Shown here: in pieces, positions 1-64,000 of the stretch
Numbering within the stretch: position 1 is the first letter of the stretch
Layout: each line of letters opens with the position of its first letter
Origin: Craterostigma plantagineum
Taxonomy: Eukaryota; Streptophyta; Magnoliopsida; Lamiales; Linderniaceae
Reading direction: 5' to 3'
Assembly: GCA_027422505.1 (NCBI GenBank)
Contig: JAPQWV010000001.1
Span: 7,812,001-7,876,000 of the forward strand
Length of the DNA: 64,000 nucleotides
Notes under the pieces: generated by a model
The model's database searches: none
What the model was told of the DNA's origin: nothing
The model's input: only the letters and a program-made list of their open reading frames with translations
Made by a program: the position numbers and the translations under genes

Positions 1-80
1 TACCTGAGTATAGTTTGACAAATTGTGGTATATAGATAATAAATTGGTATTATTACTGTGTAACGACTAACCGTTATTTG

Positions 81-2280
81 TGTTGGGAAACCCCGGGTGA
101 CTCGAGACCTTGCCCCGAACGCAGCGGAATTTAAAATTTTTCCCGGGTTCCCCATATGGTTTCCCAGAATACTCGGTTAAATAAAGAAAAACGCATGTAA
201 ACACGTATAAGGTATAAGGATCTTACCCTCGTCGCGAAGATCCTTAGCTCCCGTAGCTCACGAACTGTGCCGAAGAGAGTCACGCCGACCCCGTGACGTG
301 CCACAAACCAACACTACCCCAAGGATGGCTAGAGATGGTGTGGAGTGTTGTGTAGAGATGTATATGTATGTGTATGATTTCTAAAACTCACAAACACTTA
401 GGGATTTCTCAAAGATCACCCTAAATGCTCTCACTTCTCTCTAAAACTCAAAGATAGAGTGGGAAAGAGTTTAGTTCAAGTTATGGACGAAATTCTCTAA
501 GAAAATATATTAAAAATCCATTTCCAAACCAAGAAAATGACTTTTAACTTAATCCAAATGAGATAATGTCCTACATGACTCAAAAGGTGTTAGATTCCCT
601 TTTATTATGTCACTAAATGACCTAATAATGTCCCATATGTCTAACATAAGAACAAGGAATGAATTTGGACTTGATTTGGATTAAATTTGGCCAAACCGAC
701 GCTCGTCACGGCCTGAAACAAGCCTATTCACGGCCGTGACAACACCCTTCACGGCCTGGGTCATAATGGTCACGGCCGTGACCATGCCGAGGCCAAAACT
801 CAGCCTCTGCCGATCGTCACGGCCACTTGCAAGGTTGTCACGGCCGTGACAGCCCTGACAGCTTTGCGGCAGTTTCGTATTTCGATCCGATCGAGGGGTA
901 AACGATGTCCGATTAACCTGAAATTTTAACCATAGTTAAAAGACCCATCAATCTTGATTCTGACCAAAGGGATTCTCAATCCGGGGTCTAGATTGTGAGA
1001 TATGAATTTTTGAAACTACTGCTACTTTGCAGACGGGCTTCACGAACGTGACAAGCCTTGCTCGTCATTGTGAACCCTATTTACACTTCAACTATTACCA
1101 TTTTCGTTCCGTAAATTTCCGTCCATGTAAATATAGTTTCTAAAACATATTTAACATTTTTATTAACGTCTCTAAGATCGTTAAAACATTTACATCTCAT
1201 ATTAGTTAGGCACTATCACAGTGATCATTTTTAAGCCCGACTCTCTTGGTTCGTCTCAACCCGGCAAGGGAGGAATCCAAGAATTTGATAAGCGCCTAGC
1301 CAATCCCGCGGTACCAAATAGATCCCGTGTTGAGTACGATCTTCGATCTACGAACCGACTATAGATTATTGTCGTACGTATAGACCCTTCACAAATGTCC
1401 CGATCGAGTGAGAGTCATGGTTACGTCAAACTCACTAGACTCGACTCTATGACTAATTCGTGACTGGCGAAATTACTAACTGCCCTTACGTCCCACGTAA
1501 GTCAGTTTATAGCTTCGGCCGAAGACTTCGTAATTTCCCGTCCCCGAATATGCATAGGACATATATCTCAGTTACCAACGAGATAGTGAATCCCTAACGT
1601 TAGTCTAAGCACGGCAGTTACCCTTTATTGTCAAGACCGCATGTCGCCGCCGACCCATGTTCGTCCCCGAACAAGGTGGGCCTAGCAAACTAGTGACATG
1701 TCAAGACCCCAAAGTCAACTCCGTCAAAAACCCTTCGGTCTAAGGTCCACGCACACTACTATAGTCAATCGATCGATCATTGACGCTACCCAGAATAACG
1801 ATAAGGCCCATGTGATCGTCGATTGCGAGTCGTGTCCAAGTACAAGTTAATCCCCTGATTCAACTTATACCAATGTTACGACCTCCCGCTTCCCAAGCAA
1901 ATGATTGGCACAACCATATAAGAGTCGTTAACAAATAAGTCGTAATTGACGCTCAGTCACCCTACTAAGGTCTAAGACTTATGGACTAATTTAATATCAG
2001 AGAATAATAGCTCACCGGTGCCCCTCTCTCATCCCATGAGAATCGGTGACTAAACTCACGATATATGGGATTTATTTATTTACCGTCTCACCGGATGCCT
2101 AGTAAGACTTTATAGGTAAATAAATAATATGCCTTTTAAAGAATAAATAATAAAGTATAAATTCCCTTAATACGTATAAGAATACATTATTCAAATACAT
2201 AATGAATAATACATCGATTATTAAATACATGCCCTATTCATTACATCCTCGAATGGCATTCCGATGGCACATCCCCAACA
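81..2280 (-). repeat. 3' LTR of Copia element (left copy)
   Basis: Direct repeat of 7666-9867. It carries a cluster of TCACGGCC half sites and full TCACGGCCGTGA palindromes at about 700-865. The LTR is unusually long for Copia (2.2 kb). ORFs inside it have no recognisable domains and are not annotated. Confidence 0.97.
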
Positions 2281-2292
2281 ATCTCCCACTTG
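2281..2292 (-). other. Polypurine tract of Copia element
   Basis: Read on the minus strand this is AAGTGGGAGAT, directly abutting the 3' LTR, the usual plus-strand primer of plant Copia elements. It lies just past the pol stop codon. Confidence 0.85.
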
Positions 2293-2295
2293 CAC

Positions 2296-5200
2296 TCAAT
2301 GCCATGCGCTATGATATCGTAACCCCATTTTATGGAGGTGTATATCAAGCACTGCCTGTGAGAGAGGCTTGGTGAACGGGTCCGCCACGTTATCCGCGGT
2401 GGCTATTTTCTGCACAGCTATGTAGCCATTCTCAACGAACCCACGCAGCACGTGGTACTTTCTTTCTATGTGTTTGGACTTTGAGTGAGACCTAGGTTCC
2501 TTGGCTTGTGCTACTGCCCCACTATTGTCGCACCACAATGGTAGCGGGCGGTCCACTATGCCTGGAACAACTTGGAGTTCTTCTAAGAACTTCCTCATCC
2601 AAACACCTTCCTTTGCTGCCTCGGAGGCTGCAATATACTCCGCCTCAGTGGTGGAATCGGCAGTAGTGCTTTGCTTAGAACTTTTCCAAGACACTGCTCC
2701 ACCATTGAGCGTATAGACGAAACCAGAAGTGGATTTTCGGTCATCCACGTCTGACTGGAAATCCGAATCGGTATAACCGTCCACCTCTAATTCACCGTTT
2801 CCATAAATCAGTACCATATCTTTAGTCCTTCTAAGGTACTTAAAGATATTCTTTACTGCATTCCAATGTTCTTTACCAGGATTAGACTGGTACCGACTTA
2901 CTATGCTCAAAGCATACGCAATGTCAGGCCGCGTACATAGCATCGCATACATTAGGCTACCTATTGCTGATGCATAAGGAATTTCACTCATTTCCTTCCT
3001 TGCTTCCTCATTTTGAGGACACATGGATTTCGAGAGATGAATCCCATGTCGAATTGGCAAAAACCCTTTCTTAGATTCATCCATTCGAAACCGTTTCAGA
3101 ATCTTTTCTAAGTAAAGGGCCTGAGATAAACCTATCATTCGATTCGCTCGATCTCTAAAAAGACGAATTCCAAGAATATAGGTTGCTTCTCCCAGGTCTT
3201 TCATGGAGAATTCGGTTGAAAGCCAAGCTTTCACCTCCGAGAGCATTCCGATATCGTTTCCCATCAAAAGGATGTCATCCACGTACAATACGAGGAACGA
3301 TATCTTACTCCCACTGACCTTCTTGTAAACGCAAGGCTCATCTTCATTCTTTAAGAATCCGTAGTTCCTAACTACTTCATCAAATCGAAGATTCCAGCTC
3401 CTAGACGCTTGCTTAAGTCCATAAATAGACCTGTTAAGCTTGCACACTTTGTGAACATCTGCTTGCGATGTAAAACCCTTGGGCTGCTCCATATAGATTT
3501 CCTCCTGGAGGAATCCATTTAGGAAAGCGGTTTTCACATCCATCTGCCAGATCTCGTAATCATAGTATGCTGCTATAGCAAGCAGAATACGGATAGACTT
3601 AATCATTGCAACAGGTGAAAAAGTTTCCTCATAATCGATGCCCTCTTTTTGATTATACCCTTTCGCTACTAGCCTAGCTTTGTAGGTTTCAACCTGCCCA
3701 TCAGATCCAATCTTTCTCTTGTAGATCCATTTACACCCTATAGGTCTAAAACCTTCGGGCAGATCTACTAGAGTCCATACTTGGTTGGTATGCATCGAGT
3801 CCATCTCTGCTTTCATAGCTTCGACCCATTTCTTAGAGTCGACATCCATCATTGCTTGGTCAAAGGTAGCAGGGTCATCACCAACGATCCCTTCAGTCGC
3901 AGCACCCCCGTGCTCGACATGTACCATACCATATCTCTCAGGCATGCGAGATATTCTACCCGACCTGCGCAATTCTGGGAGCGTCTCGGACTGCTCATCT
4001 GTGCCCTCAGGCACTGATGTCTCTGGAATAGTTTCGTCTAACTCTCCAAGAGTCACTTCTCTGCCAGCTCCACCTTCTCGAATGAACTGTTCCTCGAGAA
4101 AGTGAGCATGAATAGCTACGACGATCCTTTGATCATCTTGAAGGTAAAAATAATATCCCATGCTATTATCGGGATATCCGACGAAACGTCCTTTCATAGA
4201 CCTAGATTCAAGTTTGTCTGCTACTAGCTTTTTCACATAGGCAGGGCATCCCCAAACCCTCAAGTGATTCAAGCTGGGCTTCTTACCATTCCAAATTTCG
4301 TAAGGTACCCTATCTACAGACTTCGAAGGGGTTCTGTTCAAAACATAAACTGCAGTTTGCAAAGCATATCCCCATAACGATATGGGAAGATCTGTATAGC
4401 TTGTCATAGATCGAACTTTATCTAATAATGTTCGATTTCTGCGTTCGGCAACACCATTCAACTGTGGTGTTCCGGGCGGTGTAAACTGCGAAATGATTCC
4501 ATTTTCTTTCATGAAATCATCAAACTCAAGACTCATAAATTCGCCGCCTCTATCTGATCGAACGACTTTAATTTGTCTCCCAGTCTGATTTTCCACCATT
4601 GTTTTGAATTCCTTGAACTTTTCAAGCGTTTCATACTTGTGCTTTAACAGATACACCAAGCCATAGCGAGAATGATCATCTGTAAAAGTCACGAAATAGT
4701 GGAAGTTACCTCGGGCCGCTACACTAAACGGTCCACAAACATCTGTATGGATCAAATCCAAAATATTTGCGGCTCTTTGAAAAATCCCTGTAAAGGGAGA
4801 CTTAGTCATTTTGCCTAAGATACAAGACTCACACGTTGGATAGGGATCTGATTCCGTTGGCTTAATTATGCCATGTTTCTCCAACTCTTGAATCTTTCGC
4901 ACTCCGGCATGACCTAGTCTAAGATGCCACAAATTTTTATTTAACTCTAAGTTATGTTTGTCGGTAACTACATTCGCATGTTCTTGGACGTTAACGTAAT
5001 ATAAACCATTTATTAACGTTGCATTTCCGACGCATTTATTTCCAAAATAAATCTCACAAATATTATTATTGAATCGAAATTCATAACCATTCTTACTCAA
5101 AGCAGGAATAGAAATAATATTTTTCAGCCCCTTGGGCAACACAAGTACATCGGATAGATATAATACATGTCCAGAACATAATACAAGAGTCTTCGATCCA

Positions 5201-5643
5201 ACATGACTAGCAGGCACACAATGTCCGCTACCAACATTGATCAAGACTTCTCGTTCCGCCAGCTTCCTACTTCGTTCCAGACCCTGGTTCAAAACACAAA
5301 TGTGAGCACTAGCTCCCGAGTCAAGAATCCACGAAGTGGAAAATACAGTAAATGAACAATAAGTTTCTGAAACTTTACCTGAAGCCCCAGAAGCTCGAAG
5401 CTTGGGGCAGTCCCTTTTCCAATGGCCCAGCTCTTGGCAGTGAAGGCACTTATCAGTCGCCTTCGGAACTTTAGGCACGTTCATTTTGGCCTTGCTCTTT
5501 TTCTTAATCCCTCCTTTAGGCTTATTGGGCTTGGGCTTGGGCTTGTTTGACTTAAATCTCTTAGACCTTGTAGTCACAACGAGCGCAACCTCTTTTCCCT
5601 TTCCTTTCTTTAGCTCACGCTGAGTCTGAACTAGCGTGTTCAT
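2296..5643 (-). CDS. Copia polyprotein: zinc knuckle, protease, integrase, RT, RNase H
   Basis: An open frame of 1115 codons. Visible in order are a CCHC zinc knuckle (residues 66-79), an aspartic protease active site DSGAS (108-112), integrase HHCC residues (H240, H245, C271, C274) and DDE residues (D301, D364, E400), then reverse transcriptase with QMDVKTAF (D702) and YVDD (787-790), and RNase H with a C-terminal ADPFTKPL motif. No stop interrupts the reading. The listed start is only the first Met: the same frame stays open upstream of 5643 and encodes the C-terminal end of gag, so the natural protein would be a gag-pol fusion. The enzymes copy element RNA to DNA and integrate it. All catalytic residues checked are present. 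Confidence 0.93.
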   Translation of the reverse strand: MNTLVQTQRELKKGKGKEVALVVTTRSKRFKSNKPKPKPNKPKGGIKKKSKAKMNVPKVPKATDKCLHCQELGHWKRDCPKLRASGASGKVSETYCSFTVFSTSWILDSGASAHICVLNQGLERSRKLAEREVLINVGSGHCVPASHVGSKTLVLCSGHVLYLSDVLVLPKGLKNIISIPALSKNGYEFRFNNNICEIYFGNKCVGNATLINGLYYVNVQEHANVVTDKHNLELNKNLWHLRLGHAGVRKIQELEKHGIIKPTESDPYPTCESCILGKMTKSPFTGIFQRAANILDLIHTDVCGPFSVAARGNFHYFVTFTDDHSRYGLVYLLKHKYETLEKFKEFKTMVENQTGRQIKVVRSDRGGEFMSLEFDDFMKENGIISQFTPPGTPQLNGVAERRNRTLLDKVRSMTSYTDLPISLWGYALQTAVYVLNRTPSKSVDRVPYEIWNGKKPSLNHLRVWGCPAYVKKLVADKLESRSMKGRFVGYPDNSMGYYFYLQDDQRIVVAIHAHFLEEQFIREGGAGREVTLGELDETIPETSVPEGTDEQSETLPELRRSGRISRMPERYGMVHVEHGGAATEGIVGDDPATFDQAMMDVDSKKWVEAMKAEMDSMHTNQVWTLVDLPEGFRPIGCKWIYKRKIGSDGQVETYKARLVAKGYNQKEGIDYEETFSPVAMIKSIRILLAIAAYYDYEIWQMDVKTAFLNGFLQEEIYMEQPKGFTSQADVHKVCKLNRSIYGLKQASRSWNLRFDEVVRNYGFLKNEDEPCVYKKVSGSKISFLVLYVDDILLMGNDIGMLSEVKAWLSTEFSMKDLGEATYILGIRLFRDRANRMIGLSQALYLEKILKRFRMDESKKGFLPIRHGIHLSKSMCPQNEEARKEMSEIPYASAIGSLMYAMLCTRPDIAYALSIVSRYQSNPGKEHWNAVKNIFKYLRRTKDMVLIYGNGELEVDGYTDSDFQSDVDDRKSTSGFVYTLNGGAVSWKSSKQSTTADSTTEAEYIAASEAAKEGVWMRKFLEELQVVPGIVDRPLPLWCDNSGAVAQAKEPRSHSKSKHIERKYHVLRGFVENGYIAVQKIATADNVADPFTKPLSQAVLDIHLHKMGLRYHSAWH

Positions 5644-5687
5644 GAGTTCAGGAATCGAAAATCGCCTATCGCTCAGATTATAGTTTA

Positions 5688-6218
5688 TTATAAACTGAGC
5701 AAATGAAGCTGGGACTGAAGGATCAGGTCAATCTGAAGCTCGTTGTGAATGGGACAACCAAGAGAGCTTAGTTCCTCGATATACCCAATGAGCTTACGCA
5801 CATGTGCTGCAACATCTGCGCCCTCAGTCATCTTGGTATGAAAGAGATTGTCGGCAGCACGATATCGAGACGATCTCGACTGCTCGCCGTACAACTCCTT
5901 CAGATGGATCAATATCTCGCGCATTTGCATACCCTCATGCTGGCGCTGTAGATCATTATTCATCCCAGCTAACATATAAGCCTTGACACGGGCACTATCA
6001 GCCATCCATTTGGCATAATATTCCCTGTCAGCATCACTCGTACCCTCTTGGGGTTCGAGTGGTATTGGTCCCTCAAGGACATACTCTAGGCGTTCCAGAG
6101 TGAGGACTATCCTCAAGTTACGGAGCCAGTCCGCAAGGTTTGGACCCTCCAAACGATTTTGCGTGATCAGTAAATTGAATGGTGACGTCATTTTGTATAC
6201 AAACAAGAAAGAAAACAA
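5688..6218 (-). CDS. Copia Gag, N-terminal part, cut short by a frameshift
   Basis: 176 codons of a Copia capsid protein of the UBN2/DUF4219 type: an N-terminal region ending in a WLRNLRIVLTLE stretch, then helices with HEGMQMREILIHLKELYGE. In relatives the reading continues into the zinc knuckle. Here it shifts after the LILQS motif, at about 5705-5715, and stops at 5688, while the expected gag C-terminus continues in the frame of the pol ORF. The difference fits a 1-2 nt indel; a programmed shift is possible but unproven. Gag forms the cytoplasmic particle in which reverse transcription takes place. Confidence 0.85.
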   Translation of the reverse strand: MFSFLFVYKMTSPFNLLITQNRLEGPNLADWLRNLRIVLTLERLEYVLEGPIPLEPQEGTSDADREYYAKWMADSARVKAYMLAGMNNDLQRQHEGMQMREILIHLKELYGEQSRSSRYRAADNLFHTKMTEGADVAAHVRKLIGYIEELSSLGCPIHNELQIDLILQSQLHLLSL

Positions 6219-7650
6219 TCTGCAGAAAATAAAGCATTGAAGGGGTCAACGTATTATTCTACAAGCACAATTAAGGACTTTAACAATTTGGCTTGCTCCC
6301 ACTATTTTTCTCAAAATCTCATTCTCCCGATAGAGATTTCGGAAACCTCGTTGATAGTTTCATAGTGGAGTTGATTTCCCCGCTCCGCAGAAATGAACCT
6401 CAACCTAACAGTTTGTTGGCCCATTACTCGGACGGCGCCGTGTCCCACACGAACCCATAAACGTACCCGTGTCCAACATGAATCCATCTTATGAGTATTT
6501 CAACTACTTTGTCTCCGGTCAGGAACCCTCACCCTAACAGGAGTAATTGGGAAATAACCGTCTAAGTGTAACCTATCAACGTCTGGCTCAATCCTAACAT
6601 TTAGAAATTCCGCCCGTAGGATAACTCTTTATAGGACGTGAATATGTTTCGGAGAGCGGCGTTTAGACAGTCACCCGAAATATCAACAACGAGAGCGAAA
6701 TATTTGGCGCCGATAACTCGGAACAAACCGCACATACACCCAAGTCGTTTCAATAACGAGCTTGACTTTATTGTCTTAACGCACCCGAGCCAACTACGAC
6801 AAGAGCGAGATGATTGGCGCCGATAACTCGGAACAAACCGCACATTACACTCAAGCCGCAATGGTTTCGAGCTTGATAGAAGACAGGAACCCAGTCCCTT
6901 TACCCACTTAGTATTTAGTCAAACCGGGAGAATACGTCTCACACACATAAGCACTTAAACACGCACGTAACGTCAAACAAACATGCAAGTATTCGCGGTA
7001 AACCTAGTTTGCCTATAAGACCGTCTGCGTGGACTATTTCTACTCTACTACATTTATTTTTATAAAAATACACATCTCTACGCCGTCGGCTTCAAACCGT
7101 GTTCTCGAACGACCTCCAAGGCTTCGAACGGCCATCTCATGATTCCTCCTCATCCTCATACAGCCATCGTGCTAAACTAATTTTCTAAATTAATAAGGTA
7201 CAAGACGGGGGGATCAGCTGTCCCAAACAACCCGTATATTAACGAATAAATTACAAACCGGGGGGGGACCTTGTCACCCTTAACATATCACCCGGAAATA
7301 GAGCCTAAGTCCACGCCGACGTCTTAATACGTGTCATACATAGATATACATACAACATAAACACGTTCACGACAACAAAACGCTAAAAGAAACCAAAACG
7401 AAATTTGGGCTAGTCCTAGACTTACGGACCCACAAGTTACGAACTGCGACGAGACTCCCACTAGGGTTTTCTCTCCACGTTGCCACGCTATGTCGGAAAG
7501 CTCGCAACTAAGCGACCTCCGACCAAGCGAGCGCTCGGTTTACAAACTCGAACTAAGTACAACTCATGCTTTGACGCTTGAGCAACTTAGTGACTTGCAC
7601 AACCGAGTTCGTTTCGGACTCGTTTATGTCGTTTCTTAGAACCGAGCCTA
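6219..7650 (-). other. Untranslated leader of Copia element
   Basis: About 1.4 kb between the PBS and the gag start on the minus strand. It contains only short ORFs without recognisable domains. A ~45 bp near-direct repeat (around 6690-6740 and 6805-6855, sharing GGCGCCGATAACTCGG) lies inside. Such leaders hold packaging and dimerisation signals in other elements; none can be assigned here. Confidence 0.7.
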
Positions 7651-7664
7651 TGGCTCTGATACCA
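7651..7664 (-). other. Primer binding site (tRNA-iMet) of Copia element
   Basis: Minus-strand TGGTATCAGAGCCA, complementary to the 3' end of plant initiator methionine tRNA. It starts one base from the 5' LTR end at 7666, as expected for minus-strand DNA priming. Confidence 0.95.
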
Positions 7665-7665
7665 C

Positions 7666-9867
7666 TGTTGGGAAACCCCGGGTGACTCGAGACCTTGCCC
7701 CGAACGCAGCGGAATTTAAAATTTTTCCCGGGTTCCCCATATGGTTTCCCAGAATACTCGGTTAAATAAAGAAAAACGCATGTAAACACGTATAAGGTAT
7801 AAGGATCTTACCCTCGTCGCGAAGATCCTTAGCTCCCGTAGCTCACGAACTGTGCCGAAGAGAGTCACGCCGACCCCGTGACGTGCCACAAACCAACACT
7901 ACCCCAAGGATGGCTAGAGATGGTGTGGAGTGTTGTGTAGAGATGTATATGTATGTGTATGATTTCTAAAACTCACAAACACTTAGGGATTTCTCAAAGA
8001 TCACCCTAAATGCTCTCACTTCTCTCTAAAACTCAAAGATAGAGTGGGAAAGAGTTTAGTTCAAGTTATGGACGAAATTCTCTAAGAAAATATATTAAAA
8101 ATCCATTTCCAAACCAAGAAAATGACTTTTAACTTAATCCAAATGAGATAATGTCCTACATGACTCAAAAGGTGTTAGATTCCCTTTTATTATGTCACTA
8201 AATGACCTAATAATGTCCCATATGTCTAACATAAGAACAAGGAATGAATTTGGACTTGATTTGGATTAAATTTGGCCAAACCGACGCTCGTCACGGCCTG
8301 AAACAAGCCTATTCACGGCCGTGACAACACCCTTCACGGCCTGGGTCATAATGGTCACGGCCGTGACCATGCCGAGGCCAAAACTCAGCCTCTGCCGATC
8401 GTCACGGCCACTTGCAAGGTTGTCACGGCCGTGACAGCCCTGACAGCTTTGCGGCAGTTTCGTATTTCGATCCGATCGAGGGGTAAACGATGTCCGATTA
8501 ACCTGAAATTTTAACCATAGTTAAAAGACCCATCAATCTTGATTCTAACCAAAGGGATTCTCAATCCGGGGTCTAGATTGTGAGATATGAATTTTTGAAT
8601 CTACTGCTACTTTGCAGACGGGCTTCACGAACGTGACAAGCCTTGCTCGTCATTGTGAACCCTATTTACACTTCAACTATTACCATTTTCGTTCCGTAAA
8701 TTTCCGTCCATGTAAATATAGTTTCTAAAACATATATTTAACATTTTTATTAACGTCTCTAAGATCGTTAAAACATTTACATCTCATATTAGTTAGGCAC
8801 TATCTCAGTGATCATTTTTAAGCCCGACTCTCTTGGTTCGTCTCAACCCGGCAAGGGAGGAATCCAAGAATTTGATAAGCGCCTAGCCAATCCCGCGGTA
8901 CCAAATAGATCCCGTGTTGAGTACGATCTTCGATCTACGAACCGACTATAGATTATTGTCGTACGTATAGACCCTTCACAAATGTCCCGATCGAGTGAGA
9001 GTCATGGTTACGTCAAACTCACTAGACTCGACTCTATGACTAATTCGTGACTGGCGAAATTACTAACTGCCCTTACGTCCCACGTAAGTCAGTTTATAGC
9101 TTCGGCCGAAGACTTCGTAATTTCCCGTCCCCGAATATGCATAGGACATATATCTCAGTTACCAACGAGATAGTGAATCCCTAACGTTAGTCTAAGCATG
9201 GCAGTTACCCTTTATTGTCAAGACCGCATGTCGCCGCCGACCCATGTTCGTCCCCGAACAAGGTGGGCCTAGCAAACTAGTGACATGTCAAGACCCCAAA
9301 GTCAACTCCGTCAAAAACCCTTCGGTCTAAGGTCCACGCACACTACTATAGTCAATCGATCGATCATTGACGCTACCCAGAATAACGATAAGGCCCATGT
9401 GATCGTCGATTGCGAGTCGTGTCCAAGTACAAGTTAATCCCCTGATTCAACTTATACCAATGTTACGACCTCCCGCTTCCCAAGCAAATGATTGGCACAA
9501 CCATATAAGAGTCGTTAACAAATAAGTCGTAATTGACGCTCAGTCACCCTACTAAGGTCTAAGACTTATGGACTAATTTAATATCAGAGAATAATAGCTC
9601 ACCGGTGCCCCTCTCTCATCCCATGAGAATCGGTGACTAAACTCACGATATATGGGATTTATTTATTTACCGTCTCACCGGATGCCTAGTAAGACTTTAT
9701 AGGTAAATAAATAATATGCCTTTTAAAGAATAAATAATAAAGTATAAATTCCCTTAATACGTATAAGAATACATTATTCAAATACATAATGAATAATACA
9801 TCGATTATTAAATACATGCCCTATTCATTACATCCTCGAATGGCATTCCGATGGCACATCCCCAACA
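7666..9867 (-). repeat. 5' LTR of Copia element (right copy)
   Basis: Near-identical to 81-2280. Differences seen by eye include G/A in the ATTCTxACC context (~8547), A/T in TTTTGAxTCTACT (~8600), an extra AT near 8733, A/T near 8804 and C/T near 9198. It carries the same palindrome cluster at about 8286-8452. It should contain the promoter for the minus-strand transcript. Confidence 0.97.
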
Positions 9868-10230
9868 ATTTGGAGTATAAAAAACGTTACTAAATTATAA
9901 TTAAATGAAGGAATATTCTGAAAGAGGGAACTGGGGTGTATTTTTTTTTTCGTTTTGGCGGGATTTGTAAAATTTCCAGGATCTGTTACTAGCTTACGCT
10001 TTTCTGTTACTATTTTGCCTCGATATGTTGCTAAATGGTCGTGAAATTTCGGACGAGAAACCAGAATGAGATGAATTTTGGGCGGAAGAGTTCAAATAAA
10101 ATCAAGCATAGATAATCTGTTACCAGCTATATGTGTATCTGTTACTAATTATAGATTTATATGTTACTAGAATTATTATAGTTTGTGTGTTATAGTCTAG
10201 ATAACATAATATCCACGTATATTTTGCGTA
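9868..10230. other. AT-rich intergenic DNA with TGTTAC motifs
   Basis: No ORF or element boundary is recognised. The hexamer TGTTAC recurs at short intervals (about 9983, 10004, 10119, 10137, 10161), a feature shared with the tandem repeats that follow. Confidence 0.5.
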
Positions 10231-11835
10231 AACTAATATATCTTTATTTAAAACTTCGTAAATTCATATATTTTAGTGAATGTAGCGTGTTTACAATATA
10301 AAACTAGAAAATTATAACATAAACTAATTACATGTTAAATTGTTATTGTGGCTATGTATTGTGTTGCTCGTAGTGTAGCGTCTTGTTATCGACATATCAA
10401 TTTGTGTTTTTTCCGCTGCTTTATGTGTTACGGATCATTATTAAACTGTTACTTCAGGAAATTAATAAACAACATGGAGTTTACGTTTAAGATTAATTGA
10501 AGATGTCATCAGGATTGTTGTAAACAACTAATAGTTCATATCCTCCACGTAATTGTTGTAAGCATGATCATCCTTTCAAGAAGAGTGCCACTTAATTCCA
10601 ACATAACCTCCACGTAAATCATAACCAAAACTAATATATTTTTATTTAAAAGTTCGTAAATTCATATATTTTAGTGAAAGTAGCGGGCAATGTAAAATTT
10701 GAAAATCGTAAACTAAACTAATTACATATTAAATTGTTATTGTGACTATGTATTCTGTTACTCGTATTGTAATGCCTTGTTACCTACATATCCACTTCAG
10801 TTTTTTCCTCTTCAATTATTGCCGATTATTGTTAAACTGTTACTGCAGGAAATCGGTAAACAACATAGGGTTTACGTTTAAATTGAAGATGTCATTAATT
10901 TTGTTGAATCATTTATGTTAGGTCGACCATATGGATTGTAATAAACAGCTAATAGTTCATATGCACAATGTTTTGTGTAAGTAGAATCAATTTCGTAGAA
11001 GAATGATCATCCTTCCAAGAAAAGTGCAACTTGTTTTCCATACTATATACTTCAACTCCTTCAATTCCAAATACTCCACGAAAATCATAACCTAAACTAA
11101 TATATTTTTATCTAAAACTTCGCAAATTCATATATTTTAGTGAATGTAGCGTGTTTACAATATAAAATTTGAAAATCATAAACTAAAATAATTACATATT
11201 AAATTGTTATTGTGATTATGTATTCTGTTACTCGTATGTATTGCCTTGTTACCTGAATATCAACTTCTGTTTTTTCATCCTATTCAATTGTTGCCGATTG
11301 TTGTTAAACTGTTACTGCAGGAAATCAGTAAACAACGTAGGGTTTACGTTTAAGATTAATTGAAGATGTCATTTATATTATTGAATCATTTATGTTAGGT
11401 CGACCATCTGAATTGTAATAAACAACTAATAGTTCATATCCACAACGTTTTGTGTAAGTAGAATCAAATTCGTAGAAGCGTGATCATCCTTTCAAGAAGA
11501 GTGCTACTTGTTTCCATACAATATACTTTAACTTCTTCAATTCCAACATAACCTCCACGAAAATCATAACCTAAACTAATATATTTTTATCTAAAACTTC
11601 GTAAATTCATATATATTTTAGTGAATGTAGCGTGTTTACAATATAAAATTTGAACGTAAACTAAACTAGTTACATATTAAATTGTTATTGTGACTATGTA
11701 TTCTATTACTCGTGTTGTATTGCCTTGTTACCTACATATCGACTTCTGTTTTTTCTCCTTTTCAATTGTTGCTGATTACTGTTAAACTGTTAATGCAGGA
11801 AATCAGTAAACAACATAGGGTTTACCTACATATCG
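10231..11835. repeat. Tandem repeat array, four units of about 400-480 bp
   Basis: Units begin with AACTAATATAT at 10231, 10629, 11095 and 11574, giving spacings of 398, 466 and 479 bp. Each contains the same landmarks: TTCGTAAATTCATATATTTTAG, a TTAAATTGTTATTGTG block, a TGTTACTCG-type block, CAGGAAAT.AxTAAACAACAT and TTTACGTTTAA. Unit 1 lacks an internal segment of roughly 65 bp (the GTCGACCAT block) and the last unit is truncated. Divergence between units is moderate. There are no coding domains. Confidence 0.85.
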
Positions 11836-11854
11836 ACTTCCGTTTTTTCTCCTC

Positions 11855-12860
11855 TTCGATTTAACCTAATTCGGCCAATAACGTCGAGATTTCAGCGGCT
11901 CTCAGCTGTTTTTTAGGGTCGTTGGCGATTTATGTAACATTCTAGCTATCGTTGATTATGAAAATCCATGAGAAATTGAGGTCGATTTAACGATCAATAA
12001 TGTGGGAGATCCTAGTGGCTTCATTGATTTTTGGGTGTCGTCGGAAGTTCTTTATCTATTCGTCGGTAGTTTTTTTTATCTATTCTGTAATTAACATCAA
12101 AATTTTCGTTAATTATTAAGATAGATAATCAAACTGAGTTTATTTCTCAATTTTCTACAATTAAGCTGAGATTCCACCACTAGATTTTCGAATTTGGTTT
12201 TGAAGTAATATTTCAGTATAAACATCAATAAATTTCCTTTATTGTTAAGACCCATGAGAAATTAATAACCTAATTCGGCCAATAATGTCGACATTTATAT
12301 GACTTTCAGCTTTTTTTAGTTTTTCGCTATTAGCGAATCACGTTAAAATAACATTTTCCTGATCTATTATTTTTAGTGATATATTTGTTATTTATTTTGA
12401 CATATGAGTTACTGAATGTAAACTATTTGTTATTATAGAAGTATAGAATTGTTAGTCATGTACTGTTTTATAACGTTTCAGGCAGCAGAAAGGATTGTTA
12501 CTATATATTGATTGCAGAAAGTGTTACCCACGTAGCATGATGTGTTACCCAGGTAGCATGATGTGTTACTGAAATGGAAAACGTTTTAATCTCAGGTCGC
12601 ATCAAAATTCATCGTTATTCTGTGACTAGTATCGAAATTCTTGTCGATTATTAAGACTCATATCCAAACTAAGTTCAATCCACATTATTCGAGCATTGAA
12701 ATCGGGATTTTACTCGTTTTTCACCGAAAAATTCGAATTGAATTTGAAGAATTTTTCCAACATAACATCAAAAAATTTCCTTGGTTATGAGGACCCATGA
12801 GAAATTGATGTCGATTTAATCTTATTCGGTCACTAATCTCGACATTCAAACGGGTTTATG
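11855..12860. repeat. Second, more diverged tandem repeat
   Basis: Three spaced copies of an ATTCGGcCAaTAA.GTCGA.ATTT block (about 11868, 12272, 12818), each near a CCATGAGAAATT block, indicate an older array with a period of about 400-550 bp. A short 21-bp near-tandem unit, GTGTTACCCACGTAGCATGAT, lies at about 12518-12570. No protein is encoded. Confidence 0.6.
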
Positions 12861-13157
12861 CATGAAATGTTTGCTTCGATTGTTTGGAGAAGACGATGAC
12901 AATACTTCGTAATTTTTGCACTACAATGGGTAAATATGTCTTTTTAATGCGAAGTGGTCCTTTTCTCTAAAGGAAATATTACTTGGGTCCTTAAAACTAT
13001 AGTTTTTCTTAAAAGGGCCTGATTCCTATTGAAAATATGCTAAATGGACCTGAAACTTAATTAACCCTTAAATATAATTAATTAGTTTTGTTTATGAATA
13101 TGAGTCAATATCAGTCGCGGAGGAGGAATGTAATGAATAATCACGCAACAGGAAATA
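12861..13157. other. Intergenic, nothing recognised
   Basis: Unique-looking AT-rich DNA between the repeat array and the TRIM array. It contains degenerate 'TAAATGGACCTGAA' type low-complexity text common in plant intergenic repeats, with no ORF or boundary. Confidence 0.4.
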
Positions 13158-14265
13158 TGTAGGGATTTTTTAGGCCCAATTCCAGTCCAAGCCCAAGTCC
13201 GTATAAGCTTGTGGGATTCCCCTTTAAAACCAATTGACAATAGATGGAGTGAGCCCACAAGCTTATAAAGCACTTATATTTTTCATAATCCATCGGTGTG
13301 AGACTTTGAGATTGCACACCCAACAATCCTCCCCTCAAACTCAAGACCACACAACGGGCCTCCCTTACGACGATTATCTGCGCCAAACGCTTCCCCGCAA
13401 TCACTGCATCAAGCTTTTTTTTCATCGCAGTTCACTAATCGTCTTACAAGGGCCGGGGACACACCACCCACACCGTATTCGGGCTAGAATTTCTCCATCT
13501 GAAGGCACCTTCACGTGTTCGTCCACGCTCACACCATGTAGGGATTTTTTCAGGCCAATTCCAGCCCAAGCCCGTATAAGCTTGTTGGGTTCCTCTTTAA
13601 ACCAATTGACAATAGAGGGAGTGAGCCCATAAGCTTATAAATCACTTATATTTTTCCGAATCCATCGGTGTGGGACTTTGAGATTGCACACCCAACAATC
13701 CTCCCTCAAACCCACATCCCACACCGATGTAGGAATTTTTATCGACCCAATTTCAGCCCAAGCTCAGGCCCGTATAAGCTTGTGGGGTTCCTCTCTAAAA
13801 CCAATTGGCAATAGAGGGAGTGAGCCCACAAGCTTATAAAGCACTTATATTTTTCCTAATCCATCGGTGTGGGACTTTGAGATTGCACACCCAACAATCC
13901 TCCCCTTAAACTCAAGACCACACAACGAGTCTCCCTTACGACGATTATCTGCGCCAAGCGCTTCCCCGCAATCACTGCACTAAGCGCTTTTTTTATCGCA
14001 GTTCACCAATCCTCTTACAAGGGCCGTGGACACACCACCCACATCGTATTCGGGCTAGAATTTCTCCATCTGAATGCACCTTCACGTGTTCGTCCACGCT
14101 CACCGCACCATGTATGGATTTTTATCGACCCAATTCCATCCCAAATCCAGGTCCGTATAAGTTTGTGGGGTTCCTCTCTAAAACCAATTGACAATAGAGG
14201 GAGTGAACCCACGAGCTTATAAAACACATATTTTTCCGGGTGGGACTTTGAGATTGCACGCCCAA
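13158..14265 (-). mobile_element. Tandem TRIM array (four short LTRs, two internal domains)
   Basis: Four copies of a 155-169 bp LTR are at 13158-13325, 13537-13697, 13728-13896 and 14111-~14265 (last one degraded). Seen on the plus strand they start TGTAGG/TGTATG and end ACACCCAACA, so on the minus strand they read TGTTGGGTGTGC...CTACA. Two ~212 bp internal domains (13326-13536 and 13897-14110) and a 30-bp remnant (13698-13727) separate them. A purine tract (GAGGGGAGGAT on the minus strand) precedes LTR starts, as in LTR elements. There is no coding capacity, so these are terminal-repeat retrotransposons in miniature, arrayed by recombination between LTRs. Confidence 0.85.
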
Positions 14266-15131
14266 TTCGTTGACGAGTTTCAGGTGGTGATGTAATTTGA
14301 CCTTTTTCCTTTTTCTTAAAGACACCGAAACAACAACACAGAAGTAATTGTTTCAATTTTTCATAATTTTGAGGCGATTGACTCAATCAGTTTGGTGCGA
14401 AGGGTTCAATTAACGACATATTATGTTGGGAAATTCGTAGGACAGAGCAGCGATATTAGCTGGGATTTCTGTTTCTTTTGAATTCGAGGACATGGTTTGT
14501 GGACTTCATTGCTGAATCAAGGTAATATGAGCAATAATTCGAACTTTTTGTTCTTTTCGTTTTGTTGAGAAACATGTGTATGCTGTGTCAATGAGCGGAT
14601 GCCATTAATTATCAGTTGCCTCTGCCTGAGAGCAATATCAAAGATGCTTGTTTTTCTCCCATGTCAATTTCTTGATGTGAATAAAGATGTTTGTAATGCT
14701 GATTTGGTTTATCGAACGATGACCGTTGATAACTCTGTTATGGGGTTCCCGATTAGGTTTTAATTGCTTTCATTGTTTGTCATGATTGGCGTTTCTCGCT
14801 CTTTCTTATTAATAGGTTAACCTATTTTATGTGATGAGTGAATCTAGCGAGGTTTTTCTTTCCTTCAACCTAATGCCCGATCTGTTTTCCATTGTGTAAA
14901 CACCGTTGGAGTATCCTATTTATGTTGATGAACCGTTTGAATATGTGCTGAACTTTTATTCATTTATTTTTTTCGAGCAGAAATCTACAGTTCATTGTCA
15001 TATGCACAAACAGCTCATCATCGGGTAATATTCGTGAGCCTTGAATCATCGAGGTGTCTACATAGTGATAGAAGAGAGATTCCTTTGTCTTTCTATCTTT
15101 TGTCAAGATTCACGAGTAGTCGTAAGAAATA
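14266..15131 (+). promoter_or_regulatory. Putative promoter and 5' UTR of the downstream gene
   Basis: Region between the TRIM array and the first coding ATG at 15132. A plausible 5' UTR intron runs from a donor GTAATA at 14521 to an acceptor CGAGCAG ending near 14980, followed by a short uORF beginning ATGCAC near 15002. Transcription start is inferred, not seen. Confidence 0.4.
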
Positions 15132-16319
15132 ATGGAGTTAAACTGTGCACATCAAGAAAAAGTTCGTGTAAACAGAAAAACCCTAGAGGCCGTTATCGAG
15201 CAGTGCCAATTAGCACTGAAGCAATTCGCCCATGGTTGTGACGATGACGGTAGTTCTGATGATATTAACGGTGTTAAAGTTGACGTTCATGAAGAATCTA
15301 CAGAGACTTCTATCCCAACGATATCTGATATTGACAATGATGAGGTGAACTTTTTTTCTCTTTCTTTCTTTAGTATCGAATGATTTTTACAGTGCACTTT
15401 CATATTTGTACATGCGCCATCTGCGATTATATTGCCTTCTTGTAAAAAATCTCCATCTGTTGTTGCTTTTTATGCAAATCACATCTTGGCAGTGTCCTCT
15501 TGGCATCCTTGTTCTTTCTTACTGAGTTAGCAGTTATGTTTCTGCGAATATCTAGAACCAACCAACTAATATAGATCAATTTTTTCTTTCTTTCTTTCTC
15601 CCGAGGATTTAAAACTTTGTGGAAAGAGTACAATTTATAAGAATATGCTCTGTGCTACGCAGTTCTATGGCCTTTTGCAATCTCGGGTGGAATCTGCTGA
15701 TTTTCTCAAGAAGCTGGAAAGCGTTCAGGCATCCATTTGGCAGAAAGTGGTCGGTAAGGTTTCTGCAGTGCTTACTTACTCGTAATTTGCATATAAATAT
15801 ATGAATGTGTTAGAGTATAAAGGCAATGATCTTCGATATATAGAAGGGACTGGATTTATGGTAGAGAATTATCTAATAGCTGAATACTAATAGCAGTTCC
15901 TCCATGAGAAATATCCCAAAAAGCTCACTCCTCTATCTCTTAACTCAGGGTCTATTTATAATCATCAAAAGAATCTCTACGGCCTAATTTATCTCAAAGA
16001 TATTATACTAAAGCAAATCTAATCTATATTTGCCTAATATATCTCAAAGATATTATACTAAAGCAAATCTAATCTATTGCCTAATATATCTCAACTATAA
16101 GATATCTTTCTAATAATAGAATCTACTCTTGGGCTGAATCTTGGCCCATTTCTTGTATGTCTACTTCGCTCGGTCCGCCTTGGCCCATTTTCTCCCTTCT
16201 TTGATAGATTCTAACGGGCTCGCTAACAGAATGCAACGTACCTTTGTTACTTTTCTGGATTTTTCACCATCAACGTATTTCATTTTACCACAATAGATTC
16301 AGCTGGACTATAGGTGCTT

Positions 16320-16373
<54 letters not shown>

Positions 16374-17189
16374 TATTTTGTTACCCAGAGGAAAGCTGCA
16401 GCTCTTGGGACATGGTGACGAGAAACGATCTCTGGGATGCCGAAGACAATCAGTTGCAATCAGAAGATTACGTTCTTGTCAGGCAAGAAGATATAGCTGA
16501 GGGTATTGCAGCATTCATGGCTACATATCTACTGTCTCTTGAACAATCTAAGGTCTGATGGCTATATAGAAATTGACATTATGTGGTTGACTGGTGGATA
16601 CCTAGTTATCGGAAGATGCATTATTTTCTCTTTCTTTTTTTAAGACAGTTACCATATGGTAGTGCGTGTTTTAATCGTTGCTCTATTTCACAGGACTTGG
16701 CTCCCAACAAGCTTCAAGAAGGTGATCTTTTTTTCCATTTTCCCCCGACATATACCTCACAAATTCAATCATCTTGCAAAGTCCAATTGTTGACAATTTG
16801 CGTGGAGAAGTCCCTTCTTTCTTATTTCCGATGATCCATTCAATATGGGGAAAGGATGAAGGCTCAAAGTTATCTTTTTTACTTTTTGTTACAGCTCTTA
16901 GCAAAACATTCTCGATGAAGAAGAAGGGAAAGCTCCGTAAAGCATGGGATGGAACCAAAGTTGTTTACAACGTAGCGTCTTGGGGCGCTACAGCAATCGG
17001 GTGAGCTCATAAGTTATCAACTTCCTTGTGGATTTCCCGAAAAATAGAGCAAAATACTCACCTCTTCTTAGACCCTAACAGTCATACATGTATCTATTTT
17101 TATGCAGAATGTATCAAAATCCTCTGCTGTTTAGTGCCGCTTCAACAGCTTTCTGGACTTCATACGGCGTCATATCAAAGCTTCTGTGA
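15132..17189 (+). CDS. Conserved plant protein of unknown function, 227 aa, six coding exons
   Basis: Coding exons: 15132-15344, 15663-15753, 16389-16552, 16694-16721, 16895-17000 and 17108-17189. All junctions are GT-AG and phases join into one frame of 227 codons plus stop. The N-terminus is polar with an acidic linker (DDDGSSDD, then EESTETS). The middle has FYGLLQSRVESADFLKKLES. The C-terminal half holds SWDMVTRNDLWD, a helix DIAEGIAAFMATYLLSLEQ, a basic KKKGKLRKAWDG segment and a final hydrophobic stretch. I recognise the style of a land-plant family without assigned function but cannot name it. It is not a transposon gene. Intron 2 contains a solo LTR and intron 2's end a CT/AT microsatellite. 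It is convergent with alpha-SNAP. Confidence 0.85.
15808..16228 (-). mobile_element. Solo LTR in intron 2
   Basis: A 421-bp sequence starting TGTTAG and ending CTAACA, flanked by the 5-bp duplication GAATG (15803-15807 and 16229-16233). On the minus strand a TATAAATAG-like box lies near 15950-15960, suggesting minus orientation. It contains two near-identical ~45 bp copies of the CTAATxTATCTCAAAGATA block (around 15980-16075). No internal retroelement sequence remains, as expected after LTR-LTR recombination. Confidence 0.9.
16320..16366. repeat. CT/AT compound microsatellite in intron 2
   Basis: About 11 CT units run directly into about 12 AT units, just upstream of the acceptor of coding exon 3 (16388). 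The CT part forms a polypyrimidine tract. Confidence 0.95.
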
Positions 17190-18081
17190 ACACACATTGG
17201 TTAGATCTGATCATAATGCTCCTATAAAGCCTTGACATGGTTACGCCGCGTGTAAATTAGTTCACCCGCAATTAATTTATTCTTTCTGGTCTTGCTTGGT
17301 CGCGTGAATTTACGTATTTTTATTTTTTTCAAGAAATGGTTTGTGTTCTTCTCATCACTAAGCACAATATGCTGCAAAACTGCAATATAACTTTGTACAA
17401 TTAAAAATAGATAATTCATCCCACAGCCATGGGCTGAATGCCTGAATCTGCATACCTCTAAGAAAAAGCTCACAGATGAGACTCAGGATGACAATGACGG
17501 GTCACGTTCCAACACATCGAGTTAGTGTATTAAAACATGGACTTCTTCTATTATGAAATACAGTGGTTTGCATAGCTTACCGACTATTGCAATAGCCCTC
17601 GGGATTTACCAATCCAAAGGCCAAAGTTCCCGAGGATGCCGAAAGAAAATCATTCTTCAAATTAAACAACTACGTAAAAAGCGTACGTTCGAACCCTAAG
17701 AACAAAGGGATCAAGGCAGAACCCGTACGATATTTTTCTATTTGTTACTCAAATGTGACATTTCATTTTCAGGGTATGGTTTACTCTGTCGTTCCTACAG
17801 TACAGGAACCAACACGGATCTATGCATTTTGCAATCAATACAGACAATTATTATTGCATCAATTTGAGTTTCACAATTTGTCACAGCAATCATCGGACAC
17901 AACGACACCACACGCAAGTATAGTTACACGGACGTACGAACACAGAAAACAATCCATAACTTTGCAAAGTGTTCTCATATGTTCCATAGAAAACAAGGAG
18001 ATATATCAATGAAGAATAACACAAGCGAGGCACAACAAACCGATTATTGGAAGACAAAGCCATCTTTACCGTAAATCAGAT
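17190..18081. other. Convergent 3' flanks of two genes
   Basis: Contains the 3' UTRs of the plus-strand gene ending at 17189 and of alpha-SNAP, whose stop is at 18082. Only short ORFs without recognisable domains are present; no element boundary was seen. Confidence 0.5.
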
Positions 18082-20779
18082 TTAGGTAAGATCGTCCTCG
18101 TCGTCGAGCTCTTTAGCCTTCAAAGCCTCCTTTGCTCTCAGCAGAAGTGTTGTCTTCCATGCATCCTAATGACCACGAATTTATCCAAGTCAAACAATAG
18201 AATTATAAATCACAATTTGTGGATGAAAATCAAGAGAGCAGCAATAAATAAGAAGATAACGAACTAGTGATTGATTACCAGCTGGGTCATACTATCGTAT
18301 TCCTTGACAGCATCGGTAAACTTGGCAACATCTTCCTCGTCGATTGCAGCAGCCAACTCCTGTTAAAGATTATTTACAGATAGCAATGAAGAATGTAATT
18401 AAACGTAAAAAGTTGTATTTAAAAACTATACAATTATTAAGAGGATGTAATAACATACCCTTAACAATTTGCATTCTCGGGTTCCAGAAAATGTAGGATC
18501 CAAATCCTAAAAGTACCCAAGATGATGAAAGAGCTTAAGTACTTTCACCATTGTATACCAGAAAAGATTTTGGAGTTGTTAACCAACAGTATAAACAACA
18601 AGTACCTGGTACCGTTCCAATGCATTATTGATTGCCACAACATCGTCCTTACAGAGCTGACAAATACCAGCATTAAGCAGGTGACCTTTCACTCCATATT
18701 TCAACAAGTTATTGTTGAGAGATTGTCGAGCAATCTCCTCATAAATCTCGATAGCCTTTGGGTACCTGGAACATGCGGGATGCATTTAGAAGACTGATAT
18801 GTTTAAAAGTTAGTATGAAATAAGTCATGAAATAAGACAATCATCCTTGATAAACCATCCGTGGGGAGTTGGATAGAAGATACAAGAAAAAACTAATGCA
18901 TGCACAGAAAAAACAGAACCTCTGAAACTTAACTGTTCCAGTTGAGCAGCGAACTGAGCAATTTTTTGCTTGCACTGATTAGCAGATGTTGTTGCTTCTT
19001 CACTTTGGAAGAGATCAGCAGCTCTCTCGTAGTAAGCAATGGCCTGCTCCAAATTCTGCTCTTGCTCATATAATTCAGCTATTTCCTACAAAAAACATCA
19101 CGTCAGGTGACTTAGTATGCCTCATTTATGTTTACAAGCAAGCAAGCGTCAGGTATTTTACAATGCATATGCTAACACTAGTGAAGGGTTGAAAAGCAAT
19201 AAAATATCTTTTCCCTTCATGCGGTGGTTAAAGCATCAGATAAAACATAAAAGGAAGGAACATAAATCAATTCTAGGCTTTGCAGTGGCTTGTAATTTCA
19301 AGTCATTCTTACAACAAATAATGACTAAAGCTTTAAATCCACATTCCAAATGCTCCGACATTACATAGAAGCCGTTTCTTGGAATATGTTAAAATATAAC
19401 TAGCATAACTACTGTTCCATCTAAGGTCCTTATTGGGGGAATCAAAGTTTCATACAACCAGAGAGAAACAGATATAAAGCTAAATCATCCTTGGGGGATA
19501 TATATAAAGACCCGATCAATGTCGACAGATATGAGATTCTCCCAGGACGAAATCGATGTACAAGATCACAGAAGTCTTACCTTGTAATATCTGGCAGACA
19601 TATTAAGTCTTCCAATTTCCAGAAACAAATTTGTAGATTGCTCTAGACATGATATAGCCTCTGAAAAAACACATAATCAGTGAACCACGCACATACATCA
19701 TAACATAAAAACTAAAGAGACATTTATGCACCTGAAAATGTTGAACGTATTGAAATCCGAATTTGATAGCTAAAAAATTTCAATAAACCACTTCATTATG
19801 ATGTTATCAACAATACCTCTCGTATTTGTCTTTTTGTAGCAATGAGCAGCATCAGCGTATGCATTCGCAGCTTCATGCTTGCTATCCAACTGCCAAATAA
19901 AAATATGAATAGTTAGAAAACAAAAGGAAGCAAGTAATGGATCTCAATTAAAAATAACCTTCACGTGAACATTTGCCAATTTAACATATACTGCTCCAGC
20001 TTGATCCCCTAGTAAAAAAGACAGCACGAAACAATTAGGTTTAAAGCAACAGCAACAATTTCAAACCATCAAAGACTTCAGGTGCCAATGGAATCATGTA
20101 CAATGAAGTACCTACAAGGATTAGATGTATATGTAAAAATGACAATTTAAGACTTATCAAACCAAAAAAAAAATGCAGAGTCTACAAAGGTGTCAATTAT
20201 ATAGGCAGGCTTTGATGCTCGTCTTAAACTGAACTCCGAGGAAAAGATGCATTGCATCAATCTCTACTTATAATTATCAGACGATGACAATAGAAACCCC
20301 ATAAGATACAGTAGAAAACTTTCGACAGATGATGCTAAAACCGAGACTTTCAATTGAAAAAGCAAGCCCCAACAAGCCACATAAAAAACCTATTACTCCT
20401 CTAGTTCATTTCGTTGTTATAGTTAATCCCGAAATTAATTCTATACGGAAATCCAGATCCGAAAACAGTATCATAACAAAAACCGTGTTTATAATCAACT
20501 GCTATCACTAGGATTCGAAGACTTTCTCACGAAATATAAAACAAAATACTCAATCAACGAAGTCCAAGAAATTTAGAGGAAAAAAAATCGCAGAATCATA
20601 AACCGATCGTTCGATCAAACAAATTGGATGTTACATGATTTAGCTAGCTTGAAGCAATTCGCAGCTTTCTCGAATAAATCCGCGGCGTCCTCGTATTTGG
20701 AGCCAAACAAACCCCATCCGCTTAGTTTCTTCTCTGCTCTCCTCTCGAAATCCTCTCCACGGGCTAAGTGGTCACTCAT
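18082..20779 (-). CDS. ASNAP: Alpha-soluble NSF attachment protein (alpha-SNAP), 290 aa
   Basis: Nine coding exons on the minus strand: 20635-20779, 19959-20008, 19817-19889, 19581-19660, 18934-19085, 18606-18765, 18459-18506, 18279-18359, 18082-18165. All are GT-AG and phases agree, giving 290 codons plus stop; plant alpha-SNAPs are about 289 aa. Start MSDHL is chosen over an upstream in-frame Met (20812) because the family begins M-x-DH. Visible are [21 protein letters not shown], the TPR-like helical repeats ([33 protein letters not shown]), [14 protein letters not shown], and the acidic C-terminus DDEDDLT that stimulates NSF. The protein binds SNARE complexes and recruits the NSF ATPase to take them apart after membrane fusion, in the cytosol and on membranes. 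No defect is seen; the C-terminal acidic/Leu-Thr end is canonical. Confidence 0.97.
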
Positions 20780-20930
20780 TGCCTTTTCCCTATCTCTTTG
20801 TCCCTTCAACAACTCCTTTGTCAGCTCAGATCAGAAGAAATGGAAATCGCTGGGTTTTGCTTTTTCAGGTAGAAAAAAGAGACAACAGAATTAGTAAAAT
20901 AAGGCGATAGCAGAAATAAGGCGTTGACGT

Positions 20931-20956
20931 TTGGGCTTTAAATTATTAAGGCCCAA
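20931..20956 (-). promoter_or_regulatory. Site II-like TGGGCT/GGCCCA pair upstream of alpha-SNAP
   Basis: TGGGCT at 20932-20937 and GGCCCA at 20950-20955, about 155-175 bp upstream of the alpha-SNAP ATG. TGGGCC/T site II motifs bind TCP factors and are frequent in plant housekeeping promoters. The functional assignment is inference. Confidence 0.45.
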
Positions 20957-21152
20957 AATAATTAATGTGCTAATATAGGCCCTTCAAATGAACAAAATGA
21001 AGATTTATTACAACGGAAATGGAACATTCATCTTCTTCCTCGTGACACAGTAATTACAGATAGCTCAAAGGTTCAGAAATCAGCACATACAGAGAGATTT
21101 TAGTTAGTCGAAAACCTATAATTTGGTGGACGTATTCAACCTACAACTAGAA

Positions 21153-21580
21153 CTACTCTAGCTCGTATTCGTTCGCTTCCTCTTCTAGTAATTCGAACTC
21201 GTCCACCTCCTTAAAGTACGCTCTCTGCTTTTCGACAAAATCTCGAGGCAGTTCATCAGTAAATTCTGCATGGTTCTTCTGCAAAACACATCGAACATCG
21301 GGCAGGAAACGATGAAGCGTATCTCAGGACAGCAGAACAAGGATATATGCGTGCATAGATATCATTTTGCGCAGTTCAAGGATAGAAAAAAAAGCCAGTT
21401 TTCGACTGAATAATTTATCCAGAAAAGGAAAGAGTGCAAACCTTCCTAGGATTAGGGCGAGGCTCTGTCCACGACTTTACCGCCGATGCAGCTTCAGTTT
21501 TACTTTTCCTGAGAAAGTAAGAAACATTGAGCTGAAATATGACTATCAAAACAAGTAATAGTGGAGAAAACTATCACATG

Positions 21581-21647
<67 letters not shown>

Positions 21648-23008
21648 TTGTTTCTGGTCCTAGCTTTTGCAGGACAACTATAGACTACAACATCGGCGTT
21701 CTTAGTCAATGCAGGTTTTTTACTTGGACGCGCTCGGTTGCTCCTCAGATCAACAGATAACCCTTCTTGTATGGTTGCTAAATCAACGTTAAAAGGATCA
21801 TAAATCCCCTTACAACGATTGCGAGTTTGTCTTTGTTTCCAGTTTACTTTTTCGGGTGGTAAACTCAATGATTCATCAATGGCCTTGTCTTTATCATCTC
21901 TATTCTTTGCGGTAATCACATGAGAAGACTCCATTATTTTGCTACGACTATGGAGAGGCTCCGCCCATGACTTTAATGGAGTAGCAGATGCAGCTTCCTT
22001 TTCACTGTTCCTGAGAATGTAAGAATCATAAGACCAGAAAATCTTACTACGGAAATAAAAAAATACATTTCAAGAATTTATCACAGAGAGAGAGAGAGAG
22101 AGAGAGATTACTCATTCTTGGTCCTAGATTTCGCGGGACTACTGTAGGCTACAGTATCTCCCACGTTCTTTGTCGCCAAATGTTTGTCACTCGAGGATGC
22201 TCGATTGATCCCCAGGTCAGCAAATAACCGATCATGAATGCTTGCTACATCAACTTTAGAAGGATCCACAATCCCCTTCCAATGATCAGAAGTTTCTCTC
22301 TGTTTCCGATTTACTCTTTCATGTGGTGTAGTCGGTCCTTCAACAATGGCCTTTCCTTTATCATCTCGCTTCTGAGCAGCATTCACATCAGGAGTTCCAT
22401 TTTCCTTGTTAGAATTTTCCAGCTTCTGTTTTCGCCTGCTGTGTTCTGCATTCTTACTTCGCTTATTACCTATAATAATCACAGCAAAGCCATAAGATAT
22501 GATAACTTCCAATAATCAACAGCACAGCAATGAGCTTCTCTCCGTTTCCCAATTAACTCTATGGGAGAACATAACCAATCAAGTCACATGACAAAATTCC
22601 AACATAAAACATTCAAGTTTCGTTGATTACCCTCCACGAAACCTCAAAAACCCTAATCTTCGGAAACCCCCCAAATCACAAAACTCACATCACAAAAACG
22701 AAAAAAACAAAAGCAGAACTCCGAGAAACAAACCTAAATTAGAGAAACAGAAAAAACCAATCAACTCACGGAAACCACAAATTACCCGTAGAATCAATTG
22801 GGTTCAGGGCTACGGTACTCGAAGCGACATTAGTCGAACCGACGCTGGTCAACGATCGACTCGAATGGTCGGGCCTGGGATTAGGGTCGTGCAGCACCGA
22901 AGATGATGGTTTTGGATTGTAAACGAGCTTGCGGAGAGTCGAGGCTGGGATCAAATTGTACTGTGCGTTAGTGAGATCCGACAAAACTTTCCTCTTCTTA
23001 GAACTCAT
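21153..23008 (-). CDS. Sororin-like cohesion protein candidate, 378 aa, five coding exons
   Basis: Minus-strand coding exons: 22786-23008, 22112-22469, 21648-22010, 21442-21508, 21153-21278. All are GT-AG, giving one frame of 378 codons plus stop. Met at 23008 (MSSKKRKV) is preferred; an in-frame Met at 23032 would add 8 aa. The N-terminus has a KKRK nuclear-localisation-type cluster and LSDLTN. Most of the protein is polar and disordered with repeated SSPAKxRT motifs. The last ~30 aa, with FVEKQRAYFKEVDEFELLEEE, resemble the C-terminal sororin domain (aromatic/acidic, ending in FxLL.EE), which protects cohesin from WAPL by binding PDS5. An E2F-type site lies just upstream, fitting a cell-cycle gene. 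Exons 2 and 3 are duplicates (see Part 2). The family call rests on the short C-terminal motif. Confidence 0.6.
21585..21644. repeat. (AG)30 microsatellite in intron 3 of the sororin-like gene
   Basis: Sixty uninterrupted bases of AG/CT just after the splice donor at 21647. On the coding strand it is a CT tract. A shorter AG tract sits at the matching place in the preceding intron (22085-22107). Confidence 0.97.
22085..22107. repeat. (AG)11 microsatellite in intron 2 of the sororin-like gene
   Basis: It occupies the same position relative to its splice donor as the longer AG tract of the next intron, consistent with duplication of the exon together with its intron. Confidence 0.9.
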
Positions 23009-23032
23009 TGCGTTTTTCGTGCTCCTCTGCAT

Positions 23033-23899
23033 TGAGTGGAAAGCTGCCAGCGATATGCATACGAATGGATGATTTATACTTGGCGCGAATTCGAATGAGC
23101 GCGCGATGGAAGAGGAAGAAGCACTGTGCTGTGTGTATAGTATGAGGTCACGCTGATTCTGCCAAGCAAGCTTGGATGGTACACTTCTTCATGCGTTCGT
23201 CTGTGTGTGTGTGTGCATATACGTTCGTGTGTGTTTTATTATTTTCATCCAACGATTGTTCAGCTACTAGCCTAATTTCGTAGCTACTAGTGGAGCCACC
23301 GACGAATCTAATTTGTTGAATTTAAATACGAGAAAACTCAAAATAGTTATGACTAATTTAGTACCCAAACTTTCGTGATGACCAATTTAGTTCCTGATAT
23401 GGTCAATTTTAAATCAATTTAGTCCTTCCATTAGTGTTAATTTTAACGGCACGACGTGTCAACGTATGATTGGCTACACTTAAAAAATTACAAATTAGCA
23501 TTAGAAATCAGAGAAGTCCAATTACATACCTCTGTAAAGAGATATCAGAGACTCAATAGTTTCTGCTAGCAAGAAGTCCAATTTGCCCCTTCAAATGGAA
23601 AAGGTAGTTCGTAATAAGAAGGTGAATAAATCTATTCGGCAAAAAGGAATGAAGGTTTGGACTGGAGGATTACTCGGTGCAAGTTGGACTCATTTAGCAA
23701 GTTGCCCCTTGGAAAGACTGATTTTGTTTATGGTTCTTTTAGCGTAGCAATAAGACGAGCAATTAGGCATGCTTCATGATTAATGATAAAGAGGAATTGA
23801 CAACATCATTACAATTTTTCCTTTTTTTTACTCCAATTTTTTTTCCTTTTTCTTTAGCTTACGTATTAGTGGTGGAAATAGAGTGGAATGAACTTAATG
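23033..23899. other. Promoter flank and degenerate intergenic DNA
   Basis: The first ~150 bp is the promoter side of the sororin-like gene, with a GT-rich microsatellite near 23200-23216. At 23336-23470 there is a degenerate 'AATTTAGT.CC.AAACTTTCG' repeat common in plant intergenic DNA. No gene is recognised. Confidence 0.4.
23081..23090 (-). promoter_or_regulatory. E2F-type site ATTCGCGCCA upstream of sororin-like gene
   Basis: On the coding strand this reads ATTCGCGCCA and matches the plant E2F consensus WTTSSCSS. It lies about 73 bp upstream of the preferred ATG (49 bp upstream of the alternative one). E2F sites mark S-phase genes, including cohesion factors. Confidence 0.55.
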
Positions 23900-24590
23900 T
23901 AGGGGTGGCAATGGGCGGGTTCGGGGCTGGTAATGGACATACCGTCCCCGTACCAAATTCTCGTTCTTAATACCATCCCCTCTAATTCACCGTTTAGAAT
24001 GAATTGGTTCGGGGATGGGTAATCACCGTTCGGGGATCGGGTTTCCCGTGGGAGATTCGGGTTCCCCATATTCGTGTAACTCATTGCAACAAAAAATAAA
24101 ATAAGTAATATAAACAAATTAATATGTAAATATGATATTGGAGTATTAAAAATTGATATAAATATGTGATTGAAATATGCGTGTATTGTGAAGAACTATT
24201 GAGAGTTGAATTTTTTTTTTCTTACAATCTTGAATATAAAAGGATGATCTATGAAAATTCTTAATTCAAATTAGTTTTCATATTATTTATTAATAAATCT
24301 ATTCGGAGAATGGTGAATCACCATTTGACTCAAACGGGGCCGGGTTCGGGGACGGGGATGGGTGGAAAACATGATTATCGTCCCCGTCCCATCCCCACTC
24401 TTTCACCGACGGAGAATCACCGTCAACTCCCCATCCCCATTTTGATCGTGGATTCCCCGTCCCATCCCCACTCTTTCACCGACGGAGAATCATCGTCAAC
24501 TCCCCATCCCCATTTTGATCGGGGATTCCCCGTCCCAATAGCCTCGGGTCCCGACGGGGATGGTTCACCGTGGGAATTTTGCCACCCCTA
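23900..24590. mobile_element. Non-autonomous hAT element (8-bp TSD ACTTAATG)
   Basis: Termini TAGGGGTGGCAA and TTGCCACCCCTA are inverted repeats, flanked by perfect 8-bp duplications ACTTAATG at 23892-23899 and 24591-24598, diagnostic of hAT. The interior is non-coding. A 73-bp unit (starts 24382, 24455, remnant 24528) is repeated in tandem, and both halves are built of GGGGACGGGGAT-type text and its complement, so the whole could fold back. Confidence 0.93.
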
Positions 24591-24655
24591 ACTTAATGAA
24601 GTTAGTCAACAACCGTGAGCACCGTACGGATGCGCTTGGGTTAGTGTATTTGAAC

Positions 24656-25426
24656 CAGTGTTTTAAAATGCGCATAGCGCAACGCGTCGCGTTTCAGGGC
24701 AGATAGCGCGTAGCGTAAATAGCGTAGCGTAAATAGCGTAGCGTATTGCGTAAGTATTTCGGACAAGTTAAGAAACATAATTTATAACAAATTATTAATC
24801 ATAAGCACATTATTCAAGCTTAATATAAAATTTGGCTTCAATAATATATGTAAAATCTAATAATATATATTCCAAACAATAAAAATATACATAAAAATAT
24901 ATTACACCATTCATGTACCTAAGATTTAATAGAATTTTTAAATCTAATAAAATTGAACAAATAACTTTTAAGAGCCTAAAATGTAGTATTTAGAAAATGA
25001 TTTTTACCAGTGTCGAAAGATATAAGATATGCATGTCATTTTGATCGTTGTTAAACAAATAATAAATTAATTAATTTTATTTATTTTATTCACATAGATT
25101 ACACTAAATAATCTAGCTTTTTATGTTTGGGTGGAAATAATTTAAAAGTTAGAAAAAATTTGAAAAACTAAAATAAAATGACATGTGTTTGTACGTCGCA
25201 ATAAAATTTGAAAAAGTAAAATAAAATTTGAAAAACTAAAAATTAGAATAAATAAGTCAAATCATTGCCACGTTGGCTCTCTTTGCGTGACTGCCTCCCT
25301 GCTTCTCTGTTGCAATATTCTGTGTTTGTACTGTAGCGCTTTTTCTTTTACGCCTCATCGCGTTTTCAGGCATATTTACGTTAAATCGCGCCTTGGAGCG
25401 CGCGAAAAACGATTTTTAAAACACTG
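24656..25426. mobile_element. Non-autonomous hAT element (8-bp TSD ATTTGAAC)
   Basis: Termini CAGTGTTTTAAAA and TTTTAAAACACTG, flanked by perfect 8-bp duplications ATTTGAAC at 24648-24655 and 25427-25434. Subterminal parts carry short GCGTAGCGTAAATA repeats on the left and GCGC-rich text on the right. The centre is AT-rich and non-coding. It lies only 57 bp from the preceding hAT element's TSD. Confidence 0.93.
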
Positions 25427-25434
25427 ATTTGAAC

Positions 25435-26721
25435 ATAATGGTGAGTTTTTAAATCATGAAGTTTAAAATCTGAATTTCATTTCCAAATACATTGTTTGGC
25501 AAACGTTAAGATTGTGAAATTGGGATTTCGAAATAGAGCTCGAGCATCAAGCTATTATTATTAAAAATTTTAAAAATACAATAGGATAAACAATAATGAA
25601 TAATAAAATAAAAAGGTCGTGACCTTTCGAGCGTCCACGCGTGAGCTTCAAATCAAGCCGACTCAGCAAGTTTGTTTATTATTAGTATGGTTGTGATTGT
25701 TATTGTTATTATTATTTTATTTATGATAACGAGGGATGTACTTTGGATTTCGAAAAAATACCACTTGTCATCGAATTTCAAAATCCGACAAATAGTGAAC
25801 ATTTAAGTTACCATTGGATTTGGATTATCCAAATTCGTTCTTTTGTCAAACGGAAAATTTGGGGGAAATTCGAATTTAAATCAAATTCCGGAATCCAAAC
25901 GAACCGTAAGCAAATTTATCGATTTTGTGCTTTTATTCAATCGTCCACGCGACATCACCTCCATCGATCCTCTTAGATCCGATGTCACGTAAATCGCCAT
26001 CTCTGAATATTTTCCGCCTAAAAACCACCTAAGCTCTGCCTAGCCCCCCTCGGGCGCCCGACTAGCGCACAACGAATTTTACAACATTGCTTATATGCTC
26101 ATAGAAACAAACAACAGGCCATATGCTTTTTCCGGCCAACTATACTCACCAAGTTGCTCTTGCATGGGCAAACTACATGCTCCAAAACATTGTTTTTTCT
26201 AGTCATGTATATTGTGATAGTAGCCTAAGTACATCCCCTCAAAAGTCGCTTTCAATTCTTTTAATCTATGCAGGCAAGGATTAACAACAAATCTGAAGGA
26301 GTGAGCATTCTTGTGCACAACACATTCTGATTGGGAAAGGTAAAGCAACAGCAATGTGTCAATAAATAGGATCAAGCCCTTGAAAGGGATTATGTTCGTT
26401 ATATTCATCTTGAATTGCCATCATAGAATATTCAGACCTAAGATGGACTCTTAAATTTAAGAGTCATCCCTCTAAACCATTTTTTCAGCTCTTTGATCGT
26501 TGTTAGGTTGTGTTGTCATGATGTGGTTCCGTGTAGTTGTAAAGACTGTGTAATCATTAAGCTGTTTTGTTGCTGAATCAGTATTTTTTTTCAGATCTGC
26601 TCTGTTTTTATTTTTCAGTTACTGATGATTAGTTGAAGTTGATATGTTCGAATACAAGTATATCGTGTTTATGTTGATTATTATGGATCTTGGCTGAAGA
26701 TTGTATTGAATTTCTGAAATG
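25435..26721. other. Intergenic, no gene recognised
   Basis: AT-rich DNA. Around 25740-25915 there is ATTTCGAA/CAAATTCG-type text with internal inverted repeats, and near 26040-26095 a GGGCGCCCGACTAG block resembling worn hAT ends, but no paired terminus or TSD was found. 26480-26720 looks like ordinary host sequence with pyrimidine tracts and CAG acceptor-like sites. Confidence 0.35.
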
Positions 26722-26726
26722 ATCTG

Positions 26727-27155
26727 TGAAACAGCCCGCTTTCGGGGCCTGTCGGGTTGGGCCCACTACACTTCATTGGTTGTCTGACCCCACTGTATCA
26801 CTACTAGCCTTCCAGCGTGCTTTGCACTGCACGCACCCTGAGCTACTTTCCAGGGGGTCACCCATCCCAGTGCTACTCCATGTCAAGCACGCTTAATTTT
26901 GAAGTTCTTATGGATTGACTCACAGAAAGGAAGGTGCACCTTTGGTGATATGAGTAGCTCAATCAATTCTCTTATACCATTCCTTAACTTGACAAGTCCA
27001 TACATTGTCAATCTCAGGATCCCTTTCATTCGGGTGTGGAATCGGTTCATTCATGTATCCCTCCGCCTAGAAGCCTCGCCAGGAGCCGCTCCTTATCCGT
27101 GCCTCTCTCTGGCACCGACGATCACTCCCCGCCCTCATCGGTCCCGGGTGTTACA
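26727..27155 (-). repeat. 3' LTR with 5S rRNA-like segment
   Basis: 429 bp. The 5S-derived part is 26832-26920; on the minus strand it reads as 5S rRNA with the AAGCGTGCTTG (A-box) and GGGTGACCCCCTGG (C-box) regions recognisable but mutated (for example AAAATTAAGC for GAAGTTAAGC). Confidence 0.9.
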
Positions 27156-27211
27156 TGCCCACCAGCCTCTACCTGGTTCGTCCACGAACCACACCGTACT
27201 GTGAGAGATTG

Positions 27212-27224
27212 TGCTCTGATACCA
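27212..27224 (-). other. Second, internal primer-binding-site-like sequence
   Basis: Minus-strand TGGTATCAGAGCA, like a tRNA-iMet PBS, but located next to the 3' LTR rather than the 5' LTR. It starts the ~70 bp block shared with the internal domains of the TRIM array at 63310-63381. Confidence 0.75.
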
Positions 27225-27241
27225 TCTAAAGCATTAAGTGT

Positions 27242-27880
27242 TGGGATTTGGTCCGGGTCTGATACATGTTCCAAAGTGGTAGCGTCAGCATTGCTGACAT
27301 AGGGGCGTTGGATTTGAGGGTCTATTCGGAACATTAGTGGGTCCCTGGTTACTTGGACATTTGCCAATGAACTGACGTTTACGTTCACCTCCTCCTCCTT
27401 GTTGACTCTCTCTCCTTATTTTCACTTCCTGGGCCTCGACTATCTGAGCCTCTGCTTGCTCGACAATCATCGTCCGATCCGCAACTTGGGTAAATTCCAT
27501 TGGTCGGGCTCCCGCAATGCTCATATCTCGATAAATTTCAGGTTTGAGACCCGTAATGAACCTCATCACCTTTAGGAAATTGGTTGCCACCATATGAGGG
27601 GCAAAACGAGATAATTCTTCGAATGTGCGGATGTATTGGGCGACTGACATTCCTCCTTGTTTCAAGTTCATAAATTCTTGCATTCTTCGCTCATGTTCGT
27701 GGGCAGTGAAATATTTTCGTGGAATGTTCTCTGAATCGCTCCCATGACATTGTCACCGGGTCCTCCAAAACCTTCACTGTGTCCCACCAGAATCTGGTGC
27801 TTCCCCTAAGCATGGAAACCGCGGAAAGGACTTTCTCGTCTTCTAGTACACGGCTATAAATAAACATGTATTCGATCGTG
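27242..27880 (-). pseudogene. Ty3/Gypsy gag fragment (C-terminal part)
   Basis: Minus-strand reading shows a Retrotrans_gag domain with SAVSMLRGSTRFWWDTVK, WERFREH, GGMSVAQYIRTFEELSRFAP and FITGLKPEI. It ends in a CxxCxxxHxxxC zinc knuckle at 27264-27299 in which a TGA (27285-27287) replaces a residue. A frameshift separates the two halves near 27690-27715. The 5' part of the gene continues at 32133, beyond the inserted solo LTR. The normal protein would be a particle structural protein. It is non-functional here. Confidence 0.85.
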
Positions 27881-30517
27881 TGTGGCGCCCCGCCATCTAC
27901 CACTCTTTTTCTTACACTAATTCACGTGACTAATGCAACAATAAAATATATTACAAACTTATTTTACAAAAGCACAGCATAATAAAATGTAGCACCCGCC
28001 ACACAGGTCGCATCCATGTACACACCATCCTCAAAAGTCGCTAGAAGTTCCAAATGTTTCAGCCTCGCCATCTAAGCGTTCACATACCATGTTCGCTCGC
28101 ATCTACAACATATAAAACATGGGATGAGCTATAAAGCTCAGTAAGTGGAAATATGCATGATATGCACGTGCCAAACTCGCAAAGGCATCCGCGCCAATGC
28201 TTTCTAATTCCCATAATAACATCGTTCTTATTTCACTAAGGGCCCTCGGCTAGCTAATCTTACTATGCACCATACAGGAGCTCAGATACAATATGGATAA
28301 ATATGACAGCGACCCATGTTGGGTGGCCTACACCAGGTTTCTCTAGGTCGCCCCGTCCCAGGTCGTCCCCTCTGCCATGCGGTTGCTCACGTTGGTAGCC
28401 TACTCCGAGGTAGCCTACATCAGGGTTACCCCCTGTGTCACTTTTTCCTCAGGTCGTACCGTCCAGGTAGCATCTTACTGCAAACAGGGCATTCATTCGC
28501 CCGAATTCATACACATACATGCCTTACCGCATACAGAGCATTCATTTGCCCAAACACATATACATACATATATCCGACGATGCACCTCACTGTCATGGCA
28601 CCATAGAAGTAGCACTGACTCAACTGTGAGTCGACATCAGATGCCTATATCGGCAAATATCATTTGCTCTCAGGCGATAAATACCGTGCACGCTCACACC
28701 TAGAAATCCCCCAAATGAAACGTGTGTGCATATGATTATGCCATGCGAATAATAAAATAAATTGCTTTACTAACCATGCAGTGGTACGTTGCAAATAATT
28801 CACAGCACGTAAAATCACTGAAGCAGATAATCACATAAATTAAACGCACACAAGTAATTTATGTGTTGTAGTTGAGGTTCCCACTTAGCTGGTATCCTTA
28901 GTTACTTAGCTTAACGTAAGTCGCCCAACCCTCGAACCTTAAATGTAGAAACGTTATAAGGTTAGAATATGTTGGTTTAATTATATAATTAGGGTTTTTC
29001 AAAAGTTGTTTTGAACTTGGACTAATTTCGAAATTATCAGAGTTTGAGAACCCTAGTTTCGATTTTCATGAATTTCAAAATCCCTAATTTCGAAAGTTGT
29101 AATTTCGAAAATCCTTATTAGTTATAAAAATATTTCGAAAATGATGTATTTCGAAACTTAATTTCGAAACCTTGGTAGGTTTCGAAATTCTAGCTTCGAA
29201 ATTCTCCTTGGGCTCTAAATTAATTTTAAGCCCTTAAAACCCCTAAATTAGAAATTAGCCCCTAAATGAGAAATTCGAAACTCATCTTCGAAATGAGTTT
29301 CGAAATTCTCCAAACTCATTTTGAAATTGTGTTTCGAACTTTATTTCGAATTTCTCATGTGCCAAAAACAACTTAAATTTTAAAATTCTCAAGTGCTAAC
29401 ACAACCCCAATTTCGAAATTCTCTTAATTCAACACCAATCTTTCGAAAATCATACTTATAAGAACCTAGCTTTCGAAACCATATAAAAACACTATTTGAG
29501 TTTCAAACTTGTTAAGACTTTCGATCAAAACATGATTTATCAAGAACAAGATGAATATCATATGAATTCTAAACGATGTTCATCCTTTTCAAAAATCAAA
29601 AACCCTAAAGAACATGAGCTTATGTGATTTCGATGCTTAATAACTCTTAGACAAGCCCAACCCTAACTAGAAAAAATAAAAATTATAGCAAGAACCCTTA
29701 CCAAATCCAAGCTGCGTTATGGTTACTATTTGAGTTCTTCGCCTCCTTTCTAACCTTGTTCTTTGAAGATTTCGCCTAATGACTCCTTTCTTTCTATGTT
29801 CTCATCATAAAGCTTTCAATTATTGTTATTACTTTAGCTTTAGGTTGCTTTCTAACTTGACTTTAGGTTTCAAATGTTTGTACTCATCCTCCCATACTTA
29901 TCGTGTACTAGCTAGTTTCTAAAGAATCATGACACTAACCTAATACAATCACACGCCAAATGTTAATATTTTAAGCCTTGTATTAGTCATTCTTTAGTTC
30001 CTAAGAATTTAGAAATCCCTTATTAGGGAATTTCAAAACACTTGAAGGAAATTTCAAAGGATAGTTCGAAATTCCTCTTGTTTCGAACTTCACCACCAAT
30101 TTCGAAATTCTATTACTTGAGTTTCGAATTTCCCTTATTTTAACATTTCTTTGGTGTTAACCCTGTATAAGAGAATTTCAAAATCAACTTGGGGAATTTC
30201 GAAATCCCTCATAAGAAATTTCGAACACTATTTCAAACTTCTACTAGGTTCCGAACTTCTCCCATAAGAATTTCGAAATGCAACACCTAGGTTTCGGATT
30301 TCTCCTTAGTAAGCTAGTTTCGAACTTTTCTTGGCTACTTGTTTCGAATTTCTTCTCCCACATTAAAGAAATTTCGAAACTACCCATAATTTCCAAAATT
30401 ACACCTAAGTTTCGAAATTCTCCCATGGGGCTCCTCCCAAATTTCGAAATGAACCACTTCCCTTAGGTATCAAACTTCTTACTACTGTATTTCGAAATTC
30501 ACTACCTATTATATATT

Positions 30518-31768
30518 GGCTTAATTATTTTTTTGATCCCGTAATTTAGGGGGTGTGGCGTTATAGGGACACATAATTTAGGTGGTTGGATTATAGGGAC
30601 ACTAACTTTCGAGAAAATGGCAATTTAGATACAATATACGATTCGACCCTGTATTTTGACTCAAATCCGCTGACGTGGAACCCGACCCGCTGACATGTTT
30701 GCTTATTCAATACACAAGTTAGCGACGGAATTTTGGGCGGTAATGCCGTCGCTAAAGGTGGGGAAAATAAAAAATATAGATCCGTTGGTATTGTGCGACG
30801 GAGGTGCCGTCGCTAAATCACTGTCACAAACCTAAAACTCGCGAATATCCGTCGCAAACTTGCACGGAACCTTGCGTCGGAATTTCCGTTGCTAAAGGAG
30901 GCGTTCGTCTGCGTCGGGACTTCAATTTATCCTACGCTTTCGCCAAAAAAACGCCCATCGACGTCGCTTGGTTTTCGTTTAAAAATCATGCAAGTCTTTT
31001 AATTTTCCTCTAATCAGATCGAAACAGTTTCTGGGTTTTCATTTTTGCCTCGTTAAATCAAATCCTCTGTGACTATAAACCCTAATTTCAGGAGTAATAG
31101 TTCGAAAGGTGGGATGGAGAAGTTGGCCGGCGCAATAGAGAGCTTCGCAAAAGCATATACGAATATTGAGACTTTGAAGATTCAGCATACGGTGGAGTTG
31201 GAGACACAGAGGATGAAGTTTGACATGGAATTAAAAGCTATGAAGATGAAGAGTTTCGCTGAAACTGTTCTTCAGTTGCAGAAGATTAAGAAGCAGAAGA
31301 AAAAGCCCGGCGATGAAGATGACAGTGATGACGTCGCCGGCGAACTGTTGAGATGGTGGTGGTTGTTTGGCGATGGAATTTGAAGAGCGAACAGAAGCTG
31401 ATCCGGCGTTCAGATCTAAGAAAAATGTCCGATGCTTTTTATTTTTTTTTCTATTTCTCAAATATATTTTAATATATGTTTTTTATTTTAATTTTTGATA
31501 TTTTTTTCTCTTTATTTATTTCAATGATGTGGCGCCACCTCAGCAGTTTTTATAACGTGGTGCCATGTCGGATTTCTTACAATCGCATGTCAGCGGGTCG
31601 ACTGCCACGTCAGCGGGTTTGGGTTATAATATCGGGTCGGGACGTATATTGTCCTAAAAATGCTTATTACTTTTTGAAAGTTAATGTCCCTATAATGCCA
31701 CCACCTAAATTATGTGTCCCTATAACGCCACGTCCCCTAAATTACAATATCAAAAAAATAATTAAGCC
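30518..31768. mobile_element. Pack-MULE (9-bp TSD, ~95-bp TIRs)
   Basis: Long terminal inverted repeats (30518-~30612 and ~31675-31768) start GGCTTAATTATTTTTTTGAT. A perfect 9-bp duplication TTATATATT (30509-30517, 31769-31777) marks Mutator. There is no transposase. The interior carries an exon-like fragment of a trihelix transcription factor (31091-31383), and GCGACGG/CCGTCGC motifs at about 30722-30890 that resemble CACTA subterminal repeats. Confidence 0.93.
31091..31383 (+). pseudogene. Captured fragment of a trihelix transcription factor (C-terminal helix)
   Basis: Follows an acceptor-like ATTTCAG at 31084-31090 and reads SNSSKGGMEKLAGAIESF, then a long helix with TVELETQRMKFDMELKAMKMK and LQLQKIKKQKKK. 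This matches the C-terminal coiled helix of plant trihelix (6b-interacting/ASIL-like) factors, where 'L..AI..F...Y...E..K' and 'ELE.QRM.F...LE.QRMQ' are typical. The DNA-binding N-terminus is absent. Presence of an intron-exon border shows capture at DNA level. The reading frame is open to a TGA at 31381. Confidence 0.7.
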
Positions 31769-32132
31769 TTATATATTACTAATTTTCGAAATTATCAACA
31801 AGAAACCCTAGTTTCGAAATTTGTAGGGTTTCGAATTTCTCTTCCACCTAACAGCCTAATTTCAAAACCTACTTATTCAAAACTATCTCTCTCTCATTCT
31901 AACTTCACTTATTTCGAAAAATTACACTTTCGAATTTCTTAAGTCCCTTTCGAAATTCTGACTTTCTTACCCTTATACCTATCTAGTTTCTCCTAAGTCA
32001 TAATATTTTCTAATAAAGCAACTTATTCACATAAACACATATTCATATAGCCACATAACTTGCATATCATATTAACACTTATTATGCATGTAGATTTATT
32101 GGCCAGCTTACTAGCGGGACTCGGGTATTACA

Positions 32133-32480
32133 TCGTGCGTAGCCAGTCTTCTGCCACTATGGGGTCAGTGGCATTTGCGAAAGGTTGGGGATCCATCTTC
32201 CGAAAGCGTTTCCCAATGATTTCTATGCGTTCGGGTTGTGGGGAGGGGCGGTGTGCATACCAGACGAGCTGCGATGATGTATCAGCTCGTTGATCTGATC
32301 CGACTGACGTTGGATCAGGTCAGTAAGTCGAATAATGGTGGAGTCCTTTTCATTAGTAGGGGACTCTGGTTCAGCCCTACGGCTGGAATCGCCTACGTAT
32401 TCTCTCCTTCCTCTTGGCTTTTTCTTCTATTATCTACAATCGTTCATACAAGAAAACATATTTCAAATAACATGTAATCA
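32133..32480 (-). pseudogene. Ty3/Gypsy gag fragment (N-terminal part)
   Basis: Minus-strand reading gives LIQRQSDQINELIHH and, in another frame, IIGKRFRKMDPQPFANATDPIVAEDWLR, the usual start of a plant Gypsy gag (F.k..P..F.G..DP..A..WL). One frameshift separates the two pieces. The gene is continued at 27880 after the solo LTR. Confidence 0.75.
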
Positions 32481-32566
32481 CATCAAATCTTAAAACTTAC
32501 AGGCTAGGCTGGTTCTCCAGGCTTTTGAGCGGCATTATATGGACTGTCTTCAGAATCTTTAACCTA

Positions 32567-32579
32567 CCCTCTGATACCA
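32567..32579 (-). other. Primer binding site of the 5S-LTR element
   Basis: Minus-strand TGGTATCAGAGGG, matching the tRNA-iMet 3' end for its first 11 bases. It lies four bases inside the 5' LTR (starts 32584). Confidence 0.85.
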
Positions 32580-32583
32580 CATG

Positions 32584-33006
32584 TGACAGCCCGCTCTCGA
32601 GACCTGTGGGGTTGGACACACTGCACTTCATTGATTTTCTGGCCCACTGTATCACCAATCCTTCCAGTGTGCTTTGCACTGTACGCACCCTGAGCTACTT
32701 CCCATGGGGTCACCCATCCTAGTGCTACTCCAAGTCAAACACGCTTAACTTTGAAGTTCTTATGGATGGACTCCAGAACAGGAAGGTGCACCTTTGGTGA
32801 TACGAGTAGCGCAATCAATTCTCTTATACCATTCCTTAACTCGACAAGCTCATACATTGTCAGTCTCAGGATCCCTCTCATTCGGGTGTGTAATCGGTTC
32901 CTTCATATATCTCTCCGCCTAGAAGCCTCGCCAAGAGTCTCTTCTTGTCCGTGCCCCTCTCTGGCACCGGCGATCACTTCTCGCCCAATCGGCCCCGGGT
33001 GTTACA
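32584..33006 (-). repeat. 5' LTR with 5S rRNA-like segment
   Basis: 423 bp. 5S-derived part at 32684-32772, read on the minus strand with AAAGTTAAGCGTGTTTGACTTGG and GGATGGGTGACCCCATGGG kept. Same orientation as the element transcript. Confidence 0.9.
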
Positions 33007-33011
33007 ATCTG

Positions 33012-33640
33012 AATATGTAAATTAATGGTTAATGACCAGTGACATGAGAAGGTTCTAAGTCTGACAATGCTTTTACAAGTAACATGATTGTTCTCTATGA
33101 AAAATTGAAATTAAATCAGCGAAAACAGGTTGGATATTGTTATACATTTCATACAAGCATTATACGAATTGAGGAAGATATGATTGAGGACGAAATACAT
33201 TTTGTACCTACTGTCAATTGTGCTACTTGAAGTCTTTATATAGACCGGCGAAATTAAATAAATAAAAAGGGTGAAATACAGGGCGAAGTTGAGTTGCATT
33301 TAAGTCGAATAGTCGTGTTTTCTACATTGCGCTTTCACATAACCCTAGCGGCATCCTATCAAAGCCTTTATAAAACTCTCAGTTTCAATGCCGCCGTGGT
33401 ATTATTTTTCTATTCTCCGCCAAAGGTTCTTTTCTATCTATCTTTGTTTCTCTGAATTTCTCGCCGTCTATATCCACCACTTAGATCTTACAGTCGAATG
33501 CTTGATTCATTCCTCTACTTCGATTAGTAGATTGCTTTTCGCGAATATTGAAAGCTCTTGGTTTTGGGCAGTTGAGCAAATCATTTTCTCCATTTAAAAT
33601 CGACAAAGGGCTCTATTTCTCCTTAGATTTACTCGCTGAT
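33012..33640. other. Intergenic; promoter-like stretch before 33400
   Basis: At 33335-33385 an AACCCTAG motif is followed by a TATAAAA-containing CCTTTATAAAACTC, the look of a plant promoter, and then pyrimidine-rich leader-like sequence. No protein-coding frame follows, so a non-coding transcript or a decayed gene is possible. Confidence 0.35.
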
Positions 33641-33917
33641 TTTCAGATCTACATCAATGGTATATATTTTTCATGGTTTTGTACATTCATTTCTTATTTG
33701 TTGTTTCTTTTTTTTTATTGATGATGTTTCTAATATTTATGCAGTGGGTGAAGGAAGGGATTCTTGATTTTACATCATGATAACATTGTATTGGAAACTT
33801 TTTCACTTGATAAAGGCTTATCAATCATTCACTTTTTGCATCATTTTCAGATCTACATCGATGGTTTATGCCTCATTTGTGCACTCCTCTTTTATGTATG
33901 ATTGTATCTTTTACATA

Positions 33918-34288
33918 AGTTTGCTATGGTGCCCACCTACCGTGAGCAACCACCGTGAGCACCATAGTTGATTTCGCAGTTACAACTCATTTTCTCCCTC
34001 TCCGACGATACCTTCACCTCCGTCTCCCCTCTTACCTTTCATAACATCCGTTGTCCATCTTCCACGCACTCATTTATCAGAAATTCATCATCTCAGCTAT
34101 GTACGAGAAAATTGCAGTATAATATGATAATGAGTGCGTGGAAAATGGACAACGGAGGTTATAAGGAAGCTAAGAGGGCGACGGAGGTGGCATCGCCGGA
34201 GTGGGAGAAAATGAGTTGTAACTGCGAAATCAACTCTGGTGCTCACGGAGGTTGCTCACGGTACGTGGGCACCATAGCAAACCTCCTC
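33918..34288. mobile_element. Fold-back (MITE-like) element
   Basis: A near-complete inverted repeat: the left arm AGTTTGCTATGGTGCCCAC and following ~130 bp return as complement on the right, ending in GTGGGCACCATAGCAAACC. The 12-bp sequence ATCTTTTACATA flanks both sides (33906-33917, 34289-34300), consistent with a target duplication of about 9-12 bp, hence possibly Mutator-related. The 165-codon ORF inside is a by-product of the palindrome. Confidence 0.75.
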
Positions 34289-35579
34289 ATCTTTTACATA
34301 TGCAGCAAAAAGTTAGAGTTCTTAGTTTTATATATCCATAGCCATGTTTTCAAATGTTTATTTTTTTTCAATTATTTAAGGAATAGAAATTTAGACTCTT
34401 TACACCAATTTCAGATCAACAATATTATACGATTGCATCATCATTTTCTTTTTGATATATCATGATAACATTTAATATTTATGCAGCAACATAACAGACG
34501 ACAGATTGTTGACGGTCTCGTGTAGAAGCTTTTTTCAGTTATCAATGGCTAAGGATTAAGGTTTTCTTCAGGTTTTCAGATCTACATCTAGTATATAGTT
34601 TCATCTATCTATACTCGTCATTATCCTTTTTATATGGTTTAACATTCTTTATTATCTATGCTGTAGTATGATTTTTGTACTTTGTTTCAGAGGCTTGTTT
34701 CACGTAATCATTGTTCGGTGACTATGCTTCTTCCTCTTCAATTCCTGATTAACATCCATAAAAAATATGTTTTCATTGATATAATATATTTTCTATACAT
34801 TACTGTTGTTTTTGTTTTAGTTTTCTGTACAACCAATCTTAATATTCTTAAGGAACATAAGGAATAAGTTCTTGACTATCCTAATGGTGCCGTCTGCCGA
34901 TTATGTTTTGTTCTCATCGATATTCAATTTTAGGATGGTATTCAACCTTTGTACTAGGATCGATTAACGTGCTTAGAGGGGATGAATAAACACTTCCTAT
35001 TTTTCGGTTTATGATAAGGTAGTTCCGTTGACTGATAGCCTTACCGAGTTTGCGGAATATGAGTGCAACCGGTTGATGAACTGAGTTGTTGTGTGTGTGA
35101 GTGATTGATAAACAGTGGTATGTTTGTGTAAGTTCGGAGCAAAGCTCCTACTTCTCCTCTCATTTTAAGGTAGGAATTCAGTAGAAATTCAGTTAATATC
35201 GTACACTCGTGTAACCTACTAGTTAAGACCTACTTAGCTATTCTAGTGACTCACTTAAAACAGTCGTATGAAAACAATCCATATACTCCTACAGCTTTTA
35301 CATTCCGTTGGTAGGGAAATCTCTCAATTTCAGTTGAATGAATATTTTCTCTCGTTCTATTAAGTGCACTTTCGATTCACGTCGATCGCTTGAATATTTG
35401 AGTTCCTTGAAAATTAGTTCGAAAGTTGTATTCTCATCTTGAGTCTCGGTTATTTATTCTTCAGTCTTGAAAATGTATTCGTTCCTCTAAGAAAGACTCT
35501 GTCTGCTCCGCAACCGCATTTAATGCATTTAACCCAAAATGGGTCTATTTTCTATTTCTGAATATTGGTTGGTCTGAGA

Positions 35580-36044
35580 TAGGGGTGAGCAAATTCGAAT
35601 ATCCGGAATTTCGGATATCCGAATTCCGGATATCCGAATTTTCGGATACCTCAAACTATAAACCGCATCCGCTCCGATTCAATTCGGATATCCGAAAGCG
35701 GATATCCGAATCCGATTTTAGGTGAATTTTTTTTTTATATATCAATAAAATGATTCCCTTTTTTGAATAGGATATCCGTATTTTTTTCGGATATCCGAAT
35801 TTTTTTGTTTATTTGGGCGTCGGCTTTTTTGTTGGGCTATACTTTTTAATTTATATTTTTACAAAAAACTTAAAATCGGATACCGGATATCCGAATTTTA
35901 CCCTTGGGCATATCCGGTTCACTTAAAAAAAAATGAGAATCGGATATCCGATCCGGTTTTTTAAACCGGTTATCCGGTTTTCCGAATTTTGAAAACCGGA
36001 TATCGGATCGGAATCCGGTTTTCGGATATTTTTGCTCACCCCTA
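35580..36044. mobile_element. Non-autonomous hAT element (8-bp TSD GTCTGAGA)
   Basis: Termini TAGGGGTGAGCAAA and TTTGCTCACCCCTA with perfect duplications GTCTGAGA at 35572-35579 and 36045-36052. The interior is dominated by CGGATATCCG palindromes in tandem. No ORF of note. Confidence 0.94.
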
Positions 36045-37400
36045 GTCTGAGACGCGCCATCACCAAAATAGTTAAGCCAACTGATCTGCAATTCTTTGTG
36101 CAGCCTTGAATTTCATGCTCTGCATTTGTCTTTAATGTCATTGTACCTAAAACTGATTTGAAAATATATTCGAATTTCAATCTTAGATTCTAGATCGGTT
36201 TGATTGAAAGTCCTTAATTGATTTTTGACTTCATACTTTAACCGATCTTGTCTTTCAGGGTTCTGGCCTTATCGGTTTGGTCTTCATCATTTGGCACTGT
36301 CGGTATCTATAATCTTCAGGTATGAGACATGTAGTTGATGTCGGTTTGCCATTTTCGGTTGATTATCGTTTAACTTTTAATCAGTTTAAGTTGAGTTATT
36401 CGCAGAAACTTTTTAAGTTAATCAGAATATTTATATTCTCGATTGCTTACGTTGATATATCGAAGATTAAGAGGTACTGCCCTTATATTGTTTTCTTTCA
36501 TGTCTAGAGCTTTCACAGGAAATGTTTCTTCAAGATATGGGTCTTACTATTTGCGAGAAAAGTACCAGAATGAAATGAAATTGTAAACTTTATACGAATC
36601 CGAAGCTTTGTAACAGATTACGAAGTTCGGCTAACGATCGCGTGTGGACTTACTTGTCACTGAACATTGGTTAAACTTGTTTGAATTTATTTCTTTCCTC
36701 TTTTTTTTGTTTAACCCGTTGAATAGTGCATAAATTTTTTCTTACTTAATTCAGGACATGGGAAATATACCGGTAGGGAATCTTTGCCACCATAATACCT
36801 GCGGTGATGACAATGATTTAAATTCAAATTCAACGAGATAATATGAGGTACCTATCAAGATAACAAGGATGCCTCAGTAGGGAGTGAATGTTGTGTTGTT
36901 TTTAATGATATTGAGTTATTCCATTAGTGTCTTAAGTGAAATTCAGGGTTTGAAGCCCAAGTTTTGTTACTACGTTTTTAATGGTCTTCTTGCTCTTGTG
37001 ATCAATGGCACACCATGAGTCCTTTTAGGTTGTGAGACTAACCATCCATTGCGATATTTATGTTAGGGGTTTCTATTTTTCATCAATAACTCGACCGATG
37101 ATTAAGTTTTTGTTTCACCTGATTTGAGCTAATATGTCGCCCTTATCTATACTTCTGTAGGTGTGTTCTTCCTATGCTATTGATAGTAAAGATAAATGCT
37201 TTAGTCGTCATTATTTTTTTTTTCTAGTCATATGCGCTGTATATGTTTATACCTTGATGGTATATTCTATGCATTTACCAATTTTAGATTTTATTTGAAA
37301 TTAGAATTATATGGCCGGAGCGCTCTATATTGCTGATAAGAAACTTTATTAGACAGATTATATACATATATTGTATGCTCTAAATATCTACCCAATTGAC

Positions 37401-38647
37401 ATGCTCTAAAATATCTCCCACATATGTCGTGCAATGCCTTGTCAGCGACAATGATCGGTCAAAAGTCAAGAATACCTTGACCCATTATAAAGCGGCATAT
37501 GAAAAACTTAAGAGTGACAAAATGCAGCAAAGGAGTGAAGTGGGTAGGGTTGGAAAACCGAAGGCATCGCTGCTGGGAGTCGACATGAAAGCAGCAACCA
37601 TCATAAGCGATAACGACATGTCTGTAAATCAGGATAAAAGGATCGGACATGTCGGCATAATAGACTCCATTTGATTGCGAATTAAGAACGCAAGTCAGAA
37701 TCATACTTTCGTGCTTCTAGTCTCTTTGTTGTTTAACTTGCGCATGGAAGAGATTATAGACAGGAAGAAAGAACGCAAGTCATATAGAATTTTTTAGCCC
37801 CTTCTTAAACATATTGTATATTTATAATATGGATGCGCAAAATGAGAAAGAAGAGGGTTTGGCTCTGTTGGCTTTTCACCTTTCGAAGAAAGAGGGGGTT
37901 CAAATAGGTCTTCACGCGGCGATGGGTAACGAAGATGAGTAAGAAGTATCTCCTTCCTCTTTACGTAGCGCCGACGGTAAGAACGATGCAACAAAGCAGT
38001 TAGGTTTTTTCTTATTTGTACTTCGTTATATATCTTTTGTTTGGCGCATTCTTCATTGCTTGTATCAGTTTTTGCGCATAAAGAGGGAGAGCTAGAGTAT
38101 AAATGTTTTGCGGGCCATGTATTCACTAGTGCCTCCACCGCCAACATACATTAAATAATCAATTTTTACATCATTGGTACTTAACCTCAGTTTGCTTTCT
38201 ACATTAATTCAGCGCAATTATTTCTATTTTCTGAAAAGGAAAAAAAATGTTTTATTTATTCACCTGATATCTGAACATAAGAGATTCGTCGGAGCGTGGT
38301 CCGGCGGGTAGATCCTCCGCCATCTAACTCCAATGTCTTGACTAAATATTGAGCTACTAAATTACTTAACAAAAGAGAAGTTAACAGAACAAAAAGACGA
38401 TACATAGAAATGCAATCGTGGAGAACGAAGTGATGCACTAGTTTTTTTCGATCTTTGAATCACCATTCGGCAGTCCCCCGTTTAAATGCTGGATGGCTTG
38501 AAGAACCGCCTTGATAGCATCTTTTTGGACCATCCATTGACTCGCTTCAAAATCTTTTCCCGTATGAATGCAATAATCACTTTCCTACTCCGACCTACCA
38601 CCAATGGCAAATGCAAATACATCTCGTATTTATTATTGGCTTCGATA
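37401..38647. other. Intergenic; no firm gene
   Basis: A 92-codon plus-strand ORF (37396-37674, KVKNTLTHYKAAYEKLKSDKMQ) might be an exon remnant but has no recognisable family. The rest is non-coding. Confidence 0.35.
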
Positions 38648-38902
38648 TAGGGCTATAAATGAGCTCGAGCTCATTTGACTCCTAGTGAGCTCGTCGAGCT
38701 CGAGCTTGCTAATAAAAGTTATAAAATTTTGTAAATTAAAAAGAAACTACATAAAAGAGCTCGCGAGCTTGTTCAGGAGCTTTCAAACTCTTATGTCTGA
38801 GCGCAAACTCGAGCTGGACATATCAGTTCGATCTCAACAACTCATTTATGCGAGCTTCAGCCGAGCTTTTGTCGAGCTGGCTCGGCTCATATTTCACTCC
38901 TA
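38648..38902. mobile_element. Small non-autonomous hAT element
   Basis: Termini TAGGGCTATAAATGAGC and GCTCATATTTCACTCCTA are imperfect inverted repeats. Flanks CTTCGATA (38640-38647) and CTTGGATA (38903-38910) are an 8-bp duplication with one mismatch. The interior is full of GAGCTCGAGCT text, again self-complementary. Confidence 0.8.
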
Positions 38903-39175
38903 CTTGGATACATATGGTGTTGCATCATAGCTCTCTGTCCTCGCTTCGAACATTAGGTGAGAAAGCCAAGATGATTTGTCGAGGTTGACTATCTGACCCG
39001 ATGCTTTTCTGTTGAAACTTGATAATGATTAATAGTTTTATATATATTTTGTTTAGTGTATATTGATGTTCTTGATAGGAGAGTAGCCGAAACTGATTTT
39101 ATTATTACTTGGCCCTGCTGGAACCATCGTACACAGCATAGTCATTATATTGAATCATTTAGATAAGGATAAATT

Positions 39176-39618
39176 TGTTGGGTATAATCTCAAAGCAAAA
39201 TACAAAATATAAAATAAAAGTAGAAAAGAAGACACACACAATAGCAGCCAAGGAAGACCACGAATGAAGAAAAAGAGAAGCCAAATAAGAAACGTTTTCT
39301 ATAGCCGAAAAGAAAGAAATATAAGAAGAGGAAAAGTCAGATATAAGGAGCAATGATATATTCGCATCATAATGTAGCAATAGTTATCTTCTAGGAAGCT
39401 ACGCTAGTATGCTATCTCTATATCTATATATATGTGCATGTGGGAGCGTAAGAATGTGCAGAGTGAGTTGTGCGTGAGTGAGGGGAGAAAAAGAAAAAAG
39501 GCACGTTGCCTTGTGTGTGCATGTAGTACAGAGTGAGATAAAAAAAACTCAGCAAAGAAAAAAAACATTTCGTCCTCCATCATCTTCTCTTCATTCGATA
39601 TTATATTTAAAAACAACA
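39176..39618 (+). repeat. 5' LTR of compact retroelement
   Basis: 443 bp; a TATCTATATATATG stretch near 39420 could be the TATA box of the plus-strand transcript. Nearly identical to 41483-41925. Confidence 0.95.
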
Positions 39619-39620
39619 AA

Positions 39621-41519
39621 ATGGTATCAGAGCCGAATGTGTCAACGGAGCCGACAGAGCCGATGATATCGCCAGAGCCAATGGTGTCAATGGAGTCGAG
39701 GTGGATAGCAGATGTCCACATGTTAGTCCCACAACTCACCGAGAGTAACTACGCAAGGTGGAGCGTAGAAATGAAGGCTTTGCTTGTAGAGCAAGACTTA
39801 TGGAAAATTGTCGAAAACGGAGATACCCCACCCGATACAACGGGGTATACAAGGTTGCAACGGAAGACGTTGCGAGCCGCCGCCATAGAAAACGGTCTCG
39901 CACTCCTCGTCATCTACGAGGCGTTAGAGTTTACCAGTTTCGGAGCGATAGGCGCAACGAAAAAAGCCAAGGAAGCCTGGGATCTGTTGGAGAAAGCGTA
40001 TAAAGACGCCGATTACACCAACCAAGTTCAGCCACAAAAACAGGGCGAACTTGCAACGACGAAGGAGGACGAGAACAACGTTGAGAGCGAACCCGTAGGA
40101 GAAGAGGTAGCTCGTGACGTGGAGAGTAAGCTTGATAAAGATCAAGCTGAGCCGGTGGTGGAAAAGAAAAAAGTCGAACCACCACAAAAACCCGAGATGG
40201 GAAAAGAAGAAGGCGAATCATCAAAGATGAAAGCCGATGGTGATGAAGAGGAGGAAATATATCCAAAGGCCGAGGAGCCCGTGGAAGAAGAAAAGAAAAG
40301 AGAAGCTCCAAAAGAAGAAGAGCTCGAAAAAAAGGAGGCGGTCAAAGAAACGCCGCCACGACAACCTCCTGAGAAAGTCGAGAAAATCGGCATGAGGGCA
40401 TCGGTGAATGCCTGGGAGATGAAGAACGAGGTCGACGACGCCATGCATGCATCGTCGGACGAAGCTAAAGATAAAATTCACGAGGCGAATAAGAAAGCCA
40501 CGGAGAAATACAACACGATAGCCGAGAACGGTGTTGATGCCGGAGAAGAGACGAGAAATAAGCCAACTCCCCAGCATGCTGAAGAAGCCATGCAAAGAGA
40601 GAATCAGGAGCGCGGCGTGAAAGAGACGACCTGCGCAGCCACGACGGAGGCCATGCGACCTGTTGTCGATAAAGTCACGACACAAAAGATTGGAGAACCT
40701 ACGGAGGCCAGTCTTAACGAGAAACAACGCGTTGACGAAGAAAAACTACGCGAGAAAGACAAAGAAGTGAAGGAGTGGATCAAGGCGAGAGACAGCCTTG
40801 AAGCCTACATGAACAACTTGAAAAATCGAAGCAACGAGAAGTACAAGCTTGCCGGAAAATTAGAAGCGGACGAGAAGGACGAAGTCAAGATGACGACCAA
40901 GGAGGCCCTCAAGCGGATCGGCGATAAACAAAATATGAAAAAAGAGACGACTGACATGAAGGAGACCTTCGAGATGCTGACGAAGGCCAAGCCACCGAAG
41001 GCGAAATATCTGGTCGCCATACCGAAGAATCTTGAGTACGACAAAACCCACCGAAAAATCGCGGAAGAGAAGCGTGACGAAGCCGACACTGCCATTTTTA
41101 ACGACGAGGTGACGAGCTTGAAGGACTACGTCACAGAGATGAAAGAAAAATACGAGGATATTTATTTCGCCGAAGAACCGAACCAAAGGGCAAAGATGGT
41201 CCAAGAAGAAGTACTAGTGGTAGACTCTGGGTGCTGCTTAGTGACAGACGAGTACGACCAAAGGAAGGTGTCAGACGAACATCGGAAAGGTGCTAGATCT
41301 AAGGAAGAACGGGTTCACAGAAATGCCTGGTTTGAAAAGCACATTCTGAGCATTGAAGCAAAATGTGCTCGAAGATGTTTGTTGACGGCAAGTGGCGAGC
41401 CGCAACATACGACAGGCGAAAGCGGGTCAAATTTAAAGAGCGGTGAAAGACAAAAAAATGCTTTGAGATTAAGGGGGAAATTTGTTGGGTATAATCTCAA
41501 AGCAAAATACAAAATATAA
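39621..41519 (+). CDS. Chimeric ORF: Copia Gag-like N-terminus plus charged region with BiP/Hsp70-lid-like segment
   Basis: 632 codons, uninterrupted. The ATG overlaps the PBS (MVSEP is encoded by ATGGTATCAGAGCC) and the frame runs through the polypurine tract 37 bp into the 3' LTR. Residues 33-133 resemble a Copia gag N-terminus (DUF4219/UBN2: LTESNYARWSVEMKALLVEQDLW, KEAWDLLEKAY). Residues ~140-370 are Glu/Lys-rich and likely disordered or coiled-coil. Residues ~373-450 (KEVKEWIKARDSLEAYMNNL, KLAGKLEADEKDEVK, TKEALKRIGDKQN) resemble the C-terminal helical lid of the ER Hsp70 BiP. No zinc knuckle. A DSGCC at 535-539 may be a worn protease motif. No signal peptide or KDEL-type end. Function unknown. 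Confidence 0.8.
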   Translation: MVSEPNVSTEPTEPMISPEPMVSMESRWIADVHMLVPQLTESNYARWSVEMKALLVEQDLWKIVENGDTPPDTTGYTRLQRKTLRAAAIENGLALLVIYEALEFTSFGAIGATKKAKEAWDLLEKAYKDADYTNQVQPQKQGELATTKEDENNVESEPVGEEVARDVESKLDKDQAEPVVEKKKVEPPQKPEMGKEEGESSKMKADGDEEEEIYPKAEEPVEEEKKREAPKEEELEKKEAVKETPPRQPPEKVEKIGMRASVNAWEMKNEVDDAMHASSDEAKDKIHEANKKATEKYNTIAENGVDAGEETRNKPTPQHAEEAMQRENQERGVKETTCAATTEAMRPVVDKVTTQKIGEPTEASLNEKQRVDEEKLREKDKEVKEWIKARDSLEAYMNNLKNRSNEKYKLAGKLEADEKDEVKMTTKEALKRIGDKQNMKKETTDMKETFEMLTKAKPPKAKYLVAIPKNLEYDKTHRKIAEEKRDEADTAIFNDEVTSLKDYVTEMKEKYEDIYFAEEPNQRAKMVQEEVLVVDSGCCLVTDEYDQRKVSDEHRKGARSKEERVHRNAWFEKHILSIEAKCARRCLLTASGEPQHTTGESGSNLKSGERQKNALRLRGKFVGYNLKAKYKI

Positions 41520-41925
41520 AATAAAAGTAGAAAAGAAGACACACACAATAGCAGCCAAGGAAGACCACGAATGAAGAAAAAGAGAAGCCAAATAAGAAAC
41601 GTTTTCTATAGCCGAAAAGAAAGAAATATAAGAAGAGGAAAAGTCAGATATAAGGAGCAATGATATATTCGCATCATAATGTAGCAATAGTTATCTTCTA
41701 GGAAGCTACGCTAGTATGCTATCTCTATATCTATATATATGTGCATGTAGGAGCATAAGAATGTGCAGAGTGAGTTGTGCGTGAGTGAGGGGAGAAAAAG
41801 AAAAAAGGCACGTTGCCTTGTGTGTGCATGTAGTACAGAGTGAGATAAAAAAAACTCAGCAAAGAAAAAAAACATTTCGTCCTCCATCATCTTCTCTTCA
41901 TTCGATATTATATTTAAAAACAACA
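41483..41925 (+). repeat. 3' LTR of compact retroelement
   Basis: Partner of 39176-39618; preceded by the purine tract AAGGGGGAAATT. The reading frame of the 632-aa ORF terminates inside it at 41519. Confidence 0.95.
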
Positions 41926-42032
41926 AAATTAACTAACAGGTCTCCTAGTTTTCTTAACTTGACCGACTCATCATCTATTAGTCTGAGTGACTCCTCGGTT
42001 TCATTAATGATGGTCAAGCTTATTATTTCAAC

Positions 42033-43800
42033 ATCCCTTCCTAAGCTTGATCATCTCTTCCACGCATTCCAAGCTTGTTTCTAAACTTCTCGAACGGCTC
42101 GATTGGTAACGCCTTTGTAAAAATATCTGCTAACTGATCTTGACTTCCCACGTGCATCACTTCTACCTCCTCATTTTTCACATGCTCACGTATCGAATGG
42201 AAGCGAACATCTATGTGTTTGCTTCGTTCATGTTGGACCGGATTTTTCGTGAGCTCTATCGCCGACTTGTTATCAACTTGAATCTGCGTAGCTCCTTCCT
42301 GTGGAAACCCCAGCTCCTTCATAAGCTTTCTTAGCCATATCGCATGACACAGACACGCAGATGCAGCGACGTATTCGGCTTCGCAAGTCGATAATGTCAC
42401 AATGGGTTGCTTCTTTGATGCCCATGTGAATATCGTTCCTCCGACAAAGAACGCGAACCCCGTTGTGCTTTTTCGATCATCTTGATCACCACTCCAATCA
42501 CTATCGGAGTAACCAACAATGGCATGTTCATTAGTGTATGGATAAAACAGACCGAGCGATGTCGTACCTTTCACGTAACAGAGAATTCTTTTTACAGCTT
42601 TCCAATGTGTAATGTTGGTTTTCCATATATCGACTCACCAACCCAACACCATGTGCCAAATCAGGCCTCGTGCTTGTTAGATATCATAAGCTCCCAACTG
42701 CACTTCTATATAAAGTGTCGTTCACCATCTTTCCTTCATCGTAGCGCGACAGTTTTATTCCATATTCGACTGGAGTCTTTACCGGGTTGCAGTCGCTCAT
42801 TTGGAACTTTTTCAAGATTGTCTTCGCGTATGATTCTTGTGAAACATGAATTCCCGACTCGTCTTGCTTCACTTCAAGACCCAAGAAGTAAGACATTAAC
42901 CCCAAATCCGTCATTTCGAACTCGTCTTTCATCTCGTTCTTGAACCGTTCGATCATCAGCATCTATTGCAACATAAATGATACCGCTGCCCTATTTTTTG
43001 ACGTAAAGCGCATGCTCGTATGGACATTGCACGAAGCCACGACTCTTCAGGTATGTGTCTAGTCGAATGTTCCAAGCACGCCTGCTTCAGGCCGTATAAT
43101 GCCTTACTCAACTTCAATACCTTATCTTCCATACCCGACTTCACGAAATCCAGCGGCTGCTCAACATAAACCTCTTCTTGAAGCGAACCATTTAAGAACG
43201 CCGATTTGACGTCCATTTGAAAGATTTTCCAGCGCATTCTCGCTACAAGAGAGATCAATAGCCGTATCGTCTCCATCCGTGCCACGGGCGCAAAAACTTC
43301 ACCATAATCGATTTCAGCGCTTGTAAACTTTCGCTACGAGCCACGCTTTATATCTGGCGACTTTCCCTTCAGAGTTGAGCTTCTTCTTAAAAATCCACTT
43401 GACGCCAATCGGTCTATGTCCTTCAGGCAACGTCACAAGCTCCCATGTCTCGTTTTTTTCGATTGAATGCATTTCCTCCAACATTGCTGAACGTCACTTT
43501 TCATCGGCAAGAGCTTGTTTGTACGATATATCCTCAGCATCAGCCATAAAACATACCAGGTGGACTTGTTCGGTGGATTGGTATAGATCATGCATGCTTC
43601 GGATCTTCTCCATGGCTGGTTCGTCCTCGTCATCAGACACTGACGGAGCTGCCTCATTTGTTTCTCGAACGAAAACTCCCACCAGGGGAGAGGATACGCT
43701 CCCAAGAGGGAAGGAGAAGGCTCCCACGAAAAGGGAGAAGGCTCCCACAGAGGGGAGAAAAACTCCTACAAAGGGGAGAAACTCCATAAAGGAGAACTCC
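42033..43800 (-). pseudogene. Copia pol remnant (RT and RNase H)
   Basis: Minus-strand fragments in different frames. RNase H (42041-42574) has YSDSDWSGD, STCEAEYVAASAC and QLADIFTKALP. RT pieces have QMDVKSAFLNG and ALYGLKQA (42956-43285) and FEMTDLGLMSYFLG (42684-42962). Upstream connecting-domain text (GHRPIGVKWIFKKKL, EDEPAMEKIRSMHDLY) reaches about 43680. The YVDD motif region is disrupted and several frameshifts are present. A purine tract and TGTTGAAATA at ~42032 mark the edge of a former 3' LTR to the left, whose outer end was not found. Confidence 0.85.
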
Positions 43801-44240
43801 CCGGAGGAGAACACGCCACGACTAGAACGACCGGGCAGAAGAAGGGGTGGCGACAGGCCGGTGATGCGGCGACCGGCAGATGGAAAGGAGACATGACAAG
43901 GAGGTGGGTGGTCGAGCAGAGGGAGGATATGACGTCAGCGCGGGGGCGAATGAAGGCAAATGTTGAAACCCAACACAGAGCGTCAGGTCCACGACCGTCC
44001 AAGCTCGCCGCCTCCAGATCCACCACCGTCGGAGCTCCTCGCCGCCAGATCCACCGCCGTCCGAGCTTCTCGCCGCCAGATCCACCACCACTGGAGCTTG
44101 TCGACGCCAAAACCGCCACTTCCCTCTCCAATTATTTATTTAATACGAAACAGAAACAGAAAACAAGTAGGAAATGGGCTCCCCCAATCTCCTCTAGGGG
44201 AGGTGGGGGAGGAAGAAGAACTGTTCGGAGACCGCTGTTG
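43660..44240. repeat. Short tandem repeats in GC-rich retroelement flank
   Basis: At 43675-43800 a ~30 bp unit built on GGAGAAGGCTCCCAC / GGGGAGAAACTCC recurs about five times. At 43990-44105 a ~33 bp unit with CCGCCAGATCCACC recurs three times. Both are open in several frames, which explains overlapping ORFs here. No domain recognised. Confidence 0.6.
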
Positions 44241-44459
44241 TGAGTAGGGTTTTGGAGCCGTTACACTTGTAAACAGAGTTTCTTCCTTTGAGGCAGTATA
44301 TTTGTTTAAGGCTTATCGTTCATGCTTTTTTCACACCAATTTCAGATCGGCAGCGATGATATATGCCATTATCGTTGGTGTACTCTTTTCTTATCCTTTT
44401 CGTTTTTAAATCTTATGGTTATCATTAGTATTAAAGGTGTTGACTTGTATCCTAATGGT

Positions 44460-44958
44460 TACGGTTGCTAACGAACCAAATCGAATATTTGCATTTGTTA
44501 TTCGAATTCATTAATTTTATCTGATATTTTCGTATTCGGTATTCGATTCGTGACGAATCATAAAATCGATTCGATTCGCTAATGATATTCGAAATGATTC
44601 GCGAATATTCGAATATTCGAATTTTTTAATTTTTTTTTCAAAAACATACCTGTTATTATGCATAATTCTAACGAATCGATATTTATTCTATATAATTCCG
44701 AGCGAATCGAGTTTTACGAATCAAATAACAACATATTCATGTGATTATGCATAATACCTGTATCTAATATATTATTCTATATAATTCAAAACGAATCGAA
44801 TTTACGAATCGAATAACGATATATTCGTATTCGTATTCGATAACTATTCGAATCGGAAAAACTATTCGTATTCGATATTTGAATATTAGAACTCGAGTAC
44901 CAATATTCCGAATTAGTCGCGAATCGAATTGAAAATATTCGATTCTTTTGCAACCCTA
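44460..44958. mobile_element. Non-autonomous hAT element (8-bp TSD CTAATGGT)
   Basis: Left end TACGGTTGCTAA and right end TTGCAACCCTA form imperfect inverted repeats, with perfect duplications CTAATGGT at 44452-44459 and 44959-44966. The interior consists largely of ATTCGAAT/TATTCG palindromic text. Confidence 0.9.
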
Positions 44959-46618
44959 CTAATGGTGTTGATTATGTTTTTCTCTCATCGATTTCATATC
45001 TTTCATTCATCTTATCATTGCCTCATGAGTTATTATCACATGACTATTGTTGTCACATGAATTTGGGACGCATTCATCTTGCCCCGTGATTAGTCCTACT
45101 TCTGGAGTGTGTGGCCCACCCCAATATTCATGGGCACCATAGCCAGGTCAATGGTTTGGAAGCCTTTTTTTCACTTGGTCATGGATTGGAGATTATTATT
45201 TTTTGCAAGGACCATAGGAAGTTGTGAGATAATCTTGCACATGACATGGTCAACGATTGGACATCACCACCAAATAAGGGTCGCAGGGTAACTTCGCAAT
45301 GTTAGTCTCCTTACGAGGACGAAAATAGGTACTATATCTATTATATTTTCTTTCATGTCAAGAGCTTTCATAGTGCTATCACAATACGAAATGTTTCTTC
45401 AAGATATGGTTCTTAGTTTTGGCGGGAGGTGAACATCCATCACATGGAATTTGTTAGACATGATAACATAGATAGTTTGAATGCAAAAGGAAACAACATA
45501 GATGAGAAAAAAGAGATACTTGCTGCAATTGTCCTTAGAATATCATTTTCATATATTCATACATACATAGAAATACATCACGTTGCCTAACTTATAAAGA
45601 CTACATTTTGTCAACTTAAAAGACAAAAGTTTCAACCATAGCCATGCTTTGACTAACCTAATACACTTCAAAGCATGTTTATCCATGACTGCACAAAGGA
45701 TAGTGCTAAACATCATCATAGCGTTAAGAAGATATTACAATATAATAATATTTTAACACTCCTCCTTAGTATTTTCTTAATGACGCTTAAATGACTCTTA
45801 GATATTTGAGTCTTCCTTTGGGCAGTGGGTTCATCATCATATTGGCATGCTGATCATAGGAACTATACTGACCAAATTTTACCTTATCTTTTTTAGCTTG
45901 TCGAACGACTTTGAACTTGATCTCAACATTTTCCGTTCGTCCATTTGCAGCGGGTTCTTTGCCATTACATTATTTAGTCGTTTCTCATCGGGAATGAGGG
46001 GTTTTGACTTCGACTTGCTCCTCCTCATTTTAGGCTTCTTCGACGGTTCGGTAAATAAATCTCAAAGCTGATTTTTTCCGACCATCACCATCTCCTTCAT
46101 CGCATGTCTCCGTTCATTATACTCCGTTACTTCTTTTAAAGAGGAAGTTTCCAACATAGGATACATGCATTTTCATCCATCCTCGTCATAGGCTTTGTCT
46201 TCGACATAGGTGAGACGGGAGTTGAGTTACCATCATCATTCGAAACATAGCAAGCACTTTCCTGTTTCTCATTGAACTTCAAAGAGCAGCATTTTTCAAT
46301 CATAGCCACCTTCGCCAACATCACATCATTAGGATCATAGACAACACATGCATTGTCTTTGGATAAAAGAGAGTATCATATCTCAACCATTCTTGCAACG
46401 GTCAAAGAACAAAGAGGACATCGGTAATATACTTTTTGTACCTCGCTTAGTATTGATCGATATCGATCATTTTCCTTCAACTTGAGTAACTTTGCCATCT
46501 CCTAATCGAACCTCACTCTTGATGGATTTGTTCGAGCTCGAAAACATCATTTCATCTTTACACATGTGGCTTGTGCAACCACTATCAATGAGCCAAGCTT
46601 GTTCATTTTTCGCTTCCG

Positions 46619-47578
46619 TTATTGCCACAAAAGCCATTCATTAGCAACTTCTTTATCATCGGAAAAGTTGGCTTGTTGTGGTTGAACATATGCTTGTTTT
46701 CGTAGCCTACAATTCCTTTCAGTATGCCTCATTCTTACAATGGTTGCATCGGATTGCGCCTTTTTCTTTGTACCAACAATAACTCTCAACGTGATTGTTT
46801 CGAAAGAAAATCTTGCATGGTTGCGTCGTCTTTGATTTGTACTTGTAATTTCAACTACATTTTTCGCATCGTTGTCGTCAGCTTGGGGTTTACCTTCATT
46901 TTCTTGCATTTTCCCGTTGGACTTCACTTTAATGGCCAGCAAAGCTCCTTCCGTGGCACTTTTGTCTCTCATATTTACTCTTCGCTCTTGAGTTTGAAGC
47001 TTGCTAATGAGTTCGGCAACCGATAGAGCTTTGAGATCACACGATTCTTCGATTGCGGAAATTTTCGTTTCAAACTTCGAAGGTAGACTTATCATCATCT
47101 TCTTCACCACCTTTGCATCGTTGAAGTCTTGTTCCATCAACCTTATTTTGTTAACAAGGTCTAAGAGTTTGGATGAATACTCTTTTATCGATTCGTTATC
47201 CTTCATTCTCAACATCTCAAACTCTCTTTTTAAGCTTAAGAGCTCGATAGTCTTCACCCTCTCGCTTCCTTCAACCTCTTCCTTCAACTTATCCCATGCT
47301 TCTTTCCGATTTTCGCAAGCCATGATTCTTGTGAAGATTGTATCCGAAAGAGCCGAGTGTAAATATGTAAGAGCTCTTGGTTTTTTTGCCATATCTTCTT
47401 CATGCTTCTTCATTTGAGCAATAGTTGGAGTTTCTCGTAAGGCCGATGGTTCTTGATCATATTCAACCACATCCCATAGACATAATGCTTTCAAGTATGC
47501 TTTCATCTTGATCGCCCATATATGATAGTTTTCGCCATTGAAAACCGGTGGTCCCATGTTTAGAGAGTTGGAAGCCAT
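46619..47578 (-). CDS. Copia Gag of the defective element, 319 aa
   Basis: Open frame starting MASNSLNMGPPVFNGENYH. It has the DUF4219 motif (NYHIWAIKMKAYL), then the UBN2 capsid region (KEAWDKLKEEVEGSER, LKREFEMLRMKDNESIKEYSSKL, MISLPSKFETKISAIEE, LSVAELISKLQTQERR). The zinc knuckle expected after position ~270 is worn: a basic RRRNHARF tract and an HTERNCRL remnant remain. The frame stops at 46619 just before protease sequence in another frame. Structural particle protein; integrity past the capsid domain is doubtful. Confidence 0.85.
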   Translation of the reverse strand: MASNSLNMGPPVFNGENYHIWAIKMKAYLKALCLWDVVEYDQEPSALRETPTIAQMKKHEEDMAKKPRALTYLHSALSDTIFTRIMACENRKEAWDKLKEEVEGSERVKTIELLSLKREFEMLRMKDNESIKEYSSKLLDLVNKIRLMEQDFNDAKVVKKMMISLPSKFETKISAIEESCDLKALSVAELISKLQTQERRVNMRDKSATEGALLAIKVKSNGKMQENEGKPQADDNDAKNVVEITSTNQRRRNHARFSFETITLRVIVGTKKKAQSDATIVRMRHTERNCRLRKQAYVQPQQANFSDDKEVANEWLLWQ

Positions 47579-48470
47579 ACTTCGCTAGAGATTTTTCACT
47601 CACAAGCCCCTCAAGAAGAAAGCTCTGATACCGTGTTAGACATGATGAACACAAGATAGATTGAATGCAAAAGGAAACAACATAGATGAGAGATAAGAGA
47701 TACTTGCTGCAATCACTACAAAAAAAAGATGGATTAGCGATGGAAGCCGCGACGAAAATTCCGTCGCAAATTTTAGCGATGGTAATTTTTGACGGACAAT
47801 CCGTCGCAAAAGTATAGCGACGGAATATCCGTGCGAAATCAGTCGAAAATTTTTGCGACCACTTTCGTCGGCAAAACCCGCCGTAATTTTGCAACAGGGT
47901 TTCCGACGCAACTTTTTGCGATGGATATTTGCGACGTTATCACCGTCGCAAAGGAAAAACAATTTTCTAGAATTTTCTTCTCATTCTCATTTCTCTCCCG
48001 AGTCTTCTCTCTCTTCTCTTCGCCTTCATTCTTCTCTTTTCTTTTTTCTTCAGCTGCTCAGATCTGGCGGATTTGGTGGTTGCTGGATGTTGTGGCGGTG
48101 GATCTGGCAGCGAGGGAAGGTTGGCGAGTAGATCTGGTGGACGGCAGATCTTTCTGGGGCGGGACTAACCGCGGCGACTACGATCGGGTGGCGACGAGGC
48201 GGCGGAGGCGGCGACCACGAGCTGGCAGCGGGATTTTTAATTAAATAAACAAAAAAATTAAACATGAACAAAACAAACAAGAAACGAAAAGAATTAATAA
48301 AATAGGGTATTTCGTACTCTGGGAGTACGAGTTACATAACTCGTCTTCCAGGATGACGAGTTACTTATCCCCGCTGGCAAAGCAGTGATGTGGCGTAACT
48401 CGTCACCCAAATGATGAAATAAAATGTAACTCGTCATGATGACGAGTTAGATATTTCTTTTAAAACCGAC

Positions 48471-48860
48471 GAAGACGAACAGACGAGACGACGAAGACGA
48501 AGACGCCGACGAAGAAAAAGCTTTCCTGTGCCCCTGCCTGCACGCGACCGCCCAACCCACGACGAAGACGAACCGCGGCCGGTCTGCCTTGCCCGCGCGA
48601 GATAACGTAACCCGACGCCCCGCCGCGACCCACCTTCGACGGCTTGCCATCCCGTGCCCCGCCGTGCGCCGGCCGGCCTCTGCCCGTCGCCCCGCGGAGT
48701 CCCGCTGAGCCGCTGTCCCATCGCGACCCGACGCCCCGCCGCGACCCCCCTTCGACGGCCCGTCGTGACCCACCCCTCGCCGGCCCGCCGTGACCCGACG
48801 CCCCGCTGCGACCCGACGCCCCGCCGCCGCCTCGACGACGTACTACGCCTATTTACGTCA
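48471..48860. repeat. GC-rich minisatellite-like stretch
   Basis: Very GC-rich against its surroundings, with a CGACCCGACGCCCCGCCGCGACC-like unit recurring near 48605, 48725, 48765 and 48795, followed by the probable leader of the PMD gene. ORFs across it (both strands) are compositional artefacts. Confidence 0.7.
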
Positions 48861-48972
48861 GGTGAGCGACCCTTGACGATACGAAATTAATGGGTTTTTG
48901 CATTAATAGATTCATTATCGAATGTTAATTTTCTTTTGTTGATTTGTTTGGTATCGTTTTCTTGACTATAGA

Positions 48973-51108
48973 ATGGATTTGGATGCTTGTTACGGACCTA
49001 TTGATAGTTCGGTGTTGACGATGCAGTCAAATCACCGTAGTAGGGACTTATTATTGGATGAGAATGCAATAGATAGTACTATTAGAACTAGGTCGTTAGA
49101 AAATGTAGTGTGGGGTACGAGAGAAGCACCGAATCACCTACACAGTCGCTTATTAGGGAAGTTGAACGATATGGGTCTATACAGAGGGTTGACCCTCATT
49201 TGATTACAACATTGGTAGAGCGTTGGAGAAAAGAGACCCATACGTTTCATTTTTTTGTTGGTGAGGCGACGGTTACTCTACAGGACGTAGGTATACTGTG
49301 GGATTTGCTTGTAGATGGCAGTTGTGTGTCCGGGGTGATCCATACGAGGACGGTCACACAGTGGATAGACGAGTGTGAGCGGTTGCTAGGTTTTAGACCG
49401 CCGAATGATAAAATTAAGGGGTCAGCGCTGTCGATGAAGACCTTAGCTAGTTGGTTGTTGGATAATCCGATAACGGATGATAGTGATGAGGTAGAGGTCG
49501 ACTGTTCAGCACGGGGTTATGCGATGCTGCTCTTCCGTGCGGTGATGTTCCCCGATTGTAGCGCCAGCACCGTATCGTTGACGTACCTTCAGCTGTTGGA
49601 GGATATTGAGGAGGTGCGGACGTTTAGTTGGGGTAGTGCGGTGCTGGCATTCCTATACAGAGAGCTTTGTTCGGCATGCGAGCCAAAAAAGCTAAATATA
49701 GGCGGACCACTACGGCTGTTGTAGGTAATTATATAGAAACATTTTTTAATTTTACAGTTATTTTAAAAAGCTATTTAGACCGTGAGATTTGTTTTAGGCA
49801 TGAGCATATGTGATGATCTTGCCTTTTCAGCTAGTTCGGGGTGTTGATCGTATCAGGATGGAGCCCCAAGAAGTCGACGGGATAGTCTTACCCAGTCCGC
49901 CACATGCTGCGAGGTATGTTCGTCATGGATTAGTTGCGAATATTTTTCCGTCTTACATTTATAATTGTTGTGTAAATGTTTGACAGGTGGAACGCATTTT
50001 TTGATTTTACTACATCGACGAATTCGAACGTACACACCATCCGCGAGTGTATTGATCGGATGCAGCCCCATCAATTTGCATGGACTCCATACAACAGGAC
50101 GCTCCCGGAGATTGATGCTCTTCCTCCCGAGTGCTTGCCGAGCGCTTGTCGTTCGACGTGTCCACTGATATTCTTCAATATCGTGGAGTTTCATTACCCA
50201 GAACGAGTACTTCGGCAGTTTGGGATTATCCAAGGGATTCCCATTAACCCGCCGTATCGAGATACTAATCTTCATACGTACGAGCGTCGACAGCGATCGG
50301 GGATGGATTGGAGATCGCATCATGCAAACTGGATTGTGTTATGGGATCATCGAGAGGATACAATCGTTAATGGTCCTCCCGCGACTGTCTTCCCCTCGGT
50401 GGAGGATGGATATTACCAGTGGTATCACCGACGCCTTTACATATCTCCACATGCGAGACAGATGGAGCAGGGCTTTCAGATGGGGGATGCGGTGTTTATG
50501 TCGTTAATCGTAAGTTTAATTTATGTTATTAATTTTATTTATTATTTAATAGCCCAATTGATATAAACTCGACTTTAATTTTTAGGAACGCGGGATGCAC
50601 GACAGCCTTACTTACGCGAGGGGCGGCGATTATGACGAGTATCCGTCTACTCGAGCACATGGATAACATGTTCATCTCTCGACGCCGGGTTCGACGAAGC
50701 ACTGAGGCCGGACCATCTCACATACATGAGATGGGAACATCTCACCTATATGAGGCCGGACCATCTCACATACATGAGGCAGGACCATCACAAGTGCACG
50801 AAGCTGTAAACCCGTCTTTCTTCGAGGATTTGTCGCCCTTTTTGAGATCATCTGCAGCCAAGCACGGCTCGCAGCCAGAGTAAATGGATCATCAGGTACG
50901 ATAAATTATATTACATTTGAAGCCCTTAAATTTTTTACTAAAATAAAATTTGGTTATCACATTTTAGTCGTTTGTGACACCTTCACCACGACCGCGGCGA
51001 CCTCGAAGTTTGGCAGATGATGCGGAGCAAGGTAACCGTCGAGGAAATAGAGTCCGTATGCCAGCTCGTTGTGGGACCGGTGGTCACTTGGCGCATCATG
51101 GCAGATAG
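48973..51108 (+). pseudogene. Plant mobile domain (PMD, MAIN-like) gene, degenerate
   Basis: Starts MDLDACYGPIDSSVL. The PMD (PF10536) reads VWGTREAPNHLHSRLLGKLNDMGLYR. A 1-nt shift near 49185 leads into HLITTLVERWRKETHTFHFFVGEATVTLQDVGILWDLLVDG (to 49724). Then come a 3' exon near 49832-49911 (VRGVDRIRMEPQEVDG), a clean intron joint at 49911/49987 (A-RWNAFF) and the C-terminal PMD (EFHYPERVLRQFGIIQGIP, GMDWRSHHANWIVLWDHRE), ending near 50512. A last part has GPSHIHE repeats (50700-50800) and stops at 51108. PMD proteins are linked to silencing and cell identity in Arabidopsis, and are often carried by MULE and Gypsy elements. The frameshift suggests a pseudogene. Confidence 0.75.
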
Positions 51109-51169
51109 AATGTTATGACAAACGTTATTTTTTTTGTAATGACTATTAAGCGCGTTCGAATCAAATTTA

Positions 51170-51390
51170 GGACGATGTTTGTGATGACGATTATGATTAT
51201 ATTTATTTTTATTTTGCTTATTGTTATTATATCATTATATTATATTATATTATTATATTTATATTATTATATCTATTATTTATTATTATTGTTATCATTA
51301 TATTTCTTTATTATTATTATATTTATTATAATTATTATTATTATATCTATTATTTTTTTGTTATTATTATTATTATTATTTACTATTAAG
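51170..51390. repeat. ATT-rich simple sequence between convergent genes
   Basis: About 220 bp of TTATTATTA/ATATTATAT text between the 3' ends of the PMD gene and the MURA pseudogene. Polymer-like ORFs (Ile/Tyr, Asn/Lys) here are artefacts. Confidence 0.9.
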
Positions 51391-51457
51391 GAACCAAAAC
51401 GGTGAAAACAACATCGTATATTATTTTCAACGCCCCGAGCGTTGTCTAGCACAATTT

Positions 51458-54043
51458 TCACCTATCCATCTCATTCCTGATGCGATTTCGACTATATCTA
51501 CCGGGACCAGTTCTCTCTCGGCGAGATTCGTTATGAATAGGAGTCCAATCTTCGGCGGTCCAGTAACGTTCATCGTGCAATGGTTCGAAGGTACCTTCGT
51601 ATGTCTTGTAATACTCCACCTTACTGTAATATTGCGCCACTAAATTACCGGAGTGAATTTGCCATTGACGAGCCGCTTGTGCATGAGAACATGGGGTGTT
51701 ATACCTGCTCCAATTTCCACACGTGCATGTCGATCATTGATCCCTACCACATATATGCGCTGATGAATTCCAGATGTTATGACTTCTGCTGTATGTTGTC
51801 GGACATCAAAACGATATACTGTGTGATCCCAAGATTCTGCCGTCCAACTTTGAAACAATCCCGTTGCATAACGTGACCAATCCGTTTCATTATTCGCCAT
51901 TAGGGACGATGCTTCTTGAAAGCGATCACGAAAGTACTGTACGCACCTGTGAATGTCAAGAAATAAAAGAAGAAGTCATAACAACAAAATTAAAATAAAA
52001 AACTAAGGTCGTGATTAGAGCTTACCTGTGAAAAGTGAAATTGACGATTGCTCTTGCGGGTAGCATTCGAGCACCTTATCCCGTTGAGCCCTTCTGAAAT
52101 ATTAGTCGTCATGACACCACATCGATAACCGCCGTCGTGTGATAGCGTCCATTGCTCGACCCCTATGTTTTCTAACCAAGGCTTCGCTCGTTCATTAATT
52201 TGCACAATCTGAGCCATGACGCGATCGAATTTATCCAATGTTGGCGTAGTACCGGCTCTATGACATAGATCCTTCAATTGTTGGTCTTTGAATTTTTTTG
52301 TAGAAGTTTGACTTTACATGGCGAAGACAGAAGCGATGCACTCCATTTGGTGGACGAAAGAAATCAGTGGCTTCTACTGTTCCCGTAAGACCTGTACACA
52401 CCATATACGCCACTAAAAGTAAATGATTTTACGAAAATAACGAGTAACTTACATTACTAAGATTAAATACCTGGAACAAATACGTTCAAATTAGTAAGGA
52501 ACCAAGTCCATGAGTGTGTACTTTCTTCCGTGACAATGGCAAACGCCAGGGGAAAGACGTTTTGGTTGGCGTCCAGCGACGTAGCAATCAGTAATTTGTG
52601 TCTATATTTGGAGTATAAATGCGTACCATCGACACAAACAACTTTTCGATAATGTTTGAAACTATCGATACTCGGTTTAAAAGCCCAAAAGACAAACCCG
52701 AGCACGAAGTGTCCAGGTCTCCCTGTCTCCAGATTCAGCCACCGCACGATTGTCCCTGGATTGTAATACTGCAACGCCTTCATAAATGTTGGGAGTTTGG
52801 TAACAGACTCTTCCCACATACCGTAAGCATTTTCCATAGCTCTTTTCAGACCATGCCATGCTTGAATATACGAGATGTCGTAGCCATATTTATCTTTCAC
52901 GAGTTGTTGGATGTTCTTGGGTAGGAACTGCGGATCGATTCTCACGGTTCCAACCAACAAATCAGCAATAAAATTTCGAGAGATGTTACGGTGTGTGCTC
53001 GCCAGTTCAGTCATATAGCAAGTGTGTGGTCCTTCAAATTTTGTAATAGCCAGTAACATTTTTTTCGCTTGAAGGATGCCCTCGGTCTCCAAGGGAAATC
53101 AGTCGTGTGATCACATTGAACACTCCAACGTGTACTGCTGCTCTCGTTGACGTTATACTCGCGTCTAGCAACCCTGATTGAAAAATCGTCGACGGCACGT
53201 TGTAAATGTTTCTTAGTTTGAAAAATCATACCTCGACAAAACGTAGGGTTATCTCTGTCGTAAAACTCCCCGTAACCACCGTAGTTGTCACCACCAGGAG
53301 GTGGCATTTGGTACGTTTGGAAAAATTGAACGGACTGAAACATCATTGGAGCAGCAGAGTCCAGCGGAGTGGGATCATCTGGGCCATCCTCGTCGTTGTT
53401 CTCGTAGTCGTCGTTGGGATCGGGTAACTCGGCCAGTGGATCCTCATCGTCTGCTTCCGAATCACTAACATCAACCTCTTCCTCGGGTTCAGGCACGAAT
53501 TCTGGCACGGGTTCTGACACGAATTCTGGCATACCGAGTGGAACACCAAGCGTCGGCATCTCCAGAGAAACATTGCTGAACCCTGCCATAACTGAGACAA
53601 TGTCGGGAAAATCCGGATTTGTATAACTGAAAGAACCAACTTCAAACGTAGGAAACTCGCATCGCTCCTCAAAATTGCGATGAGGGCTCTTCGTTCAAAT
53701 CAAAGTTTGAATTTTCAACCGCCCCAACAAAACCTTCAAGACAGTCGTTCTCCGAATCGGGATGTACGAAAAATTGTAAGTCGTTGTCGTTGGAGATTTT
53801 GAGTAGCTGATGAAAGTGGCTGGAATGTTGAAAGTATTTATTTTTCCCGTAGACAACGAACGAACAACGACTACTATCAGCACCCGTAACTTCGAACAAC
53901 AACGATATAAACTCGGAAAAATTGGTATTGCGACGAATTCGCCTATATGCAATAAGACGGATTCTATATTTGACGGTGGAATCGGATGATTGAATTACTT
54001 CACCGCCGAAATATACTATGACTTATACGCGACTCGACACCAT
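51458..54043 (-). pseudogene. Mutator-like (MURA) transposase pseudogene
   Basis: From ATG at 54043: an N-terminal PB1-like part (RRIRRNTNFSEFISLLFEV) with a TAA near 54025; an acidic linker (53320-53560); the MuDR domain (GMIFQTKKHLQRAVDDFSIRVARREYNV, CDHTTDFPWRPRASF); after a frameshift near 53060 the MULE transposase core (YYNPGTIVRWLN, YRKVVCVDGTHLYSKY, NQNVFPLAFAIVTEE, HSWTWFL). Then, beyond a probable intron (52480 to ~52420), LKDLCHRAG, HDGGYRCGVMTTNISEGLNG (52030-52270). A SWIM zinc finger (CTCGNW...PCSH) at ~51640-51720 and the C-terminus finish at 51458. DDE motif D in VCVDGTH is kept. At least one nonsense and three frame breaks make it non-functional. The normal enzyme cuts MULE ends. 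Confidence 0.85.
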
Positions 54044-55178
54044 TGTGTAAATTGTTGTATGTTAGAATGATATGTTAATATGCGAGGAAGGGTGGTATTT
54101 ATAAAGAAGTAACTCGTCATCCCAAACGACGAGTAACGTGAATTATTTCCCACTAACGTAACTCGTCATCTGGGATGACGAATTACTCTAATTATTTCCG
54201 ACACACTGCATGCGCATGCAGGTTGGTCGGGAATAATTCGAGTAACTCGTCATCCCAGATGACGAGTTACTGGTAGCTCGTCATCCCAGCCGACGAGTTA
54301 CTTGATTACACTGTGCACGAGTCAACTTGACCAGCCACGTCGGGTCAGCGGGCCAGCTAGACAGTAACTCGTCTTCCTGGACGACGAGTTACTTAACTCG
54401 TCATCTGGGATGACGAAGTTCTCTATTTTATTAATGCTTTCCATTTTTGGTTTATTTTATTAATGGCTGGTTTTTTATGGTTTATTTAATTAAAAAAACT
54501 GATGACGAGTTGGAGCGACGACGAGGCGACGGCGGCGACTAGCTGGCAGCGACGAGTGGCGGAGACGACGAGCTGGATGCCAGATTTCATCGACAGTGGC
54601 TTGCCGGTTCACCAGCAGGCTCTTTTGTTTTTTAATTTTTTACCCAGTTTTTGCGACGGAAATTCGCTTGTCGCAAAAAATGTTGCGACGGATTCTCGTC
54701 GTCGTAAAAAATATAGTGACGGCTGTTAGCGACCAGTTTTTTTTCTAACGGGCCTTTTAGCGACGGTGGCAATCCGTCCCAAAAGGCTTGTTAGCAACGG
54801 AAATGCCACGGTTGGCGTTGTTGCCATCCGAACTTTTTTTTTGTAGTGAATTCTCCTTAGAATATCATTTTCATATATTCATACATGCATAGAAATACAC
54901 CACACGTTGCCTAACTTATAAAGCTACATTGTCAACTTAAAAGACAGAAGTTTGAATCGTAGCCATGCTTTGACTAACCTAACACACTTCAAAGCATGTT
55001 TATCCATGACTTCACAAAAGATAGTACTAAACATCATCATCGCATTAAGAAAATATTACAATATATTAATATTTTAACAGAATTACGGCACAAGTATCAT
55101 AATGAAATGAAATTACTTATTTTAGAAAAGGGCTGAATCGGAAAGCTTTATATCAAACTACAAAGTTCGGCTATGAAT

Positions 55179-55432
55179 CAGTGGCGGACCCAGCTCATTT
55201 TGACTGGGGGGTCAAAGTTCTCAGCCCAGCCCAATAAAGCCCAGTCAAAAAACTAAAACAAAAGAAAGTGAGTCATTAGGATTCGAACCTAGGTCATATG
55301 ATATTGGAAAGACTTCATGAACTAAGGAAAACGACTTGACCAAAGCCACTTTTTCAGTATAATTAGCACATATAATAGTTAAGTCTGCTTCCGTCCGGGG
55401 GGGTCACTAGGCTTAACGTGGGTCCGCCCCTG
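55179..55432. mobile_element. Short TIR element (CAGTGGCGGACCCA ends)
   Basis: Left end CAGTGGCGGACCCAG and right end GTGGGTCCGCCCCTG are inverted repeats. Flanks GCTATGAAT and GCTATGAT suggest an 8-bp duplication with one change (hAT-like). The interior is non-coding. Copy A (near 36630) lacks it: there CGGCTA continues directly into similar host sequence. Confidence 0.75.
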
Positions 55433-56421
55433 GCTATGATCCTGTGTGGACTTAGGACAATCTAAATTTTGTTTCTTTAACCCAGTGAAATAATGCTTAA
55501 ATTTTTTCTTTTGATAGGGTACATCGTCTTCGCCACCTTAACAGCCGCAGTGATGATAGAAGGTTTATGCTCGAATTCAACGAGACATAATTTATTTTTT
55601 ATGAGGCAGGAATCAAGATAACAAGGAGCCCTCGGTAGGGGAATGTATGTTGTGTTGTTTTGTAAGTTTTAATGATATTGAGCTATTTAATTATAGTGTC
55701 TTTATACTTGTCTTATTGCTCTTGTTATTGTTCGAATCCGTAACCGTATGGATCCAAAGAAAATTTTAACCTTGATTGGATTAATTAAGGCGATAAACCA
55801 AATACAGCGGAATAAAAGGCGTACCTGAAAATTCCGTAGCGTTCGTATTAAGAACCGGGTATGTGGATCTTCCAAGTACGCGTACGTGAAACCTTTAGCT
55901 TGGGGAATATGGGTACATCAAAGATCCTTAAACGGCAGTCACTAGAGTTTTACGAGAGCGACGGTTGTATGTTTCCTTGTACAGCACTTAGGGACCACAC
56001 CCATATTTATAGATGTCATAATGGGCTGGCCCGTTAATAAGCCCATCAGATATTTACGTTCCAGCCCCTAGGAATTCTACACAAATATTAATTAACCCCA
56101 CACATCTTATTAATTGCGACAGACCCCCTTAAACTTAATTGACCGCCGAATGGGTCCTTTAACTTAATTACAATATTTGGCATACGACTAATACCACAAT
56201 ACATGTACGTCTACATGTCTGAACGTTAATCGTGCTAGAAATACATAGTCGAATAGTCCCAACCTAACAATCTCCCACTGGACTATAAGACATATTTATA
56301 AAATAAGCACCCCTTCGTCGTATACTAAATATCGTACTGAATATAGCTATAACCAAAGTGTTGCATATGAAACCAATCTCGTCCATCAATATCGTCGATG
56401 CAAGAACTAAAGGGGTAGTCG

Positions 56422-56422
<1 letters not shown>

Positions 56423-56453
<31 letters not shown>
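56423..56453. repeat. (TA)15 microsatellite
   Basis: About 31 bases of pure TA between the 3' LTR and the RNase H end of the defective Copia. Confidence 0.95.
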
Positions 56454-56455
<2 letters not shown>

Positions 56456-56716
56456 TAACTCAATCCACAGTAATCACGAACACCAACTCCATCGAATGAC
56501 ATAGACCAAGTGTGGACGTGTAGCATTGAAATTACATGCTCAATTGATCACGCATGTCTATTTCCAACTGGTCCTACTTTAGTGAGATCAGAATTCAGAG
56601 ATAAACTAATGTATATCCAAAAAACCCAAATGTCATGACATAAACATGTATTAAAGAAACTTTATTCAATAATCATTAAACACAGAATTAACAGAATCCA
56701 CGATAAGACATAAAAC

Positions 56717-59700
56717 TTAATTCGTCACACCCATACGAGCAACATGCTCATGAAATATAGCGGGCGCTAACGCTTTAGTAAGTGGATCTGCAATCATAAA
56801 ATCTGTTCCAATATGCTCAATGATTATATATCCACTCTGAACTCGTTCTTTCACAACTAGGAACTTAATGTCAGTGTGCTTAGACCTGGAGCTCCTGTTG
56901 TTATTGGAATACAGGACCGCCGAATTGTTGTCACAGAATAGCTTTATTGGTCGTTCAACTGAATTGACAACTTTAAGCCCTGTCACTAAATTTCGCAGCC
57001 AAACAGCCTGTTGGAGGCCTCGTAGCAAGCTGCAAATTCTGCGTCCATCGTAGATGAAGCGATAAGTGTCTGTTTGACACTTCTCCAAGAAATTTCTCCC
57101 CCAGCCAGCATAAAAACGTAGCCAGATGTCGATTTGCGGCTGTCTAGGTATCCCGCAAAATCAGAGTCACAATACCCAATGATCTCCAAATACTCTGACT
57201 TTCTGTATGTGAGCATATAATCCTTCGTCTTTTGAAGATATCTAAAGACCCTTTTGGCTGCTACCCAATGTTCTCTACCCGGATTGCTTTGGTATCGACC
57301 AAGCATTCCTACGGGGAACGCCAAATCAGGTCTGGTGCAAACCTGTGCGTGCGTACATTAAACTTCCCACTGCCGACGCATATGGTATATCCTTCATGTG
57401 CTTGGATTCCAAAATGTTATCCGGACACTGTTTGAGGTTGAACTTATCACCTTTTGAGACTGGAGTGTCATGTGGACGACGATTTTCCATGCTAAACCTT
57501 TGCAGTACCTTTTCGATGTAGCTATTTTGTGATAACCCAAGAGTTCCCCGTGAGTGATCATGGTGAATCTGGATCCCTAATACAAAAGAAGCTTCCCCAA
57601 GATCTTTCATGTCAAAATGACCCGAAAGAAATCTCTTGGTGTCCCGAAGTAAATTATCATCGCTGCTAGCTAGTAAAATGTCGTCTACGTACAAGATCAA
57701 AAAGATAAACCTGCTCCCACTGAATTTGTTATACACACAGTCCTCAACAGAGTTAGCCTCAAAACCGAAAGAGGTGATAGTCTGGTGAAACTTTTGGTAC
57801 CACTGACGAGAAGCCTGCTTGAGTCCGTAGATGGATTTCTTTAGTTTACAGACCAGTGGGCTAGATTTGTCCGAAGCTAAACCCTCTGGCTGCAACATAT
57901 ATATAGTTTTTCGTTGCATTTCTCCTTTCTTGCGTTGACCTCCGTAGAGGCGCTGGTTCCAACAGAGGTTCATGAGTTTGTACTTGATGATCAGCTTTAG
58001 CTTCACCTTTATAAGGATGATCATGATGAACAACTACAGGTGAAATATGCTGATCCATTGGAGGAACGATTTCATTTTCGTCCATATCTCGAGATCGGAT
58101 AACCACAGGGACAAAAAATTTGTCTTGACCGACCTGAGCTGTATGAAGAGGAATTTATGAACCCTCTTCTTCGAATAGAAAATCGTTTCGATTATCCTCA
58201 TCCTCCCCAAACTCAAGATCCTCAGATAACCTGACATTTCCTGTCTCGAAAAATGTCCTTATTGTGGGATCATAAAATTTATAGCCTCGTGATTTTTTCG
58301 GATAACCTACGAAGTAGCTACTAACAGTCATTGAGTCCAATTTCTTCTCGCCCGGCCTGTAAGGCCGTGCCTCAGTAGGACATTCCCAAACTCGTAAATG
58401 CATAAGAACGGGCCTTTTACCCGTCCATAACTCGTAAGGGGTACTGTTCGTAGCTTTAATAGGGACTCTGTTAAGAATGTAGGTTGCGGTTCTTAATGCG
58501 TCGCCCCAGAGTGAGTGAGTTAAAGTCGTACGAGCAATCATACTTCTCACCATATCCTGAAGGGTTCTGTTTCGTCTCTCAGCAACACCGTTCACATTTG
58601 GACTCCCAGGCATTGTGTACTGAGGAAGATCCCACACTCCTCTAGAAACTTAGCAAACGGTCCTGGACGTTGTTCACCTGATCCGTCATACCGCCCGTAG
58701 TATTCTCCACCACGGTCGGATCTGACAGCCTTAATCGTTTTGCCGTGTCGATTTTCGACTTCGGCTTTTAACGCCTTAAAAACGTCAAGTGCTTCAGACT
58801 TCTCATGAATTAGGTACAAATGACCGTAACGAGAGTAATCGTCGATCAACGTGATAAAATAGCGTTGTCCATTCCAAGAAGCCGTAGGGAGTGGACCACA
58901 CACATCCGTATGAATCAGTTCTAAGACTTCCTTAGCTCTCTCAGCATTAATTTTCTTTTATTTGTTGTTTTACCCTTTATACACTCGATACATAAATGAT
59001 CTCCGGATTTATCAAGTGTTTCCAGAATTCCATCAGACGCAAGCTTATCAATTCTCCTTTCGGATATATGACCCAAATGCTTATGCCATAAACCAAATGA
59101 ATTCTCGGATGGTAACTTACGCTTAATTCCTCTAGTTTCTACATTATGGGACTCTTCGTAGTTTACTGTATCAGGTAGATACAGATTGTCATGTTCAGAT
59201 AGGTTACTGGTTCCAATAGCCGAAGATGTAGAATAAATAACACACTTTCTGTTACCAAATGAACAAATATAACCTTCTTTGTCCAATACAGAAACTGAAA
59301 TCAAATTCCGTCTAAATGACGGCACAACGAAAGTGTTATTCAAATCCAAAAAGAAACAAGAACTTAATAATAATCTAAAAGTCCCCACGCCTTGAACATC
59401 AACTGCTTCTCCAGCCCCCATCTAGATGATTCTTTCAGCATCACTACGCTTTCGGCAGCTCAGGCAACCCTGCATAGACATACTTATGTGAGTTGTAGCA
59501 CCGGAATCAACCCACCACGTATATGCAGGTACACCAAATTAATTTCAGCGTTTACAAAAGCCAAAACATTTCTTTAGTCGCCAAGCATGATACTTGGCAC
59601 AATCCTTCTTTAAGTGAGAAGCTTTCTTGCAGAAGAAGCATTTAATTGGTTTTTCTTTACGCTCTTTGTCAGGGCCCTTAGGCTTCTTCTGATTGATCCA

Positions 59701-59806
59701 GGCAACACAGAACCATAAGCATTTTATTCTTCCAAGCAGCAAAGTTCATTCCATTAAGTTTAGGAATGTTTGTCATGGCAGAGTTCGTAGTCGTAACACC
59801 GACCAT
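56717..59806 (-). pseudogene. Copia gag-pol pseudogene
   Basis: Reads from ATG 59806 (IPKLNGMNFAAWKNKMLMV, gag start), then jumps by deletion to a basic tract and zinc knuckle CFFCKKASHLKKDC (~59630). It continues in changing frames: GAG-pre-integrase LWHKHLGHISERRIDKL and CIECIKGK (58990-59100); integrase with LIDDYSRYGHLYLI, RSDRGGEY and NGVAERRNRTLQD (58400-58900); RT with SIYGLKQASRQW and LYVDDILLASSDD (57600-57850); RNase H with GYCDSDFAGYLDSRKSTSGYVF (57090-57220) and a terminal IADPLTKAL. Most of the capsid domain and part of RT (before YMLQPEG) are missing. At least six frame breaks. Confidence 0.9.
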
Positions 59807-61099
59807 CTTAGCTGATAAGAGAACGATGATTGAATTCACTCACAATTTTTAGCTTTAATAATGATTAAAAAATTTAAATAATAACAACCCATCTTCAGCT
59901 TAATCGTTGTGCAAAAGAGCCTAACGAAGGTTAGGTAGTCAATCCATGAGTGATCAAACTGGTGCAACGATCTAGCGTTCATACCCTATTCCAGCCAAGT
60001 AGTCGCCTTCCGAAGGGCCGATCAACTATTCGCAATGGAAAGACCTTCAGGTACTTCAGCTTACCGTCACAGGCGTACACAAGCCACCGCAATCGCCGTC
60101 CGAAGGGCCGGTCGAAATATCCGCACGCGTCTTGTTACGTCACCGTCCCGACTATTAGATTTATAAAATCTCCACAGTAGAGGTCACGAAGGTGACTATA
60201 CTGCTTCAATAAAATATCACTAATAATCGATATGCTAAAATAAGCATCTTTATGCCGTTATTAAATTTAATAATCACTGTCTATTAAAAGTCGCAATTTT
60301 TCCGAATACTTCTGACTTTAATTGCACCCCGAATAGTCACGGAAAATAGCCAACTAATAACACATTTATTGGAGCTAATATAATTAGATTAGTCCAAAAG
60401 TCTGAAGTGAGCCTAAAATTATTCTAGAATTAATATGGCCTATTTACTTAACCTAAGCAGCCCAAGATAAAAACATAAATGGCCTAGTTTTTTTTTATGT
60501 GGGCCAAAACTAAACTAAGCCCATCAAGAAAACCCTCTAGCAGGCCCAACGAAATCACAGCAAATATAACAGCTAGCACTAGCAAAACATGCCCAACAAA
60601 TGAAAAGCTACGCACGAATTCCTAGGGCTGTCCTAACGAGTCATGCATGAAAAAGCTAGCAATTCAAATAATCATTAGTGGGCCTAATTTGGCCCATTTA
60701 GAGAAAACCCTATTTTTCCTTGAATGAATTTAGCACCAAGCTGCCGAACGAAATCACCAAATAGTGCAGCTGTCACGCAATCCTAGGCAGTCACCTTCTT
60801 TACAGCTTGGACTGTCGCGCGACAATCTCCAGCCCAGCCCCTAATCGGTATTACACCGCGCAGCCTGACAGCAGCCACCATACGCTGCAGTGCATCCGCA
60901 CATGGCGCCAGAGGCGCTCCCAGGCAGCCCCAACGCACAGCCACGCCGAGACTATCGCAGCCACGCGCACGCCCAACGGCGTCGGTTTGCAGTTATCCGA
61001 AGTACGGCGCTGCAACCGTGCCTACGCAGCCCTCACGGTGCAAAATTCCCAAATTCTTAAACCCAAATTAATCCAAAGCAAGGTGTCTTCGATACCACT
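59807..61099 (-). other. Leader of defective Copia element
   Basis: Non-coding on the minus strand between the PBS and the gag start. A ~25 bp motif CCGAAGGGCCG.TCAA occurs twice (60009-60030 and 60088-60110). A moderately GC-rich part at 60800-61040 yields ORFs without recognisable domains. Confidence 0.6.
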
Positions 61100-61959
61100 T
61101 GTTGGAATCCGTAACCGTATGGATCCATAGAGGATTTTAATTAAGGCGATAAACCAAATACAGCGGAATAAAAGGCGTACCTGAAACCTTTAGCTTGGGG
61201 AAGATGGGTACCCCAAAGATCCTTAAACGGCAGTTACTAGGGTTTTATGAGAGCGACGGTGGTATGTTTCGTTGTACAGCACTTAGGGACCACACCCATA
61301 TTTATAGATGTCATAATGGGTTGGTCCATTAATAAGCCCACCAGATATTTACGTTCCAGCTCCCAGACAAATATTAATTAACCCCACACATCTTATTTAA
61401 TTGCGATAGACCCCCTTAAACTTAATTGATCGCCGAATGGGTGCTTTAACTTAATTACAATATTTGGCATACGACTAATACCAGTACCACAATACATGTA
61501 CGTCTATATGTCTGAATGTTAATCGTGCTAGAAATACATAGTCGAATAGTCCCAACCTAACAGTTATATCTATCATACTCTTACTTTTCTACGCTAAATG
61601 GCACCATGAATCCTTTCAGGTTGTGAGACTAACTATCCATTGTGATATGTATCGTGAAAGGTTTCTATTTCTCATCAATAACTCGTCGTATCAATGATTA
61701 AGTTCTCTCGTTCAACCTGATTCGAGCTTTGCTACCCTTATCTGTAGTTCCTTATGTTATTTTCTTTCCATGTGTTTCTTCCATGCTGTTGATTGTAAAG
61801 AGAAATGTTTATTTTTCGTTATTCTTTTTTCTAGTATGCGCTACATATATGTATGTATTGATGGTATATTTTATGACCAATTTTATATTTTATTTCAAAT
61901 TAGAATTATATGGAAAGTGCGCTCTATTTTGCCGATCAAAAACTTTATTCTGAATTGCT

Positions 61960-62844
61960 ATTCACCGCCCCCTTTTTCCTAGTCACCGCCCCCTAAAGGG
62001 CTGAAAAAAGACGATTTTGCCCTTTTGAATTTAAATTTCTATTTAAAGTCCTTTTCCAGACAACAATTTTCATATAGCAATTAAACATTCAAATCAGACT
62101 CAAACAAAACAAAAAAAACGTTCAAATCGCAATGAATCGTCTATTTGGGAGATGGAAAAGTCAAAAGAAAGCGTCTATTGGCACGGATGGTAATCAAATT
62201 CTCGTAAATTTCGGTTTTATAGACGTGAACTCTCGAAAAACGGTCGGATTCGAGCGAAAATTTCGGCCCGACCGAAACATAATTTCGGACAACACAAGGG
62301 GTGACCGAACAACAATTTCGGTCAACCCTTGTGATGACCGAAAATCAATTTCGGTCGCCCAAGAGGGTGACCGAAATTATAGTTCGGCCGCGACAGTCGT
62401 AGCCGAAAATTCGGCTACGACAGTCGCGGCCGAAATCCTGTTTCGGCTACGACAGAGGTGGCCGAAATCGCGTTTCGGTCGCCTCTTAGGGTGACCGAAA
62501 TTTGATTTCGGTTGTTAATTTTTTTTTGTCAGACTTGGAGAGTGTCCCGGAGGATTCCACGGGCGACGGGATAAACTACAGTCGGCATTTTCGCGAAGGA
62601 GGACGATTTTCAACCGACGTGGAAGCCATTAACTGGGCGAAAGGCGTCGCTATTGGTCTTGGTTTCGAGGTGATAATTTCGTCGCACAAGAAATTAGGAA
62701 CAAAAAAATTGATTAGATGTTCTCGCGGAGAACGTTATAGAGGCAAGGAGGATGAATTGGAGAGGCTGTCGAAGTCTAACAAGTGCAGGTGTCCGTTTGT
62801 AGTCATAGCCCAGCAAGATCCAGCTACTAAGGAATGGTTCATTC
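61960..62844 (+). pseudogene. 5' part of a MULE/FAR1-like element gene, cut off by a TRIM
   Basis: Begins near an end-like sequence GCTATTCACCGCCCCC (61965-61982), a form seen at plant MULE ends. An ORF from 62132 (MNRLFGRWKSQKK) is followed by an acceptor TTTTTTTTGTCAG ending at 62532. The next exon reads SRHFREGGRFSTDVEAINWAKGVAIGLGFEVIISSHKK, then RCSRGERYRGKEDELERLSKSNKCRCPFVVIAQQD, the FAR1/MULE-type zinc-binding N-domain (basic, Cys-x-Cys-Pro-Phe). It runs open to 62844, where a 5S-bearing LTR begins. No catalytic domain is in the window. Confidence 0.55.
62236..62520. repeat. Cluster of TTTCGG/CCGAAA palindromes
   Basis: About 20 TTCGG or CCGAA half sites in 285 bp, arranged as hairpins. 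The largest, 62383-62434, is two ~25-nt arms with one mismatch pair and a 2-4 nt loop (TTCGGCCGCGACAGTCG... and its complement). Confidence 0.8.
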
Positions 62845-64000
62845 TGTAACGACCCGTTCCATACCGGGTGTCACTATAGCATCGGTCCCTATCGGGACCA
62901 GTGGGGTTGGGCCCACCACACTCCGACTGATAGTCTGGCCCCACTGTACCACCATTTAACCTTTTAGCGTGCTTCGTGCACTCGCTCACACGCACCCTGA
63001 GAAACTTCCCAGGGGGTCACCCATCCTTAGATTGCCCCAAGTCAAGCACGCTTAACTTCGGAGTTTCTATAGATGGACTCCCGAAAAGGTAGGTCGACCT
63101 TGGTGATATGAGTAGTACTATCAATCCTTTTATACGATTCTTAGCCTGACACGCCCATACATTGTCAGTCTCAGGATCCCCTCTCATTCTGCTGTTCGAT
63201 CGGTTCGTTCATGTACCCCTTCGCCTAGAAGCCTGCCAGAAGCCGCTCATTGTCCGTGCACCCTGGCACCGACGATCACTCCCCGCCCTGTTCGGCCCCG
63301 GGCGTCACATGCCCACCAGCTTCCGCCTGGTTCGTCCCCGAACCAGCACCGTACTGCGAGAGGTTGTTTTCTGATACCACCTGTAACAACCCGTCCCATA
63401 CCGGGTGTCACTATAGCTTCGGTCCCTACCGGGACTAGTGGGGTTGGGCCCACCACACTTCGACTGATAGTCTAGCCCCACTGTACCACCATTTAACCTT
63501 TTAACGTGCTTCGTGCACTCGCTCACACGCACCCTGAGAAACTTCCCAGGGGGTCACCCATCCTTAGATTGCCCCAAGTCAAGCACGCTTAACTTCGGAG
63601 TTTCTATAGATGGACTCCCGAAAAGGTAGGTCGACCTTGGTGATATGAGTAGTACTATCAATTCTTTTATACGATTCTTAGCCTGACACGCCCATACATT
63701 GTCAGTCTCAGGATCCCCTCTCATTCTGGTGTTGGATCGGTTCGTTCATGTACCCCTTCGCCTAGAAGCCTGCCAGGAGTAGCTCATTGTCCGTGCACCC
63801 TGGCACCGGCGATCACTCCCCGCCCTCTTCGGCCCCGGGCGTCACATGCCCACCAGCTTCCGCCTGGTTCGTCCCCGAACTAGCACCGTACTGCGAGAGG
63901 TTGTGCTCTGATATCACCTGTAACGACCCGTTCCATACCGGGTGTCACTATAGCATCGGTCCCTATCGGGACCAGTGGGGTTGGGCCCACCACACTCCGA
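62845..64000 (-). mobile_element. Tandem array of 5S-bearing TRIM (Cassandra-like), runs off window
   Basis: LTR 62845-63309, internal 63310-63381, LTR 63382-63846, internal 63847-63918, LTR 63919-64000+ . The LTRs (465 bp) start TGTAAC(A/G)ACCCGT and end GGGCGTCACA on the plus strand. Each internal domain is only 72 bp and has, on the minus strand, a PBS (TGGTATCAGA at 63370-63379; TGATATCAGAGCACA in the second) and ends in a purine-rich tract beside the LTR. The 5S rRNA-like segment is at 62991-63080 and 63528-63617. No coding capacity. 5S in the LTR is the hallmark of Cassandra TRIMs, though 465 bp is longer than the LTRs I know for that family. Confidence 0.88.
62991..63080 (-). repeat. 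5S rRNA-derived segment in TRIM LTR
   Basis: On the minus strand it contains CTCCGAAGTTAAGCGTGCTTG and GGATGGGTGACCCCCTGGGA, almost identical to the internal promoter (A-box to C-box) of plant 5S rRNA; the middle part differs. The 5' third of 5S is not preserved, so it is not a functional 5S gene. Confidence 0.9.

Follow-up and report, generated by a model that had tools for sequence, protein, structure and literature searches.

The stretch of DNA analysed here (the window, 64,000 nt of Craterostigma plantagineum, within which all coordinates are given) holds at 26727–33006, on the minus strand, an LTR element with a 5-bp target-site duplication (TSD) and 5S-bearing LTRs of the Cassandra type (table 1). 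Since the element lies on the minus strand, its right-hand LTR is the 5′ LTR. The two LTRs are 88.5% identical over 426 columns; they differ at 50 of 425 sites, a K2P distance of 0.130. Measured against the Cassandra LTRs of the window the distance is 0.24–0.28. The ordinary TRIM array near the right-hand edge has the TSD CATTC and extends about 380 bp beyond the window.

The 5S portion of the LTRs amounts to about 70 of 120 nt. With a 5S gene from the C. plantagineum genome as reference, the segment of the 5′ LTR is 83% identical over 69 bp (E 2e-15) and that of the 3′ LTR 81% over 69 bp (E 8e-14). Boxes A and C, by patterns taken from a part of PMC7215508, are present in both LTRs, box A of the 3′ LTR being one base off. 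No Rfam match reached the gathering score anywhere in the window.

What lies between these LTRs? A profile search assigned the ORF at 27285–27752 to Retrotrans_gag (E 3.5e-10) and to Ty3_capsid (E 4.7e-7); the ORF at 27691–27921 scored an E of merely 0.12, and the two 5′ ORFs had no domain match. Gag is the sole ORF piece recognised among those tested, and no pol with integrase and chromodomain lies between the LTRs. The initial annotation had described paired 5S-bearing LTRs with the common TSD ATCTG, a Retrotrans_gag domain between them and a second PBS-like site opening a TRIM-like block of some 70 bp. All of this was borne out: the TSD is found on both sides, and the block that PBS2 opens is 86% identical to the TRIM interior over 73 bp.

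Table 1. Features of the chimeric element and of the ordinary Cassandra TRIMs in the window. PBS, primer binding site.
Feature	Positions	Strand	Basis or remark
TSD ATCTG, left copy	26722..26726	.	
3′ LTR of chimera, Cassandra type	26727..27155	-	LTR alignment, 5S comparison
5S-like segment, 3′ LTR	26845..26913	-	box C exact, box A one base off
Cassandra interior block including PBS2	27156..27224	-	as in TRIMs at 62.8 kb
PBS2 (TGGTATCAGAGC)	27213-27224	-	Cassandra primer binding site
Junction TG	27223..27224	-	common to chromovirus gag and Cassandra PBS
Remaining gag (Retrotrans_gag)	27225..27880	-	frame-broken, ends in second zinc knuckle
Later TG...CA (LTR-type) insertion in gag	27881..32132	-	outside chimera proper; own 5-bp TSD
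DNA-transposon-like stretch within that insertion	30507..31778	.	~190-bp inverted ends
Chromovirus 5′ region and N-terminal gag coding remnant	32133..32567	-	frame-broken
PBS1 (TGGTATCAGAGG)	32568-32579	-	start of homology to chromovirus loci
5′ LTR of chimera, Cassandra type	32582..33006	-	LTR alignment, 5S comparison
5S-like segment, 5′ LTR	32697..32765	-	boxes A and C exact
TSD ATCTG, right copy	33007..33011	.	
Ordinary Cassandra TRIM array, three LTRs and two interiors	62845..64000	-	

Two parents and two junctions

The PBS, the 5′ region and gag as far as its second zinc knuckle are homologous to those of Ty3/Gypsy chromoviruses of the same genome (L018–L038 and L043), which we treat as donor-type loci. 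L043, examined in detail, carries a pol with reverse transcriptase, RNase H and integrase, followed by a chromodomain-like end (Chromo match 5.3e-4, below Pfam's cut-off). NCBIfam matches on the donor pol were transposase-like alone and fell below their cut-offs; they were set aside. To judge from LTR length and the type of polypurine tract, these chromoviruses likely belong to the Tekay/Del clade. Unlike those of the chimera, their LTRs are long and without 5S, and in the stretches examined none of the 25 donor-type loci contains a Cassandra LTR.

Did both gag pieces come from the same donor? In the tree of the first piece the chimera groups with L020 and the L014–L017 group at a support of 0.948; the tree of the second returns the same grouping at merely 0.439. 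On these trees a single donor is likely, though because of this difference in support not firmly shown. We saw no donor closer than about 84% for the first piece or 79% for the second.

Chromovirus homology stops within the second zinc knuckle, where PBS2 begins. At this inner junction the 25 chromovirus loci match 19–24 of 30 nt before the border and 10–17 of 30 after it; the window TRIM matches 6 of 30 before and 26 of 30 after. At the other junction, between LTR and PBS, the same loci match 8–16 of the 30 nt of LTR, while beyond the PBS 22–26 of 30 nt are matched in 21 of the 25 (the segment directly after the PBS is missing from four, L014–L017). The window TRIM matches 22 of 30 nt on the LTR side and 12 of 30 after the PBS. 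The PBS adjoining the 5′ LTR is of the same tRNA-Met type, PBS1 ending there in GG, not GC.

The gag segment is thus bounded at both ends by primer binding sites, and no chromovirus LTR or TSD was found at its borders. The latter disposes of two unrelated nested insertions. Together with the 5′ junction, which was read in two further copies of the element and matched in a third, both observations also support a link between 5S-bearing LTRs and gag that is not accidental. Could the join have arisen in DNA, by a chromovirus inserting into or recombining with a Cassandra, the remainder being trimmed by deletions or gene conversion? Rearrangement at this locus is real: an insertion and a DNA transposon arrived later, and copy C17 underwent a deletion. 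However, the bare gag borders speak against such an origin, and chance breakage would not favour primer binding sites, at which both borders lie; we think it highly improbable.

Gag is interrupted by a later element. This region, termed a ‘solo LTR’ by the initial annotation, has its own TG...CA ends and its own TSD (TCGTG on the plus strand), and for that reason it is no component of the chimera. The DNA-transposon-like stretch inside it is missing from copies C17 and C1164.

Five copies of one insertion

Five copies of the chimera were found in the genome. All have the nested insertion in common; their flanks are common wherever both flanks were read; and in the LTR tree of the copies the 5′ LTRs and the 3′ LTRs fall into separate groups. 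We conclude from these three observations that the five represent one insertion, later duplicated, and not a family of gag-bearing Cassandras. A genome search across the LTR/PBS junction gave 40 scored matches. Four span the junction, 36 begin at query positions 108–121, the LTR ending at 119, and no independent junction of this kind occurs among the 40.

The proposal that the element is a coding relative of Cassandra is therefore not supported: one duplicated insertion, a gag that ends in the second knuckle, no pol and, in the window copy, broken frames. Cut short and with its frames broken, the gag of the window copy is no functioning gene. In the chimera it was likely a mere passenger. Reportedly, the TR-GAG elements of Chaparro (2015) likewise consist of terminal repeats around a gag without pol, but they form families with a gag of their own. 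The chimera has Cassandra LTRs, its gag is truncated and frame-broken rather than intact, and its copies, sharing flanks, are not a multicopy family moved by retrotransposition.

Cassandra TRIMs resemble the chimera in having boxes A and C in 5S-like LTRs, a tRNA-Met-type PBS, an interior of about 70 bp adjoining the 3′ LTR and a 5-bp TSD, as set out in parts of PMC7215508 and PMC10853983. They differ in that the chimera holds a chromovirus 5′ region and gag, a coding remnant where Cassandra has no internal coding sequence; a passage of PMC10853983 has all Cassandras of its dataset without remains of coding regions.

Might the long form instead be the remnant of a coding Cassandra that gave rise to the short TRIMs through loss of what lies between its two PBS copies? 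Rice OsajLTRA10 has a comparable published layout, with a duplicated 25-bp stretch containing TGGTATCAGAGCC at the TRIM breakpoint, and the relevant section of PMC4717578 interprets this element as a parent from which a TRIM arose through internal deletion. There too the long form and the TRIM (OsajRetroS10) share LTRs, and copies of the PBS-containing stretch stand on either side of the coding part; OsajLTRA10, unlike the chimera, is a Ty1-copia element with full coding capacity, several copies and no 5S. In C. plantagineum the gag, the 5′ region and PBS1 are those of the chromovirus family, in whose 25 loci, over the stretches examined, no Cassandra LTR was found; the five copies are one insertion; and there is no pol between the LTRs. 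Moreover Cassandra is about 250 My old, by a statement in PMC10886601, far older than an insertion whose LTRs are 13% apart, so derivation of the TRIMs from the chimera is not supported. Descent of the short TRIMs from the long form, one of two origins offered initially, has accordingly very little to recommend it.

Probable template switching and a candidate helper

The other origin offered was that a TRIM took in gag by template switching, and it fits both junctions. Two parents, an abrupt switch of homology and one TSD-flanked insertion are what such a chimera displays. We consider it very probable that a single chimeric insertion, since duplicated, set Cassandra LTRs and interior around the front end of a Ty3/Gypsy chromovirus, likely by one minus-strand template switch; such a switch at the Cassandra PBS likely accounts for both junctions.

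How might it have proceeded? Cassandra and chromovirus RNAs would have shared one particle. Starting at the 3′ end of the Cassandra RNA, reverse transcriptase would have crossed the interior and come to the end of its template at the PBS, R-U5 having, we propose, already been degraded. From there the enzyme would have switched to the chromovirus RNA, landing in gag at its second zinc knuckle with an overlap of 2 nt (TG), and gone on through gag and the 5′ region as far as the chromovirus PBS. The plus-strand Cassandra U3-R-U5-PBS could have paired with that PBS, both elements using the same kind, which would place Cassandra LTRs on both sides. Integrase would have inserted the product with its 5-bp TSD; later the LTR-type element would have entered gag and the locus been duplicated. 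An overlap of 2 nt is not long enough to demonstrate a jump and, the event being single, the case for the mechanism is built on how one pair of junctions is laid out.

A two-step route, in which extrachromosomal cDNAs of the two elements recombined while reverse transcription was under way or once it was over, would be expected to yield a nearly identical-looking product, and part of PMC5668417 mentions, for one Onsen copy, the rare route of recombination between extrachromosomal DNAs. It requires more steps, however, and does not by itself account for an inner junction at the PBS; we give it little credence. Template switching has precedent between plant LTR elements, where two RNAs, proposed to be co-packaged, enter one cDNA; the cases in the relevant parts of PMC1950507 and PMC5668417 join LTR elements at R regions or within one family. 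The chimera differs in joining a Pol III-type TRIM to a chromovirus, at the PBS.

What is new here is likely a physical trace of Cassandra RNA reverse-transcribed together with a chromovirus RNA. A chimera born in reverse transcription would show which RNAs had served as templates side by side, and the likely switch would make this chromovirus group a candidate, and testable, Cassandra helper. Tentatively, we go further: the group may serve as Cassandra's working helper, with particles that package the Pol III RNA and with a reverse transcriptase and an integrase that copy and insert it. The chimera could then be the first fossil of this partnership, helper and client being recognisable by a common PBS and by the likeness of their LTR ends. 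Further plant genomes can be screened for the double-PBS signature, and the chimera offers an alternative reading of long forms with a duplicated PBS that are taken as TRIM parents, such as rice OsajLTRA10.

Why were no independent copies found? The chimera gag contains four T4 runs, at which Pol III, having started from the 5S promoter, would likely halt; this could account for the lack. The argument is incomplete because the chimera LTRs (like the interior block) are without a T4 run, whereas the TRIM LTR has one. Several of the runs in gag are common to the donor-type loci.

Parts and borders of the chimera

What is the chimera made of, and where do its parts meet? The initial annotation had described paired LTRs that carry a 5S rRNA-like segment and share the TSD ATCTG, and this description stands (see the table). 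A 69-bp stretch of each LTR aligns to a 5S gene of this genome, with identities of 81% and 83%. Box C (pattern from PMC7215508) is perfect in both LTRs; box A is perfect in the 5′ LTR and differs at a single base in the 3′ LTR. An Rfam scan of the window gave no match at gathering scores, because only part of the 5S is retained. The gag noted between the LTRs was recovered by Pfam (Retrotrans_gag, 3.5e-10), and its frames are broken in the window copy.

Layout of the chimeric element and of the Cassandra TRIMs in the window
Feature	Position	Strand	Remarks
Chimeric element	26727-33006	minus	TSD ATCTG on both flanks
LTRs of the chimera	26727-27155 and 32582-33006	minus	88.5% identity to each other
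First primer binding site (PBS1)	32568-32579	minus	first part of the interior in element order
5′ region and N-terminal gag remnant	down to 32133	minus	after PBS1
Nested TG...CA insertion	27881-32132		between the two gag pieces; own TSD
Remaining gag	27880-27225	minus	after the nested insertion
PBS2 and Cassandra interior	27213-27224, interior down to 27156	minus	last before the 3′ LTR
Ordinary Cassandra TRIM array	from 62845; end ~380 bp beyond the window		three LTRs, two interiors; TSD CATTC

The genome was searched with the second gag piece, that following the nested insertion. Among 40 scored of 2686 candidates, five matched at 94-100% over the full length and the others at 74-79%; 25 of these 35 lower-identity matches were taken as chromovirus loci (L014-L038). 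At the inner junction, between gag and PBS2, all 25 loci agree with the chimera at 19-24 of 30 nt upstream and at 10-17 of 30 nt downstream, against 6 and 26 for the window TRIM. The second PBS near the 3′ LTR thus opens a TRIM-type interior, as first noted. The breakpoint falls within the second zinc knuckle, identified from sequence, between TGCTTTAGATG and GTATCAGAGC; the TG there is common to both parents, in an alignment that included nine of the 25. Across the LTR/PBS junction, the 30 nt of LTR are matched at 8-16 positions by the 25 loci and at 22 by the TRIM. Past the PBS the figures are 22-26 of 30 nt in 21 of the 25 loci and 12 in the TRIM; in L014-L017 the segment after the PBS is absent, and 11 of 30 nt match. 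A genome search across this junction (LTR end at query position 119; 40 scored of 2903 candidates) gave four matches that span it, on contigs C1, C28, C1164 and C2228, and 36 that begin at 108-121; further chimeras may exist beyond the candidates scored. Homology switches at both junctions, and the chromovirus segment is therefore bordered by a primer binding site at either end. These comparisons establish the parts and borders of the chimera.

One insertion, later duplicated

Do the five close gag matches represent a family? They lie on C1, C28, C2228, C17 and C1164, and the nested insertion occupies an identical place in all five. An unbroken alignment of the 3′ flank was obtained in four; in C2228 the alignment stops inside the LTR. 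Sequence of the 5′ half was recovered from C1, C2228 and C1164. In C28 it lies ~34 kb from the 3′ half in the same orientation (C28:7846 kb and C28:7880 kb), which implies a large insertion between them or an assembly rearrangement; in C17 it is deleted and the 5′ flank retained. A tree of the LTRs unites the three 5′ LTRs that were read (support 0.988) and sets the four 3′ LTRs included apart from these and from the TRIMs (0.973). K2P distances are 0.13-0.17 between 5′ and 3′ LTRs and 0.024-0.072 within each group, and this grouping points to insertion first and duplication afterwards. We conclude, on sequence grounds, that the five copies are one insertion, later duplicated. The locus versions differ by ~2-6% in the gag piece, a pattern as in polyploid or unmerged haplotypes.

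Among the scored candidates, the search thus found gag on five contigs, but the shared flanks, the shared nested insertion and the LTR grouping reduce them all to one insertion. The suggested coding relative of Cassandra falls with this result, since the captured piece also lacks pol and terminates inside gag; we reject a coding Cassandra family. Nor do we judge the chimera, as one event, to be the long form from which the short TRIMs derived. The titles and abstract openings found by searches of the open-licence literature, a scope outside which Kalendar 2008 and Maiwald 2021 fall, include no description of gag between Cassandra LTRs. An excerpt of PMC10853983 states that coding-region remains are absent from all Cassandras of its dataset; the nearest published layout, as excerpted, is that of rice OsajLTRA10 (PMC4717578).

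Within the nested insertion, a DNA-transposon-like stretch (30507-31778; inverted ends of ~190 bp, 82% identity) is absent at the same point in C17 and C1164 and partial in C28, so that it likely joined the locus later.

The donor of the gag

Around L014-L038, with ~1.5 kb examined on either side, no Cassandra LTR was found at E 1e-5. Twelve 10-kb stretches around donor-type loci were extracted; five (L040, L043, L044, L046, L050) contain a direct repeat pair starting TGTAAT, the second copy preceded by a GGGGACGAAATT...GGGG-type PPT. L043, the only locus translated and scanned, encodes protease, RT, RNase H and integrase (rve itself under the cut-off), and its C-terminus is chromodomain-like (5.3e-4; 20.3 bits, below the cut-off of 25.1). 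These features, with the domains taken from L043, mark the donor group as chromovirus-like by sequence; we tentatively place it in Tekay/Del. In separate trees of the two gag pieces the chimera adjoins L020 and L014-L017, with support of 0.948 for the first piece and only 0.439 for the second. L014, L015 and L017 have mutually similar gag and no PBS. The usual PBS is likewise absent from L042 (C220:815000-824999), where a donor-type gag is flanked by ~243-bp direct repeats of 85% identity; this is perhaps a short gag-only element.

How alike are the two parents? The TRIM LTR end together with its PBS reads GGGTCGTTACAGGTGATATCAGAGC at 63916 and GGGTTGTTACAGGTGGTATCAGAAAA at 63379, and the same stretch in L032 reads GGGTCGTTACAGGTGGTATCAGAGCG; in the remainder of the 21 loci with a PBS the final LTR bases vary. 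One PBS of the TRIM array (62845-64000 and L057) is mutated to TGATATCAGAGC. The LTR starts with TGTAACACCCG in the chimera, TGTGACGCCCG in the TRIM and mostly TGTAATACCCG in the chromovirus. Since the nested insertion also starts TGTAATACCCG, this start is common to more than one family, and the likeness is only suggestive of a link between the parents.

Proposed origin and fate

In canonical reverse transcription the minus strand extends as far as the PBS 5′ end, R-U5 having been removed. We infer that in the particle the reverse transcriptase would have jumped at this point from Cassandra RNA into chromovirus gag RNA. Copying would then run on to the chromovirus PBS and yield the observed order of parts. 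The second strand transfer would succeed, because both elements have the same kind of PBS. One such event explains both junctions. The initial suggestion that a TRIM took in a gag by template switching is thus supported by the PBS at both ends of the chromovirus segment: the chimera is real, well bounded and the product of one event, best explained by a switch at the Cassandra PBS. Its value lies in pointing to the chromovirus, from this one event, as a candidate Cassandra helper.

Why did the chimera remain single? Sense-strand T4 runs number four in the gag and none in the chimera LTRs and interior block. That near position 272 of the second piece recurs in four of five donor-type loci checked (L018, L020, L023 and L032; not L031); both first-piece runs are present in L020, and none in L018, L023 or L032. 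From these runs a Pol III transcript would be expected to end in the gag, though the chimera's own LTRs have no T4 run. Missing pol, incomplete gag and T4 runs may together explain the lack of independent copies. In the TRIM LTR a single T4 run lies ~30 nt upstream of box A, which agrees with the statement of Kojima (PMC10886601), citing Kalendar 2008, that Cassandra RNA has a short terminal repeat.

Elsewhere in the window, a 660-aa open frame (39537-41519) starts within an LTR element whose paired repeats, each 452 bp long, share 99.6% identity. By eye its start resembles a Copia-type gag, followed by lysine- and glutamate-rich sequence.
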